Assembly (NCBI GenBank): GCA_018969715.1
Contig: JAGWXT010000008.1
Span: 1 to 64,000 of the forward strand
Length of the DNA stretch: 64,000 nucleotides
Direction: 5' to 3'
Source of the DNA: Actinomycetales bacterium
GTDB taxonomy: Bacteria; Actinomycetota; Actinomycetes; S36-B12; UBA5976
Each line of letters starts with the position of its first letter. The stretch's first letter is position 1. The notes under the pieces are model-generated. The model did not search any database. It was not told the origin of the DNA and saw nothing but the letters and a program-made list of their open reading frames with translations. The translations under genes and the position numbers were made by a program. Of the stretch, positions 1 through 64,000 are shown one piece after another.

Positions 1-558
1 CCCGTGCTGGAGCAGTGGGACTACCCCGCCATTGCCCGGACGGCCATCGGCGACCTGGGGCAGATGTGGCTGGACCTCGACACGGCCTTCCCGATCGGCG
101 GCTGCGGGGAGCGGTTCGCCCGCGATGGCTGCTTTCGGGCGGGGATCCTGCCCGGTCCCATCGTCGACAACGGCACCGAGTACCCGCTGTGGTCGCGAAC
201 GATCCCCGGGCTGCTGCCATCAGGTGACCTGCCCGATCCCGGATCCTGGGCACTGCGCAGCCAGGTGGCTCTCACGTCCCTGTACTCAACGGCGTGGTGG
301 ATCCTGTGCGCCCCCGCCCTGGTGGGGCTGCTCGGAGGGCTCGCCGTCCGGCGCACACGGCGGTTGAGCCTCATCGGCTGCGCCATTGCCGTGGGAGCCC
401 TCACCAGCGCGGGACTCATCGCTGTCTACTCCGTGCATACGGGGACGTCCGTCACCTTCCACTACTTCCTCGGGTCGGTGACCTTCGCCCTGCTGGCAAG
501 CGTGATCGGGCTGGTCGCCCTCGCACAACTGGCCACCACCCATCGCTCCAGCAGGTGA
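1..558 (+). CDS. partial integral membrane protein (C-terminal part; 5' end outside window or uncertain)
   Basis: ORF open from the window edge; hydrophobic helices (WWILCAPALVGLLGGLAV, FHYFLGSVTFALLASVIGLVAL). Confidence 0.55.
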   Translation, partial: PVLEQWDYPAIARTAIGDLGQMWLDLDTAFPIGGCGERFARDGCFRAGILPGPIVDNGTEYPLWSRTIPGLLPSGDLPDPGSWALRSQVALTSLYSTAWWILCAPALVGLLGGLAVRRTRRLSLIGCAIAVGALTSAGLIAVYSVHTGTSVTFHYFLGSVTFALLASVIGLVALAQLATTHRSSR

Positions 559-596
559 GTCCACCTGCCACCTCACCGGGTGCCCGTCCGCACCGG

Positions 597-1310
597 ATGA
601 GTCCACCGGCACAGGTGAGTGCCTTCATCCTGGGCGACCCCTACCTCCGCGAGGTCTATGCCTCGGTCTACCGCACCCTGGCGGGGCTCATCCCGGATGT
701 CGGCGGTGCGGTGGTGGAAATCGGTGCCGGCAGTGCCCTGGGCCGGACCTGGATCCCCGGCCTGATCTGCACCGATATCGTGCCCGCCGGCGAGCTCGAT
801 GCGGTTGTCGACGCCCAGCAGCTGCCCTTCGCTCCCGGCAGCCTGCGGGCAATCGTGGTCAAGGACGGCCTGCACCACCTGCCCGACGTGGCCGCCTTCC
901 TCGACGAGGCGGTCCGGTGTCTCACCCCGGGCGGAGCGGTCCTCATGTGCGAGCCGTACTGGGGGCCGCTGGCCCGTCTGGTCTACACCCGGCTGCATCC
1001 GGAGCCGTACGACCCGGCCAGGCCGGAATGGCACTTCACCTCCGGATCGGCATGGGACAGCAATCAGGCACTGCCCTGGATCCTCCTGCGCCGGGATCGG
1101 GCGCGCCTTCATGCCCGGTGGCCGCACCTGCGAGTGCGGGAGATCGCCACTGCTGTGGGGCCCTCATACCTGCTCAGTGGCGGCGTCTTCAGCCGAACGC
1201 CGCTGTCCGGTCGCCTGCTGCGCATCGTCCATCGCTGGGAGCAGGGGCGCGGTCGATCACTTGACCGGTGGCGGCTGTCGATCATCGTCAGCCTCGAGCG
1301 GATCCGCTGA
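597..1310 (+). CDS. class I SAM-dependent methyltransferase
   Basis: In-frame ATG at 597; VVEIGAGSA motif I, LRAIVVKDGLHHLPD, LTPGGAVLMCEPYWG. Confidence 0.75.
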   Translation: MSPPAQVSAFILGDPYLREVYASVYRTLAGLIPDVGGAVVEIGAGSALGRTWIPGLICTDIVPAGELDAVVDAQQLPFAPGSLRAIVVKDGLHHLPDVAAFLDEAVRCLTPGGAVLMCEPYWGPLARLVYTRLHPEPYDPARPEWHFTSGSAWDSNQALPWILLRRDRARLHARWPHLRVREIATAVGPSYLLSGGVFSRTPLSGRLLRIVHRWEQGRGRSLDRWRLSIIVSLERIR

Positions 1311-2134
1311 TGATCCTCGTCACGGGAGCGAACTGCGCCATCGGTCGGCACCTCACCGCCGAACTCAACCGACGCGGGCGCCCTTGGCGTGCCGTGACGG
1401 CAGACTCGAGACCGTGGCGCTTGGGTGACGTCCCGGACCCTGCGGCCGTTGCGGGTGCGACCGCCCTGATTCACCTCGCCTGGCCCCGGACACCGGTTGC
1501 GGACACGTGGCTTCGTGCGGCCCACGCCCGCCTCATCGGTGCCGTTGACCCGACCGCTCCGTGCGTCATGCTGTCAAGCTTCGCCACCCGCAAGGGCGAG
1601 GCATCCTCCCGGTATGGCCGGCAGAAGGCACTTGTCGAGGGGCAGTTCCTCCGCCGCGGCGGCGTGGTCCGGGCCGGACTGGTGTGGGATGACGGCGGCG
1701 TCGTCGGTGCCCGCGGACGCATGCCGTCCCGCCTCGCCAGACTCGGCCTGGCCCCGCATCTGCCCGGGTGGGGGGAGTCGATCTACTTCAGTCACGTGAC
1801 CGACGTCGTCGCGGCACTGCTGGCCTGCGCCGATGACCCGGCCACCATGGCGGGGGTCGGGAACCCCTCGAAGGACCTGCTCTCCGGCCACGGGGGTGGA
1901 CTGTGGGAGGTTGCCGGACCGGATCCGCTGGAGCTGTGGGAGGCGCTGGGGCGCATCCACCGGCGACGGGTGCGCCAGGTGGCGATCCCGCAGCCGATCG
2001 CCGCCGCGGTGCAGCATCACGCCCAGCGTCGGCGTACCACCTCCCCTGCCTGGGATGCGTTCTGCTCGCTCACCATCGCCGATCCACCGCTGTCGACGGG
2101 GGCGGTCGTCGGGCGAATGCCCCCGTCATGGTGA
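1310..2134 (+). CDS. NAD-dependent epimerase/dehydratase (SDR family)
   Basis: N-terminal MILVTGANCAIGRHL Rossmann motif; YGRQK catalytic-type motif; start overlaps previous stop. Confidence 0.75.
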   Translation: MILVTGANCAIGRHLTAELNRRGRPWRAVTADSRPWRLGDVPDPAAVAGATALIHLAWPRTPVADTWLRAAHARLIGAVDPTAPCVMLSSFATRKGEASSRYGRQKALVEGQFLRRGGVVRAGLVWDDGGVVGARGRMPSRLARLGLAPHLPGWGESIYFSHVTDVVAALLACADDPATMAGVGNPSKDLLSGHGGGLWEVAGPDPLELWEALGRIHRRRVRQVAIPQPIAAAVQHHAQRRRTTSPAWDAFCSLTIADPPLSTGAVVGRMPPSW

Positions 2135-3723
2135 TCGAGCCGTGCATCATCGTCGGGACCGGGCCGGCGGGCCTGATGGCCGCACGCGCGGCGGTTGCCG
2201 CGGGCATCCGTCCGACGATCATCGACGCCGGGGAGCGGGAGAGCAGTGAGCTGAGCCAGCGCCGGCAGGCCAGCATCACCGCGCTGGCGGGTGGTGAGGG
2301 CCTGCCTGCCTGGGCGGCGCAACCACCCCAGTCCGCACGTGGACCGATCCCGGTCAAGCGCATCCTCGGCTCCGATGAGTCACATCGGCCGCACCCGGGC
2401 CGAGCCGGCGGCGATGCCACCGCCGAACGGCTGTGGGTGAACGCCGTCGGAGGGTTCAGCCGGGTCTGGGGATGCGCTCTGGCGACATTCACGGATGCGG
2501 ACATGTCGGACTGGCCGCCTTCCGCCCGACTCACACGCACCGACTACGAGGCCGCCGCCGATGCCGTGCACATCGCAGGCCACGACAGTCCCGTCTACCG
2601 GATGATCGGCCCACCCCGGGCACCGGACGTCGAGCTCAGCGCACCACGAGCGCTCTCGGCCCTCACGTCAGCGACGGGCGGCCCATGGCTCACCGGCCCC
2701 AGCACCCTCGCCCTTGCTGGCCACAATGGGCTGCCGCACTGCCGCAACTGCGGCACCTGCCTCACTGGCTGCCCATGGCGGGTGCTCTTCGACGCCCATG
2801 ATGCAATCACGGCCCTCGCCGACAGCGGCGCGGTCACGCTGCGGACGGGGGAGCTCGTGGTCGGCGTCGAGGAGCATCCCGCTGCGGTGACCGTGACCGC
2901 CCGAACAGCGTGCGGGGAGGCGCTGTCCCTGCGCACCGATCGACTGATCCTCGCCTGCGGCTCGGTGGGCACCACCATCCTCGCCTCCCGCCTGCTCGGC
3001 CGCGCCCTCCGGCTGCGGGACTGTCAAGCCTTCACCCTGCCGATGATCGACGTGTCCCCCCGTTCCCGGGGCGGCCGGGTGAGCATCGACGCTGATGCCG
3101 CCGGTTCGCTCGCGCACGCCACCCTCGCCCGCGTGTTCCTGGAGCGGTGCGGCACCGATGGCCGCACCGCCCTGCACGTCCAGGCCTACCCCCCAGGCCC
3201 GGAGATCCGTGCCGCCCTCCAGCGCACCCTGCTGGACTCACGCCTGCCCCGAGCCCTGCGCGGTGGCGCGACTGAGATCCTCGCCGATCGAGCAATGGCC
3301 TGCCACGGCTTCCTGCCCGCGGCCTGCTCCGGATCGCTGGTGATCGATGGCCGATCCATGACCCAGCATGGGGACACCGCACGCGGCTCGTGGGCACTGA
3401 CCCGCGAAGTCGGCAACACCGCTCGCCTGAGACGGGAGATTCGGCTCATCACGCGGCTGCTGGCGCGGCATGGGTACGCCACCTTGGCCGCACTGGCGCG
3501 AGTGGAACCGGTCGGCGGCGGCTACCACCACTCGGCCAGCCTGCCGATGGGAAGTCCCGACGGGACGGATGAGCTCGGGCGGCTGCCCGGGTCCAGCCGG
3601 ATTCATCTCGCCGACGCCGCGTCCCTGCCGCTGCTTCCCCCGCAGCCGCCTACGCTGTCGATCATGGCCCATGCACACCGCGTCATGAGCCGGATCATCC
3701 GAGCGGGCCTGCTCTCGGCGTGA
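2128..3723 (+). CDS. GMC-type FAD-dependent oxidoreductase with CxxCxxCxxxCP motif
   Basis: N-terminal IIVGTGPAGLMAARAA FAD motif; C-terminal GGGYHHSASLPMGS ... HLADAASLPLLPPQPPTLSIMAHAHR typical of the GMC C-domain. Confidence 0.8.
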   Translation: MVIEPCIIVGTGPAGLMAARAAVAAGIRPTIIDAGERESSELSQRRQASITALAGGEGLPAWAAQPPQSARGPIPVKRILGSDESHRPHPGRAGGDATAERLWVNAVGGFSRVWGCALATFTDADMSDWPPSARLTRTDYEAAADAVHIAGHDSPVYRMIGPPRAPDVELSAPRALSALTSATGGPWLTGPSTLALAGHNGLPHCRNCGTCLTGCPWRVLFDAHDAITALADSGAVTLRTGELVVGVEEHPAAVTVTARTACGEALSLRTDRLILACGSVGTTILASRLLGRALRLRDCQAFTLPMIDVSPRSRGGRVSIDADAAGSLAHATLARVFLERCGTDGRTALHVQAYPPGPEIRAALQRTLLDSRLPRALRGGATEILADRAMACHGFLPAACSGSLVIDGRSMTQHGDTARGSWALTREVGNTARLRREIRLITRLLARHGYATLAALARVEPVGGGYHHSASLPMGSPDGTDELGRLPGSSRIHLADAASLPLLPPQPPTLSIMAHAHRVMSRIIRAGLLSA

Positions 3724-4496
3724 CCGACCCGTTCCGCCGACCGGGCCGCTGCTCGCTCTCGGTCATCATGCCGGCCTTCAACGAGGCCGAGACCGTCGCC
3801 GAGGCACTCGCCGGGCTGCTGGCGGTCGATTTCGCAGGACGCCCCCTCGAGGTGATCGTGGTGGAGAGCAACTCGACGGACACCACACGCGACATCGTCG
3901 AGGGCTTCCGCTCGGATCCGCGCGTTCACATCATCTGGGAGGACCGCCCCCGCGGGAAGGGCCACGCCGTCCGAACCGGCCTGCCGCACGCTCGCCATGA
4001 CGTGATCGCCATTCATGATGCCGACACCGAGTACGAGTCCGCCGACCTGCTGCGCCTCCTGGGCCCGATCGAGGCTGGTGAGACCAGCCTGGTCCTGGGC
4101 TCCCGCCATACTCCGGGCACCCCAGTTCGGACCTTCACCGACAGTTGGTGGCGGGCACCGGTGATGAATGTCGCCCACCGCTTCTTCACGACCCTGTTCA
4201 ACACGCTCTACGGCAGCCGCCTGCGTGATCCGGAGACGATGTTCAAGGTCTTCCGGCGGGAGGCACTTGCCGACGTGCGCCTGCGGTCGGATCGCTTCGA
4301 GTTCGACTACGAACTGCTCGGAACCCTCCTGCGTCGGGGCTGCCGGCCACAGGAACTGCCGGTGTCCTACCGATCCCGCGACTTCACCGAGGGCAAGAAG
4401 ATCCGGTTCTTTGCCGACCCCCCGCGCTGGGCCGTCGCGATGATCCGGTTTCGCTTCACCCCGCTGGCGAAACCCAGCGAACGGCCGTGGGCCTGA
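3720..4496 (+). CDS. glycosyltransferase family 2 (DPM1-like)
   Basis: LSVIMPAFNEAETVAEAL ... VVESNSTDTT ... IAIHDADTEYES. Confidence 0.85.
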   Translation: MTDPFRRPGRCSLSVIMPAFNEAETVAEALAGLLAVDFAGRPLEVIVVESNSTDTTRDIVEGFRSDPRVHIIWEDRPRGKGHAVRTGLPHARHDVIAIHDADTEYESADLLRLLGPIEAGETSLVLGSRHTPGTPVRTFTDSWWRAPVMNVAHRFFTTLFNTLYGSRLRDPETMFKVFRREALADVRLRSDRFEFDYELLGTLLRRGCRPQELPVSYRSRDFTEGKKIRFFADPPRWAVAMIRFRFTPLAKPSERPWA

Positions 4497-4561
4497 GAGG
4501 ACTCGAACCTCCGACACGTACCTTGTAAGGGTACTGCTCTAGCCGTCTGAGCTACAGGCCC
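4488..4561 (-). tRNA. tRNA-Val (anticodon TAC)
   Basis: Reverse strand folds as cloverleaf: GGGCCTG acceptor, GTACC-CTTACAA-GGTAC anticodon arm, GGTTCGAGTCC T-arm. Confidence 0.93.
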
Positions 4562-4603
4562 GCTGGGCGGCCGCTGGCGCCCGCCCGCCACTGGGGGCCG
4601 CGC

Positions 4604-5065
4604 TCAGCCGAGTGCTGCGAGGGCCTCCCGGTACTCCCCGGTGGGGCGAGCCTCACCGGGAGCGTTCACGACACGCCACCGGATGATCCCGGCGTGGTCG
4701 ATAAGGAAGGAACCGCGAGTGGCGAAGCCGAGGTCGGGCAGGAACACCCCGTAGGACTGGGCGACCGCACCATGTGGCCAGAAGTCGCTCAGCAGTGAGA
4801 AGTCGTACCCCTGCGCCTCCGCCCACGCACGCAGCGACCACATGGGATCGCAGGAGATCCCCATGACGCGGACACCCTCACCACCCGAGATCAATCCGTC
4901 ATCGCGAATTGCGCACAATTCCCCGGTGCAGATGCCGGAGAAGGCGAAGGGGTAGAACACCAGCAGGACATTCATCTGCCCGCGCAGGCTGCTCAGCGTC
5001 ACCTCCTCACCTCGGTGGTCCTTCACGGTGAAGTCTGGCGCGGGCGAACCGACAGCAACGGTCAT
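4604..5065 (-). CDS. peroxiredoxin (AhpE/Bcp-like)
   Basis: APDFTVKDHRGEEVTLSSLRG ... FYPFAFSGICTGELCAIRDD peroxidatic Cys motif. Confidence 0.87.
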   Translation of the reverse strand: MTVAVGSPAPDFTVKDHRGEEVTLSSLRGQMNVLLVFYPFAFSGICTGELCAIRDDGLISGGEGVRVMGISCDPMWSLRAWAEAQGYDFSLLSDFWPHGAVAQSYGVFLPDLGFATRGSFLIDHAGIIRWRVVNAPGEARPTGEYREALAALG

Positions 5066-5481
5066 CAGCGGACGTTCCTTCCTGCTCGTGGGGCCACCAG
5101 GCGGGTTCCCTGCCAGGCGGTTGCGGCATTGACGGCGGTCGTGTGCTGCAGTCCGGCGATCGGTGCAGCCTCGGCAATGTCCTCGGCATCGACATGTCCC
5201 GGTCGACCGGGCTTCGGGGTCAGCACCCATATCGTGCCATGGTCGGCCAGCAGGGCGATGGCATCAACCAGCGCATCGGTGAGATCGCCGTCCTCCTCCC
5301 GCCACCACAGCAGGACGGTGTCGACAACCTCGTCATAGTCGACATCCACCAGCGGGGCCTCGATCGCCCGCTCGATCTGCGCGCGCAGGTCGGAGTCGAC
5401 ATCCTCATCCCACCCGATCTCCTGAACGACCTGGCCCGGTCGGAAACCGAGCCGATCAACAGGCTGGCCGTCGGTGGCCAC
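5065..5481 (-). CDS. DUF3052 family protein
   Basis: Sequence [27 protein letters not shown] ... [19 protein letters not shown] ... [16 protein letters not shown] typical of DUF3052; start uncertain (ORF open to 5577). Confidence 0.7.
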
Positions 5482-5599
5482 CCACACCCTCCTCTCCCCG
5501 CTGCGTTGCGCTGCCCGAGCGGGCACCACAACGTCGCGTCGGCAGCACATCCTGCCAGCCGGGGCGCGGGAATGCACCGCGAACGGTCAGAATGGGTAC

Positions 5600-8314
5600 G
5601 TGCCGATCGGACGCGAGACCTCACCGACCGCGGGCCTGCCCGCCCAGTACGTCGACATCGACCCCGCTGAAACCGCCGAGTGGACGGAGTCCTTCGACGC
5701 CGTTCTCGACCACTCCGGTGCCTACCGAGGCCGCTACCTGATGCTGCAGCTGCTGCAGCGCGCGGCCGAGCGCAAGGTAGGCGTGCCCAGCCTGCGCAGC
5801 ACCGACTACATCAACACCATCCCCCCGGAGCGGGAGCCCTGGTTCCCGGGCGATGAGTCGGTTGAGCGCCGCATTCGAGCGTTCATCCGCTGGAACGCGG
5901 CGGTGATGGTGCACCGGGCACAGCGGTTCGGGGTGGGCGGGCACATCTCCACCTTCGCCTCTTCGGCCTCCCTGTACGAGGTCGGTTTCAACCACTTCTT
6001 CCGCGGTCATGACGCACCCGGTGGCGCCGACCAACTGTTCATCCAGGGGCACGCCTCACCGGGCATCTACGCCCGGGCCTTCCTTGAGGGGCGGCTGACC
6101 GTCGCCCAGTTGGATGGCTTCCGTCGCGAACTGTCGCACCCCGGTGGCGGCCTGCCGTCCTATCCCCACCCCCGGCTGATGCCCTGGTTCTGGCAGTTCC
6201 CGACCGTCTCCATGGGACTGGGACCGCTCAATGCGATCTACCAGGCGCGCTTCAACCGCTACCTCACCGCACGAGGCCTGGCGGATGCCAGCCGCCAGCG
6301 GGTCTGGGCATTCATCGGCGATGGGGAGATGGACGAGCCGGAGTCGGTGGCCGGGCTGACCCTCGCCGCACGGGAGCAGTTGGACAACCTCACCTTCGTC
6401 ATCAACGCCAACCTGCAGCGCCTCGACGGCCCAGTCCGTGGCAACGGAAAGGTCATCCAGGAGCTTGAGTCGCTGTTCCGCGGCGCCGGCTGGAACGTCA
6501 TCAAGGTCATCTGGGGCCGAAAGTGGGACACGCTGCTCGCCCGCGACGCCGATGGGGCATTGGTCAACCTGATGAACACCACCCCCGATGGCGACTTCCA
6601 GACGTACAAGGCCGAGAGCGGCGGGTTCATCCGGGAGCACTTCTTCGGCCGGGATGCCCGCACCGCGCGCATGGTCGCCGACTGGAGCGATGAGGAGATC
6701 TGGGGCCTGCAGCGCGGGGGGCATGACTACCGCAAGCTGTACGCCGCCTACGACGCCGCCACCGGACATGTCGGCCAGCCCACGGTGATCATCGCCAAGA
6801 CCGTCAAGGGCTGGACGCTCGGGTCCCACTTCGAGGGACGCAATGCCACCCACCAGATGAAGAAGCTCAGCGTCGCCGACCTGCGGGTCTTCCGCGACCG
6901 GCTGCAGATTCCGGTATCCGACGCGGAACTCGACGACGGAATGCCCCCCTACTACCACCCGGGACCGGCGGATCCGGTGATCGCGTATCTCCATGAGCGG
7001 CGCCGCTCCCTCGGCGGCTACCTGCCGGAGCGACGGGTACGGGCGGCGGCCCTCCCCCAGCCGCCGGAGCGCAGCTACGCCGAGGCGCGGGCCGGCTACG
7101 GCACCCATGAGGTCGCCACCACCATGGCCTTCGTCCGACTGCTGAAGGACCTGCTCAAGGACCCGGGGATCGGGCGGCGGATCGTGCCCATCATCCCGGA
7201 TGAGGCACGCACCTTCGGAATGGACTCCCTGTTCCCCACCGCCCGCATCTACAACCCGCTCGGCCAGCAGTACACCTCGGTGGACCGTGAACTGCTGCTG
7301 GCATATCGGGAGACCGTCGATGGCCAGATCCTGCATGAGGGCATCAATGAGGCAGGCTCGGTCGCGTCATGGACCGCCGCCGGCACGTCGTACGCCACCC
7401 ATGGGGAGGCGATGATCCCGGTGTACATCTTCTACTCGATGTTCGGCTTCCAGCGGACCGGCGACGCCTTCTGGGCGGCCATGGACCAGATGGCACGCGG
7501 TTTCGTCATCGGGGCGACCGCCGGCCGGACGACCCTCACGGGCGAGGGACTGCAGCATGCCGATGGCCATTCACTGCTGCTGGCTTCGAGTAATCCGGCG
7601 GCCCGGGTCTGGGATCCCGCCTATGCGTACGAGATCGCACATATCGTCCGACACGGCCTTGCGAGCATGGTCGGGGAGAACCCCGAGAACGTCTTCCACT
7701 ACCTCACCGTCTACAACGAGCCCTACCAGCAGCCACCCGAGCCAGCGGACCTCGACGTCGACAACCTCGTCCGTGGCGCCTATCGGCTCAGCGCTCCGGA
7801 CGGGGCGCGCGCCCGAATCCTTGCCAGTGGCATCGCGGTGCGGACCGCTCGCCGAGCGGCGGACCTGCTGCAGTCGGACTGGGGAATCCCGGTCGAGGTG
7901 TGGTCTGTGACCTCTTGGGGGGAGCTCGCGCGGGAGGCGATCGAATGCGACCGCCATGGCCTGCTCAACCCCGATGGGCCTGCTCGGGTCCCGTTCGTGA
8001 CCTCGCTGCTCGCCTCACCACCCGGTCCGACGATCGCCGTGACGGACTGGGTTCGTGCGGTCCCGGACCTCATCAGGCCCTGGCTGCCCGGCGACTTCAT
8101 CGCCCTGGGAACCGATGGCTGGGGCGTGTCGGACACCCGAGGTGCTGCGAGGCGGCACTTCCTGGTCGACGCTGAGTCCACAGTGGTGCAGGTGCTGCGC
8201 AGCCTGGGCAGGAGCGATGAAGCGGCGGCGCGACTGGCCGCTGAGGCCTTCACGAGGTACCGGATCGATGACCCGATGGCTGCAGATGCCGGCAGTACCG
8301 GCGGCGACGCCTGA
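5600..8314 (+). CDS. aceE: pyruvate dehydrogenase E1 component (homodimeric type)
   Basis: [59 protein letters not shown]; full-length about 904 aa. Confidence 0.95.
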
Positions 8315-9452
8315 CCTCGACGAGCGCACCATTGATGCGCTCACCGGAGCCGCGGCCCACCTCAGTGGCGCGATCGTCGCGGCGATGGCGGAGCGGCTGC
8401 CCTGGTACGGCGCCCTGAGTGCCGAGCACCGCTCCTGGATCGGGATCATCGCGCACAACAGCGTCACCGCATTCACCGGCTGGCTTCGCCACCCAGGCTC
8501 ACCCCCGCAGCCCGGTGGCGAGGTCTTCGCCGGGGTGCCGGTATCGCTGATCCGAGCGGTGTCGCTGGAGCAGACGGTCGCGGCGGTCCGGGTCGTGGTC
8601 GACGTCATCGAGCAGTGCGTCGAGGCGCTCGTGCCCGCCGCGGATGCCGTCGCGGTGAGGACCGCGGTCCTCACCTACTCACGCGACATCGCCTTCCTCA
8701 CCGCAGCCGCCTATGCGCGCACTGCGGAGGCCCGCGGCGCCTGGGATGCGCGGATCGAGGCCCTCGTGATCGACGCGGTCGCCCGCGATGACATCGATGC
8801 CACCGCGCTGGGGCAGGCGGCAGCACTGGGGTGGCGCGACGGCCAGGGGTGCTGCGTCATCGTCGGTCGCCCGGCCGGGGCCGACGCTGCCGATTGGACG
8901 GTGCACGTTGCCGCCCTTGCCCGTCGGGGGGACCTGAGCGTGGTCGCCGGAATGCACGCGGAGACTGCCGTCATCGTGCTGGGTGGGGTTGCCGACCCGG
9001 CGCGGACGGCTCGCCTGCTGGCGCCGCGACTCACGGGGGGTCCGGTCGTGTTCGGGCCCCGGGTTCGGGGCCTGGCAGCGTCGGGGATGAGTGCGCGTGC
9101 CGCCATTGCCGGACTGCGGGCGGTCGCCGGCTGGCCGGGGGCACCTCGACCGGTCTCCGCCGAGTCCCTGCTGCCGGAACGCGCCCTGCTCGGCGATGCT
9201 ATGGCGCAGGCCGACCTTGCTGACCTTGGCCGCAGGATCAGTGCCCACCCGGTACTGGCGGAGACCCTGCAGGCGTATCTCGACAACGGGGGCGCCCTCG
9301 AAGCGACCGGACGGGTGATCATCGCGCACGCGAACACCGTCCGGTACCGGCTGCGACGGATCACCACCCTGTTCGGCTACGCCCCCGAGGATCCGCGCGA
9401 TGCTGTGCTGCTGCGCACCGCACTGACCCTCAGCCGCCTCCACCGCGGGTGA
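8268..9452 (+). CDS. PucR-family transcriptional regulator (FasR-like, by synteny with fab genes)
   Basis: C-terminal HTH_30 region [32 protein letters not shown]; located immediately 5' of fabD. Confidence 0.85.
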
Positions 9453-9505
9453 CCGGCGCCGCCATTCCGGGCGACGTCGGGGGTGCCCCATGAGGGACGT
9501 CTCCG

Positions 9506-9524
9506 TTTGTAGGATTCCTCCAAA
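9506..9524. promoter_or_regulatory. near-perfect 19-bp palindrome upstream of fabD; candidate operator
   Basis: TTTGTAGGATTCCTCCAAA: arms TTTGTAGGA / TCCTCCAAA about a central T, one mismatched pair; intergenic between regulator and fabD. Confidence 0.5.
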
Positions 9525-9590
9525 TCCGGGAGGTCAAGTGTGGCGTTGTCGTGCACAGGAACGGCCTGCTGACACGGGCAGGGTGAGGCG

Positions 9591-10502
9591 GTGCGCGCCC
9601 TGCTGGCTCCCGGTCAGGGAGCCCAGCGATCGGGGATGCTGCTGCCATGGCTGGCCGATCCGGCTGCCGCGGACCGGCTTGAGCGCTGGAGTGACATCAC
9701 CGGCCTCGACCTGCGCCTACTGGGCACGACCGCCGATGAGGCGGCCATCCGCGAGACGCATGTGGCTCAACCGCTCCTCGTTGCAACCGCCCTGCTCGCA
9801 CTGCGCCGATGGCTGCCCACGACGGAAGCCGTCCATGCCGCCTGCGGGCTGGTCGCCGGGCACTCGGTCGGGGAGTTCGTCGCCGCTGCCGCGGCCGGCG
9901 TCCTCACCGATGACGATGCGATGAGGCTGGTGGCCATCCGCGGCCGGGCGATGAGCCGGGCCTGCGCGCCGGTGGGTGCCACCGGGATGACGGCGATCCT
10001 CGGCGGCGAGGATGTCGCGGTGGCGGCAGCGATCTCCGCCGCCGGGGCAGTCGTCGCCACCGTCAATGCTCGCGGTCAGGTCGTTGCCGCAGGGTCGGCT
10101 GCCGCGCTGGCCACACTGGCCGCCAACCCGCCCGCGGGCGCCCGCCTGGTCGCCCTGCCGGTCGCCGGCGCCTTCCACACAGCCACGATGGCGGCGGCCG
10201 TATCGGACCTGCGGACCGCTTTCGACGACATCACGCCCGGACCGGTGCGGGTGCCCATGGTGCTCAACCGCGACGGTCAGATCACCAGCGACCCGGGTGA
10301 GGTCATTGCGGAGATGATCACCCAGGTCGCCGCCCCAGTTCGATGGGACCTCTGTCAGGCTCAGATCGCGGCCAGCGGGGTAACCGAGGTGATCGAGCTG
10401 CCACCGTCTGGAACCCTCACCGCGCTGGCGCGACGGGAGATGCCGACCGTGGCACGGGTGCCTGTCAACACACCAGCCGACCTACCGGGGGCGGAATCAT
10501 GA
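9591..10502 (+). CDS. fabD: malonyl CoA-acyl carrier protein transacylase
   Basis: LLAPGQGAQ, VAGHSVGEFVAAA, LPVAGAFHT motifs. Confidence 0.95.
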   Translation: MRALLAPGQGAQRSGMLLPWLADPAAADRLERWSDITGLDLRLLGTTADEAAIRETHVAQPLLVATALLALRRWLPTTEAVHAACGLVAGHSVGEFVAAAAAGVLTDDDAMRLVAIRGRAMSRACAPVGATGMTAILGGEDVAVAAAISAAGAVVATVNARGQVVAAGSAAALATLAANPPAGARLVALPVAGAFHTATMAAAVSDLRTAFDDITPGPVRVPMVLNRDGQITSDPGEVIAEMITQVAAPVRWDLCQAQIAASGVTEVIELPPSGTLTALARREMPTVARVPVNTPADLPGAES

Positions 10503-11503
10503 GGCCGACCCGACTGCACCGGGAGCCGCTGCGGGCAGGAACCCGGGTGGCCGGTGTCGGCGGCTACCGCTCATCACGGGTGATCGGCAACGCGGAGGTC
10601 GCCGGCCCCATCGACTCCAGCGATGAGTGGATCCGGGAGCGCTCGGGAATCATCGAACGACGCTGGGCGCGTTCCGACGAGACGGTCGTGTCGATGGCGG
10701 CCGCAGCCGGCACTGCCGCCCTCGCCGATGCCCAGGTGCGGGCCGACGATGTCGACCTGGTGATCGTCGCCACAGCAAGCCATCCCCAGCCCATTCCGAA
10801 TGCGGCGGCGGCTGTCGCCGCGCTTATGGGAACCACGGCTGCCGCCGCGCACGACCTGGGTGCCGCCTGTGCGGGCTTCTCCTATGGCATCGCCCACGCC
10901 TCCGCCAGCATCACCGTCGGGCAGGCTGAGAATGTCCTCGTCATCGGCGCGGAACGCCTGAGCGATTTCACGAATCCCCGGGATCGCGGCACCGCCTTCC
11001 TCTTCGCCGACGGCGCAGGGGCCGTGCTCGTGACCGCCTCGGATCGCCCGCAGATCGGGGCACCTGCATGGGGCTCCGATGGCAGCCTGGGTGACTCGAT
11101 CTCCATGACCTCCACCATCATCGAGTCCGGCCTGCGGGGACAGCCGGCACCGACCATCGTCATGGCCGGTCAGACGGTCTTCCGGTGGGCGGTGTCGGAA
11201 ATGGCACGAGTGGCACGGCTGGCACTTGAGCGGGCGGGGATCACGGCAGCCGACCTGGGTGCCTTCATCCCCCATCAGGCCAATCAGCGCATCACCGATG
11301 CCCTGGCTCGCTCATTGGACCTGCCGGACCACGTCGCGGTCGCCGACGACATTCGACGGATGGGGAACACCAGTGCTGCCTCGATACCCCTTGCCATGTG
11401 CGCACTGCGCGACGCCGGGCGCGTTGAGTCCGAGGACTGGGCGCTCCTGGTCGGCTTCGGAGCTGGGCTGACCTACTCCGGTCAGGTCGTCAACATCCCG
11501 TGA
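10499..11503 (+). CDS. fabH: 3-oxoacyl-ACP synthase III
   Basis: SSDEWIRERSGI, AACAGFSYG active-site Cys, FIPHQANQRI, MGNTSAASIPLA. Confidence 0.95.
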   Translation: MRPTRLHREPLRAGTRVAGVGGYRSSRVIGNAEVAGPIDSSDEWIRERSGIIERRWARSDETVVSMAAAAGTAALADAQVRADDVDLVIVATASHPQPIPNAAAAVAALMGTTAAAAHDLGAACAGFSYGIAHASASITVGQAENVLVIGAERLSDFTNPRDRGTAFLFADGAGAVLVTASDRPQIGAPAWGSDGSLGDSISMTSTIIESGLRGQPAPTIVMAGQTVFRWAVSEMARVARLALERAGITAADLGAFIPHQANQRITDALARSLDLPDHVAVADDIRRMGNTSAASIPLAMCALRDAGRVESEDWALLVGFGAGLTYSGQVVNIP

Positions 11504-11596
11504 CCACGCTCCCGTCACCTGCCGCACTCCGCACGAGGACATATCCACACGATCGAACTGCCAGATCGATCAGCTGCTCCGCCTGGCAAGGGAACC

Positions 11597-11639
11597 AACT
11601 GGCATGGATATCAACTGGACATCAACTGGCATGGACATC
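11597..11639 (+). repeat. imperfect tandem repeat in acpP 5' leader (16/11/16-bp units)
   Basis: CAACTGGCATGGATAT / CAACTGGACAT / CAACTGGCATGGACAT. Confidence 0.8.
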
Positions 11640-11690
11640 AAGATGAATGAGATGGGCATCGACATCCAACAACCGAGAGAAAGGCAGACA

Positions 11691-11939
11691 ATGACCGAGG
11701 ATGAGATCACGGCACAGCTGGCGGAGATCCTCAATGACGTCGCCGGCGTCGACCCCGCAGTGGTGAGCGTCGACAAGATCTTCGTCGACGACCTGGAGGT
11801 CGACTCCCTCAGCATGGTCGAAGTCGTCATGGCCGCTGAGGACAGGTTCGGGGTGCGCATCCCCGATGAGGACATGGCTGGCCTGCGGACCGTGGGGGAT
11901 GCGGTGACCTACATCCACCGATCGGCCACCGCGAACTAG
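11691..11939 (+). CDS. acpP: acyl carrier protein
   Basis: DDLEVDSLSMVEVVMAAEDRFGVRIPDED phosphopantetheine DSL motif; purine-rich RBS upstream. Confidence 0.95.
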   Translation: MTEDEITAQLAEILNDVAGVDPAVVSVDKIFVDDLEVDSLSMVEVVMAAEDRFGVRIPDEDMAGLRTVGDAVTYIHRSATAN

Positions 11940-11941
11940 GG

Positions 11942-13204
11942 ATGGCCGCTGAGCGCATCGTCGTCACCGGATTGGGTGCCCTGACCCCGATCGGCGCCAC
12001 CGCAGCCGAGAGTTGGCAGGCGCTGCTCCTTGGTGCGACCGGGGCGGTCCGGCTGACGGAGCCGTGGGTGGCCGAGATCACCTCACAGATTGCCGCCCGC
12101 GTCACCGTGGACCCAACGCAGGTCATCGGTCGAGTGACCGCTCGCCGACTCGACCGGAGCGCCCAGCTGGGTCTGGTCGCCGCCCTCGAAGCGTGGCGGC
12201 ATGCGGGACTGCCCAAGCCGGGCGATCCGGACGGGGTCCCGCCGGAGCGCCTGGGCGTCGTCTTCGGCGCTGGCATCGGTGGCCTGACGACCGTGATGGA
12301 ACAGCACAACATCGTCCGCGAGCGCGGGCCACAGCGCATGAACCCGCTCACCGTCCCGATGATCATGCCCAATGCACCGGCCGCGGCCGTCGGCTTGGAA
12401 CTGGGGGCACGAGCGGGAGTCCACGCCCCGGTCTCCGCCTGCGCCACGAGCGCCGAGGCCATCGCCATGGCTGCCTCGATGCTCAATGAGGGTCGCGCTG
12501 ACGTTGTTGTCGCCGGCGGCACGGAAGCGGTGATCAATGAGATCGCCATGGCGGCCTTTGCGGCCATGCGCGCCCTGTCAACGCGCAACGATGATCCCGG
12601 CCACGCCAGCCGGCCCTATGACATCGACCGTGATGGCTTCGTGCTGGGCGAGGGCGCGGGTGCGTTGATCCTTGAGCGCGAGGGTCATGCCCGGGCCCGC
12701 GGGGCAGTGTGCTACGGCGTGGTGGCCGGCTGGGGGATGTCCGCAGATGCCCACCACATCGCTGCACCGGATCCGGACGGGGTGGGAGCGGCAGCCGCCA
12801 TGACGGCTGCCCTGCGCAGCGCCGGGGCGGACCCGGCTGACGTCGTCCACGTCAGCGCTCATGCGACGAGCACTCCGCTCGGGGATCTGGCAGAGAGCAG
12901 GGCGATCCGGCGCGCCCTCGGTGCTGCCGCCGATTCGGCGGCCGTGAGCGCCCCGAAATCGCAGATCGGACACCTGCTCGGTGGCGCCGGGGCGGTGGAG
13001 GCCGTCCTTGCCCTGTGTGCTCTGCGGGACTGCCTGGCCCCCGGGACGCGCAACATCGTCACCCTCGACCCGGCGGTCGACATCGACGTGGTGCGCGGGG
13101 AGGCGCGGGAACTGTCAGCAACCCGCACCCGATCCGGTCTGGCCTTGAGCAACTCCTTCGGCTTCGGCGGGCACAACGTCTCGCTCGCTTTCAGCCTCGC
13201 CTGA
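11942..13204 (+). CDS. fabF: 3-oxoacyl-ACP synthase II
   Basis: VVTGLGALTPIG, SACATSAEAI, HATSTPLGDLAE, SNSFGFGGHNVSL. Confidence 0.95.
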   Translation: MAAERIVVTGLGALTPIGATAAESWQALLLGATGAVRLTEPWVAEITSQIAARVTVDPTQVIGRVTARRLDRSAQLGLVAALEAWRHAGLPKPGDPDGVPPERLGVVFGAGIGGLTTVMEQHNIVRERGPQRMNPLTVPMIMPNAPAAAVGLELGARAGVHAPVSACATSAEAIAMAASMLNEGRADVVVAGGTEAVINEIAMAAFAAMRALSTRNDDPGHASRPYDIDRDGFVLGEGAGALILEREGHARARGAVCYGVVAGWGMSADAHHIAAPDPDGVGAAAAMTAALRSAGADPADVVHVSAHATSTPLGDLAESRAIRRALGAAADSAAVSAPKSQIGHLLGGAGAVEAVLALCALRDCLAPGTRNIVTLDPAVDIDVVRGEARELSATRTRSGLALSNSFGFGGHNVSLAFSLA

Positions 13205-13227
13205 TGCCGAGCCCTCAGTGCGGGCGG

Positions 13228-13749
13228 TCAGGCGCCCCGACTGCCGGCGATCATCCGATCGAGATGCTCGACCGCGCGGTAGGGCTCGAGTTCGCACTCC
13301 CACTCCTCGCCGAGCAGGTGCGCTATCTGCTCGGCGAGGTCCATTGAGCGGGATTCGCGCAGCCCCCGCAGGGGTGCCTCGGGGATGAGCACCTCGCCGG
13401 CACCGTCGATGATGCTGCGATGCAGGCCCAGGGTGGGGGTGGCGGAGAACCGCTCCCCCATCCGCTCATCGGTTGCAAGGACCAGCACCTCGAACCGAAG
13501 CCGACCAAGTCCCGCAAGGCGCGATGCGAGGGTGGCGGCCGATCCGGCCCGCCCGGTTGCCGTGACATCGGCTCGCATCGAGGCGGGTTCCTGGGACTGT
13601 TCAACCCAATGGGGGGCTGCAACTCCCCACGCCTCGGTGATGAACCATCCGACCTGGGTGGCCAGGGCCCGCGGGCAGGAGTGGATGCGGGCAAGCAGGG
13701 ACCGCCGAATGGGAGCAGGCTCCCGTCGATCGAGCAGGACATAGGGCAT
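13228..13749 (-). CDS. DUF3145 family protein
   Basis: MPYVLLDRREPAPIRRSL...CPRALATQVGWFITEAWGV; family commonly sits beside the fab cluster in actinobacteria. Confidence 0.65.
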   Translation of the reverse strand: MPYVLLDRREPAPIRRSLLARIHSCPRALATQVGWFITEAWGVAAPHWVEQSQEPASMRADVTATGRAGSAATLASRLAGLGRLRFEVLVLATDERMGERFSATPTLGLHRSIIDGAGEVLIPEAPLRGLRESRSMDLAEQIAHLLGEEWECELEPYRAVEHLDRMIAGSRGA

Positions 13750-13873
13750 CGCTGATCCTCCTGTCGTGAGCATCGCCTTCCCCAGCGCACCCACACCAGC
13801 CAGAATCACGTGCCCGTCACCGCTCGCCGAGACGGCGGGCGTTCCTTCACGTCGATCGCGGGAAGGCTAGCAC

Positions 13874-15820
13874 CTACTGGACCGGCGCCGCGGCGGGCTC
13901 GCCCTGTGGTGAGGCAATCCGGAAGCCGTCGGCGATGGTTGGCCCCCGAGACTGCAGCCCGGCGGCGGGTCCACTGCCGAGGCACAGCGGGAAGACCCGC
14001 CAGCACTGGTCGCCGGACTCCGGCCGCACGATGATGGTTCCGTCCGCGAGCTGGACCGGTACCGCCGAGGGCTGCTGGGAGGTGTCGGGGGCGGGGATGA
14101 GCGGGGATGAGCGAAGGGGTCCCAACGTCAGTGTCAGCCGGTCGGTCGCCCCCAGCACCTCCGGCGACCCCTGTCGACCGATGACGGTGAGCAGGGTCGG
14201 GGCGCACAGCAGCAGGGCGAGCACCCATGCCACGGTGCCACCCGGGTCATAACGGCTGGGCGCACCCGCACGGCGCGCGAGCAGCCACGCCTGGATCGAC
14301 AGGGCAAGCAGCCCGATCCCGATCAGGGGGCCCCACACATAACGAGGGTTGGGCGCGAGGATGAAAGACAGCAGCACCGAGGCGGCCAGTACGGCGCTGA
14401 GCAGCCACACCCCGACCGGAACGCGCGCCCTCGATCGCTGGCTGCCAGGCAGGTCCCGCCCTGCCCACCACAGGACGACGGCTGCCGCGAGCAGGCCGAT
14501 CAGCGCCGTCAGGCCGATGTCCGTGAGGTTGCGTGCACTCCACGCCCACCACGCCGAGACCGGACCGGACCCCGGCTGGTAGGTCCCGCCGCCCAGTGTC
14601 CGGGCGAAGTCCCCGACCACCGAGCGGGTGGCTGTCACCCCGGCACGGGTCATCGACCAGTCGCCCCCCACTTTCACCAGCGGGGCTGGGTAGAGCAGCC
14701 AGCCGCTGAGAACGCTGTCGCGGGCCATCTGCGCCAACAGCAGCAGTCCGCCGATCACGGCGCCGATGGCCAGCGCGGGCCACCAGCGACCACCAGCCGG
14801 CTGGCGCCACAGCCGTCGGCGCACGCCCGTCGCGACAAGGATGAGGACGATGAGTGCGGCCAGCGGCCACAGCTGGACCCGAATAGAGGCGGCAGCGGTG
14901 GCGGCCGATACGGCGATGAGCAGCCCGGGAAGGAAGCCGCGGGGCACGGTGAGACAGTCAAGGGCGGCGGCGACCGCGACGATCAGCAGGATCACCGGAG
15001 CGGTGTCAGGGGAGGGACTGGTGACGAAATCGAAGCTCGTACCGAGGGCCGCGAAGGCGACACCGAGCCCCACGACCGCGGCGATGTCGCCAGCCGTCAT
15101 CCGTCGACGCTGAGCGCCCATGCGGAGCACCACATCGACGGCGAGGGCGCAGAAGAAGAACCCGTTCACAAGCCGCGCACCCTCACTGGATTCGACCAGA
15201 CCACCGAATGCCGCAGCGAATGGGAAGAGGCTTGAGGCGTATCCGAACCAGGGACTCAGCAGTGCCAGTCCCGGGATCGCCGGGTAGGCCGCTGCGTAGT
15301 CGATCAGCGGCCAGTGGTAGAGGCCGCTGTCATAGTTCGACACTCGCCCAAGGGCGGTGAGCGCGCCGACGACGCTGACGATTGCGAGCGTGATCACCGC
15401 TGGGCCGAGCCATCGACGGGCGCTCCCGGCAAGGATGCGAACGCCCCCGACGCCGGGCGGCAACGCACCCTGTGGCGCTGCGGCCGCCCGTGCGCCCGCT
15501 GCACGCGTGCGCACCGCATCCCACCCCAGCACGCCCGCCCCCACTCCCGCCAGCACCCAGACCGGCCACCACACCGCACCGGTCACCGGCAGTCGCAGGT
15601 TCACAAGGGTGATGCCGGCCAGCAGGACAGCGATACCGACCCACAGCCCCGCCCGCAGCCGCACGATTGCGGTGCCAACCCAGTCGGGCGCCCGTTCGCC
15701 GGCGCTGTGAGCCACGGCCGTCCCCGCAAGGGCAGCGGGACGCACCAGCAGTGACCCGACCAGGGCGCAGGCACTGACGACGACCAGCCAGATCAGCGGG
15801 ATGAGCACCACAGCCGGCAC
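13874..15820 (-). CDS. large polytopic membrane protein (LIC_10190-like), paralog 1
   Basis: Many hydrophobic helices; NYDSGLYHWPLIDYAAAYPAIPGL, FVTSPSPDTAP, C-terminal GDQCWRVFPLC shared with adjacent ORF. Confidence 0.75.
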   Translation of the reverse strand: MPAVVLIPLIWLVVVSACALVGSLLVRPAALAGTAVAHSAGERAPDWVGTAIVRLRAGLWVGIAVLLAGITLVNLRLPVTGAVWWPVWVLAGVGAGVLGWDAVRTRAAGARAAAAPQGALPPGVGGVRILAGSARRWLGPAVITLAIVSVVGALTALGRVSNYDSGLYHWPLIDYAAAYPAIPGLALLSPWFGYASSLFPFAAAFGGLVESSEGARLVNGFFFCALAVDVVLRMGAQRRRMTAGDIAAVVGLGVAFAALGTSFDFVTSPSPDTAPVILLIVAVAAALDCLTVPRGFLPGLLIAVSAATAAASIRVQLWPLAALIVLILVATGVRRRLWRQPAGGRWWPALAIGAVIGGLLLLAQMARDSVLSGWLLYPAPLVKVGGDWSMTRAGVTATRSVVGDFARTLGGGTYQPGSGPVSAWWAWSARNLTDIGLTALIGLLAAAVVLWWAGRDLPGSQRSRARVPVGVWLLSAVLAASVLLSFILAPNPRYVWGPLIGIGLLALSIQAWLLARRAGAPSRYDPGGTVAWVLALLLCAPTLLTVIGRQGSPEVLGATDRLTLTLGPLRSSPLIPAPDTSQQPSAVPVQLADGTIIVRPESGDQCWRVFPLCLGSGPAAGLQSRGPTIADGFRIASPQGEPAAAPVQ

Positions 15821-15858
15821 CGACGGAGGCTAACAGCCGTCGACGCCCCCACGGGAGA

Positions 15859-15883
15859 GGGCGCCCAATTGCGACTGGCGCCC
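15859..15883. other. inverted repeat (possible hairpin) between the two membrane-protein genes
   Basis: GGGCGCC-N11-GGCGCCC perfect 7-bp arms; no obvious T-tract. Confidence 0.4.
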
Positions 15884-15913
15884 GCCCGCGATCCACGGCT
15901 GGCTGAATTCAGC

Positions 15914-17875
15914 TCAGGGCAGCAGCCCATCGGAGAGGTCATCCCCACGCGGCCGGGCGGCCGTGCCCGCGACACACAGGGGGAAGACCCGCCAGCACTG
16001 GTCACCTTCGTTCAACTGCAGCACCACCAGTCCGGCCGGGGTGGTCACCTGCGTCACCTCGGGACGGAAGGTCGGCGTCTGGTCGGGCACGAGGGCCGTG
16101 CTCGCGAACGGGCCGAGTGCAACGGTGAGGGGGTAGGTGGCGAAGGTGACGCGTAGCTGACCCCAGCGCGCCACATCGGTGAGGAGACTCGAGGGCACCA
16201 GCACGAGCAGGACGGCTGTGCTCACCAGCAGCGGCACACCGGTACGCCAGAGGTGCCGAGAGCCGCCGGGCAATCGACTGAGGGCGACCGCCGCCGGGAT
16301 CAGCCCGATCGCGCACAGGCAGCCCCAGATAAATCTCGGATCCGGGGCAAGGAGGAGCGTGGCGACGACCGTCACCGCGAACGGGGTCATGAGGACAGCG
16401 ACGAGGACGGGCAGGCTGTCCCGGCGCAGCCCAGCGATAGACCGCGGAGGAGGTGACGTCACCGCCGGGTCGCGGCCGCGCGCGGCGAAGGCGAGCACGG
16501 CAAGTGCGATCAGTGCGATCAGGGCCATGAACGCGAAGTCCTCAGCATGGCGCCCAAGCCATCCTGGCAGCCACTGCATTGTGGGCAGCGAGGCGGGAGT
16601 GCGGGAGCGGTTGAACAGTGCCAGGACCTCGGCATAGGCGCGCACACTGCCCTCAGGCACTCGCCACTCGGCATTGAGCGGAAAGACGGTAAGCGGGTAG
16701 AGGAACCATCCGGTGAGGCGCTGATCGCGCAGCCACATGACGACCACCAGTGCCGTCACCATTGTGCCGCCGAGAATCAGGCCCGGCCACGGCCGTCGCC
16801 GTCGCGGCATCCCTCCCACCCTCGGCAGCAGCATCAGCGCCGCGATGACAAGGGTCCCGGCCAGCACCGGGAGTAACTGCACCCGCATGGTGAAGGCAAT
16901 GCCGGCAAGGACAAGTGCGACGGCAACGGCCAGTGAGCGCTCCGGCAGCCGGTTGCCGACGGTGGCGTCCAGCAGGTAGGCGACGAGCACGACCGTGACG
17001 ATGAGTGGACCGGTATCTGGCGAGGGGCTGGTGATGAAGTCCCACGAGTGCCCGATCCCAGCCCAGATGGCGGCCAGACCGAGGATCGCTGCGTGAGTAC
17101 CGGCGGTGGGGCGTGCCCGCTGCCCGGCATAGCGTCCAATGACGTCAATGATGACCAAGGCAATGAGGAAGCCGTTGAGAAGTCGCAGGGTTTGACCGTC
17201 CGAGATGGGTGTAGCACCGCCGATTACCGGTAGTGCATCGACCAGCGTCGGCAGGATCGCGGCAAGCGGAAAGACCGATGTTGCGTACCCCAGTCGAAGG
17301 TCGAGGTTGCCCAGTCCGGGAATCGCCCGATAGGCCTCTGCATAGGAGATGGCCGGCCAGTGGTAGAGGCCGGTGTCGTAGTTGGTGATCGGACCCAGTG
17401 ATGTCAGGGCGAGGCTGAGCAGGAGCACCGACGCACCGAGCGCGGGAATGACAACCCACCCGGGTGCCGCTGATCGACGCCCCGCCGCAGGTGACGGGCG
17501 GCGCGGCAGATGGCGAGAACGGACTCCACCGAGGCTGGCGATCACCGCCAGGACTCCCGCCGAATCGGCGGCATCGGTGCTGCGACTCGCGCGGCGCAGC
17601 CGGAAGGGGGCCCAGGACAGCACTGCCGCGATGGTTGACATCAGCCCGAGGCCGGCAATGATGCGTGGCGGGAGGGGGTCTGACAGCGGCACAATGAGGT
17701 GACAGCCCAAGGCGAGGATGACGAGAACACCCAAGCCGAGCCACAGGCTGGCTCGCAGGCGCAGCCACGGACTGGCGGCGAACACCCGCGAGAAGGCAAG
17801 CCCCGAACCGAGGGCGACCAGGACTGACGCCCACAGCAGCCAGGTGCCGACAATCATCAGCAGCGCCAGCACCAC
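15914..17875 (-). CDS. large polytopic membrane protein (LIC_10190-like), paralog 2
   Basis: Parallel motifs NYDTGLYHWPAISYAEAYRAIPGL, FITSPSPDTGP, APDPRFIWG, GDQCWRVFPLC; start assigned to GTG at 17875. Confidence 0.7.
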   Translation of the reverse strand: MVLALLMIVGTWLLWASVLVALGSGLAFSRVFAASPWLRLRASLWLGLGVLVILALGCHLIVPLSDPLPPRIIAGLGLMSTIAAVLSWAPFRLRRASRSTDAADSAGVLAVIASLGGVRSRHLPRRPSPAAGRRSAAPGWVVIPALGASVLLLSLALTSLGPITNYDTGLYHWPAISYAEAYRAIPGLGNLDLRLGYATSVFPLAAILPTLVDALPVIGGATPISDGQTLRLLNGFLIALVIIDVIGRYAGQRARPTAGTHAAILGLAAIWAGIGHSWDFITSPSPDTGPLIVTVVLVAYLLDATVGNRLPERSLAVAVALVLAGIAFTMRVQLLPVLAGTLVIAALMLLPRVGGMPRRRRPWPGLILGGTMVTALVVVMWLRDQRLTGWFLYPLTVFPLNAEWRVPEGSVRAYAEVLALFNRSRTPASLPTMQWLPGWLGRHAEDFAFMALIALIALAVLAFAARGRDPAVTSPPPRSIAGLRRDSLPVLVAVLMTPFAVTVVATLLLAPDPRFIWGCLCAIGLIPAAVALSRLPGGSRHLWRTGVPLLVSTAVLLVLVPSSLLTDVARWGQLRVTFATYPLTVALGPFASTALVPDQTPTFRPEVTQVTTPAGLVVLQLNEGDQCWRVFPLCVAGTAARPRGDDLSDGLLP

Positions 17876-17890
17876 CCTCCAACCGTAGTC

Positions 17891-18715
17891 ATGCCGTGGC
17901 CCAGAATGAGCGTCATGAGAATGCCCCGGCTGCGGAGACTGGTCAGCCGTGGCCAGTCGCGCGGCCAGCCGGCCCGCGGTACGTCGGCGCACAGCGATGC
18001 GGGCGGACGCCAGCCCCCGCGGACGCCCAACGGCACTCCCCTGCCGCCACCGCGACTGCGGATGGGCGGCAGCCACTTTCGCAGTGATGCGGACTTCCTC
18101 GCCGGCGCCCTCAGCGATCTTGCCGAGTTGCGCCAGTGGTGCAACCTCGGTCCTGGCTCATCGCTGCTCGACTGGGGATGTGGGGCAGGTCGACTCGCGA
18201 TCGGCATCCGAGAGGAGTTCGGGCGGATCGGCGACTACCACGGGGTCGACGTCCAGCAGCGCCTGATCGGCTGGGCGGATCGCAACCTGAGCGGACCGGG
18301 GTTTCGCTTCACCAAGGTTGATGACACCCACGTCCACTACAACCCCGGCGGGGCGGCAACCCGCACCCTGCCCGTGGCGCCGGGATCGGTGGACGTCTTC
18401 TACGCCTACTCGGTGTTCTCCCATCTTGCCGGGGCTGACACCATCGGGTACCTCGGCGCCCTCGCCCAAGCCCTCCGCGACAACGGCCGGGGCTGGTTCA
18501 CACTGTTCGTTGAAGAGGGAGTTGCGGACGAGGTCGAGAATCCCCCCGACTACGGACCGCTGGACTGGACGGTTCCCCTGCACTGTGTCCGGTACAGCAG
18601 GTCATGGTTCGAGGCACAGTTGGCTGCCGCCGGCCTCGCTGTCGTCACCTTCAGCCATGGCGCCTACACCGATGGGCAGAGTCGGTATGTCGTGCGGCGA
18701 GCCCTCCCCGACTGA
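17891..18715 (+). CDS. class I SAM-dependent methyltransferase
   Basis: SLLDWGCGAGRLAIGI ... VDVFYAYSVFSHL; start uncertain. Confidence 0.7.
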   Translation: MPWPRMSVMRMPRLRRLVSRGQSRGQPARGTSAHSDAGGRQPPRTPNGTPLPPPRLRMGGSHFRSDADFLAGALSDLAELRQWCNLGPGSSLLDWGCGAGRLAIGIREEFGRIGDYHGVDVQQRLIGWADRNLSGPGFRFTKVDDTHVHYNPGGAATRTLPVAPGSVDVFYAYSVFSHLAGADTIGYLGALAQALRDNGRGWFTLFVEEGVADEVENPPDYGPLDWTVPLHCVRYSRSWFEAQLAAAGLAVVTFSHGAYTDGQSRYVVRRALPD

Positions 18716-18840
18716 GCACCAGCGGCGGAAGCAGCTGAGGCGTAACCGGCTGCGCATCGTGGACCGGCCAGGGGGCGTATCGTGAGGGGAGTACCGCAGC
18801 AGGGCACGGCTGCCCCCGAGACCACCTGAGGAGTCACGCC

Positions 18841-19026
18841 ATGGTCGCCGACAGCGAGCCTGCCACCGGCCCCATTCCCCACACCCCCGCTCCTGGCCCG
18901 ACCGGACGCCTTGTCCCGCTTGATGGAGCGGGGATTGCACTGGTGGCGGTCATGGCCGCTGGGTCGATCGGCCTGATCGTCATGGGGGTGCTGGTCCTGC
19001 TGGGGCTGCAGGCACCCGCCCAGTAG
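18841..19026 (+). CDS. small single-pass membrane protein
   Basis: 61 aa, GAGGAG-like RBS, one hydrophobic segment GIALVAVMAAGSIGLIVMGVLVLLGL. Confidence 0.5.
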   Translation: MVADSEPATGPIPHTPAPGPTGRLVPLDGAGIALVAVMAAGSIGLIVMGVLVLLGLQAPAQ

Positions 19027-19081
19027 GACCGTCCCGGCCCCCGACCCCGCCCACCACCGCCACTCTCACTTTGGAGGTGAC

Positions 19082-19654
19082 ATGTCCGGCCTCGTCCTGA
19101 CTCTCATCGTGCTCGGCGTCCTTGCCGTGCTCATCCTCATCAGCTTCGCCCAGTTCAATCGACTGCGTGCCGCCAATATCGCGGTTGACGAGGCACTGGG
19201 GCAGGTGGACGTCCAGCTCAAGCGGCGCAGTGACCTCATCCCCAATCTGGTCGAGACCGTGCGGGGATACGCCGCGCATGAGCGGGGCACCTTCGAGGAG
19301 GTCACCCGTGCTCGCTCCGCGATGGACACAGCCCACTCCGTGGGCGAGCTGGCGCAGGCAGACAACATGCTCACCAGCGCACTGCGCAGCCTCTTCGCGG
19401 TTGCCGAGCAGTATCCCGACCTCAAGGCGTCCGCGAACTTCCAGTCCCTCCAGGAGGAACTGGCCACGACCGAGAACAAGATCGCCTTCGCCCGTCAGTA
19501 CTACAACGATCGCGTCCGGATTCTGAACACGGCCGTCTCGACCCTGCCGGGACTGTTCTTCACCAGCGTTGCGAAGGTGGGACAGCGCGAGTTCTACGAG
19601 GTTGACTCCCCTGAGCAGCGGCAGGCCCCGCAGGTGACCTTCCCCGGCCCGTGA
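19082..19654 (+). CDS. lemA: LemA family protein
   Basis: N-terminal TM then QLKRRSDLIPNLVETVRGYAAHERGTFEEVTRAR, ENKIAFARQYYNDRVRILN. Confidence 0.93.
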   Translation: MSGLVLTLIVLGVLAVLILISFAQFNRLRAANIAVDEALGQVDVQLKRRSDLIPNLVETVRGYAAHERGTFEEVTRARSAMDTAHSVGELAQADNMLTSALRSLFAVAEQYPDLKASANFQSLQEELATTENKIAFARQYYNDRVRILNTAVSTLPGLFFTSVAKVGQREFYEVDSPEQRQAPQVTFPGP

Positions 19655-20535
19655 ACGCCGCATCCTTCGAGGGCGTCCAGCGCGCCAACCGCGGACGAAC
19701 CCTGCTGCTGCTGATCGCCATGATGCTGCTGCTCACAGCGGTGGCATGGTGGGCTGCGGTCACACTTGGCATCAGCGGAGTGGGCGTGCTCCCGATCGCG
19801 ATCGGGATCGCAATCGTCACCACGTGGGTGATGTACTGGAACTCGCATCGGATTGTCCTTGGCATGGCGCATGCCCATGAGATTCGCCATGAGGACGCTC
19901 CGGTGCTGTTCAACCTCGTCGATGAAGTGCGCATCGCAGCCGGCCTGCCGATGCCCCGCATCTACATCGTTGACGACCCGGCGCCCAATGCCTTCGCCAC
20001 CGGCCGCGATCCGGCGCACGGGGTGGTTGCGGTGACGACCGGCCTGCTGGAGCGCATGAACCGCGAGCAGCTGCAGGGGGTCGTCGCACATGAGATGGCC
20101 CATATCGGCAACCGGGACACCCTGGTCATGGCGGTCGCAGCCACCACCGCTGGTGCGATCGCCATCATCGCCGACATCATCCTGCGGATGACTCTCTTCT
20201 CACGCCGGGGTGGCAGCGCCAACCCGGTTGCCCTGATCATCGGGTTGGTCGGTCTGGCACTGGCGCCGCTGGCCGCCGTGATGCTCCGCTCGGCCATCTC
20301 GCGGCGACGGGAGTGGCTTGCTGATGCCACCGCGGTGCAGATCACCCGCAATCCGGCCGGCCTGCGCAGTGCCCTCGAGGTCCTGCGCGATGACTCCACC
20401 GTTGTCCAGTCGAAGTCGACCGCGATTGCCCATGTGTGGATCGAATCGCCGCTGGCCGGCGGGCTGGGCTCACTGTTCGCCACCCACCCACCTATCGAGC
20501 AGCGCATCGCGGCGCTGCGGCAGATGGGCGGCTGA
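19651..20535 (+). CDS. htpX: M48 family metallopeptidase, HtpX-like
   Basis: VVAHEMAHIGNRD zinc motif; REWLADATAVQITRNP; ATHPPIEQRIAAL. Confidence 0.9.
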   Translation: MNAASFEGVQRANRGRTLLLLIAMMLLLTAVAWWAAVTLGISGVGVLPIAIGIAIVTTWVMYWNSHRIVLGMAHAHEIRHEDAPVLFNLVDEVRIAAGLPMPRIYIVDDPAPNAFATGRDPAHGVVAVTTGLLERMNREQLQGVVAHEMAHIGNRDTLVMAVAATTAGAIAIIADIILRMTLFSRRGGSANPVALIIGLVGLALAPLAAVMLRSAISRRREWLADATAVQITRNPAGLRSALEVLRDDSTVVQSKSTAIAHVWIESPLAGGLGSLFATHPPIEQRIAALRQMGG

Positions 20536-20543
20536 CCGCCCGC

Positions 20544-20582
20544 GCACGTCCGCCCCGCACGTCCGCCCCGCACGTCCGCCCT
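20544..20582. repeat. 13-bp tandem repeat x3 between convergent htpX and ubiA-like genes
   Basis: GCACGTCCGCCCC / GCACGTCCGCCCC / GCACGTCCGCCCT. Confidence 0.9.
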
Positions 20583-21574
20583 CAGGGGGCAAGGAGCAGC
20601 AGGAGCGCCCCGGCAGCACCCGCGACAACCAGCAGGCTGCGGAAGTACCAGGTCCGTCCGACCAGTGCCGTCACCGCGAACAGTGCGACCACGATCACAC
20701 CCGCCAGGATCAGGATCAGCGTGCTGCCCTGTGCCACGGCACCGACACCGATCGCCACTCCCGCTGCGGCCGCGCACACACCAGCGGCGACGCGGGTTGC
20801 GCGCTCACCCAATCGCGCCACCACCCCCCCGACCCCTACTGCCCGGTCACTGTCGAGGTCGCGGAGGGCATTGGCCAGATGGGCCGTGACCGCAAGGGAC
20901 ATGAAGGCGATGACCAGCCAGAGCGGGGGCCAGGTCGGCTCCGGGGAGCCCCGATAGATGAACACGGGCAGCAGCCCGAACGCCAGGGCATACGGAAGCC
21001 ACGACACCACCGTGCGTGAGAGCCGGGCGTTGTAGAGCCACCCCGCCCCCACCGCGGCAATGTGAAATGTGCCCCCAGCCCAGCCAGCCGCAAGCCATGA
21101 CAGCGGAACGGTCGCGAAGGCAGCCAACACCGCCAGCCGCCACAGCAGCCGGCGGGCCCGAATGCTGCCGACGAGGGGCTTTCCCGAACGCCCAGCGGCA
21201 CCGTCCACTGGCGCATCGAGGACGTCATTGCTCCACCCGATGGACAGCTGGCCGGTCAGGACGGCAAGGGCGACCACGGCAGCGCCGCCCGCGGCATAGC
21301 CGGTGCCGGCAGCAAGCAGCAGGCCAAGGCCGGTGACGGCCAGGGTCGGTCCCGGATGACAGGCACGCACGGCCGTGCTGATCCAGGAAGGGCCGGGGCC
21401 GGAGCTGGGCCGGCGCGGGGCTACTGGCGCTCCCGCACGGCTAGCAGGGGCAACGGTCTCGGGCGGCGGTCCGGGTGGCTCGACCACGCAATTGAGCCTG
21501 CCACATGTGACGGCAGTTGCCAACGGTTCAGGTGCGCTGGATGCGTCTGGTGTGCCATGTGTCATGGATCGCAT
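20582..21574 (-). CDS. UbiA family prenyltransferase
   Basis: GQLSIGWSNDVLDAPVDGAAGRSGKPLVG (NDxxD-type motif); LANALRDLDSDRAVGV second Asp-rich motif; start uncertain. Confidence 0.85.
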   Translation of the reverse strand: MRSMTHGTPDASSAPEPLATAVTCGRLNCVVEPPGPPPETVAPASRAGAPVAPRRPSSGPGPSWISTAVRACHPGPTLAVTGLGLLLAAGTGYAAGGAAVVALAVLTGQLSIGWSNDVLDAPVDGAAGRSGKPLVGSIRARRLLWRLAVLAAFATVPLSWLAAGWAGGTFHIAAVGAGWLYNARLSRTVVSWLPYALAFGLLPVFIYRGSPEPTWPPLWLVIAFMSLAVTAHLANALRDLDSDRAVGVGGVVARLGERATRVAAGVCAAAAGVAIGVGAVAQGSTLILILAGVIVVALFAVTALVGRTWYFRSLLVVAGAAGALLLLLAP

Positions 21575-21684
21575 CGGGGACTGATCCGCCGCGTGGCGGG
21601 ACAGGAGCCTGCTGGTGTCCGACTACCGTCTGAACACGGCCTGTGGCTCGCTATCGGGTGGGCCCATCAAGAGAAAGAGAGCAG

Positions 21685-21966
21685 ATGAACCGCACTGAGG
21701 TGGTGTCCGCCGTCGCACAGCAGGCAGGGGTGACGCAGTCGGACGCTGACAAGGTCCTCAAGGCTTTTGCCGCCGTCCTTGCCGAAGCGATTGAACGCAA
21801 GGAGAAGGTGACCCTGCCTGGGTTCATGAGCGCTGAGGCCACCCATCGCAATGCACGCGTGGGACGCAATCCACAGACGGGCGAGGAGATCCAGGTCGCC
21901 GCGACGTGGGCGGTGAAGCTCACCCCGGGTTCCGCATTGAAGGACGCCGCAAAGCGCGCCAACTAG
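21685..21966 (+). CDS. HU family DNA-binding protein
   Basis: MNRTEVVSAVAQQAGVTQSDADKVLKAF...VTLPGF...RNARVGRNPQTGEEIQV. Confidence 0.93.
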   Translation: MNRTEVVSAVAQQAGVTQSDADKVLKAFAAVLAEAIERKEKVTLPGFMSAEATHRNARVGRNPQTGEEIQVAATWAVKLTPGSALKDAAKRAN

Positions 21967-22067
21967 CCGAACGGTCGGGCGGTGGTCCTCTTCACGTCAC
22001 ACCGCGGAGAGGGGGACCGCCCGGCCGGGGCAGTCGGGGACGCCACGATCCCCTAGGCGGATGGACG

Positions 22068-23060
22068 TCAGTCAGCGGTGAGAATGGTAGGGCCTGAGTT
22101 CGTGGCGCAGGCCTCAATCACCCGCAACACCTCGATTCCTGATGCGGCGTCGGCCACGGGCCGGCGGCGCGTGACAATACATTCGATGAAGTCAGTCAGT
22201 TCATTGCCCAGTGCGGACCCGGTTGCGAAGGGCACCTTCTCGGCTGGCGCCGCGGCAAGGGTGGCGACCCCTCCCTCGAATGCGACCGACTGTCGGTGGA
22301 GCACGAGATCACCCCCCACCCCGTCGAAGGTGATCGTCCCTTCCGAGCCGACGACGACGAAGCGCTGCTCCTTGAACGGATGCAGCCAGGACACGAAGAT
22401 GTGCGCCCTCAGTCGACCTGGGAAGTCAAGGTGCGTGACGGTGACATCGGGCATGCCTGCGCGAAGCAGGGCCGCACTCTCGGCCGACACCGTGACCGGA
22501 AGCCGCCCACCCAACCGCAGCATGAGTGCGATGTCATGTGGGGCGAAACTCCACAGGATGCTCTCCTCTGTTCGCACCTTGCCGAAATTCAGCCGGTTGG
22601 AGTACGCATACCTCGGCTCACCTATGGCACCCTCGGCAACCAGCGTGAAGGCGCGCAGCAGTCCGGGGTGGTACTCCAGCACATGTCCGACCATCAGCAC
22701 TCGGCCGAGGTCGGCCGCGAGTCGCGCAATCGTTCTCGCCTCGGCCACCGACAGCGCCAATGGCTTCTCGACGAGGACGTCGCAGCCGTAGCCCATGATC
22801 TGCTCAGCCAGATGCCGATGGGTGACTGCGGGGGAAGCAATGACCACTCCTGCGACGCCATTGTCCAGCAGCTCGTCGAGGGCGCGCCCTTGTCGCACAC
22901 CTGGAGCCAGCTGTGCCGCGGCCGCGAGGCGAGCCGGGTCTGGGTCGTAGAGCCACGCCAGTCGTCCCATTCCGGCAAGGGTGCGGATGTGGTTGCGACC
23001 CCAGTCGCCGCATCCGACCACCCCGATGCCTATTGCGGGAAGGTCACCAACTTCGGTCAT
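22068..23060 (-). CDS. Gfo/Idh/MocA family oxidoreductase (WbpB/WlbA-like candidate)
   Basis: GIGVVGCGDWGRNHIRTL; DVLVEKPLALSVAEA (EKP motif). Confidence 0.88.
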   Translation of the reverse strand: MTEVGDLPAIGIGVVGCGDWGRNHIRTLAGMGRLAWLYDPDPARLAAAAQLAPGVRQGRALDELLDNGVAGVVIASPAVTHRHLAEQIMGYGCDVLVEKPLALSVAEARTIARLAADLGRVLMVGHVLEYHPGLLRAFTLVAEGAIGEPRYAYSNRLNFGKVRTEESILWSFAPHDIALMLRLGGRLPVTVSAESAALLRAGMPDVTVTHLDFPGRLRAHIFVSWLHPFKEQRFVVVGSEGTITFDGVGGDLVLHRQSVAFEGGVATLAAAPAEKVPFATGSALGNELTDFIECIVTRRRPVADAASGIEVLRVIEACATNSGPTILTAD

Positions 23061-24223
23061 CCGCCGTCCGGCCCTCGGGCAGCCCGCAGGGCACTGCGGA
23101 CCGCACTCGCAACCTCGGCCTGCACCTGCGCGCTGATACCCGGCCACATGGGCAGGCTCAGCACCTCCTGACTGGCTCGATCGGAGCGCGGCAGACCAGC
23201 TCCCGGACCACCGAAGACCGGCTGCTGGTCCAGGGCGACCGGGTAGTAGACGACCGATTGGATTCCCTCCCCAGCGAGCACCTGCTGCACCCGATCCCGG
23301 TGCCCGCGAGCGACCCGAACAGTGAACTGGTGCACGACGTGCTCCGCCGTGATCTCAGGCAGGACCAGTCCGTCGCAGTCGGCGAGCAGGTCGGCATAAC
23401 GGTGGCCGGCCACCCGGCGCAGGGCATTCCACTCATCGACATGGGGCAGCTTGACGCGCAGAATGGCGGCCTGAAGGCTGTCCAGCCGTGAGTTGTAGCC
23501 GAACTGCTCATGGTGGTACTTCCGCCGCGATCCATGAACTCGCAGGGCACGCGCCATTTCGGCAACTTGGTCATCGTCGGTTGTGACAAGCCCGCCGTCT
23601 CCCATGCCGCCAAGGTTCTTTGTCGGGAAGAAGGAGTAGGCGGCTGCGGTTGCCGCCGCCCCCGTCCGAGGGGATGTGGACGTCGCCTGACCAGTGTCCC
23701 CACCACCAGTCGAGACCGGGTAGCGAGCGCCAAAGGATTGCGCGCAGTCCTCGACAACCACAGCACCCTGCTGCCGCAGCTGGGCCACCTGCATCGCGGT
23801 GAGGGCCGGACGGCCGTATAGGTGAACTGGCACCACCGCGCGCCCAGCCCCGAGCCGGTCGTCGAACAGGGTCGTGTGGTCCATGGTGAATGTCGCCTCA
23901 TTGATGTCGACGAAGTCGATCTGCGCCCCCACGCTCGCGATTGCCTCCGGCGTGGCGAAGAAGCTGAATGCCGGTGTTGCAACGACTTGTCCAGTGGTGA
24001 CCCCGCTCGCCCGCAGGGCAATCACGAGGGCATCCGTACCCGAGTTCACCCCGATTGCATGCCGGACACCGAGATACTCAGCCACCTCATGCTCGAACTG
24101 CTCGACCTCGGCACCCAGAATGAACTGCCCAGCGTCCATCACCCTCAGCATCGCCTGCTCCAGCGCCGATCGCACCGGAGCAACCGTGCTCGCTGAGTCG
24201 TAGATGGGAATTCGGAATGCCAC
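23057..24223 (-). CDS. DegT/DnrJ/EryC1/StrS family PLP aminotransferase (WbpE-like candidate)
   Basis: HAIGVNSGTDALVIALRA, VVEDCAQSFGARY, YSFFPTKNLGGMGDGG (PLP Lys), YNSRLDSLQAAIL. Confidence 0.92.
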   Translation of the reverse strand: MAFRIPIYDSASTVAPVRSALEQAMLRVMDAGQFILGAEVEQFEHEVAEYLGVRHAIGVNSGTDALVIALRASGVTTGQVVATPAFSFFATPEAIASVGAQIDFVDINEATFTMDHTTLFDDRLGAGRAVVPVHLYGRPALTAMQVAQLRQQGAVVVEDCAQSFGARYPVSTGGGDTGQATSTSPRTGAAATAAAYSFFPTKNLGGMGDGGLVTTDDDQVAEMARALRVHGSRRKYHHEQFGYNSRLDSLQAAILRVKLPHVDEWNALRRVAGHRYADLLADCDGLVLPEITAEHVVHQFTVRVARGHRDRVQQVLAGEGIQSVVYYPVALDQQPVFGGPGAGLPRSDRASQEVLSLPMWPGISAQVQAEVASAVRSALRAARGPDGG

Positions 24224-24256
24224 CCGAGGAGACTACGCCAGCGAGCCCGCCCAGCC

Positions 24257-24328
24257 GGGTACCGCGGCACTCCGCCATGGGTACCGCGGCACTCCGCCAT
24301 GGGTACCGCGGCACTCCGCCATGGGTAC
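24257..24328. repeat. 22-bp perfect tandem repeat x3 plus 6-bp partial copy in divergent intergenic region
   Basis: (GGGTACCGCGGCACTCCGCCAT)x3 + GGGTAC. Confidence 0.97.
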
Positions 24329-24337
24329 AGTTGCAAG

Positions 24338-24829
24338 GTGCGGAATTCCCCTCACGTGAGCGCCTCAAGAATTCGCGATGTCACCTTCGGCCGGGATGTC
24401 CGGGTCATCGAGCCGGTGAACCTCTATGAGTGCACAATCGCCGACGACTGCTTCATCGGTCCCTTTGTCGAGATCACCGAGGGAGTGAGCATCGGCGCGC
24501 GCACCAGGATTCAGAGCCACTCCTTCATCTGCACACTCGTGACGATCGGGGAGGACTGCTTCATCGGCCACGGCGTGATGTTCATCAATGACCTCTTTGA
24601 GGAGGGCGGCCCGGCGCGGGGTGATCGCGCCCGCTGGCGCCCCACGGTCGTCGCCGATCACGTCAGTATCGGCAGCAACGCAACTATTCTTCCGGTGCAC
24701 ATCAGCGCCGGCTGTGTCATCGGAGCCGGCGCGGTCGTCACCCGCGACCTCGGTGTGCGCGGTGTCTACGCCGGCAACCCGGCGCGACTGCTGAGGCCGC
24801 TGCCCGATCGGCAAGCACCCAGCGCGTGA
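24338..24829 (+). CDS. hexapeptide-repeat acyltransferase (WbpD/FdtC-like)
   Basis: Left-handed beta-helix repeats (IGPFVEITEGVSIGARTRIQSHSFI...VSIGSNATILPVHISAGCVIGAGAVVTRD); GTG start. Confidence 0.85.
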   Translation: MRNSPHVSASRIRDVTFGRDVRVIEPVNLYECTIADDCFIGPFVEITEGVSIGARTRIQSHSFICTLVTIGEDCFIGHGVMFINDLFEEGGPARGDRARWRPTVVADHVSIGSNATILPVHISAGCVIGAGAVVTRDLGVRGVYAGNPARLLRPLPDRQAPSA

Positions 24830-24832
24830 TCG

Positions 24833-24906
24833 TGGGGCGGGTGGGACTCGAACCCACGACCAGACGGATTATGAGTCCGCTGCTCTACCAACTGAGCTAC
24901 CGCCCC
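24833..24906 (-). tRNA. tRNA with CAT anticodon (elongator Met or Ile2)
   Basis: GGGGCGG acceptor, GCGGA-CTCATAA-TCCGT anticodon arm, GGTTCGAGTCC T-arm. Confidence 0.9.
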
Positions 24907-24989
24907 GTCGCACAAGGGCCCGAACACCTGCCGCGCCAACGCCGATCTGAAACCTCGTCTGGGCGGCAACCGCACTTCGATACCGCCTG

Positions 24990-26342
24990 ATGCCCCAGCC
25001 TAGGGGTTCAAATGACAATGCCGTGGCAGCTGACGATGCCTGGGCAGCAGATGCCGCTGCATCCGGCAGCCGCCCAGGAGGACCATTGCGCGTCGCGATC
25101 ATCAGTCATGTCGATCCCACCGGGACCTACGGCTCAGCGAGCAGTCTGCGCCACCATCTGGCCGCCCTCAGCGCAGCACCAGAGATCAACCTGGCCGTCT
25201 TCTGCCCACCAGAGGGTGACCTTGCCGAATCACCGAAGCACGGTTGGCTCCACACCACCGTGGCGATGCCGGTGGCGGTCCGCCCCAACTATCAGAATGT
25301 GTCCGGACTGGCCCGCGGTGCTGCGTGGCTGGCGCGATCACTGCGACCTCCCCCCAGTCACGCCGACCTCAAGGCCTGGCAGCCTGATGTCATCCATCTC
25401 AACAGCCTTACCTTGGAGCCGATGATCCGCTGGTGCGCCCGCGACCCAGCCCTCTCGCGGGTTCCCATCGTGGCGAGCGTCCGCGAGAGCCTGACAACTG
25501 CGCTGTCATCACCCCGCCGGGCGCTGCTCGGATCGCTCTCTCACTATGTCTGCATCTCCCCGGTGACCCGGCGCCACCTGCTGATCGCCCTCGACGACTC
25601 CCTGGCCGAGCGAACGACGGTCATTCCCAACCTCATCGGCACGCCCGTCAGCGCACTCGACCGGCTCCCGGCTGGATCGCCCGTCGCGCCTGGGAATGAC
25701 CCCACCCCTGCACCTGTGAGCTTCGCCTTCATCGGCCGACTGGAACCCGAGAAGGGGCCGCATCGCATCATCCGGGCATTCCGGCGCGCAGGTCTCGACG
25801 ACTGCGAACTGCTCCTCATCGGCGGTGGCCGGCACCCACTCGGCTGGTGGCTACGCATGAGGTGCCGCAGCACACCGCAGGTGCGCTGCGTCGGGGTGAT
25901 GCCGGAGGTTGCCGGTTCCGCACTGTACTCATCAATCGACGTGATTGTGCGCGGCGACCACCGCTACCTGGGTCTGGGCCGGGTTGGCCAGGAGGCACTC
26001 GCCGCCGGCAAGCTGTTGGTCATGCCCGATCCCGGTGGCGATCCGGTCACTCCCTCGGAGGCGGATACCAACTCCATCGTCTGGATGAATGGGCAGGATG
26101 AGGCTGCACTGACCGATGCCCTCATGCGGGCACGCGACTGGGCTATCGCGCGCCGTCGAAACCCCGGCGGCACCGCACCTTCGGTGGCAGCCGCTGCCAC
26201 GCCGACCGGCACCGCACCCATCGCCGATCCGATCGCGTCAGCAGCGGGTGGGACGTCCGTTGACGCTTACTGCCGCGCGTGGCAGGACGTCTACACCGCC
26301 GCCGCAGGTCACGCCACGCCCAGCAGCGAGGCCCACCGGTAG
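24990..26342 (+). CDS. glycosyltransferase family 4/1-like
   Basis: RVAIISHVDPTGTYGSASSLRHHLAAL ... FAFIGRLEPEKGPHRIIRAFRRA ... GRVGQEALAAGKLLV. Confidence 0.8.
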   Translation: MPQPRGSNDNAVAADDAWAADAAASGSRPGGPLRVAIISHVDPTGTYGSASSLRHHLAALSAAPEINLAVFCPPEGDLAESPKHGWLHTTVAMPVAVRPNYQNVSGLARGAAWLARSLRPPPSHADLKAWQPDVIHLNSLTLEPMIRWCARDPALSRVPIVASVRESLTTALSSPRRALLGSLSHYVCISPVTRRHLLIALDDSLAERTTVIPNLIGTPVSALDRLPAGSPVAPGNDPTPAPVSFAFIGRLEPEKGPHRIIRAFRRAGLDDCELLLIGGGRHPLGWWLRMRCRSTPQVRCVGVMPEVAGSALYSSIDVIVRGDHRYLGLGRVGQEALAAGKLLVMPDPGGDPVTPSEADTNSIVWMNGQDEAALTDALMRARDWAIARRRNPGGTAPSVAAAATPTGTAPIADPIASAAGGTSVDAYCRAWQDVYTAAAGHATPSSEAHR

Positions 26343-28198
26343 AGGTTGACGAGGCGCCAGGCAGCAGCATCGAAGGGCGGTCGGGCGGGTCTGGTGGTCT
26401 GGACAAGGTATCGGATTACCCGATCGGTGTGCAGCACGTCCAGTTCGCCCGACTGGGCAACCATGCGGCTTGCCCAGCCAGGATCCGCCGCAAGCCAAGC
26501 CGCCTGCGGTGTGCGGAAGCCGATCTTGTCGGTGCGCTCAAGCACTGGCCGCGGAACGATCCCGGCCATCGCCGCCCGGAGCAGTCCCTTCGTGCGTCCA
26601 TCCGAGACCGCCAGGAAGGGCTCGGGCAGGGACAGGACGAAGGAGACCAGTCGGCGATCGAGCAGCGGCACCCTGCTCTCCACCGAGAAGTGCATGGAGT
26701 TTCGGTCACCGTGTCGCAGCAGCTGCACCAGCCCATCACCCAGCAGCGCGCGGCGCTGCGACGCCACCAGCCCACGGCCGACTGATCGTTGCCCAATTCC
26801 ATCGGCGAGGAGCGGGTCGATCGGGGTCATCGGCACGGTCAGCAGTGCCGCGAGGGGTGCGGTATACGCTCGCAACGACCACCCAGCGACGCGGCGGCCG
26901 ACCCCGGGCACCAGGGCGGTTGCGACCTTCTGCGCGCCATCACTGGGGTCATGCCCGTGAGCGGCCGACCAGTTCCGGTAGCCACGGACGGCATCACGGA
27001 CCCTACCGGCGCGCACCAGGCCGGCAAGGTAGGGGCCCGGGTAGCCGTCATAGCCGGCGAAGACCTCATCCCCACCCTGCCCGTCGAGGGTGACGACGAT
27101 TCCCTCCTCGCGCACCCGCCGATAGACGCAGTACTGGGCGTAGATGCTCGTCGACCCGAAGGGCTCCCCCTGGGCGAGAATGAGGGTATCCAGATCTCGA
27201 CGCAGGTCACCGTCGTCGATTCTCACCTGACGGTGCTCGGTACCCAGTTCTGCCGCGACCAGCGAGGACCACCGCTCCTCGCAGTCCGGGCTGCCCGGCT
27301 CAATGTAGGAGAAGGTTGCGATATCCGAATCGGGCTGGCAATACCGGGCGACACTGGCGAGAACGGATGAATCGAGACCGCCCGACAGGGCTACGCCGAC
27401 GGGCACATCACTGCGCAGATTGCGGTGGACGCTGTCGATGACGAGGTCCCGCACGTGACCGGCGGCCTCGGCGGCAGTTCCCCGGAATGTCTCATCGATC
27501 GGCGGCCACCAGAACCGCTGGGCCGGCTCGACTCGGCGCCGCTGGAGATCGATTCCCTGCCAGGTGCCCTGTTCGGCGCGCTCGATACCGGCAATGAAGG
27601 TCCGGCGGCCGCGGTCGTAGGCCCCCCAGAGCAGGTAGTCGACTGCGACGTCGGTGTCAAGCGCTGGCCGCTGGCCGGTCAGGGCAAGCAGGCTCGGCAG
27701 CTCCGAGGCGAACGCCACCCCCCAGGGGCCACCTGAAATGAACAGCGGCTTGATGCCGAAGGCGTCGCGGGCGAGGATGAGCCGATCCTCGAGCCGGTCA
27801 AGGATCGCAAAGGCGAAGAATCCCTCGAGCTCCGACAGAACGGACGGCCCCAGTTCCGCCCAGCCCTGGAGGAGGACTTCGGTGTCGCCCTCGGTGCGAA
27901 ACCGGCACCCACGTAACTGCAGTCGGTGGCGAAGCTGGTGGAAGTTCGTGACCTCGCCATTGAAGATGAGGGTGAACCGACCGTCGGTGGAGGTCATCGG
28001 CTGATTCGCGCGCGACTGCAGATCCTGTACCGCAAGTCGGGTTGCGCCCAGCGTCACCTCGGCAGCGCATCGAGGGGATTGCCACCTCACCACCCCGGAG
28101 CTGTTCGGTCCTCGATGATGGAGGCTTCGCATGGCAGCCGGCACCAGTGCTGCCCTCACCTGACCGGGCCAGCTGACCGTGCCTGCAATCCCGCACAC
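26309..28198 (-). CDS. asnB: asparagine synthase (glutamine-hydrolyzing)
   Basis: MCGIAG N-terminal nucleophile; GVALSGGLDSSVLA PP-loop; TLDGQGGDEVFAGY. Confidence 0.93.
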   Translation of the reverse strand: MCGIAGTVSWPGQVRAALVPAAMRSLHHRGPNSSGVVRWQSPRCAAEVTLGATRLAVQDLQSRANQPMTSTDGRFTLIFNGEVTNFHQLRHRLQLRGCRFRTEGDTEVLLQGWAELGPSVLSELEGFFAFAILDRLEDRLILARDAFGIKPLFISGGPWGVAFASELPSLLALTGQRPALDTDVAVDYLLWGAYDRGRRTFIAGIERAEQGTWQGIDLQRRRVEPAQRFWWPPIDETFRGTAAEAAGHVRDLVIDSVHRNLRSDVPVGVALSGGLDSSVLASVARYCQPDSDIATFSYIEPGSPDCEERWSSLVAAELGTEHRQVRIDDGDLRRDLDTLILAQGEPFGSTSIYAQYCVYRRVREEGIVVTLDGQGGDEVFAGYDGYPGPYLAGLVRAGRVRDAVRGYRNWSAAHGHDPSDGAQKVATALVPGVGRRVAGWSLRAYTAPLAALLTVPMTPIDPLLADGIGQRSVGRGLVASQRRALLGDGLVQLLRHGDRNSMHFSVESRVPLLDRRLVSFVLSLPEPFLAVSDGRTKGLLRAAMAGIVPRPVLERTDKIGFRTPQAAWLAADPGWASRMVAQSGELDVLHTDRVIRYLVQTTRPARPPFDAAAWRLVNLYRWASLLGVA

Positions 28199-28228
28199 TG
28201 CGGTGATCCTAGGGGCCGTCGACGGACG

Positions 28229-30274
28229 TCAGTTGATCGGCAGCAGGACCACCTGCTGCCGACCCCGCTCATCGACAACGGCGGCCATCTGGCAGTCGGC
28301 CTCGATCGGGGGCATCACCCCGACATCTGCACCAACCCCGTAGTCGGTGTTCACCGGATCAGTGATCCGGTACCGCACCCCGGCATCGCGCAGCCGCACC
28401 ATCGTGTCATGCCGCAGCCACGGGTTGGTGAGTTCCACGGTGACCGCCTCACATCTCCGTGCCGCGGCGATCGCCCGGTCGGAGTTCCAGTCCACAGCGG
28501 CCTTGAGGGCCGGCTGCTGGATCGCCGGATAGGGCGGTGCCCGATGGATGCCATCGTCGGCGCCCGCCCCCGGAATCCGCGTCAGCGCGAATGCCAGCTG
28601 GAGGGCAAGCCACGCCGCCGCGATCGCCAGCAGCCACGGCCACCGAGCCAGCTGTGGATCAATCAGGGGTGTGACGAGTGCGAGGCTGAGCAGGAGGGAG
28701 ATGCTCGCGAGCGCCTTGCCCGCGGCGAATAGCTGCCCATTTACCGCGAGCAGGACGACCGGCACCATGCCCGCGGCGCTGACGCTCACGAGGATGCGCG
28801 TTCCCAGTGACCCGCGTCGGGCGGCGATGAGCAGAACAGCAACGGCCAGCAGGAATGCGCCGACGCTGATCGTGACACCAAGGACGCCGGGCAGCCCCTG
28901 CCAAAGCGGAGGGGTGAGGAAGTACAGGCCCAGCAGGCCAATGCCGATGCTGGCCAGTGTGGTGAGGGCGTACCCGATGAAGACCGGGACGCTGAGCCGA
29001 TCGCCGAGGACGGCTACTCCCTCAGCCGGAGACAGGGGCACGCCACTTGGGGTGACCAGATCGGCGAGGACACCGAGATACCACTGGTCGCGGCCGAGCA
29101 GGTAGGCATCGAAGTACTGCCAGTACGTCTCCTGCGTCGCGAGTGCGAAGCCCAGCTGGCCGCGCAGGAAGCCGATGGTGTTCTGCCAGTCGAGCACTGC
29201 CAGCGCGAGCGCGACCGCGGCTGCCAGCAGCAGCGGCCACCATCGGGTCACCGCCGACCAGGAGCGGATCCGCACCACAGGCACCAAGGCCGCCAGTACC
29301 AGCAGACCCGTCAGCCCGAGGATCTCCGGGTAGAGGGAGAACAGACATGCGCCGAGGATGCCGATCAGCAGTGCGGCCGACACGCCTCTGCCCTCCCCGG
29401 CCACGGGTACCGGGGGTCGATCGGATCCGCCCGTCCCCGTCGGCGTGGACAGGCACAGCCCGATGGTGAGGGCAAGGATGCCGGTCACCACGCTCAATGC
29501 GGCGAGTTGGCTCCAGGCGTTGATGTCAACGAGGTACTGGCCCCAGAATCCGCTCACGACCAGCGCGGGGGCAAGCCACCTCAGCCATGCCCGACGCGGC
29601 CCGAAGAGCGTGCGCACAAGGAAGGCCGTGGTCACCACGAGGATCAGGGCGAGGCTCGCCAACCACACCGCTGCGCCATCGGCGAACGGCAGCCGCATGA
29701 CCAATGCCGAGGTGGTGTACATCAGGAAGACCATCGGCCGCGTGGCAATGGCCATCCGCGCCTGTGCCAGCAGGGGATCGGCGAGCAGGTCGGCCGGGGT
29801 CACCCACGCCTGGGCGATCTCAGCGCGACTGAGTCGCGCGAAGACCGAGGCGCTCGTGAGGTAGTTGAAGTGGTCCCACTGGTTTCCCTGAAAGACCGTG
29901 AACTGACGCCCCCCAACGAGGACGGGCAGCAGCAGCAGCCACCCGGTGACCCCCGTGATGGCCACTCCCGGCACGACGTCTCGCCAACGCTCCCACGGCA
30001 CGCGCATGCGTCCTGTCGCACTCAGGCCTCGAGCCGTCATCAGCACCCACCCGACCCCGGAGACAATGACGCTGGCGGCGGCAATGGCCGTTAGGGGAAT
30101 GCCGAAGGTGAATGACCAGGTCGAGGCCAGTCCGACCAGCGCCAGCCCGATGACCGGGGTGAGCAGCCAAGGTGCCGATCGTCGCGGGAACAGCAGGGTC
30201 AGCAGCACCCCCCCGATCCCTGCCCACCACACCGGCAGCAGCCAGAAGGCGGCAATCGAATGCGCGACCCCCAC
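28229..30274 (-). CDS. polytopic membrane protein (possible GT-C type glycosyltransferase)
   Basis: Many TM segments and a hydrophilic C-terminal domain; in a glycan locus; GTG start chosen. Confidence 0.6.
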   Translation of the reverse strand: MGVAHSIAAFWLLPVWWAGIGGVLLTLLFPRRSAPWLLTPVIGLALVGLASTWSFTFGIPLTAIAAASVIVSGVGWVLMTARGLSATGRMRVPWERWRDVVPGVAITGVTGWLLLLPVLVGGRQFTVFQGNQWDHFNYLTSASVFARLSRAEIAQAWVTPADLLADPLLAQARMAIATRPMVFLMYTTSALVMRLPFADGAAVWLASLALILVVTTAFLVRTLFGPRRAWLRWLAPALVVSGFWGQYLVDINAWSQLAALSVVTGILALTIGLCLSTPTGTGGSDRPPVPVAGEGRGVSAALLIGILGACLFSLYPEILGLTGLLVLAALVPVVRIRSWSAVTRWWPLLLAAAVALALAVLDWQNTIGFLRGQLGFALATQETYWQYFDAYLLGRDQWYLGVLADLVTPSGVPLSPAEGVAVLGDRLSVPVFIGYALTTLASIGIGLLGLYFLTPPLWQGLPGVLGVTISVGAFLLAVAVLLIAARRGSLGTRILVSVSAAGMVPVVLLAVNGQLFAAGKALASISLLLSLALVTPLIDPQLARWPWLLAIAAAWLALQLAFALTRIPGAGADDGIHRAPPYPAIQQPALKAAVDWNSDRAIAAARRCEAVTVELTNPWLRHDTMVRLRDAGVRYRITDPVNTDYGVGADVGVMPPIEADCQMAAVVDERGRQQVVLLPIN

Positions 30275-30275
30275 C

Positions 30276-31289
30276 TCAGCCGGGCATTCCCGTGCTCGCA
30301 AGCAGTGCGCGCAACTGAGGCACGGTCAGGCGAAGCTCCGGGTCATCACTGCGCAGGGCGTACTCAGCGGCACGCGGGTCCTCACCACGAAGGTCAGCGA
30401 TCCCCCCGTCAACAGCGGTGCTGTGCCCGATCACCACCCGGTAGAAGTCCCCGTCCTCAAGCAGGGCGCTGGAGTCGGTCTCCGACACCAGTTCCTCGTG
30501 GAGCTTCTCCCCGACCCGGCGGCCGATGACGTGCACCGGCGCACCCGGCGCGAAGGCCTCCGCGAGATCGCCCAGCCGCAGACTGGCGCACTTCGGCACC
30601 AGGATCTCTCCGCCCTCAAGTCCGGACAGCGCCCGGACGGTGAACTCAGCGCCGGCCTCGAGTGTGAGCCAGAAGCGGGTCATCGCCGGATCCGTCACGG
30701 TCAACGGCTCACCGCGCGCCCGCTGAGCCGACCAGACCGGGATCACCGACCCACGGCTGTTGAGGAAGTTGCCGAAGCGAATCACTCCCATGCGCAGGCC
30801 GTGCTCCCGCACCTGTCGGCGCTCGACCGCGGTTCGAACCACGTACTTGTCGGCGACGAACTTCGTGGCCCCATAGAGATTCACCGGCGAGGATGCCTTG
30901 TCGGTGGAGACTGCGAGCAGGCGCGGAACTCGCTCGGCGATGCACGCCTCGGTGATGTTGACGGTTCCGTCGATGTTCGTTCGGATGTACTCGATGGGAT
31001 TGTGCTCCCCCATCACCACCTGCTTGAGGGCAGCGGTATGGATCACCGCATCCTGCCCCTCACAGGCCTCGCGCACGCGTTGCCGATCCCGCACGTCGCC
31101 CAGCATGAAGCGCAGGCGGGCCTCACCGGGGAGGGATTGACGCATCTGATACTGCTTCAGCTCATCCCGACTGAACACCGTCACCTCGCGCACCTCGGGC
31201 GTTGCCAGCAGCAGCCGGACAACGGCTGATCCGAGAGAACCCGTGCCACCGGTCACAACGATGCGCGAACTTGGGTGACTGGACATCAT
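30276..31289 (-). CDS. polysaccharide biosynthesis NAD-dependent dehydratase (UDP-GlcNAc 4,6-dehydratase / CapE-PseB-like)
   Basis: VVTGGTGSLGSAVVR, AALKQVVMGEHNPIEYIRTNI, VSTDKASSPVNLYGATK. Confidence 0.88.
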   Translation of the reverse strand: MMSSHPSSRIVVTGGTGSLGSAVVRLLLATPEVREVTVFSRDELKQYQMRQSLPGEARLRFMLGDVRDRQRVREACEGQDAVIHTAALKQVVMGEHNPIEYIRTNIDGTVNITEACIAERVPRLLAVSTDKASSPVNLYGATKFVADKYVVRTAVERRQVREHGLRMGVIRFGNFLNSRGSVIPVWSAQRARGEPLTVTDPAMTRFWLTLEAGAEFTVRALSGLEGGEILVPKCASLRLGDLAEAFAPGAPVHVIGRRVGEKLHEELVSETDSSALLEDGDFYRVVIGHSTAVDGGIADLRGEDPRAAEYALRSDDPELRLTVPQLRALLASTGMPG

Positions 31290-31315
31290 CAGCGGCCGCG
31301 CAGCCCGCGGTGTCG

Positions 31316-31347
31316 CCACCCTCCCGCCGTCATAGCATTGAGGGTGG
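31316..31347. promoter_or_regulatory. 8-bp inverted repeat in divergent intergenic region
   Basis: CCACCCTC-N16-GAGGGTGG, perfect arms. Confidence 0.4.
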
Positions 31348-31416
31348 TCACCGCCGAACCATACCGCCGAGCCGTGCCGTCGCGTCGGTGCCGATGGCTG
31401 CGGATGACTGCCTGAC

Positions 31417-32286
31417 ATGGCAACTGTGATCGTGGGTAGCGGTGGCTGGCTGGGGTCGGCCTTGGTCTGCGCCCTCGGCGCTGCGCCCGCAGAGGCGGCC
31501 GTGGGGGGGCAAGGATCCGGCGTTGTCACCGCTGGCCGGGTACCCGTTCCCGGGGATCCTGACCACTGGGCGGCGGCGCACGGTCTCGATGACACCTCGG
31601 TGGTCATCAACGCAGTGGGCGGGATCAGCCGGGAGTCGGGTGACCTTGCCGCGCGGCATGTCGACGTGCCGCGCCTGCTCGCTCGCGCGTGCGCGAGTGT
31701 CGGTGCCCGACTTGTGCACCTCGGCTCGGCGGCCGAATGCGGGTTTGGCGAACCCGGTGAGCGAATGGATGAGCGGCGGCCGCCGCGGCCGGTCAGTCCC
31801 TATGGCCGGGCGAAGCTTGCCGGGACCGAGGAGGTCCTGACGCAGGGTGGCAACTGCTGCGTGGTGCGGATCTTTAACATCGCCGGCTGGCCGCTCACCC
31901 GCGGCACGGTCTTCGATCACCTCGTCCGGCCCTTCTGCGATTCCGGGGAGGTGGTCTCGGTGGAGACGCCGGGACTTGACTTCCATCGCGACTACTGCGA
32001 CCGGGCGACAGTCGCCGGCGCGATCATCGAACTGGCTCACTCATCGGCAACCGGCCTCGTGCATCTGTGCACCGGCACAGCGACGAGTGGACGGCAGTTG
32101 ATCGACTGGTGCGCTCAGTCATCGGGTCGACGTGTGCAGCTGCAGGTGCGCACCCCGGCGGACACGTCATGGGTGGTGGGGGACGACTCCCGGCTGCGCA
32201 CCCTGCTCCACCGCCCCCTGGTGTGCAACTGGCCAGCACTGGCAGCCGGCTTCACCTCGCCGACGCAATTCAATGACCACCGCTGA
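31417..32286 (+). CDS. NAD-dependent epimerase/dehydratase
   Basis: MATVIVGSGGWLGSALV; LVHLGSAAECGFG...SPYGRAKLAG. Confidence 0.75.
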   Translation: MATVIVGSGGWLGSALVCALGAAPAEAAVGGQGSGVVTAGRVPVPGDPDHWAAAHGLDDTSVVINAVGGISRESGDLAARHVDVPRLLARACASVGARLVHLGSAAECGFGEPGERMDERRPPRPVSPYGRAKLAGTEEVLTQGGNCCVVRIFNIAGWPLTRGTVFDHLVRPFCDSGEVVSVETPGLDFHRDYCDRATVAGAIIELAHSSATGLVHLCTGTATSGRQLIDWCAQSSGRRVQLQVRTPADTSWVVGDDSRLRTLLHRPLVCNWPALAAGFTSPTQFNDHR

Positions 32287-32287
32287 C

Positions 32288-33319
32288 TCAATGACCACCG
32301 GTGGCCGGTTTGCCCGCCAGCGACCCGGCGAGCGATCTGGCCTCATCAATGAGGCCGAGGACCTCGGCCGTGGAACGCGCATCCGCCCCAAGCGTGGTGG
32401 GGTCCCCCGCCACTGCCGCGACGACGTCCAGCCATTCAGCCCGCCACGACGTGTCCGGTCCCGGGTAGCTGCGCTGCTCGATATCGGGCGGACCGTACTC
32501 CGGCCGCATCCGGTAGCAGACGAGAGTCTCCGGCCCGTAGGAGCCACCCAGTCCGGTGATCTCGATCTTTGCGCGATCAAGGGCCACCTCGAGGCTGAAG
32601 AGGTTCTTCCACTCCGTCCACGAGGCGTGCAGGCTGACCAGACCACCGTTGGCGAGCCTTCCGACGAGGAGGGCGTTGTCCTCAACCGGCATCGCCCAGT
32701 GCAGTGTCGGCAGTTCCGCGTGGGTGAGGCGGAAGGTCCCCGCGAGGAAGTGGGTGAGGTCGAGTAGGTGGCTGCCCTGATCCAGCAGCTCCCCGCCGCC
32801 GGAGACCTCCGGGTCGGCCCGCCATTCCCGCTCATAGCCCAAGCGCCCGCCGTGACCGTACCGAGCCCGGACGAGCCGCACGGGGCCGAAGTCCCCGGAT
32901 CGGATCAGCGACCGAGCGGCGAGCACCGCCGGATGGAATCGGTGGTTGAACCCCACCCGTACAACACCGGCGGGCGATAGGTCAGGCGACTCAACCATCG
33001 CGAACTCCGCCGAGCCGCGGGCACCGGGCTTCTCGATGAGGACATGGCACCCTGCCGTGCGCGCTGCCTGCGCCTGTGCCACAAGATCGCGATGGGGTGT
33101 GGCGACGATGACCACACCATCGGGTCCGACATGCGCCGCCAGGTCCTCCGTGTCCGGCAGGATGCGGGCGCCATGCGGCTCCGCCAGCGCCCGCGCGCGC
33201 ACCGGATCCACATCGACAACCCCGACGAGGCGGTCCACCGACCGCAGCGCAGCGGCACGCTTGCCGCCGACCAGTCCCGCGCCCACGACACCGACACGAA
33301 GCGGTGACGGGTCGATCAC
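32288..33319 (-). CDS. Gfo/Idh/MocA family oxidoreductase
   Basis: LRVGVVGAGLVGGKRAAAL; HVLIEKPGARG; GGELLDQGSHLLDL. Confidence 0.88.
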   Translation of the reverse strand: MIDPSPLRVGVVGAGLVGGKRAAALRSVDRLVGVVDVDPVRARALAEPHGARILPDTEDLAAHVGPDGVVIVATPHRDLVAQAQAARTAGCHVLIEKPGARGSAEFAMVESPDLSPAGVVRVGFNHRFHPAVLAARSLIRSGDFGPVRLVRARYGHGGRLGYEREWRADPEVSGGGELLDQGSHLLDLTHFLAGTFRLTHAELPTLHWAMPVEDNALLVGRLANGGLVSLHASWTEWKNLFSLEVALDRAKIEITGLGGSYGPETLVCYRMRPEYGPPDIEQRSYPGPDTSWRAEWLDVVAAVAGDPTTLGADARSTAEVLGLIDEARSLAGSLAGKPATGGH

Positions 33320-34296
33320 CGGCCCCCACCCGGATCGGCCTGGGCGTCGCTGCGGGAGTCGACGATGTCAAGCACCCAGGGGTTCGCCATCAGCCAGGAC
33401 ACGGTGTGCCGGACCGACGCCTCGATCGTGTAGCGGGGACGCCAGCCGGTGGACCGCACCCGCGCGGTATCCAGCCAGATGAAGGGGTTGTCCCCCACCC
33501 ATCCGCGGTCCCCGCCGGTGAACTCGAGCACCGGGGCCAGTCCGAGCTCGTCGACGATCCATCCGATGGAGTCCAGCACCGTGCAGTACTCGGCAGTGCC
33601 GAGATTGACAACCGAGAAGGGCTCGCCTGTGCGAACGGTGCTGACCGCCGCCACGCAGTCGTCGACATGCATATAGGACTTGCGCTGCGTGCCGTCACCG
33701 AGAACGAGCAGGCGCATCGGATCGCGTCGCAGCTGGCGGATGAAGTCGATGACGTGTCCGTGGGTGTAACGAGGACCCAGCACCGACACGAAGCGGAAGA
33801 CCGTCACGGTGAGCAGGCCCGCCTCCGCGTAGGCGGCGAGGAAGCCCTCCGCCGCACTCTTTGCAGCCCCGTAGAGGCTGGTCTGGATCGGATACGGCGC
33901 ATCCTCAGGAGTCGGGATCACGGCGGCTTGGCCGTACACCGACCCGGTTGAGCTGAAGATCAACTCACGGACGCCCGCTGCGGTGCAGGCGTCGGCAACA
34001 TTCAGGGTGGCAATCACATTCTGGCTCAGGTCACGCCGGCGGTCCTGCCAGCCGAACCTGACATCGGCATTGGCAGCCAGGTGGTACACCGCCGCGGCCC
34101 CGGCGACGATGTCCCCGAGGTCGGTCGTCGGGGAGCACAGGTCGATTCGGTGCAGGTGGCAGTCGATATCGGTGAGGAAACGCGCCTGACCGGTACTGAG
34201 GTTGTCGACAACGTGGACCTCATGACCCGCCCGGACGAACTCGGCGGCGAGGTTGCTGCCGATGAAACCCGCACCCCCGGTGATGACGTACTTCAT
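33316..34296 (-). CDS. NAD-dependent epimerase (UDP-glucose 4-epimerase-like)
   Basis: MKYVITGGAGFIGSNLAAEFVRAG; SSTGSVYG; SLYGAAKSAAEG. Confidence 0.88.
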   Translation of the reverse strand: MKYVITGGAGFIGSNLAAEFVRAGHEVHVVDNLSTGQARFLTDIDCHLHRIDLCSPTTDLGDIVAGAAAVYHLAANADVRFGWQDRRRDLSQNVIATLNVADACTAAGVRELIFSSTGSVYGQAAVIPTPEDAPYPIQTSLYGAAKSAAEGFLAAYAEAGLLTVTVFRFVSVLGPRYTHGHVIDFIRQLRRDPMRLLVLGDGTQRKSYMHVDDCVAAVSTVRTGEPFSVVNLGTAEYCTVLDSIGWIVDELGLAPVLEFTGGDRGWVGDNPFIWLDTARVRSTGWRPRYTIEASVRHTVSWLMANPWVLDIVDSRSDAQADPGGGR

Positions 34297-34329
34297 CCGG
34301 GCGGACGGTTCATGGGTTCCGATGCCCAC

Positions 34330-34944
34330 TCATCCGGTGACGCTCTCCCACTTCGGGCGATCCGCGCCGAGGAGTGGATGGCCGACGAGGAGGTGCCAGA
34401 TGACCGCCTGAAAACCCTCGGTCTGGGTGGTCACGGAAGCGGCGTTGACGGTTGGGATGATGACGCAGGCATCGGCGACGCGAGCGAGGTGCCCCCCATC
34501 GCGACCCGCGACACCGACAACACGGGCACCCACCACTCGCGCATAGTCCACCGCCCCAACCAGCTGGGCGCTGATGGCCCGCGCCGCATCACCGCCCCCG
34601 ACCGAGAACACGAACAGGCAGTCCTTCGCACGCAGCCGAGAGGCGCGCAGCCAATCCGCGTAGCAGGTGTCCCATCCCTCGTCATTGATGCGCGCAGTCA
34701 GCTCGGTGACGTTGTCGGTGACGCAGTAGGACTCGATTCCGACGATCTTGCGGAAGTCGGATGCAGCGTGGGAGGCATGGCCCGCACCGCCCCCCGAACC
34801 ACAGAGGAACAACCGGCCCGCGGCCGCCTTGACCTCGGCCAGGACAGCCGCAACCGCCTCGACCGTCGCATCGTCAAGGCGCTCGCAGATCGTCATGGCG
34901 TCACGCAGGAAGGACCTGCTGTAGGTGTCCACTACCTGGGTCAC
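34330..34944 (-). CDS. SIS-domain phosphosugar isomerase (GmhA-like)
   Basis: LFLCGSGGGAGHASHAASDFRK ... FVFSVGGGDAARAISAQLV. Confidence 0.82.
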   Translation of the reverse strand: MTQVVDTYSRSFLRDAMTICERLDDATVEAVAAVLAEVKAAAGRLFLCGSGGGAGHASHAASDFRKIVGIESYCVTDNVTELTARINDEGWDTCYADWLRASRLRAKDCLFVFSVGGGDAARAISAQLVGAVDYARVVGARVVGVAGRDGGHLARVADACVIIPTVNAASVTTQTEGFQAVIWHLLVGHPLLGADRPKWESVTG

Positions 34945-35101
34945 CGCCTCCCGTCCAAGGGTGCTGTGCGCACCGAGGGGCCGCGCCCGGCTCGGCCACG
35001 GCCATTCCTGCCCTTACTGGCCTCGCGTATCCTATGGTGCCCAGACACTCGGGCCGATGGAGCCGACGTCCCTCGAGATCTGGAACAGAGTGCCCCGCCG
35101 G

Positions 35102-35185
35102 TACCGCCGAATCAGCACCGCCGAATCAGTGCCGCCCAGTCAGTGCCGCCGAACCAGCACCGCCCAGTCAGTGCCGCCCCGACAA
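35102..35185. repeat. 14-bp degenerate tandem repeat x6 abutting the transaldolase start
   Basis: TACCGCCGAATCAG / CACCGCCGAATCAG / TGCCGCCCAGTCAG / TGCCGCCGAACCAG / CACCGCCCAGTCAG / TGCCGCCCCGACAA. Confidence 0.92.
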
Positions 35186-35958
35186 TGCCGACGAGAGAAC
35201 GCCGGCCACGAGATGAGGTGGGTCCGTTGTCACCGTCACCGCTCACGCCCCCGTGGGGGACCGGAATCGCCCTGTTCGCCGACGGGGCGGACCTGGACAG
35301 CATCCGTGCCCTTGCTGCCGATGATCGCGTCGGCGGCTTCACGACGAACCCGACATTGATGCGCAAGGCGGGGATCACCGACTACATCACCTTCGCCCAG
35401 CAGGCGGCTGCCATCGTTGCACCGCGCTCGCTCTCCTTGGAGGTGTTTGCCGATGACATCGCCAACATCATCCGGCAGGCGAGGATCATCCACACCTGGG
35501 GCGACAACGTCTACGTCAAGGTGCCGGTGACGACGACCGATGGCGCGCCCACAACCGATGCGATCCGGACGCTTGCGGCCGAGGGCGTGCGGCTGAACGT
35601 GACCGCCCTCACCACCCTCGAGCAGGTCGCGCGCGTCACCGATGAGCTGACCGGGTCGGTGGCGAGCATCGTGTCGGTGTTCGCCGGGCGAATCGCCGAC
35701 TCCGGCGTCGATCCCGTGCCGCTGATGTCCGCCGCGGCCGTGCTGACCAGCCAGCGCACTGGCTGTGACCTGCTGTGGGCAAGTTCCCGCGAGGTGCTCA
35801 ACATCGTGCAGGCGTGGCAGAGTGGCTGCCAGATCATCACCCTCACCGCCGACCTCTGGGCGAAGCTCGGGGGGGTCGGACGACCGCTGGCCGACATCTC
35901 CCTGGACACCGTCCAGATGTTCGCCCGCGATGCCGACCACGCCGGCTACCAGCTGTAG
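35185..35958 (+). CDS. transaldolase family protein
   Basis: GIALFADGADLDSIRALAADDRVGGFTTNPTLMRKAG; NVYVKVPVT; LNVTALTTLEQV; start uncertain (35185 or 35218). Confidence 0.85.
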   Translation: MPTRERRPRDEVGPLSPSPLTPPWGTGIALFADGADLDSIRALAADDRVGGFTTNPTLMRKAGITDYITFAQQAAAIVAPRSLSLEVFADDIANIIRQARIIHTWGDNVYVKVPVTTTDGAPTTDAIRTLAAEGVRLNVTALTTLEQVARVTDELTGSVASIVSVFAGRIADSGVDPVPLMSAAAVLTSQRTGCDLLWASSREVLNIVQAWQSGCQIITLTADLWAKLGGVGRPLADISLDTVQMFARDADHAGYQL

Positions 35959-36947
35959 TGAGCTCGCTGGTCAGCATCGTCTCCCCCGTCTTCAACGAGG
36001 CCGACAGCATCCCGTTGTTCCTCGCAGCCGTTCGCGACGCCTTCCGCAGCATGTCCGTCGAGTCTGCGCCGGCGGTGAATCGACCGACCTCGCCAGTGGA
36101 CTACGAGATCATCCTCGTGGTCGACCCCTCGACCGATGGCACCGAGGAGGTCATCCGCGCCGCAGCCGAGGCCGACCCCCGGGTGCGGATGGTGCGCATG
36201 TCCCGTCGATTCGGCCAGCCGGCGTGCACCATCGCCGGGCTGGCCCACGCTCGCGGTGATGCGGCCATCGTCATCGACTCCGATCTGCAGGACCCGCCGG
36301 CGCTGATCCCGGAGATGATCCGGCGCTGGCAGGCAGGCGCCCCGCTGGTCCTGGCACAGCGCGCATCCCGCAGCGGGGAGCCGTGGCTCAAGCGAGTGGT
36401 GTCCGCCGGCGGCTATTCGTTTCTGAGCCGGTTCTCCGATGTTCCCATCCCGCCCGATACCGGGGACTTCCGGCTGATGGACAGGCGGGTGGTCGAACTG
36501 GTGCTCTCCTTCCCCGAGAGCAACGCCTTCCTGCGGGGAATCGTGGCCCTCGTGGGCTTCGACGGGGAGGTCGTCCACTTCGACCGGCCACCCCGCCCAC
36601 GGGGGCGGACGAAGTACAACCGCTACCTGGGCAGCCTCCGGATCGGCCTCAACGGAGTTGTCGGGTTCTCCACGGCCCTGCTCAATGTCAGCACCCTGCT
36701 CGGGATCCTCGCCGCCGGCAGCGCCTTCGTGGTCGGCGTGGGCTACGCCATCGCAACCGTGCTCGGCGCCCCATTTCCGGTCGGCAACCCGTCGATCGTG
36801 GTGCTGGTGCTTTTCATGGGCGGGCTCAACCTCATCGCCCTGGGCATACTCGGCCTCTACGTCGGGCGAATCTACGATGAATCCAAGCGGCGGCCTCGCT
36901 TCATCGTCCGGGAACTGGTCGGCTTCGAATCCGACCCCAGCAACTGA
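35958..36947 (+). CDS. glycosyltransferase family 2 with C-terminal TM pair (GtrB/DPM-like)
   Basis: VSIVSPVFNEADSIPLF; IVIDSDLQDPPALIPEM; RTKYNRYLGSLRIG; two C-terminal TMs. Confidence 0.9.
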   Translation: MSSLVSIVSPVFNEADSIPLFLAAVRDAFRSMSVESAPAVNRPTSPVDYEIILVVDPSTDGTEEVIRAAAEADPRVRMVRMSRRFGQPACTIAGLAHARGDAAIVIDSDLQDPPALIPEMIRRWQAGAPLVLAQRASRSGEPWLKRVVSAGGYSFLSRFSDVPIPPDTGDFRLMDRRVVELVLSFPESNAFLRGIVALVGFDGEVVHFDRPPRPRGRTKYNRYLGSLRIGLNGVVGFSTALLNVSTLLGILAAGSAFVVGVGYAIATVLGAPFPVGNPSIVVLVLFMGGLNLIALGILGLYVGRIYDESKRRPRFIVRELVGFESDPSN

Positions 36948-36958
36948 GCCAGCGCGTC

Positions 36959-37729
36959 ATGTACAACGGGCTGCGGGTCCTCGCGGTCGCACCCGCCTTC
37001 AACGAGGTGGGAAAGATCGAGCACGTGATCGCCCGCGTGCCGCGGGATATCGCCGATGATATCCTGATCGTCGACGATGGCTCCTCCGACGGCACACCTG
37101 ACATCGCGCGTTCGTGCGGCGCGCGCGTGGTAAGCCATGATCGGACGCGGGGTGTCGGAGCGGCAGTGCGCACTGCCCTCGACTGCGCGGTGGCCGAGGA
37201 CTTCGATGCCGTGGTCTTCCTCGCCGGCAATAACAAGGACTTCCCGGAGCACCTGCCGACCCTCCTGGCAGCGCTCCAGCGCCAGTCGGCCGACATCGTC
37301 CAGGGCTCGCGGTACCTCGACCCCTCCCGGGACTTCGGCCCGATGCCGGCCTACCGCCGCCTGGCAACGCGGCTGCATCCCGTGCTGTTTCGAATGGCGT
37401 CTGGACACCGGATGACCGACACGACGAATGGCTTCCGGGCTGTTCGGGTCAGCTCCTATGCCCTGCTCGCCGCGGACCTGGCCGCCCCGCGGTATGACCG
37501 CTACGGCTTCGAGCCCGCGCTCCTGTTTCGGGCACTGGCCCACGGCATGGTCGTCGTCGAAGTGCCGGCCCGCAAGGTGTACCCGGAACGTCACCTCGGG
37601 CAGACGAAGATGCGCCCCGTGCGCGACTGGTGGTCCATCCTCTGGCCGATCCTCGAGGGGGCTGCCCTGCGCCTGATGGGACGGTCCGCGGCCGCGGGGC
37701 GTCGGAGATCCCGGGCGGGGTCATCGTGA
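36959..37729 (+). CDS. glycosyltransferase family 2
   Basis: VLAVAPAFNEVGKIEHVI; ILIVDDGSSDGTPDIA; DIVQGSRYLDPSRDF. Confidence 0.87.
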   Translation: MYNGLRVLAVAPAFNEVGKIEHVIARVPRDIADDILIVDDGSSDGTPDIARSCGARVVSHDRTRGVGAAVRTALDCAVAEDFDAVVFLAGNNKDFPEHLPTLLAALQRQSADIVQGSRYLDPSRDFGPMPAYRRLATRLHPVLFRMASGHRMTDTTNGFRAVRVSSYALLAADLAAPRYDRYGFEPALLFRALAHGMVVVEVPARKVYPERHLGQTKMRPVRDWWSILWPILEGAALRLMGRSAAAGRRRSRAGSS

Positions 37730-38775
37730 CGCGAGCGACCCCGGTCGGCGTTGCCGTTGTCGGCGGTGGCCGTTGGGGGCCGAACCTCATGCGCAACATT
37801 GCGCAGATCCCGCAGGCCCGTCTGCTCATGATCGCCGAACCCGATCCAAGGGCAGCCGATGCCTGTGCTCGCCGGTTCCCGCATGCCCGCGTCGTGCCAT
37901 CGCTGGCCGACGTGCTGTCCAATGACGCCATCGAGGCGGTCGTCCTCGCGACGCCCACGATCACCCACGCGCCGCTGCTTCGGGAATGCCTGATCGCTAA
38001 CCGGCATGTCCTCGTGGAGAAGCCGCTTGCCGACAGCCTGCCCGCAGCACGCGAGGTCGCCGCCCTCGCCGCCGAGCGCAGGCTGGTGGCGATGGTCGGT
38101 CACACCTTCCTGTACAACGCGAGCATCCGCTTCGTCGCCGAGTACCTGACCGCCGGTGGGGTGGGGGACATCCAGTACCTGACGCTGACCCGAACCAACC
38201 TCGGTCCTATCCGCGTTGATGTCAATGCGGCATGGGACCTCTGCTCTCACGACATCGCGATTGCATCCTTCCTGCTCGGTGCGAGGGCGCATGCAGTGTC
38301 GGCGATCGGCGCCTCCTGGCTCAACCCCTCCGTCGAGGATGTGTGCTTCGCCAGCCTGCAGTTTCCCGACGGGATCCTCGCCCATGTGCACGGCTCCTGG
38401 TTGAGCCCCAAGAAGGTTCGCGAGACGGTCGTCGTGGGAAGCAAGGGAATGGTGATCGTTGACGACCTCGATCCGGTGCAGCCTGTGAGCATCTTCGACA
38501 GCACGGTTGCCGACCGCGAGGCCAGTCCAGCCTGGCTTGCCAGTCAGGGACAGGTTCGCATCCGCGTCAATCCTGGATCCGCGCTCTCCCCGGTTCTCGA
38601 TCTGGTGGAGCCGCTGGCCGTCCAGTGCCAGCACTTCATCGATGCCATCGTCAAAGGAACGCCCGTGGCAACCGACTTCAGCTTCGGGCTGTCGGTGGTC
38701 GCCGCACTCGACGGAATCGACCGTTCCATGCGGGCGGGGGGAGCGACCATGACCGTGGACAGTGAGGCGCATTGA
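37726..38775 (+). CDS. Gfo/Idh/MocA family oxidoreductase
   Basis: VGVAVVGGGRWGPNLMRNI; HVLVEKPLADSLPAAREV; AWDLCSHDIAI. Confidence 0.9.
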   Translation: MTRATPVGVAVVGGGRWGPNLMRNIAQIPQARLLMIAEPDPRAADACARRFPHARVVPSLADVLSNDAIEAVVLATPTITHAPLLRECLIANRHVLVEKPLADSLPAAREVAALAAERRLVAMVGHTFLYNASIRFVAEYLTAGGVGDIQYLTLTRTNLGPIRVDVNAAWDLCSHDIAIASFLLGARAHAVSAIGASWLNPSVEDVCFASLQFPDGILAHVHGSWLSPKKVRETVVVGSKGMVIVDDLDPVQPVSIFDSTVADREASPAWLASQGQVRIRVNPGSALSPVLDLVEPLAVQCQHFIDAIVKGTPVATDFSFGLSVVAALDGIDRSMRAGGATMTVDSEAH

Positions 38776-39896
38776 CCCAGCCCACCTCGCCCCCGCCCAT
38801 CCCGCTGGTCGACCTGCACTGGCAGTACGCGCAGGTCGCCGAGGCGGTGGCTGCCCGGTGGCAGCGCATCCTGAGCACGTGCGACTTCATCCTGGGTCAG
38901 GAGGTCGCCCAGTTCGAGGAGGCCTTCAGTGCCTTCACCGGTGTGCCCCACTGCGTGGCCGTTGCCAATGGCACCGATGCGCTGGAACTGCTGCTGCGAG
39001 CCCATCAGGTGGGAAGCAGCGACGAGGTCATCGTCCCCGCGAACTCCTTCATCGCCACCGCTCTCGCCGTGGAACGAACCGGTGCCACACTGCGGCTCGT
39101 TGACTGCACTGCTGACCAGCTGATCGATCCGGCCGCGGTGCGCGCTGCGATCGGCCCTCGGACGGTGGCCATCATCCCGGTCCATCTCTACGGCCAGCAC
39201 GCGGACATGGCGGCGCTGCGGGCACTGGCCGACCCCGCCGGACTGCTCCTGATCGAGGATGCAGCACAGGCACAGGGGGCACGCCAGGCGGGTCGCCACG
39301 CCGGTGCCGACGGCGGTGGCGCGGCGACCAGCTTCTACCCGGGCAAGAACCTCGGCGCCCTCGGCGATGCCGGTGCCGTGCTCACCGCGGATGCCGAGGT
39401 GGCGGAACGGATTCGGGGGCTGCGCAACTACGGCAGCGTCGAGAAGTACGTCCACCGGTCGCGGGGGTTCAACAGCCGCCTTGACACCATCCAAGCGGCG
39501 GTCCTGCTTGCGAAGCTCGAGCGGCTCACCGCCTGGAACAGCCGTCGCCATGCGCTGGCACACCGGTACCAGGCCGCTCTGGCCGACACCCCAGGGCTTA
39601 CCCTGCCCCGAACCCTCCCTGGAAATGACCACGTCTGGCACCTGTACGTCGTTCACGTCGAGCAGCGTGATCGAGTCCTGGATCGACTGCGGGCGGCTGG
39701 CGTGGGTGCCGGTATTCACTACCCCATTCCCATTCACCGTCAGGGGGCCTTCGATCACCTCGGGCTGCCCGATGGATCCTTCCCGAATGCGGAGTGGTCG
39801 GCCCAGCGATGCCTGTCGCTTCCGATCTATCCCGGCATGACCGAGGAGCAGCAGGATCGGGTGGTGGCAGCACTGGTCGCGGCACTCGTCACGTGA
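38772..39896 (+). CDS. DegT/DnrJ/EryC1/StrS family PLP aminotransferase
   Basis: IPLVDLHWQYAQV; VANGTDALELLLRA; LLIEDAAQAQGAR; SFYPGKNLGALGDAGAV. Confidence 0.93.
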   Translation: MTQPTSPPPIPLVDLHWQYAQVAEAVAARWQRILSTCDFILGQEVAQFEEAFSAFTGVPHCVAVANGTDALELLLRAHQVGSSDEVIVPANSFIATALAVERTGATLRLVDCTADQLIDPAAVRAAIGPRTVAIIPVHLYGQHADMAALRALADPAGLLLIEDAAQAQGARQAGRHAGADGGGAATSFYPGKNLGALGDAGAVLTADAEVAERIRGLRNYGSVEKYVHRSRGFNSRLDTIQAAVLLAKLERLTAWNSRRHALAHRYQAALADTPGLTLPRTLPGNDHVWHLYVVHVEQRDRVLDRLRAAGVGAGIHYPIPIHRQGAFDHLGLPDGSFPNAEWSAQRCLSLPIYPGMTEEQQDRVVAALVAALVT

Positions 39897-39905
39897 ACTA
39901 CCGGG

Positions 39906-39978
39906 CTCCCCCGACTGGACTTGAACCAGTAACCTGCCGATTAACAGTCGGACGCTCTGCCAATTGAGCTACGGGGGA
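39906..39978 (-). tRNA. tRNA-Asn (anticodon GTT)
   Basis: TCCCCCG acceptor; CCGA-CTGTTAA-TCGG anticodon arm; GGTTCAAGTCC T-arm. Confidence 0.93.
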
Positions 39979-40032
39979 TGGCGCTCTGAGGATACCGGCC
40001 GGCCCACCCAGCGCCCGCCACCTCACCCACCA

Positions 40033-40073
40033 CCGGCCGGCTCACCCCCCGGCCGGCTCACCCCCCGGCCGCC
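40033..40073. repeat. 16-bp tandem repeat x2.5 at the dnaG 3' end
   Basis: CCGGCCGGCTCACCCC x2 then CCGGCCGCC. Confidence 0.8.
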
Positions 40074-41926
40074 TGCTGCCGCAGCCCGCGACGCGCTGCC
40101 TCACAGGCGAGCAGCTCGGCGAAGAGTTCCGGTGGGGCATCCTGCTGACGTTCCAGCCGCCCGCGCAGATCGCTGATCCGGTGATCGAGGTGCCGTTCCC
40201 CGAGCCGGGCGAAGACGGTGGTGACGTACCCGGCAGTGGCCTCGGCAAGCAGCGGCTCGACGGTGAGGGCGAGCACAACCTGACGCACCGCGTCATCGGG
40301 CGCCCGAGCGAGGACGGACTCCCGCCAGCCCCGCTCATCGTCCCCCGGCGGTTCCCCCGTGCCCAGCAGTTGCGCCACGGCCCGGGCCGAGCTGACGGCG
40401 AACGCCTCGATGTCGACCTGGTGCAGCGGCGACCATGCCAGCCGCGGATGCTGGAGGGCCAGGCGGAGGGCCTCCCGCTCAATGAGCCGACCTGCGCGAT
40501 CGGCTGCCGAAACCGACGTCTGTGCCTGCGAAGGGGTGGCAGCCCGTCGCGCGGCCGGTACCGGCTCGCCCCCAGCGACAGCGCCACGGGTCTGCTCCGG
40601 TCGGCGGGCCTGGTCGGCAATCTCGGCGCGAACCGCTGACTCGGGCACACCCAGCCAACCGGCCAGCAGCCGCGCGTACTCCGGCTGGAGGGCCCGATCC
40701 CGGATGCCGGCGACATGGGGTGCGGTGGCGCGCAGGGCCGCGACGCGTCCCTCGGCGGTGTCCAGGTCGTATTGCGCCAGAGCGGATCGGATGATGAACT
40801 CCACCAGCGGCACTCGGCCGGCCAGGAGGGCGCGCACCGCCCCATCACCCCGTGCGAGCCGCAGATCGCATGGATCCATGCCATCGGGCTGAAGGGCGAT
40901 GAAGGTGCTGGCGGCGAACTGCTGGTCCTGTTCGAAGGCCCGGACCGCCGCCCGCCGTCCGGCCTCGTCGCCATCGAAGGTGAAGATCACCTCTCCGCTC
41001 AGCCGATCCGCATCGGTGAGCAGGCGGCGCACGATTCGCGCATGCTCGGCACCGAAGGCCGTACCGCAAGTCGCCACCGCCGTCGGCACGCCCGCGAGGT
41101 GGCAGGCCATGACATCGGTGTACCCCTCGACAATGACGATCTGCCGTTGCCGAGCGATGGCCACCCGGGCCCGGTCCAGGCCGTAGAGCACGCGACTCTT
41201 CTGGTAGAGCGGGGTCTCCGGGCTGTTGAGGTACTTCGGTCCGGTGTCATCGTCGGCGAGCCGGCGGGCACCGAAGCCGATGGCCTGGCCATCGGCCTGC
41301 CGGATGGGCCAGATGAGCCGGCCCCGGAAGCGGTCGTACAGGCCTCGGGTCCCGGTGATGGCCAGTCCCGCACCGAGGATGTCGGCCTCGCTGACGCCAT
41401 GGCCCCGCAGGTGCGACAGCAGGCTGTCCCAGCCGGATGGCGCGAAGCCCAGTCCGAATTGCTCCCACGACTCCGGACCGAATCCGCGAGCGGTGAGGAA
41501 CTGCCGCGCCGGAGCGGCGGCAGCGGAGGTCAGCGCCTCGCTGAAGAATGCCGCTGACAGGCTGACGGCGCGCATGAGCCGCGTCCGCTGTCCCTGATCG
41601 GCCCCGCCGACGGCGCCGCCGCGCTCATAGCGGACGGTGATCCCGGCCCGCTGGGCCAGTCGCTCCACGGCCTCCGCGAAGGTGGAACTGTCGATGCGGC
41701 GCTGGAAGTCGAAGACATCGCCGCCCTCCCCACAGCCGAAGCAGTACCACAGCCCCTTGGTCGGGGTGACGGTGAAGGAGGGGCTGCGCTCATCATGGAA
41801 TGGGCACAGGCCGGTGAGGCTGTCCGGGCCCGCTCGACGCAAGGTGACGTGATCGCCCACGATCTGCTCGATGCGGGATCCCTCCCGGACCGCGGTGACA
41901 TCCTCCGCGCTGATCCGTCCGGCCAC
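40058..41926 (-). CDS. dnaG: DNA primase
   Basis: CPFHDERSPSFTVTPTKGLWYCFGCGEGGDVFDF zinc-binding domain; VIVEGYTDVMA Toprim. Confidence 0.95.
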   Translation of the reverse strand: MAGRISAEDVTAVREGSRIEQIVGDHVTLRRAGPDSLTGLCPFHDERSPSFTVTPTKGLWYCFGCGEGGDVFDFQRRIDSSTFAEAVERLAQRAGITVRYERGGAVGGADQGQRTRLMRAVSLSAAFFSEALTSAAAAPARQFLTARGFGPESWEQFGLGFAPSGWDSLLSHLRGHGVSEADILGAGLAITGTRGLYDRFRGRLIWPIRQADGQAIGFGARRLADDDTGPKYLNSPETPLYQKSRVLYGLDRARVAIARQRQIVIVEGYTDVMACHLAGVPTAVATCGTAFGAEHARIVRRLLTDADRLSGEVIFTFDGDEAGRRAAVRAFEQDQQFAASTFIALQPDGMDPCDLRLARGDGAVRALLAGRVPLVEFIIRSALAQYDLDTAEGRVAALRATAPHVAGIRDRALQPEYARLLAGWLGVPESAVRAEIADQARRPEQTRGAVAGGEPVPAARRAATPSQAQTSVSAADRAGRLIEREALRLALQHPRLAWSPLHQVDIEAFAVSSARAVAQLLGTGEPPGDDERGWRESVLARAPDDAVRQVVLALTVEPLLAEATAGYVTTVFARLGERHLDHRISDLRGRLERQQDAPPELFAELLACEAARRGLRQQAAGG

Positions 41927-41983
41927 CCCGTCGAGCCTAGGCCCCGGGGCTGACCGCTCAGCCTGGGCGTCACCGAGCCGGGC

Positions 41984-43225
41984 TCAGGCCAGGCCGAGCG
42001 CAGCCGCCCGCTGCCAGGCAGAGGTGTCGGTGAGCTCCGCAACCTCATCGATGGCGATCCGCAGCAACTGCTCGGCACTGGCGCCGGCGCAGCGCTCCCG
42101 ATGGTGGGTGGACAAGTGCTCAGGCTGATCCCGGTAGTGCCCAACCAGGGCGATCAGGAGGTCCCGCTGCTCTCGATGACCCGCCGCCGCCCCCTCACGG
42201 TGCATCACGAAGACGTGGACGAGCGACTTGAGCACTGCGATCCGGCGTTGCACCTGGACGGGCACGATGACGTTCCCGCCGTAGCGCAGCAGGGGCAGGT
42301 CTCCGCCGGCGCGGGTGGCAGCGGCGACTGCGGTGGTGAACTCGCCGATGAGCTCGCTGGTGAGCGCCTTGAGCCCGACCAGTGCCGGCAGGGACCCATC
42401 GAAAGCAGCCGGCCACCGGGGCCCCGTCGTGATCTGCTCCAGCTCGGCCGCGAGGTCGGCCGCTTCACTGTCCGCCAGGTAGTGGGCCCGCGCGACGTCG
42501 ATGACCTGTTGGCGCTCCGGATCGGCGCGCACTGCGCGGCAGTCGAGGAAGCCAGCGTGGATCGCATCCTCCACATCGTGGACGGAGTAGGCGATGTCGT
42601 CGGCGATGTCCATGAGCTGCGCCTCGATGCACAGCCGTCGCCCAGGCGCTGGCTGGCGGCACCAGTCGAATACCGGCCGGTCCTCGTCGTAGACACCCCA
42701 CTTGCTGCGACCCGGCGCACGCGGCCACGGGTACTTCGTCACCGCATCGAGGCTGGCTCGGGTGAGGTTGAGGCCACCTGAGACGAGGGCGCCGTCGACG
42801 GTGGTGACGATCTTCGCCTCCAACCGCGTGAGCAGCCGCAGGGTCTGGGCATTGGCCTCGAAGCCCCCGATCGTCGACGCGGCCTCGGCGAGGGCGACCT
42901 CTCCGTTGTGCCCGAAGGGTGGGTGGCCGATGTCGTGGGCCAGGCATGCGGTCTCGACGAGGTCGGGGTCGGCACCGATGCGCCCGGCGAGCTCGCGGCC
43001 TATCTGCGCCACCTCAAGGGTGTGGGTCAGGCGCGTGCGGGGGAAGTCCCCCCAGCCGGCATGGACGACCTGGGTCTTGGCGGCGAGCCGGCGCAGGCCG
43101 GCCGAATGCAGGACTCGGGCTCGATCTCGGATGAAGGGCGGACGCGGTCGTTGCCCGGGTTCGGGCAGCGGCCGCGCGATGTCCTCCGCGCGGTACCCGG
43201 CAGGCCCACCGCTCTGCGCACTCAC
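41984..43225 (-). CDS. dgt: deoxyguanosinetriphosphate triphosphohydrolase-like protein
   Basis: RTRLTHTLEVAQIGREL; CLAHDIGHPPFGHNGE HD motif; DIADDIAYSVHDVEDA. Confidence 0.92.
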   Translation of the reverse strand: MSAQSGGPAGYRAEDIARPLPEPGQRPRPPFIRDRARVLHSAGLRRLAAKTQVVHAGWGDFPRTRLTHTLEVAQIGRELAGRIGADPDLVETACLAHDIGHPPFGHNGEVALAEAASTIGGFEANAQTLRLLTRLEAKIVTTVDGALVSGGLNLTRASLDAVTKYPWPRAPGRSKWGVYDEDRPVFDWCRQPAPGRRLCIEAQLMDIADDIAYSVHDVEDAIHAGFLDCRAVRADPERQQVIDVARAHYLADSEAADLAAELEQITTGPRWPAAFDGSLPALVGLKALTSELIGEFTTAVAAATRAGGDLPLLRYGGNVIVPVQVQRRIAVLKSLVHVFVMHREGAAAGHREQRDLLIALVGHYRDQPEHLSTHHRERCAGASAEQLLRIAIDEVAELTDTSAWQRAAALGLA

Positions 43226-43854
43226 CTGCTCAGCCCACCCGGCTCCGCAGCGGGGCGAGGGGAGCCCGCCCGGCCGACCAGGTACTCCATGACCGCAAGC
43301 GTCTCCCGCCCGAGGAAGTAGGCACCCGGCAGGCTGCCCGAGACATCGCGACTCGGTGAGCTGCGGACGGCCAGGCCTGCGGCCTGCGCGAGCAGCCGGC
43401 TGCGGAACTGGTGCAGTGGATCGGTGACGATCGTCACGGTCTGCCAGCCATGGCGCTCGGCGGCCACCGCAAAGGCTCGCATGCTCGTCGCAGTGTCCCG
43501 GCCACGCGGGATGCGGATGACCGCCGAGGCGGGAATGCCGTGATCGACGAGCCAGCCGGCTGCCGCTGCGGCCTCGGTGAACCGGTCCGCTGGCTGGCGA
43601 CCCCCAACGGTGGCCACCTGCGGGGCGACACCGGCCCGGTGCAACTGGGCGGCATGGCGGGCCCGGGCGGTGAGCACCGGCCCGGGCCGGCCGTCGTACT
43701 GGGCGGCGCCGAGCACGAGGATCACGTCACTGGGTTGCCGATCGTCGATCCGGGTGTCCATGAGGATGCGCAGGGCGATCACCGCGGGGATCGCGAGGCT
43801 GGCCAGCAGCACGATGATGACGAGGACCGCCACCGCCCGGCGTGAGCGACGCAC
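43222..43854 (-). CDS. YdcF/SanA family (DUF218) membrane-anchored protein
   Basis: N-terminal TM; DVILVLGAAQYDGRPGPVLTARARHAAQLH; ESLR-like SMRAFAVAAERHGWQTVTIVTDPLHQFRS. Confidence 0.85.
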   Translation of the reverse strand: MRRSRRAVAVLVIIVLLASLAIPAVIALRILMDTRIDDRQPSDVILVLGAAQYDGRPGPVLTARARHAAQLHRAGVAPQVATVGGRQPADRFTEAAAAAGWLVDHGIPASAVIRIPRGRDTATSMRAFAVAAERHGWQTVTIVTDPLHQFRSRLLAQAAGLAVRSSPSRDVSGSLPGAYFLGRETLAVMEYLVGRAGSPRPAAEPGGLSR

Positions 43855-43969
43855 CCCCTGATTGTCGCTCACCCCGGATGCCGCAATCGGCGGCGGAGCC
43901 GGCGCACGGGGGCACGCTGACACTGGAAGACTGAGGCGGGCAGGACGTGACCGGACAAGGGGGGCGAGG

Positions 43970-44776
43970 GTGGCCCAGCGGATCCTGGTGTTCTCCGCCA
44001 CCTACAACGAGGCGGCGACCATCAGCACGCTGATCGCGCAGGTCCGCTCCGTCCTGCCCATGGCCGACCACCTGATCATCGATGACTCCTCCCCCGATGG
44101 CACCGGGGTGATCGTGGCCGAGTGTGCACACAGCGATCCGCGAGTGCGGTTGGTGAGCCGGCCGGTGAAATCCGGTCTCAGCAGCGCCCACGCGGCCGCC
44201 CAGCGGTTCGCCCAGCGCGATGGCTACGACTGGCTGGTGACGATGGATGCCGACCTGTCCCACGATCCCGCGGAGATTCCGCTGCTGCTGGCTCCCCTTG
44301 CCACCGGCGCCGACTTCGTCATCGGAACCCGCTCCCGGGGCGGGACCCTGCACCTGCGCGGCATCCGGCGCCTGCTCAGCCGGACGGCGAACGCCTGTGC
44401 CCGGCTGCTGCTGCCCACCGGACTATCGGAGTACACCAATGGGTTCCGGGCCTTCTCCTCCCACAGCATCGCCGTCCTGCACGATCGGCACCTCAGCGAG
44501 GCCGGCTATGCCTACGCCCTTGAGCAGATCGAGGTACTGCACCGGGCTGGGCTGCAACTCGCGGAGGTCCCGACGGTCTTCCGGGATCGCGCCGGTGGGC
44601 AGTCGAAGATCCCGCGCAGCCAGGTGCTCATCACGATGTGGGTGCTGACCCGCCTTGCTGTCGGCCGGTGGGCACAGCGCGGTCAGCGCGACTCGCTGAC
44701 CGCGACCCCCCGCAGGGCAACCCGCCCGGCCTCCAGTCGCGCCACCGGCACCCGGAAGGGGGAGCAGGAGACGTAG
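43970..44776 (+). CDS. polyprenol monophosphomannose synthase-like GT2
   Basis: ILVFSATYNEAATISTLI; LIIDDSSPDGTG; VTMDADLSHDPAEIP; GGQSKI. Confidence 0.9.
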   Translation: MAQRILVFSATYNEAATISTLIAQVRSVLPMADHLIIDDSSPDGTGVIVAECAHSDPRVRLVSRPVKSGLSSAHAAAQRFAQRDGYDWLVTMDADLSHDPAEIPLLLAPLATGADFVIGTRSRGGTLHLRGIRRLLSRTANACARLLLPTGLSEYTNGFRAFSSHSIAVLHDRHLSEAGYAYALEQIEVLHRAGLQLAEVPTVFRDRAGGQSKIPRSQVLITMWVLTRLAVGRWAQRGQRDSLTATPRRATRPASSRATGTRKGEQET

Positions 44777-47388
44777 TCCAGCCCCACGGCGTCGAAGAAG
44801 GCGATCGACGCCGGGTCCCCGCCATGCTCCCCGCAGACCCCCAGTCCGATATCGGCCCGGGTTGACCGGCCGCGCTCACAGGCGATTCGCACCAGTTCAC
44901 CGACCCCGTGGACGTCCAGGGTCTCGAACGGCGAGGTGCCGAGGATGCCGCGCTCGAGGTAGTCCCCGACGAATTCCGCCTCCACATCGTCCCGGCTGAA
45001 TCCCCAGGTCGTCTGCGTCAGGTCGTTGGTGCCGAAGGAGAAGAAGTCCGCGGCCCGGGCGATGCGCTGGGCGGTGAGCGCCGCCCGTGGCAGCTCGATC
45101 ATGGTGCCGAGGGGAATCTGCAGGCTCATCCCGGTGCGGGCAGCCACGTCCGCGATGATTGCCACGGCCTCGCGTCGAACGGGCTCAAGCTCGGCGACCG
45201 TCGCCACCAGCGGCACCATGATCTCCGGATGCGGCCGCCGACCTTGGCTGAGCAGGGCCGCGGTCGCCTCCGCGATGGCGCGCACCTGCATTCCGAACAG
45301 CCCCGGAACCTGCAGCCCCAGCCGGACGCCTCGCATCCCCATCATGGGGTTGTGCTCGCTGACACGCTCCACGGCGGCCAGCAGCAGCCGATCGGCGTCC
45401 ACCTGCGCTCCGGTGAGTCCGCGCTCCTCGGCGCGAGCCACCCGAACGGCGAGCTCGGTGCGGTCGGGGAGGAACTCGTGGAGGGGGGGATCGATAAGCC
45501 GGATGACAACTGGATAGCCGTCCATCGCCTCGAGCAGTTCGGTGACGTCGCCCACCTGCAGGGGCAGCAGGGCCGCGAGGGCCGCCTCCCGGGTGGCGTC
45601 ATCGGTGGCGAGGATCAGCCGCTCGATCAGTACCCGCCGGGACCCGAGGAACATGTGCTCGGTGCGGGCCAGCCCGATCCCGGCCGCCCCCATCCGGCGG
45701 GCACGGGCGGCATCCTCCGCGGTGTCGGCGTTGGCGCGCACCGCCATGCGCCGCACGGAGTCGGCATGCCGGACGAGGATGTCCACCGCATCGACGATGT
45801 CCCCCGCCTCGCCATCGGCCGGGGTGATCTCACCGTCGAAGTAGCGCACCACCGACGACGGCATGACCGGGACCTCGCCAAGGAACACCTCACCGGTGGT
45901 GCCATCCACGGAGACCATGTCGCCGGCCCGTAGGAGTGCCCCCGAGCGGCTGCGCACCTCCCCGGCCGCTGGGTCGATCTCCAGCTCCTCCGCCCCGCAG
46001 ACCGCGGTGGTTCCCATCCCGCGGGCGACCACGGCCGCATGCGACGTCTTTCCGCCCCGGCTGGTGAGGATGGCGACGCTGGCGACCATCCCCGCGAGGT
46101 CATCCGGGGTGGTCTCCCGTCGCACGAGCACCGGCCGCTCGCCGTTGGCGGCGCGAGCGATCGCCTCAGCGGCGGTGAAGGCGATCACCCCGACCGCCGC
46201 CCCGGGCGAGGCGGGGATCCCGCGCGCCAGCAGGGTGCGCTGCGACCCGGGCTGGAAGGTGGGGAACATCAGCTGGATCAGCTGCTGCCCGGTCACCCGC
46301 TCCAGTGCCTCATCGAGGGTGATCAGTCCCTCACCCACCAGCTGGGTTGCGATCCGGAAGGCCGCCGCCGCCGTCCGCTTGCCCACGCGCGTCTGGAGCA
46401 TCCAGAGGCGGCCGCCCTCGACGGTGAACTCGATATCGCACAGGTCCCGGTAGTGGGACTCCAACGTGCCCATGATGGTCAGCAGCTCGGCGTGCACCGC
46501 CGGGAGCTGCTCCTGCAGATCCGCGAGGGTCTGGGTGTTGCGGATCCCCGCAACGACATCCTCACCTTGGGCATTGGGCAGCCAGTCGCCGTAGACCCCG
46601 GGTGCACCGGTGGCCGGGTCGCGGGTGAAGGCAACGCCGGTGCCGGAGTCCTCACCCCGGTTTCCGAAGACCATGGTGCAGACGTTCACCGCGGTTCCCA
46701 GGTCCTCGGCAATCCGCTCCTGCCGGCGGTAGATCCGGGCACGATCGGTGTTCCATGAGTCGAATACCGCCCGGATCGCCAGGTCGAGCTGGACGTAGGG
46801 ATCCATCGGGAACTCATGTCCGGTCTGGTCGATGACGATCCCTCGGTAGTCATCGACCAGACCGCGCAGGTCGGCGGCGGTGAGGTCGACGTCCACCTGC
46901 GCACCAGCCCGTGCCTTGACGGCATCCAATGCGTGCTCGAACCGCTCCGCCGGAATGCCGAGCACCGTCCGCCCGAACATCTGGATCAGGCGCCGGTAGG
47001 AGTCCCACGCGAACCGTTCACTGCCGGTCTCGGCCGCCAGACCGACCACCGAGGCGTCATTGAGGCCGATGTTCAGGACGGTCTCCATCATCCCGGGCAT
47101 CGAGTACCGCGCCCCGGATCGCACCGACAGCAGCAGCGGACGATCGGCATCCCCAAGCCGTCGGCGCGCGCGGGACTCGGTTGCGGCAAGTGCCGTCCCC
47201 ACCTGGGGCCCCATTCCCGCCGGCTCCCGGCCATCGCGCAGGTAGGCCTGGCAGGCGACGGTGGTGATGGTGAACCCGGGCGGCACCGGCAGGCCCAGCC
47301 GGGTCATCTCAGCGAGGTTTGCGCCCTTGCCGCCGAGCAGGTCGGCCATCGTCCGATCACCCTCGGTGAAGTCGTAGACGTACTTCAT
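44683..47388 (-). CDS. ppdK: pyruvate, phosphate dikinase
   Basis: MKYVYDFTEGDRTMADLLGGKGANLAEM; GGKTSHAAVVARGMGTTAVCGAEEL; FSFGTNDLTQTTWGFSRDD; GVCGEHGGDPAS. Confidence 0.97.
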   Translation of the reverse strand: MKYVYDFTEGDRTMADLLGGKGANLAEMTRLGLPVPPGFTITTVACQAYLRDGREPAGMGPQVGTALAATESRARRRLGDADRPLLLSVRSGARYSMPGMMETVLNIGLNDASVVGLAAETGSERFAWDSYRRLIQMFGRTVLGIPAERFEHALDAVKARAGAQVDVDLTAADLRGLVDDYRGIVIDQTGHEFPMDPYVQLDLAIRAVFDSWNTDRARIYRRQERIAEDLGTAVNVCTMVFGNRGEDSGTGVAFTRDPATGAPGVYGDWLPNAQGEDVVAGIRNTQTLADLQEQLPAVHAELLTIMGTLESHYRDLCDIEFTVEGGRLWMLQTRVGKRTAAAAFRIATQLVGEGLITLDEALERVTGQQLIQLMFPTFQPGSQRTLLARGIPASPGAAVGVIAFTAAEAIARAANGERPVLVRRETTPDDLAGMVASVAILTSRGGKTSHAAVVARGMGTTAVCGAEELEIDPAAGEVRSRSGALLRAGDMVSVDGTTGEVFLGEVPVMPSSVVRYFDGEITPADGEAGDIVDAVDILVRHADSVRRMAVRANADTAEDAARARRMGAAGIGLARTEHMFLGSRRVLIERLILATDDATREAALAALLPLQVGDVTELLEAMDGYPVVIRLIDPPLHEFLPDRTELAVRVARAEERGLTGAQVDADRLLLAAVERVSEHNPMMGMRGVRLGLQVPGLFGMQVRAIAEATAALLSQGRRPHPEIMVPLVATVAELEPVRREAVAIIADVAARTGMSLQIPLGTMIELPRAALTAQRIARAADFFSFGTNDLTQTTWGFSRDDVEAEFVGDYLERGILGTSPFETLDVHGVGELVRIACERGRSTRADIGLGVCGEHGGDPASIAFFDAVGLDYVSCSPFRVPVARLEAGRVALRGVAVSESR

Positions 47389-47465
47389 CGGCCGGCACCC
47401 CCGCATCGGGGGCAGGTGGGACGGGTGGGGACGGGCGCGGGGAGGGTGGGCATCGCGTCATTCTG

Positions 47466-48653
47466 CTAGCCCCCGCTTGCACACTCCTCCGCCTGCTGCA
47501 GCTCATGGGCGTGACGTTGCTCCAATGTCGGCGTGTCCAACCAGCCCTGGGGCAGCGCCACCGGCCGGGCGGGGGTGGTGCGACCCCGCGGCTGCGCAAC
47601 CACGGCAACGGGATATGGCTGGTCGGCGGGGAGCGTGCCGAGCAGGTCGGCCAGCTCGGACAGGCTGCTGACCATCCCCAGCGCCCGGCGAGTCTGCGAC
47701 CCGACCTCGAATCCCTTGAGGTACCAGGCGACGTGCTTGCGGAAGTCCCGGCAGCCCCGATCCTGGCCGTAGCGCTCGCACAGCAGCAGGGCATGCCGCT
47801 GCATGATCGCAACCACCTCGGCAAGCCCCGGGTCACCGGGCGGTGGGGTACCGGTCAAGGCCGCCGCCAACTGGCCGAACAGCCACGGCCGGCCGAGGCA
47901 CCCGCGCCCGATGACGACGCCAGCGCACCCGGTCTGGGCCATCATCGCCCGGGCATCGGCCGCCGACCAGATATCGCCGTTGCCCAGGACGGGCACGCCG
48001 GTGCCTGACAGCAGTGCGACAAGGTCGGCAATCGCCTCCCAGCGCGCCGAGGGCGAGTACATCGCGGCCGCGGTGCGGGCGTGCAGGGCCACCCAGGACA
48101 CGCCCGCCGCTGCGGCGATGAGACCGGCCTGCCGGTAGGTCAGGTGGTCATCGTCAATGCCCATCCGCATCTTGACGGTGACCGCTGGTGGCGCCTCGCC
48201 CCGCTCATCGGCGGCACGGCGTGCGGCCGCCACTGCGGAGCGAACGATCGCGGTGAACAGGTCGGTCTTCCATGGCAGCGCCGCGCCACCCCCGCGGCGG
48301 GTGACCTTGGCCACCGGGCAGCCCATGTTCAGGTCGATATGGTCGGCCCAGCCGCGCTGGACCAGCAGGGTCACCGCCTGCCCGATCGTGACCGGATCGA
48401 CTCCGTAGAGCTGAATCGACGTGATCCCCCCTGGCGCCTCCGGGCGGACCATCGCCAGTGACTCCGGGTGGCCCTCGACCAGTCCTCGGCTGGTGACCAT
48501 CTCCGAGACGTACAGGCCAGCCCCGTACTCCCGGCACAGCCGCCGGAAGGCACTGTTGGTGATGCCCGCCATCGGTGCGAGTACCACCGGTACGGCGACC
48601 GAGAAGCGCTGCGTGTGCAGCCCCGGCGACGCGGGGGCCGCGACTGCCGTCAC
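47466..48653 (-). CDS. dusB: tRNA-dihydrouridine synthase
   Basis: LAPMAGITNSAFRRLCREYGA; DLNMGCPVAKV; VPVLGNGDIWS; CRDFRKHVAWYLKG. Confidence 0.93.
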   Translation of the reverse strand: MTAVAAPASPGLHTQRFSVAVPVVLAPMAGITNSAFRRLCREYGAGLYVSEMVTSRGLVEGHPESLAMVRPEAPGGITSIQLYGVDPVTIGQAVTLLVQRGWADHIDLNMGCPVAKVTRRGGGAALPWKTDLFTAIVRSAVAAARRAADERGEAPPAVTVKMRMGIDDDHLTYRQAGLIAAAAGVSWVALHARTAAAMYSPSARWEAIADLVALLSGTGVPVLGNGDIWSAADARAMMAQTGCAGVVIGRGCLGRPWLFGQLAAALTGTPPPGDPGLAEVVAIMQRHALLLCERYGQDRGCRDFRKHVAWYLKGFEVGSQTRRALGMVSSLSELADLLGTLPADQPYPVAVVAQPRGRTTPARPVALPQGWLDTPTLEQRHAHELQQAEECASGG

Positions 48654-49591
48654 GTGAGCAGGCGCCGATGATGGGCGACCATGTCGGCCATCCAGACCGC
48701 AAGCGGGGTGGTCGGCTGCCAGCCCAGATTGAGGGAGATCTTGGCGGGGGAGGCGCACAGCAGCGCCGGCTCCTCGGGTCGGAACAGGGCCGGATCAGAG
48801 GTCACGTGCTGCTGCCAGTCCTCGACACCGGCGGCGCGGAAGGCGGCCGCACACAGGTCGGCGACGGCAATCCCCTGCCCACCGGCGACGACGTAGTCAT
48901 CCGGTCGCTCGGCACCGGCCATCAGCAGCAGGGCGGCCATCGCATCGCCGGCATGGATCCAGTCCCGACGCACCCGCAGGTCCCCCAGGACGAGGGTCGT
49001 GGCCGCCCCGGCGGCGATCGCCGCGGCGCGGGCAGCGATCTTCGCGGTGACGAACGAGGTCGGACGGTAGCGCGACTCGTGGTTGAACAGGAGGGCATTG
49101 GCGACGAACTGCCCCCGGCTGCGGGCGAACCGTGCCACCTGCAGCGCGGCCAGCTTTGACACGCCATAGGGGTTCACCGGCCCCACCGGCGAGGTCTCCG
49201 TGAGCGGCATGACCGAGTGGGGATCGAGGACCTGGCAACTGGAGGCAACGATGATTCGGGCATCGGGTGCACACCGCTCGGCTGCGTTGATGACGTTCAC
49301 CGTGCCCAGCGCGTTGATCCGGAAGGTCTCCTCCGGCTCCACCCAGGACGTCAGCGGCGAGGATTGACCGGCCAGGTGGAACACGACCTCGGGGTTGGTC
49401 TGCTCGAGGACCTCCGCCACCCGGTGCCGGTCGGTGACATCGCAGCTGACGACCTCCGCCCCGGTCAACGGATGCCCCGCGGGCAGATCGGCCGCGCGGG
49501 TGGCCCCCACGACGCTGGCGCCGGCGGCGAGCAGGGCCTCACTGAGCAGCCAGCCGTCCTGGCCACTGACCCCCGTGATGAGCGCACGCAT
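48650..49591 (-). CDS. GDP-mannose 4,6-dehydratase/reductase-like SDR
   Basis: MRALITGVSGQDGWLLSEALLAAGASVVG; VASSCQV...NPYGVSKLAALQ; GDLRVRRDWIHAGD. Confidence 0.85.
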   Translation of the reverse strand: MRALITGVSGQDGWLLSEALLAAGASVVGATRAADLPAGHPLTGAEVVSCDVTDRHRVAEVLEQTNPEVVFHLAGQSSPLTSWVEPEETFRINALGTVNVINAAERCAPDARIIVASSCQVLDPHSVMPLTETSPVGPVNPYGVSKLAALQVARFARSRGQFVANALLFNHESRYRPTSFVTAKIAARAAAIAAGAATTLVLGDLRVRRDWIHAGDAMAALLLMAGAERPDDYVVAGGQGIAVADLCAAAFRAAGVEDWQQHVTSDPALFRPEEPALLCASPAKISLNLGWQPTTPLAVWMADMVAHHRRLLT

Positions 49592-49596
49592 ACCCG

Positions 49597-50997
<1,401 letters not shown>

Positions 50998-51125
50998 CGT
51001 CGTCGGACTCCCCTTCCCAGGTGGATCGCCGCTCACTCACAGGCGGGTGCATCCCCGACCATCCCACGCCCCCACCTGCCTCAGCGTAGCCACCGGGCGG
51101 GCCCGCCCATGGCAGGATCGCAGCC

Positions 51126-51422
51126 ATGACCTCCCCCACCCCGTCCTGGCGCAGCCGCCTGGAGGCGTCCTCGCGACCGCTGCTGGTCCGGATGGCCGCC
51201 CTGCCCCGGTGGGTCCTGCCGGTCGCCCTGCTGGCACTGCTCCTCATCGGCGTTCTCGTACCGTCCCTGCCCGGCACCCTCGCCCTGCTCCTGGTCACCC
51301 TGACGCTGCTGTGGCTGCTGCTGCTGTCATGGCCGGCTGTCCGGCCGACGGGACGGGTGCTGCGCATCGTCGTCATCGCACTGCTGCTCTACATCGTGGC
51401 CTCGCGACTGCTCACCACCTGA
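51126..51422 (+). CDS. small membrane protein (DUF6703-like)
   Basis: 98 aa with N-terminal basic segment and about 3 hydrophobic helices. Confidence 0.6.
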   Translation: MTSPTPSWRSRLEASSRPLLVRMAALPRWVLPVALLALLLIGVLVPSLPGTLALLLVTLTLLWLLLLSWPAVRPTGRVLRIVVIALLLYIVASRLLTT

Positions 51423-51456
51423 GTCGCGCCATGGGCCCCGCCGGGGGCCTGCCCGC

Positions 51457-52215
51457 TCAAGCCCGGGCGGAGCCGAAGCGTCGATCCCGCCGGGCGTACT
51501 CCTCAATTGCCTGCCATAGATGGCGACGGTCGACATCCGGCCAGAGGGTGTCAAGGAAGACCAGTTCGGCGTAAGCGGCCTGCCAGATGAGGAAGTTGCT
51601 GGTCCGCTGTTCCCCGGACGTCCGAATGAACAGGTCAACATCCGGCAGTTCGGGCTCATCGAGGTAACGGCGGATGGTCCGCTCGTCAATGCGATCGACG
51701 GCGAGCTCACCGGCCTGCACCGCTCGCGCGATCGCCGTGGTGGCATCGGTGATCTCGGCTCGCCCACCGTAGTTGATGCACATGTTCAGGACCATGCGCC
51801 GATTTGCGGCGGTGAGGCGCTCCGCCTGCTCGAGCTCGGACAGCACTGTCCGCCACAGGCGCTGCCGTCGGCCGGACCAGACCATCCGCACCCCCAGGTC
51901 ATGGATCTCATCGCGGCGTCGGCGCAGCACCTGACGGTTGAAGCCCATCAGGAAGCGCACCTCCTCCGGTGATCGCCGCCAGTTCTCGGTGGAGAACGCA
52001 TAGACGCTCAGGACGGCCACCCCGATCTCCAGGGCACCGTGCACGACATCGAACAGTGCGGTCTCACCCGCCTCATGACCGGCAGTCCGCGGCAGCCCTC
52101 GCTGCCGGGCCCACCGGCCATTGCCGTCCATGACGATGGCGACATGGCGCGGCACTGCCGGCGTCGGCAGGTGCGGCGGCCGAGCGCCGCTGGGGTGCGG
52201 CTGCGGGTCCGCCAT
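51457..52215 (-). CDS. uppS: isoprenyl transferase (undecaprenyl/decaprenyl diphosphate synthase)
   Basis: HVAIVMDGNGRWARQRGLPRTAGH; AFSTENWRRSPEEV; FIRTSGEQRTSNFLIWQ. Confidence 0.95.
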   Translation of the reverse strand: MADPQPHPSGARPPHLPTPAVPRHVAIVMDGNGRWARQRGLPRTAGHEAGETALFDVVHGALEIGVAVLSVYAFSTENWRRSPEEVRFLMGFNRQVLRRRRDEIHDLGVRMVWSGRRQRLWRTVLSELEQAERLTAANRRMVLNMCINYGGRAEITDATTAIARAVQAGELAVDRIDERTIRRYLDEPELPDVDLFIRTSGEQRTSNFLIWQAAYAELVFLDTLWPDVDRRHLWQAIEEYARRDRRFGSARA

Positions 52216-52943
52216 CAGCGCTCCACAAGTGCCAGGGATCGCAGGCCACGTTCCACATGCCAGCGCAGGTAGGCCGCAACGAGACCGCTGGCCTCCTGCC
52301 GCTGTCGGATCCCACTGGCCTCGGCATGCGGCCAGTCCCCGCTCAGCAGCGCTCCGAGCAGGGTCACGGTCCCCGGATCGGGATTGACCGCACCCGGGGG
52401 CCGGCAGTCCGGGCAGACGACGCCCCCGGCGGGCAGGGAGACCGCACGATGCGGACCGGGCTCACCGCACCGGGCACACTCCGCGAAGGACGGGGCCCAG
52501 CCGGCGACGGCAAGGCAGCGCAGCAGGTAGGCGTCGAGCACCAGCCCGTGCTCATGCTCATCGGCGGCCAGTGAGCGCAGTCCCGCCACGAGCAGGGCGT
52601 ACTGCGCCGGCGCTGGCTCCGCCTCCTCCGGGGTCAGGCGCTCGGCCGCCTCGAGCATCGCCTGGCCGGCGGTCCAGCGCGCATAGTCCCCCGACAGCCG
52701 GGCACCGTAGCCGTGAAGCAGTTCCACCTGGGTGACGATGTCGAGGCTGCGGCCCGTGTGGCACTGCAGGTCGACATGGCTGAAGGGCTCGAGGCGCGAC
52801 CCGAAGCGTGAGCCCGTCCGGCGCACCCCCTTGGCCACCGCCCGCAGCCGGCCATGCCCCCGGGTCAGCAGGGTGATGATCCGGTCGGCCTCACCAAGTC
52901 GGTGGGTCCGCAGGACGACGGCATCGTCGCGGTAGAGCGGCAC
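52215..52943 (-). CDS. recO: DNA repair protein RecO
   Basis: [52 protein letters not shown] zinc-like motif. Confidence 0.93.
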
Positions 52944-53015
52944 CCCGGCATTGTCCCCGGCGGACGCCGGCGGCCAGCCTCGGCGCACCGCTGGCAGCGC
53001 GTCTAGGGTGCGGTC

Positions 53016-54368
53016 ATGACCGGTGCCGGTCCCGCCGCCTCCGGCGGTTCCCCTGTTGACCAGTCCGCAGCCGGGCCCCCGGGCGATGTGGAGGTTCGGC
53101 GCCTCGGACGGCCTCCCGGCGGCGCCACCGACACCGGTGGGGTGACCTGGTCGATCCGCCTCGCCCCGGCAGCACTGCGCCGGATCCTGTTCGCCATCGT
53201 CCTTGCCGTCCTGCTGCTGCAGGGTGCGGCATGGACGCTCGTTCGGTTGCAGGACCTCATCCTGATCGGCCTGGTCGCCTGGCTGTTCGCCCTCGCAGTC
53301 GAGCCGGTGGTCCAGTGGCTCTCCCATCGCGGGATGAGCAGGGCGGCCGCCGCTGCGAGCGTCCTGCTGTCGATGCTGGCACTGCTGGCCGCCTTCCTCG
53401 TGCTGTTCGGCCAACTGCTCATCAGCCAGGCCATCGCTCTGTCCGGTGCACTGCCCACAACAATGCAGACGCTCATCGAATGGTCCAACCGAACACTGGG
53501 CACCGAGCTCACCCTCGATCAGGGCCTCACGCAGCTCGCCGGCGACCTCGGGCTGCTGAACCTCACCGCAGACCAGGCCAATGCCCTCGTCAGCGGCGTG
53601 GTGAGCGGCCTCACCGGTGCCCTCACCGGGACCTTCGGGGTGCTGCTCGGACTTGCCACCGGTGGCTTGTTCGCCTTCTACCTTTCCGCCGACGCGCCCC
53701 GACTGCGCGCCCGGCTGGCGAGCCTGCTGCCGCCACCGCGCCAGCGGGTGCTCGACACGGTCTGGCAGATTGCGGCCGGCAAGGCCGGCGGCTACCTGAT
53801 CTCCCGGCTCACCCTTGCATTCATCGCCGCCGCGGCCAGTGCCGTCTTCTTCCTCATCATCGACCTGCCGTACTGGCTGCCGCTGGCCCTGTTCAACGGC
53901 ATCGTCAGCCAGTTCATCCCCACTATCGGGGTCTACATCGGTGCCGCCCTGCCCGTGCTGGTGGGGTTCACCGAGAACCCCTGGAATGGCCTCATCATCA
54001 TCGTCTTCGCCACCGCCTACCAGCAGGTTGAGAACTACCTGCTGCTGCCCCGAATCAGCGCCTCCACCATGAACATCCACCCCGCAGTCGCCCTTGCCTC
54101 GGTGCTGGCCGGTGCCCTGCTCTTCGGCGTCATCGGCGCTCTCATCGCGATCCCGGTGGTGGCGGCGGTGATCGCCATCCTCGACACCTACACCCAGCGG
54201 CACGCCCTCGTGGAGGCCTTTGATTCGGGTGCGGGCCCATCCCCCGGCCCCGGCCAACCCCGGGGTGCGGGCCCATCCCCCGGTGCCGGCCAACCCCCGG
54301 GTGCGGGCCCATCCCCCGGTGCCGGCGCACCGCCCCGCCGCCGGTGGCTCAGAAGCCGAGGCGGGTGA
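53016..54368 (+). CDS. AI-2E family transporter with repetitive Gly/Pro C-terminal tail
   Basis: [52 protein letters not shown]; tail GAGPSPGxGQP repeats. Confidence 0.9.
54228..54335 (+). repeat. 36-bp (12-codon) in-frame tandem repeat x3
   Basis: Encodes [12 protein letters not shown] / [12 protein letters not shown] / [12 protein letters not shown]. Confidence 0.92.
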
Positions 54369-55314
54369 GGGCCGCCGGGTCCCGCTGCCAGTTCGCGGCC
54401 ACAGCCACGCGCAGCTCAAGGTGAACCTGCGCATCGAGCAGTCGCTCCAGTTCCGGCCGCGCGGTCGTGCCGATCTCCCGGATGCCCACCCCGCCCCGGC
54501 CGATGACCAGTCCCTCCTGGCTGCTGCGCTCGACGAGGATGCGTGCGCGCACATCGACCAGCCGGCGCTGCGGCGGACGATCCGGCCGCTCGGCGATATC
54601 GGTGACGGTGACCGCAAGGGAATGCGGCAGTTCATCGAAGGCCCGCCGCAGGGCGGCCTGCCGGATCACCTCAGCCACGCGGACGGGCAGTGGATCATCA
54701 CTGACGGTGTCCGCGGGATACAGGGCCGGGCCCTCGGGTAGGTGGCCGATGAGGACGTCGACCAGCCGGGCAACACCCATACCCGTGCGCCCACTGACCG
54801 GAACGATGTCCAGCCACCCGCGCCCGGCCTGATCGGCACACTCGGCGACCGCCACCAGCCGCGCGGCCAGCGCTGCCCGGTCGACTCGGTCCGCCTTGGT
54901 CACCACTGCCACCGCCGGCTCGCCCCCGCTCACCGGGCCAACCGGGCCAACCGGGCCAACCGGGCCAACCGGGCCAACCGGGCCGAGGATGCGCTCGATG
55001 ATCATCCGATCCCCCGGACCGGTGGCCTCATCGGCGGGCAGGCACACCGCGACGAGGTCAACCCCCGCCCAGGCGTCGAGCGCCGCTGCCGTGAGTCGCT
55101 GCCCCAGGGGGGTGCGCGGTCGATGGAAGCCGGGGGTATCCACGACGATGAGCTGCGCATCGGTGCGGGTGAGGATGCCGCGCACCGCATGCCGGGTTGT
55201 CTGCGGCCACCGGGATGCGATCGCGACCTGCTCCCCGACGATTGCATTGAGCAGCGTCGACTTGCCGGTATTGGGACGACCGGCGAGGGCAACGAAGCCG
55301 CAGCGATGGGTCAC
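54349..55314 (-). CDS. era: GTPase Era
   Basis: [43 protein letters not shown]-terminal KH region [26 protein letters not shown]. Confidence 0.94.
54932..54985 (-). repeat. 9-bp tandem repeat x6 inside era (encodes (GPV)6)
   Basis: ACCGGGCCA x5 + ACCGGGCCG on + strand; translated [18 protein letters not shown]. Confidence 0.95.
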
Positions 55315-55667
55315 GCTGGGGACAGCACGTGGACGTGGCGGACCCGCCCATCTCGATCGAGCACGCCTACGGTCACCTCCGCGCTGCCCACCAACTCGGC
55401 CACGGCGGCGAGGTCCGTCGCCGAGGGGTCCGCCGAGCCGATCATCACGGCGGCGACCACCTCCCGGGCGCCGGCAGCCACTGCCTGCGCGCAGGCGAGC
55501 AGCAGCGCCCCGAAGTCGCAGCCGGCAATGGTCAGGGCCGGTGCTGCGAATGTGCGTCCGGTGTCATCCGCCACCGCCGCGCCCGCGGGCGCACCGATCC
55601 GCGCCTGCACCGTCCGGGCCAGTGCAAGCAGGCGGGGATCCGGCTGCCACCCCGGCGGTGCGGTCAC
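55311..55667 (-). CDS. cytidine deaminase-like protein (catalytic residues apparently lost)
   Basis: Fold-like pattern GAAVADDTGRTFAAPAL...LLLACAQAVAAGAREVVAAVMIG between era and corC-like gene; no HxE or PCxxC. Confidence 0.6.
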   Translation of the reverse strand: MTAPPGWQPDPRLLALARTVQARIGAPAGAAVADDTGRTFAAPALTIAGCDFGALLLACAQAVAAGAREVVAAVMIGSADPSATDLAAVAELVGSAEVTVGVLDRDGRVRHVHVLSPA

Positions 55668-56980
55668 GATCCCTCGACCGCGTCACCGCGCGGCAGGTCA
55701 TCGTCGGCTGATCCGGGCGACAGGTCAGACGTGCGCACGCGGGTGGCGAGCACGGTGGCCACCCGATTGCGGCGGCCGGCGCCGGCCTCGGCGCGGAACT
55801 CCCAGCCATCGATGCGGATATCCGAACCCGGGATCGGCACGCGGCCGAGTCGGACGGCGAGCAGCCCGGCGATCGTGTCCACACCTTCCTGCCCGTCAGC
55901 GGTGATCCCGAGCGCCTCCGCCACGTCCTCGACATGAGCACGTGCACTGAGCCGGTACTGGTCGTCGGCCACCCGCTCGATCTCCGGCGCCCCCGTGTCG
56001 TACTCATCGGCGATCTCCCCGACGATCTCCTCCAGCACGTCCTCAATGGTCACCAGCCCCGCCGTTCCGCCGTACTCATCGATGACGATCGCCAGATGGA
56101 CCCGCGCTGCTCGCATCTCGCGCAACAGGTCATCGGCCTGCTTGCTGTCCGGGACCAGGTAGGCCTCCCGCATCACCGATGCCACCGTCTGCTGCTCGGC
56201 CTCACGATCGGCGAACACCCGGGCGACGACATCCTTGAGGTAGACCACGCCGACCACATCGTCGATGTCCTCCCCGATCACCGCGATCCGGGAGAACCCC
56301 GACCGCAGGGCCAGGGAGAGCGCCTGCCGCAGGTGCTTGCCGCTCTCGATCCACACCATCTCCGTGCGCGGCACCATGACCTCGCGGACGAGGGTGTCCG
56401 ACAACTCGAACACCGAGTGGATCATCTGGCGCTCATCGTCCTCGATGACATCGTCCTGTGCCAGGTCGACGAGCTCCCGGAACTCCGCCTCGGAGGCGAA
56501 GGGTCCTGCCCGGTAACCGGGCCCGGGGGTGAGGGCATTGCCGAGGGCAACGAGCATTCGCGCAACCGGCCAGAGCACCGTGCCCAGGATCTCGGTAGGC
56601 CGCGCACCCCGGCGGGCGATCGCACCGGCATGCTGCAGGCCGAGGGTCTCGGGGGCGACTCCCAGCAGGATGAAGGCGATCACTGAGGCAAGGATGAGCG
56701 CGAGCAGCAGCGCCGCGGGCCGGTCGAGTGCGGTGTCCATCAGCAGGGCCGTGAGCAGCACCGTCACCGCCGAGCCCAGGATGAGCGCAAGCAGTTGCAG
56801 CACCGCGACATAGCGCGCACGATCGCCGACCAGCCGCTCCAGCACCCGCGCCCCCCCGGGGGAGCGCTGGCCGATCTCGGCGAGGACCGCCCGGCTGACG
56901 CGGGCCAGCGCGGTGCGCATCATCACCGCGAGGAAGCACACCACGGCCAGGGCGGCGATCACCAGCACGGTCGGGATCAT
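55664..56980 (-). CDS. hemolysin family protein (CNNM + CBS + CorC_HlyC)
   Basis: EDDERQMIHSVFELSDTLVREVMVPRTEMVWI; VVYLKDVVARVF; VHLAIVIDEYGGTAGLVTIEDVLEEIVGEI. Confidence 0.93.
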   Translation of the reverse strand: MIPTVLVIAALAVVCFLAVMMRTALARVSRAVLAEIGQRSPGGARVLERLVGDRARYVAVLQLLALILGSAVTVLLTALLMDTALDRPAALLLALILASVIAFILLGVAPETLGLQHAGAIARRGARPTEILGTVLWPVARMLVALGNALTPGPGYRAGPFASEAEFRELVDLAQDDVIEDDERQMIHSVFELSDTLVREVMVPRTEMVWIESGKHLRQALSLALRSGFSRIAVIGEDIDDVVGVVYLKDVVARVFADREAEQQTVASVMREAYLVPDSKQADDLLREMRAARVHLAIVIDEYGGTAGLVTIEDVLEEIVGEIADEYDTGAPEIERVADDQYRLSARAHVEDVAEALGITADGQEGVDTIAGLLAVRLGRVPIPGSDIRIDGWEFRAEAGAGRRNRVATVLATRVRTSDLSPGSADDDLPRGDAVEGS

Positions 56981-57420
56981 CGCTGCAGCCAGTCATGCAT
57001 CAGGCGCTCCTGCTCGGCGAACATGCGTTCCCTGCCCACATCATCGGCGTGGTCATGACCGATCAGGTGGAGCATGGCATGGGTGATGCGGAGGGCGCAG
57101 CGCACGGCAAGCGGTTCCGGCTCATCGGTGGCGGCGATGAAATCCGGGCAGAGCACGATCTCGCCCAGCAGGGGGGGTGGTGCATCGGGCGGCAGGCAGG
57201 CCCCGGCGGCCACCGGTGGGTCCATCGGAAAGGCCATGACATCCGTGGGCCCCGGCTCGGCCAGGTACGCCACGTGGATCCGCGTCATCTGCTCGGTATC
57301 GAGCAGGACGAGCTCGATGACCGTGGCCGGATGCAGTCCGAGCCGCTCCCGCAGCCAGTCGCACTGCTCGCCCATGCTCGCCAGGTCCGGCAGCACCGAG
57401 GAATCGGCGTCAGCGGGCAT
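56977..57420 (-). CDS. ybeY: endoribonuclease YbeY
   Basis: PTDVMAFPMD; GEIVLCPD; RITHAMLHLIGHDHADD; start uncertain (57420 or 57477). Confidence 0.92.
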   Translation of the reverse strand: MPADADSSVLPDLASMGEQCDWLRERLGLHPATVIELVLLDTEQMTRIHVAYLAEPGPTDVMAFPMDPPVAAGACLPPDAPPPLLGEIVLCPDFIAATDEPEPLAVRCALRITHAMLHLIGHDHADDVGRERMFAEQERLMHDWLQR

Positions 57421-58456
57421 GTCGACCCGAGCGGACTGGCTCCCGCGTCCCTTCCTCACCGGCATCGTGATGCTCATACGCGTCCACGATCCGGCTGACC
57501 AGCGGATTGCGCACGACATCCCGCGAGCCCAGGCGGATGAAGGCCACATCGGGGATGCCCTGCAGGATCGACTCCACCACGCGCAGGCCGGAGCGAGCCC
57601 CACTGGGCAGATCGACCTGGGTCACGTCGCCGGTGATCACCATCGATGAGCCGAAGCCGAGCCTGGTGAGGAACATCTTCATCTGCTCCGGGGTGGTGTT
57701 CTGCGCCTCATCGAGGATGATGAAGGCATCATTGAGGGTGCGCCCCCGCATGTAGGCAAGTGGTGCGACCTCAATGGTGCCGTTGGTCATCAGCCGGCCG
57801 ATTCGCTCCGGATCGATCATGTCCTGCAGGGCGTCATAGAGCGGCCGCAGATAGGGGTCGATCTTCTCCGACAGGGTCCCCGGCAGGAAGCCCAGGCGCT
57901 CGCCCGCCTCCACCGCCGGCCGCGTCAGGACGATGCGCGCCGTCCGCTTGGCCAGCAGGGCGTCCACCGCCTTGGCCACGGCGAGATAGGTCTTCCCCGT
58001 ACCGGCCGGGCCGATGCCGAACACGATCGTGTGGGCGTCGATCGCGTCGACATAGCGCTTCTGGTTGAGCGTCTTCGGTCGGATTGAACGACCCCGTGAG
58101 GTGAGGATGCTGGCGGTGAGGAGTTCACTCGGCCGCGGCTGGGGGCTGTCACTGCGGAGGATCTCGATCGCGCGCGCCACCGTCTCCGGTGACAGGGACT
58201 GGCCGGTGCGCAGGACGGCCAGCAGTTCCTCGATCGCCTGCTGCAGCAGCGCCACCTCATCGGCGCGGCCGGTGAGCGTCACCACATTGCCGCGGACATG
58301 GACGTCGACGGCGGGGAAGGCAGCCTCCACAACCCGGATCAACTCATCCGCGGCACCGAGCAGTGCCACCATCTGCAGGCTGGGCGGCACGGTGATGCAC
58401 CGGCGGTCCTCGTCCGCGCTGGGATCGGCCGCGGCGGCGGGATCCGAGCCCGTCAC
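57410..58456 (-). CDS. phoH: PhoH family protein
   Basis: [69 protein letters not shown]. Confidence 0.94.
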
Positions 58457-58460
58457 CGGT

Positions 58461-58805
58461 TCACCCGGGTGGCCATTGCAGCTGCCGACCCCCGAGGACA
58501 TGGGCGTGGACATGGCCAATCGTCTGCCCGCCGTCATCACCGGTGTTGAACACCAGCCGGAATCCCCCCGCACACCCCTCGGCGGCGGCGACGCGACCGG
58601 CCACGTCGATGAGGTGGCCGGTCAGGTGCGGCATGGCGGTGGTGAGGCTGACGATGTCGGGGTAGTGGCTGCGGGGGATGACGAGCAGGTGGACCGGCGC
58701 GGTGGGGGCGATATCGCGGAAGGCAAGCACCTGATCATCCGCATGGACGACCGCCGCGGGAATCGCCCCGGCGGCGATGGCACAGAACAGGCAGCCCTCC
58801 GTCAT
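58461..58805 (-). CDS. HIT family protein
   Basis: CLFCAIAAGAIPAAVVHADD; GQTIGHVHAHVLGG histidine triad. Confidence 0.93.
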   Translation of the reverse strand: MTEGCLFCAIAAGAIPAAVVHADDQVLAFRDIAPTAPVHLLVIPRSHYPDIVSLTTAMPHLTGHLIDVAGRVAAAEGCAGGFRLVFNTGDDGGQTIGHVHAHVLGGRQLQWPPG

Positions 58806-59665
58806 CCGCCAAGCCTGCCATTCGGTCCATTCGGTCCATTCGGCCCACTGGGCGCATTCGGCCCATTGGGAGCGGTGTCGGCGGAACCCCCCCGGCGCAG
58901 GTGGGCGAGGGTGATCGCACCGGCCACGCCACCCGCACTGCGGCTGCGCAGGACGGTGGGCCCGAGCGAGGCGACCCGTGCGCCGGCTGCGGCGAAGGCC
59001 GTCCGCTCCTCGCTGCTGAGGCCACCCTCCGGACCGATGATGAGCAGGACCGAGGTGGGCGCGCCCGCACCCGCGAGCAGTCGCCCAAGCGGGTCGGCGG
59101 CCACCGTGTCGCAGGCGATGGCAAGGTCGACACTGCTGGCCATTTCGATGAGGTCGGCTGTGGTGACCGGTTCGGTCACCGTCGGCGCCCATGCCCGACC
59201 ACTGGTCTTGGTTGCCTCATGGGCGGTCGCCCGCCACCGCTCGCAACCCCGCTGGGCGCGTTCCCCCGTCCACTCCGCCACCGACCTGCTGGCCTGCCAG
59301 GGCACGAGGGTGTCCACCCCCACCTCAGTCAGCAGGGAGACCGCCGCGGTGCCCGCATCGCCGGGCAGCAGCGCTTGCGCCACGATGAGCTCGGGAGCCG
59401 CCCGGGGGTGGCACTGCAGCTGCGTCACCTCGAGCAGCACCCGCTCACCCGGCCCCGGGCGGGCCGCCGGGCGGCCGCCGATGTCCTGCACCGTCGCGGC
59501 GGCGGTGCGGCCGGCGTGATCGCACAGGGCCACCGGCTGCCCGGGCCGCACGCGCCTCACTGCACGCAGGTGGTGGGCCTCCGGCCCGGTCAGGCTCACC
59601 GAACCCACGGTGAGGACCTCGGGCGGGATGTAGAAGTGGGAGCCGCCGACCCCCGCAGGATTCAC
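58802..59665 (-). CDS. rsmE: 16S rRNA (uracil1498-N3)-methyltransferase
   Basis: HFYIPPEVL...GPEAHHLRAVRRVRPGQPV; LLIIGPEGGLSSEE; SLGPTVLRSRSAGGVA. Confidence 0.93.
   Translation of the reverse strand: MNPAGVGGSHFYIPPEVLTVGSVSLTGPEAHHLRAVRRVRPGQPVALCDHAGRTAAATVQDIGGRPAARPGPGERVLLEVTQLQCHPRAAPELIVAQALLPGDAGTAAVSLLTEVGVDTLVPWQASRSVAEWTGERAQRGCERWRATAHEATKTSGRAWAPTVTEPVTTADLIEMASSVDLAIACDTVAADPLGRLLAGAGAPTSVLLIIGPEGGLSSEERTAFAAAGARVASLGPTVLRSRSAGGVAGAITLAHLRRGGSADTAPNGPNAPSGPNGPNGPNGRLGG
58818..58871 (-). repeat. 9-bp degenerate tandem repeat x6 in rsmE 3' end
   Basis: CCATTCGGT x2, CCATTCGGC, CCACTGGGC, GCATTCGGC, CCATTGGGA; encodes APNGPNAPSGPNGPNGPNG. Confidence 0.9.
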
Positions 59666-60786
59666 CGTCGTAGCGTGTCGCGCAGTCGGCTGAAGAAGCC
59701 GTTGCCGGCCGCAGCATCCTCGCTGACCGCCGCCGGGCCCTCCTCGCCGCGCAGCGCGGCCACCTTGGCGAGCAGTTCACGCTGCTCCGCTGTGAGGTCG
59801 GTGGGCACCGACACCGCGATGTGCAGGTGGCAGTCGCCGTGGCCGGCCGAACGAAGTCTCGGCATCCCTCGGCCACGGAGGGTGAGGACGGCATCGGGCT
59901 GCACACCGGCCGGGATCACGACCTGCTCGGCGGTCTGGTCAAGCAGGTCCAAGGTGAGGCGGGTGCCGAGGGCCGCCGCGGTCATCGGGATCGGCACGGT
60001 GCAGTGGAGGTCCTCACCCTGACGCTCGAACACCGGATGCGGCCGGACCGTGGTCTCGACGTAGAGGTCCCCGGCCGGCCCACCCCCGGGGCCGACTTCC
60101 CCGCGGCCGATGAGGTGCAGCCGGGTCCCGGTCTCCACCCCCGGCGGAATCGTCAGGGTGAGCTGACTGCGCACCCGCACCCGCCCCTCACCGGCGCATT
60201 CCGCGCAGGGCTCGACGATGACCGAGCCGTACCCCTGGCACTGGGGACATGGTCGAGCGGACATCACCTGCCCAAGCAGCGAGCGCTGGACGGTCTGCAC
60301 GCTGCCGCGACCACGGCACATCGGGCATGTCTGGGCGGATGTCCCAGGACGTGCCCCGCCACCCTCGCACGAGGTGCAGCGCACGGCTGTCTCGACGGTG
60401 ATCTCCCGGGTGACACCGGAGTAGGCCCCCGCGAGGTCCACCTCGATTCGGATCAGGGCATCCTGGCCACGCTGGGCACGTGAACGGGGGCCGCGTGGGG
60501 TTGCCGCACCGAAAAAGGCCTCAACGAAATCACCCAGCCCCCCGAAGCCGAATGGCATGTCACCTGCCGCCGCTCCATTCGGGAAGCCGAGGTCGTACAT
60601 GCGCCGACGCTGGGGATCGGAGAGGGTCTCATAGGCGACGGTGACCGACTTGAACCGCTCACCGCTGGCCGGGTCAGGGTTGAGATCAGGATGCAGTTCC
60701 CGGGCAAGCCGGCGATAGGCGCGCTTGAGCTCATCGGGACCGGCATCACGCGCGACCCCGAGGATCTCGTAGTAGTCCTCGCTCAT
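59662..60786 (-). CDS. dnaJ: molecular chaperone DnaJ
   Basis: DYYEILGVARDAGPDELKRAYRRLARELHPDLNP; four CxxCxGxG zinc-binding repeats. Confidence 0.95.
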   Translation of the reverse strand: MSEDYYEILGVARDAGPDELKRAYRRLARELHPDLNPDPASGERFKSVTVAYETLSDPQRRRMYDLGFPNGAAAGDMPFGFGGLGDFVEAFFGAATPRGPRSRAQRGQDALIRIEVDLAGAYSGVTREITVETAVRCTSCEGGGARPGTSAQTCPMCRGRGSVQTVQRSLLGQVMSARPCPQCQGYGSVIVEPCAECAGEGRVRVRSQLTLTIPPGVETGTRLHLIGRGEVGPGGGPAGDLYVETTVRPHPVFERQGEDLHCTVPIPMTAAALGTRLTLDLLDQTAEQVVIPAGVQPDAVLTLRGRGMPRLRSAGHGDCHLHIAVSVPTDLTAEQRELLAKVAALRGEEGPAAVSEDAAAGNGFFSRLRDTLRR

Positions 60787-61799
60787 GAGTGGGGGAGGAT
60801 CCCCCCGAGGTGGCGGGCCACGGCGCGGACCGAGCCGATCGCCGCGGCGTAGTCCATCCGGATCGGGCCGAGGACCCCGAGGTGGGCCACCACCGTCGCC
60901 TGCGGACCGTAGCCGGCGGTCACGACAGCGGCCCCGCGCAGGGCGTCGATCCGGTTCTCACGGCCGATTCGGACGATCGGCTCCTCCGCATCCTCGCCAT
61001 CACCCAGCAGGTCCACCAGTGCCAGCCGCTCATCGAGGGTTGCCAGCACGCTGCCGTAGCCGGCCTCGAACTCCTCGCCGTACGGCGCGACATTCGCCGT
61101 TCCACCCATGACCACCCGCTCCCGGGACGGCTCAGTGACCACCGACGTGAGAGCGGCGCAGACAACCTCCACAACATCTCGCTGATCGGGGTGCACGGTT
61201 GTCATCAGCGGCGCCAGGCGCTGGCCGAGGTCGGCCGTCGACGCCCCGACCAGCGCCTCCCGCAAGCCGGCTCGCAGGGTTGCCACCACCAGCTCGTCAA
61301 TCGGTTCATCTGCCTCGACGACGATCTGGTCAAGGCGACCGGTATCGGCAACGACGACGATCATCAGCCGGTGCGCAGTGAGGACGACCACATCACAGTG
61401 CCGAACCGTGGCGCGCGCCAATGACGGGTACTGCACGAGGGCGATCTGGTGGGTGAGCTGTGCAAGCAGGCGCACCGTGCGCTGCATCATGTCGTCGAGA
61501 TCGACCGCGCCCCCGAGGTACCGGGCAATCGATCGGGTGGTCGCACCGCTGCGCTGCGGCTGCCGGCTGAGCTGGTCGACGAAGACGCGATACCCCGCAT
61601 CGGTGGGGACGCGGCCAGCGCTGGTGTGCGGCTGGGCGATCAGGCCCTCCTCCTCGAGGGCGGCCATGTCGTTGCGGATGGTCGCCGGGCTGACCGCCAG
61701 GCCGTGCCGTTCTGCCAGGGTGCGCGACCCCACCGGCTCCCGAGTGGCGACGTACTCCCGCACGATCGCGCACAGCACAGCAAGGCGCCGCTCATCCAT
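60783..61799 (-). CDS. hrcA: heat-inducible transcriptional repressor HrcA
   Basis: AIVREYVATREPVGSRTLAERHGLAVSPATIRNDMAALEEEGLI; immediately 5' of dnaJ. Confidence 0.95.
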   Translation of the reverse strand: MDERRLAVLCAIVREYVATREPVGSRTLAERHGLAVSPATIRNDMAALEEEGLIAQPHTSAGRVPTDAGYRVFVDQLSRQPQRSGATTRSIARYLGGAVDLDDMMQRTVRLLAQLTHQIALVQYPSLARATVRHCDVVVLTAHRLMIVVVADTGRLDQIVVEADEPIDELVVATLRAGLREALVGASTADLGQRLAPLMTTVHPDQRDVVEVVCAALTSVVTEPSRERVVMGGTANVAPYGEEFEAGYGSVLATLDERLALVDLLGDGEDAEEPIVRIGRENRIDALRGAAVVTAGYGPQATVVAHLGVLGPIRMDYAAAIGSVRAVARHLGGILPHS

Positions 61800-61972
61800 C
61801 GGCGCCTCACCTCCTCCGCCTGCTCAGTTCACGGGCACATCCCACCGGGCGCAGCGGCGGCTGGAGCCCTGCCCACCGCCACAACCGATCGCTTGGCCAA
61901 CCCGACCACCGTCGAGTTTACGCGCGAATTGCCGCCGGTGGCCGGAGTTCTCCGACAGCGCACTGCCTCATC

Positions 61973-63211
61973 TCAGCTGGCGCTCGCCGGCGTCATCCAG
62001 CACTCGCCGGCAGCATCCAGGGTTCGGTGCACCACATGGTCGGCCAGCAGCCGGCCCCGGCGGGTGAGGGATGCATGGTGGACGCCAACCGGGACGACCA
62101 GTCCCTCCGCCACGAGCGCAGCGCGCAGGCGCCCGTTCCCCAGCACCGGCCAGGGACGACGCAGCCGAACTGTGCACATTGCCTGCTCCAGCGCCCGTTG
62201 CTCGGCGCTGAGCAGCTCCCACCCCGCAACCGGCCAGCGCGCCTCCCGCCGATCGCCGCGGACATCGGCCAGCCCGACCTGCCAGGCATGCGGGTTGGTT
62301 CGGTTCCACCAGCGCACTCCCCCCAGATGGGAGTGGGCGCCCGGGCCCACCCCCCACCAGGTATCGGCTCGCCAGTAGCCGCTGTTGTGCGCGCACTGCT
62401 CCCCCGGGCGCGCCCAGTTCGCGATCTCGTACCACCGCAGTCCGGCCGCCTCGAACGCGGCATCGGCGAGCTCGTACTTGATCGCCAGATCCTCGTCATC
62501 CGGGGGACGCGTGACCCCTCGGGCAACCCGGGCGGCCAGGGCAGTGCCTGGCTCGACGATCAGGCCATAGGCGCTGATATGCCCAACGCCCAGATCCAAT
62601 GCAGCCTGCACGCTCACCTGCCACTGCGCCAACGACTCGCCGTCGGCGCCGTAGATCAGGTCGACACTCAGTCGCTGCAGCCCCGCCCGCCGGAGGCACT
62701 CGATCGCGGTGACCATGGTCGACGGCCGGTGACGACGCCCGAGGGCGCCGAGGACGGCCGGGACCGCCGACTGCATGCCAACCGACACCCGGGTGACGCC
62801 CGCGGCAAGCAGCCCCGCTGCGAGTGACGGCGTGATCGTCTCGGGGTTTGCCTCCACCGTGATCTCGCAGTCGGCCATCAGGCCCCAGCGGTCGGCGATG
62901 TCGGCAATCGCGACGCCGAGGGTCTCCGGGGCCAGCAGGGTCGGCGTCCCGCCGCCGATGAAGATGGAATGCACCGGGCCCGCCAGGGCGGCGGGGAGCA
63001 CCCGGGCGGCCAGTGCGAGCTCCGTGCGCACACCGGGCAGCCACTGCGCCTGGCCACGACCGCGCGGATCGTCCGGGGTGTAGGTGGTGAAGTCGCAGTA
63101 GTCGCAGCGATGGGTGCAGTAGGGCACGTGCAGGTAGAAGCGCAGCGGCCGCCCGGGGATCTCCCCCCAGGCGGCCGCCGTCAGGTCAAGCCAGGGATCA
63201 GGCGGTGCCAT
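61973..63211 (-). CDS. hemW: radical SAM heme chaperone HemW-like protein
   Basis: FYLHVPYCTHRCDYCDFTTY radical-SAM CxxxCxxC; FIGGGTPTLL; SVGMQSAVPAVLGALGRRH. Confidence 0.93.
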   Translation of the reverse strand: MAPPDPWLDLTAAAWGEIPGRPLRFYLHVPYCTHRCDYCDFTTYTPDDPRGRGQAQWLPGVRTELALAARVLPAALAGPVHSIFIGGGTPTLLAPETLGVAIADIADRWGLMADCEITVEANPETITPSLAAGLLAAGVTRVSVGMQSAVPAVLGALGRRHRPSTMVTAIECLRRAGLQRLSVDLIYGADGESLAQWQVSVQAALDLGVGHISAYGLIVEPGTALAARVARGVTRPPDDEDLAIKYELADAAFEAAGLRWYEIANWARPGEQCAHNSGYWRADTWWGVGPGAHSHLGGVRWWNRTNPHAWQVGLADVRGDRREARWPVAGWELLSAEQRALEQAMCTVRLRRPWPVLGNGRLRAALVAEGLVVPVGVHHASLTRRGRLLADHVVHRTLDAAGECWMTPASAS

Positions 63212-64000
63212 ACATGCGCTCGATGAGGTCGGCGTGCATTGCGGCAACATTGCCACGCCGGACCTTCAAGCTCGGGGTGATGCCGCCGTTCTCGACGGTG
63301 AGGTCGGCGGGGAGCACCTCGAATCGCTTCACCTGCTCCCAGGGATTGAGGCCCTTGTTGAGGGTGGCGACCTCTGCCGTCAGCTGGTTGACCAGCTCCG
63401 GTGAGCTGATCAGCGACGAGTAGTCACCGGTCAGCGAGTGGCTGGCGGCGAAGCCGACCAGCGCCTCCGGGTCGACCGCGATCAGGGCGGCGACGTAGGG
63501 GCGCCCGGCGGCCTGCACCACCATGTAACTGGCAACCCGCGTCACGCCCTTGTAGCGGGACTCCACATAGGACAGGGCGACGAACTTGCCGGTGGACAGC
63601 TTCACCAGGTCGGACTTGCGGTCGGTGATCCGCACCCGGCCAAGGTCGTCGAGTTCACCGACGTCCCCCGTGTGCAGCCAGCCGTCGACGAGGATCTCCG
63701 CTGTTTTCTCCGGCTGGTTGTGGTAGCCCCGCATCACGCCGGGGCCCTTGATCAGGATCTCGCCGTCCGCGGCGATCCGGATCTGAGTGCCGGGGAAGGG
63801 CTGTCCCACCGTGCCGATGCGGGCGGCATCCGGCCGGTTCAGGGTGGTCGCCGCACTTGTCTCAGTCAGGCCGTACCCCTCGAGGATGCGCAGACCGGCT
63901 CCCTCGAAGAACCATGCGACATCCTGTGACAGCGGGGCTGCACCGGAGACGAAGTACCTGATCCGCCCACCCATCCGCGCCCGCAGCTTGCTGAAGACGA
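63198..64000 (-). CDS. long-chain acyl-CoA synthetase (partial, N-terminus off window)
   Basis: LRILEGYGLTETSAATTLNRP; DGWLHTGDVGELDDLGRVRITDRKSDLVKLSTGKFV. Confidence 0.92.
   Translation of the reverse strand, partial: VFSKLRARMGGRIRYFVSGAAPLSQDVAWFFEGAGLRILEGYGLTETSAATTLNRPDAARIGTVGQPFPGTQIRIAADGEILIKGPGVMRGYHNQPEKTAEILVDGWLHTGDVGELDDLGRVRITDRKSDLVKLSTGKFVALSYVESRYKGVTRVASYMVVQAAGRPYVAALIAVDPEALVGFAASHSLTGDYSSLISSPELVNQLTAEVATLNKGLNPWEQVKRFEVLPADLTVENGGITPSLKVRRGNVAAMHADLIERMYGTA

Follow-up and report, generated by a model that had tools for sequence, protein, structure and literature searches.

A degenerate 14-bp tandem array between divergent SIS isomerase and transaldolase genes: very probably a neutral intergenic minisatellite

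What is the array?

The gap between a divergent SIS isomerase gene and a transaldolase gene carries six degenerate 14-bp repeats, and these are very probably a neutral, lineage-specific intergenic minisatellite that formed by local duplication. We observe directly the array and how it is built, and also that it is unique, that homologous genes lack it upstream and that similar arrays abound in the same genome. The features in the following list lie in the window, by which we mean the whole stretch of 64,000 nucleotides that was analysed.

34330..34944, minus strand: SIS-domain isomerase gene (GmhA-like), the divergent neighbour (Pfam SIS_2, 2e-8; homologues)
34945..35226, strand not applicable: intergenic region with the array, 282 bp (sequence read)
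35028..35033, plus strand: TATCCT, a -10-like hexamer (sequence read; -35 partner not found)
35102..35185, plus strand: 14-bp x 6 degenerate tandem array, good in units 1-5, decayed in unit 6 and followed by a vestigial seventh unit at 35186-35199
35215..35221, plus strand: GAGGTGG, Shine-Dalgarno-like, 5 bp before TTG 35227 (sequence read)
35227..35958, plus strand: transaldolase / fructose-6-phosphate aldolase family gene (Pfam TAL_FSA, 1.5e-37; likely start TTG 35227)

Is the array real, and how is it built?

A preliminary description of this DNA had reported six 14-bp units of the type YRCCGCCSARYCAG at 35102-35185, and in that register the array, its place and its period all stand, although unit 6 departs from the consensus. 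The units read, in order, TACCGCCGAATCAG, CACCGCCGAATCAG, TGCCGCCCAGTCAG, TGCCGCCGAACCAG, CACCGCCCAGTCAG and TGCCGCCCCGACAA, and directly 3' of the sixth lies a seventh, vestigial one (TGCCGACGAGAGAA, at 35186-35199). Tandem Repeats Finder returns periods of 14, 28 and 42 bp for the array, with scores of 75, 103 and 133, respectively. We regard it as real because none of 2000 dinucleotide-preserving shuffles matches its periodicity: the best lag score in the 282-bp gap is 28 (at 42 bp), as against a maximum of 14 among the shuffles, so that the head-to-tail copies go beyond chance. They also lie outside coding sequence, with the SIS gene starting at 34944 on one side and the transaldolase probably at 35227 on the other.

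Units 1-5 are good copies that differ pairwise at 1-5 bases, and unit 6 is decayed, with 3-7 differences from the other five. Neighbouring units differ, in order, at 1, 4, 3, 5 and 5 positions; units three apart differ at only 2, 2 and 3, which is on average the lowest of the separations, and units 1-3 pair best with units 4-6 at 42 bp. This pattern suggests that one three-unit (42-bp) duplication took part in forming the array. Substitutions in units 1-5 are confined to 5 of the 14 positions, with CCGCC, an A and CAG invariant, a restriction that shared descent of diverged units explains and that selection also could. Of the earlier proposal of an older or selected array, the degeneracy is certainly borne out, these not being recent perfect copies, but a selected or otherwise regulatory role, while possible, is unsupported.

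Where does the transaldolase start, and could the array switch it?

The preliminary description took the ATG at 35185 as a candidate start. This codon does exist, beginning on the last base of unit 6, but it comes without a recognisable ribosome-binding site, and both the homologues and GAGGTGG favour TTG 35227: counted from that TTG, alignments to homologues mostly begin near residue 14, and a codon-bias gene call also picks 35227. The start is therefore probably TTG 35227 and not ATG 35185, with the end of the array lying 41 bp before it. That the array is itself coding was considered and rejected, for although the frame is open across it (ORF 34081-35958), most homologues align only from that same residue.

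With the likely start outside the array, the argument that gain or loss of a unit would frameshift translation falls. This bears on the idea of a phase-variable repeat that tunes transaldolase expression through changes in copy number, to which tandem repeats lying before a gene probably for cell-surface sugars, with a period that is not a multiple of 3, might at first sight seem well suited. Frequent slippage, however, is not to be expected of units so diverged (most neighbours differ at 3-5 positions) and the likely start could suffer no frameshift, and we consider the idea extremely improbable.

Is there a promoter or an RNA element here?

The TATCCT that had been proposed as a -10 element is present at 35028-35033, but it is accompanied by neither a -35 partner nor any sigma-70-like promoter, and a search of the array region for sigma-70 promoters and terminators gave no match. 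The search for inverted repeats yielded only two palindromes of 9 nt each, the first at the array's left edge and the second beyond the array; no hairpin or terminator was found at the array, and this candidate was set aside. An RNA element was likewise rejected, given no Rfam match to the array region and folding weaker than in shuffled sequence.

A related possibility is that the array forms a C-rich, unstructured RNA leader, such as a Rho-utilisation-like site within the 5' untranslated region of the transaldolase. The plus strand is indeed C-rich (C/G 1.85) and folds less strongly than its shuffles (z = +2.1), as such a leader might. However, the same C/G is reached by 22% of the genome's intergenic strands, the coding strand of arrays in co-oriented gaps is not consistently biased towards C (mean 0.12, range -0.51 to 0.77), and Rfam offers no match in support. 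With C-richness so common in the gaps of this genome, we rejected a Rho-type leader, which we would call highly improbable.

Is the array shared with other loci or other genomes?

The genome search for the 14-bp consensus that had been recommended was carried out as a pattern search, and it returned no perfect copy anywhere else in the genome. At two or fewer mismatches the consensus occurs at 19 places, 5 of them in the array, as against 11 for a reversed control pattern, and BLAST of the whole 282-bp gap against the genome recovers only the gap itself plus chance-level matches. A dispersed repeat family, of the MIRU-like kind, was rejected, as neither the consensus search nor the DNA search of the genome found a further copy.

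The flanking genes are as the preliminary description had them, and gene and family assignments bear out a position between divergent SIS (minus) and transaldolase (plus) genes in a sugar cluster, since the pair is surrounded by epimerases, GFO/IDH/MocA oxidoreductases, glycosyltransferases and a DegT aminotransferase. As an accessory gene, the transaldolase occurs in 2 genomes out of 166 in the order and in 2 out of 395 in the class (this genome counted in each). Among 63 homologues, only that of Acidithrix ferrooxidans (L114) has the same transaldolase and SIS genes adjacent and divergent. There, at L114:5149-10762, the divergent pair is followed by an apparent full NDP-heptose gene set: after SIS come an epimerase, a GFO/IDH/MocA-type oxidoreductase and GHMP-kinase-like, nucleotidyltransferase-like and HAD-like genes, all named by reading the sequences and not by family search. 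GmhA-type isomerases use sedoheptulose 7-phosphate in the NDP-heptose pathway, and the Acidithrix set resembles that pathway, to judge from its predicted genes.

In 38 relatives, all of them outside the genus, nothing syntenic matches the DNA of the array region, and not one of the 63 homologous transaldolase genes in the loci that we fetched is preceded by a tandem array within 400 bp. It had been proposed that absence from close relatives with conserved flanking genes would count against a special role; the 135-bp divergent gap of Acidithrix does lack an array, but this sole relative found with the adjacent divergent arrangement is a distant one.

These comparisons weigh on the idea of a multi-site operator, in which cooperative binding of a transcription factor to the CCGCC..CAG units would control the divergent heptose-type sugar genes. 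The location in a divergent promoter gap and the constancy of CCGCC, A and CAG in units 1-5 are what one might hope to see. Yet the units lack palindromic symmetry, the consensus is nowhere else in the genome matched perfectly and its two-mismatch matches are close in number to those of the reversed control, arrays of other sequence are just as dense in convergent gaps (see below), and sites kept upstream of orthologues are not seen in this comparison of 63 transaldolases and the Acidithrix gap, which contains no close relatives. We think such an operator unlikely. A recently evolved, lineage-specific version, in which tandem duplication of one putative binding site would have produced a cooperative operator co-regulating SIS and transaldolase, strikes us as very unlikely.

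How common are such arrays in this genome?

The company that the array keeps speaks for an ordinary minisatellite. In a census of 464 kb of the genome, window included (sample loci L126-L145; array score of at least 50), we counted 43 intergenic arrays in 47.6 kb of noncoding DNA, or 90 per 100 kb, with gene calls that are approximate, as they come from a simple codon model (a second model missed the transaldolase itself). Shuffled intergenic DNA yields 0-4 arrays, so the real count is about 25-fold higher. Periods among the sampled arrays run from 12 to 42 bp, and their sequences mostly bear no relation to one another, with two weak matching pairs only, so that the array is one among many unrelated loci. 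Given these dozens of unrelated intergenic repeat runs, it looks like the product of ordinary copying slippage and not like a special switch. Nor does its location single it out: divergent gaps hold 10 arrays in 11.4 kb, convergent gaps 10 in 10.5 kb and co-oriented gaps 22 in 22.9 kb (0.88, 0.95 and 0.96 per kb, respectively), and with density equal across gap types, random placement is enough to account for one in a divergent promoter gap.

This genome has unusually many intergenic minisatellites, more than the relatives sampled, all of which were covered less deeply: four family relatives have 0, 0, 24 and 34 arrays per 100 kb (5 arrays in about 39.5 kb pooled), and order relatives have 0, 15 and 66, from similarly smaller samples. 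Loss of NucS mismatch repair was considered as a cause of the many arrays and rejected, because the NucS C-terminal domain is present and a missing NucS therefore offers no explanation; the array-rich relative G027 has this domain too. Of the 18 genomes having the domain, this one (G000:C31:51577-51891) has the weakest best match, which spans only positions 1-107 of 124; the domain may be truncated or divergent.

Two other arrays of the class lie beside conserved genes and can be followed into relatives. The trxB-trxA gap is mostly occupied by a 13-bp x 4.8 array (CCACCCAGCCGAC, L137:18311-18376) that is absent from the orthologous place in 28 of 28 relatives that share this gene pair, and a 15-bp array at the menJ 3' end is absent from 23 of 23 relatives compared; arrays of this class are thus lineage-specific where this is testable, which bears indirectly on the 14-bp array. 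Two more lie in the window. One, at 24257-24328, is a perfect 22-bp x 3.3 array (GGGTACCGCGGCACTCCGCCAT) between DegT aminotransferase (minus) and hexapeptide transferase (plus) genes, with ATG at the unit junctions, so that the frame of the available start codon changes from one unit to the next. The other, a 13-bp x 3.5 array at 20536-20581, makes up exactly the 46-bp gap between the convergent ends of M48 peptidase and UbiA prenyltransferase genes.

How might the array have arisen, and what does it resemble?

In the neutral minisatellite account, a 14-bp stretch between SIS and transaldolase would have been duplicated through replication slippage or unequal recombination, apparently with one three-unit (42-bp) event along the way, and would then have decayed by point substitution; the array would sit in the transaldolase 5' untranslated region or a spacer and need no function of its own. 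We infer both slippage as the process and neutrality. As an ordinary intergenic repeat, the array alone matters little, and it is perhaps most useful as a caution, since chance alone can be expected to put repeats into the divergent promoter gaps of this genome. More interesting is the richness of the whole genome in minisatellites, which could serve strain typing or the study of repeat formation.

Among known systems, mycobacterial interspersed repetitive units (MIRU) are likewise tandem repeats in actinobacterial intergenic regions; they form one dispersed sequence family, however, and this 14-mer is found at a single place. More generally, a survey found close 10-bp direct repeats to be mostly over-represented in prokaryotic intergenic regions (PMC4060949), although it counts repeat pairs genome by genome and not arrays of 14-bp period. 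The nearest likeness is to bacterial intergenic minisatellites, the VNTR loci of MLVA typing: although this array, unlike a typical VNTR, is degenerate, may no longer vary and is known from one genome, it shares with them head-to-tail units in the range of about 10-40 bp, an intergenic position, sequences unrelated from locus to locus and restriction to a lineage.
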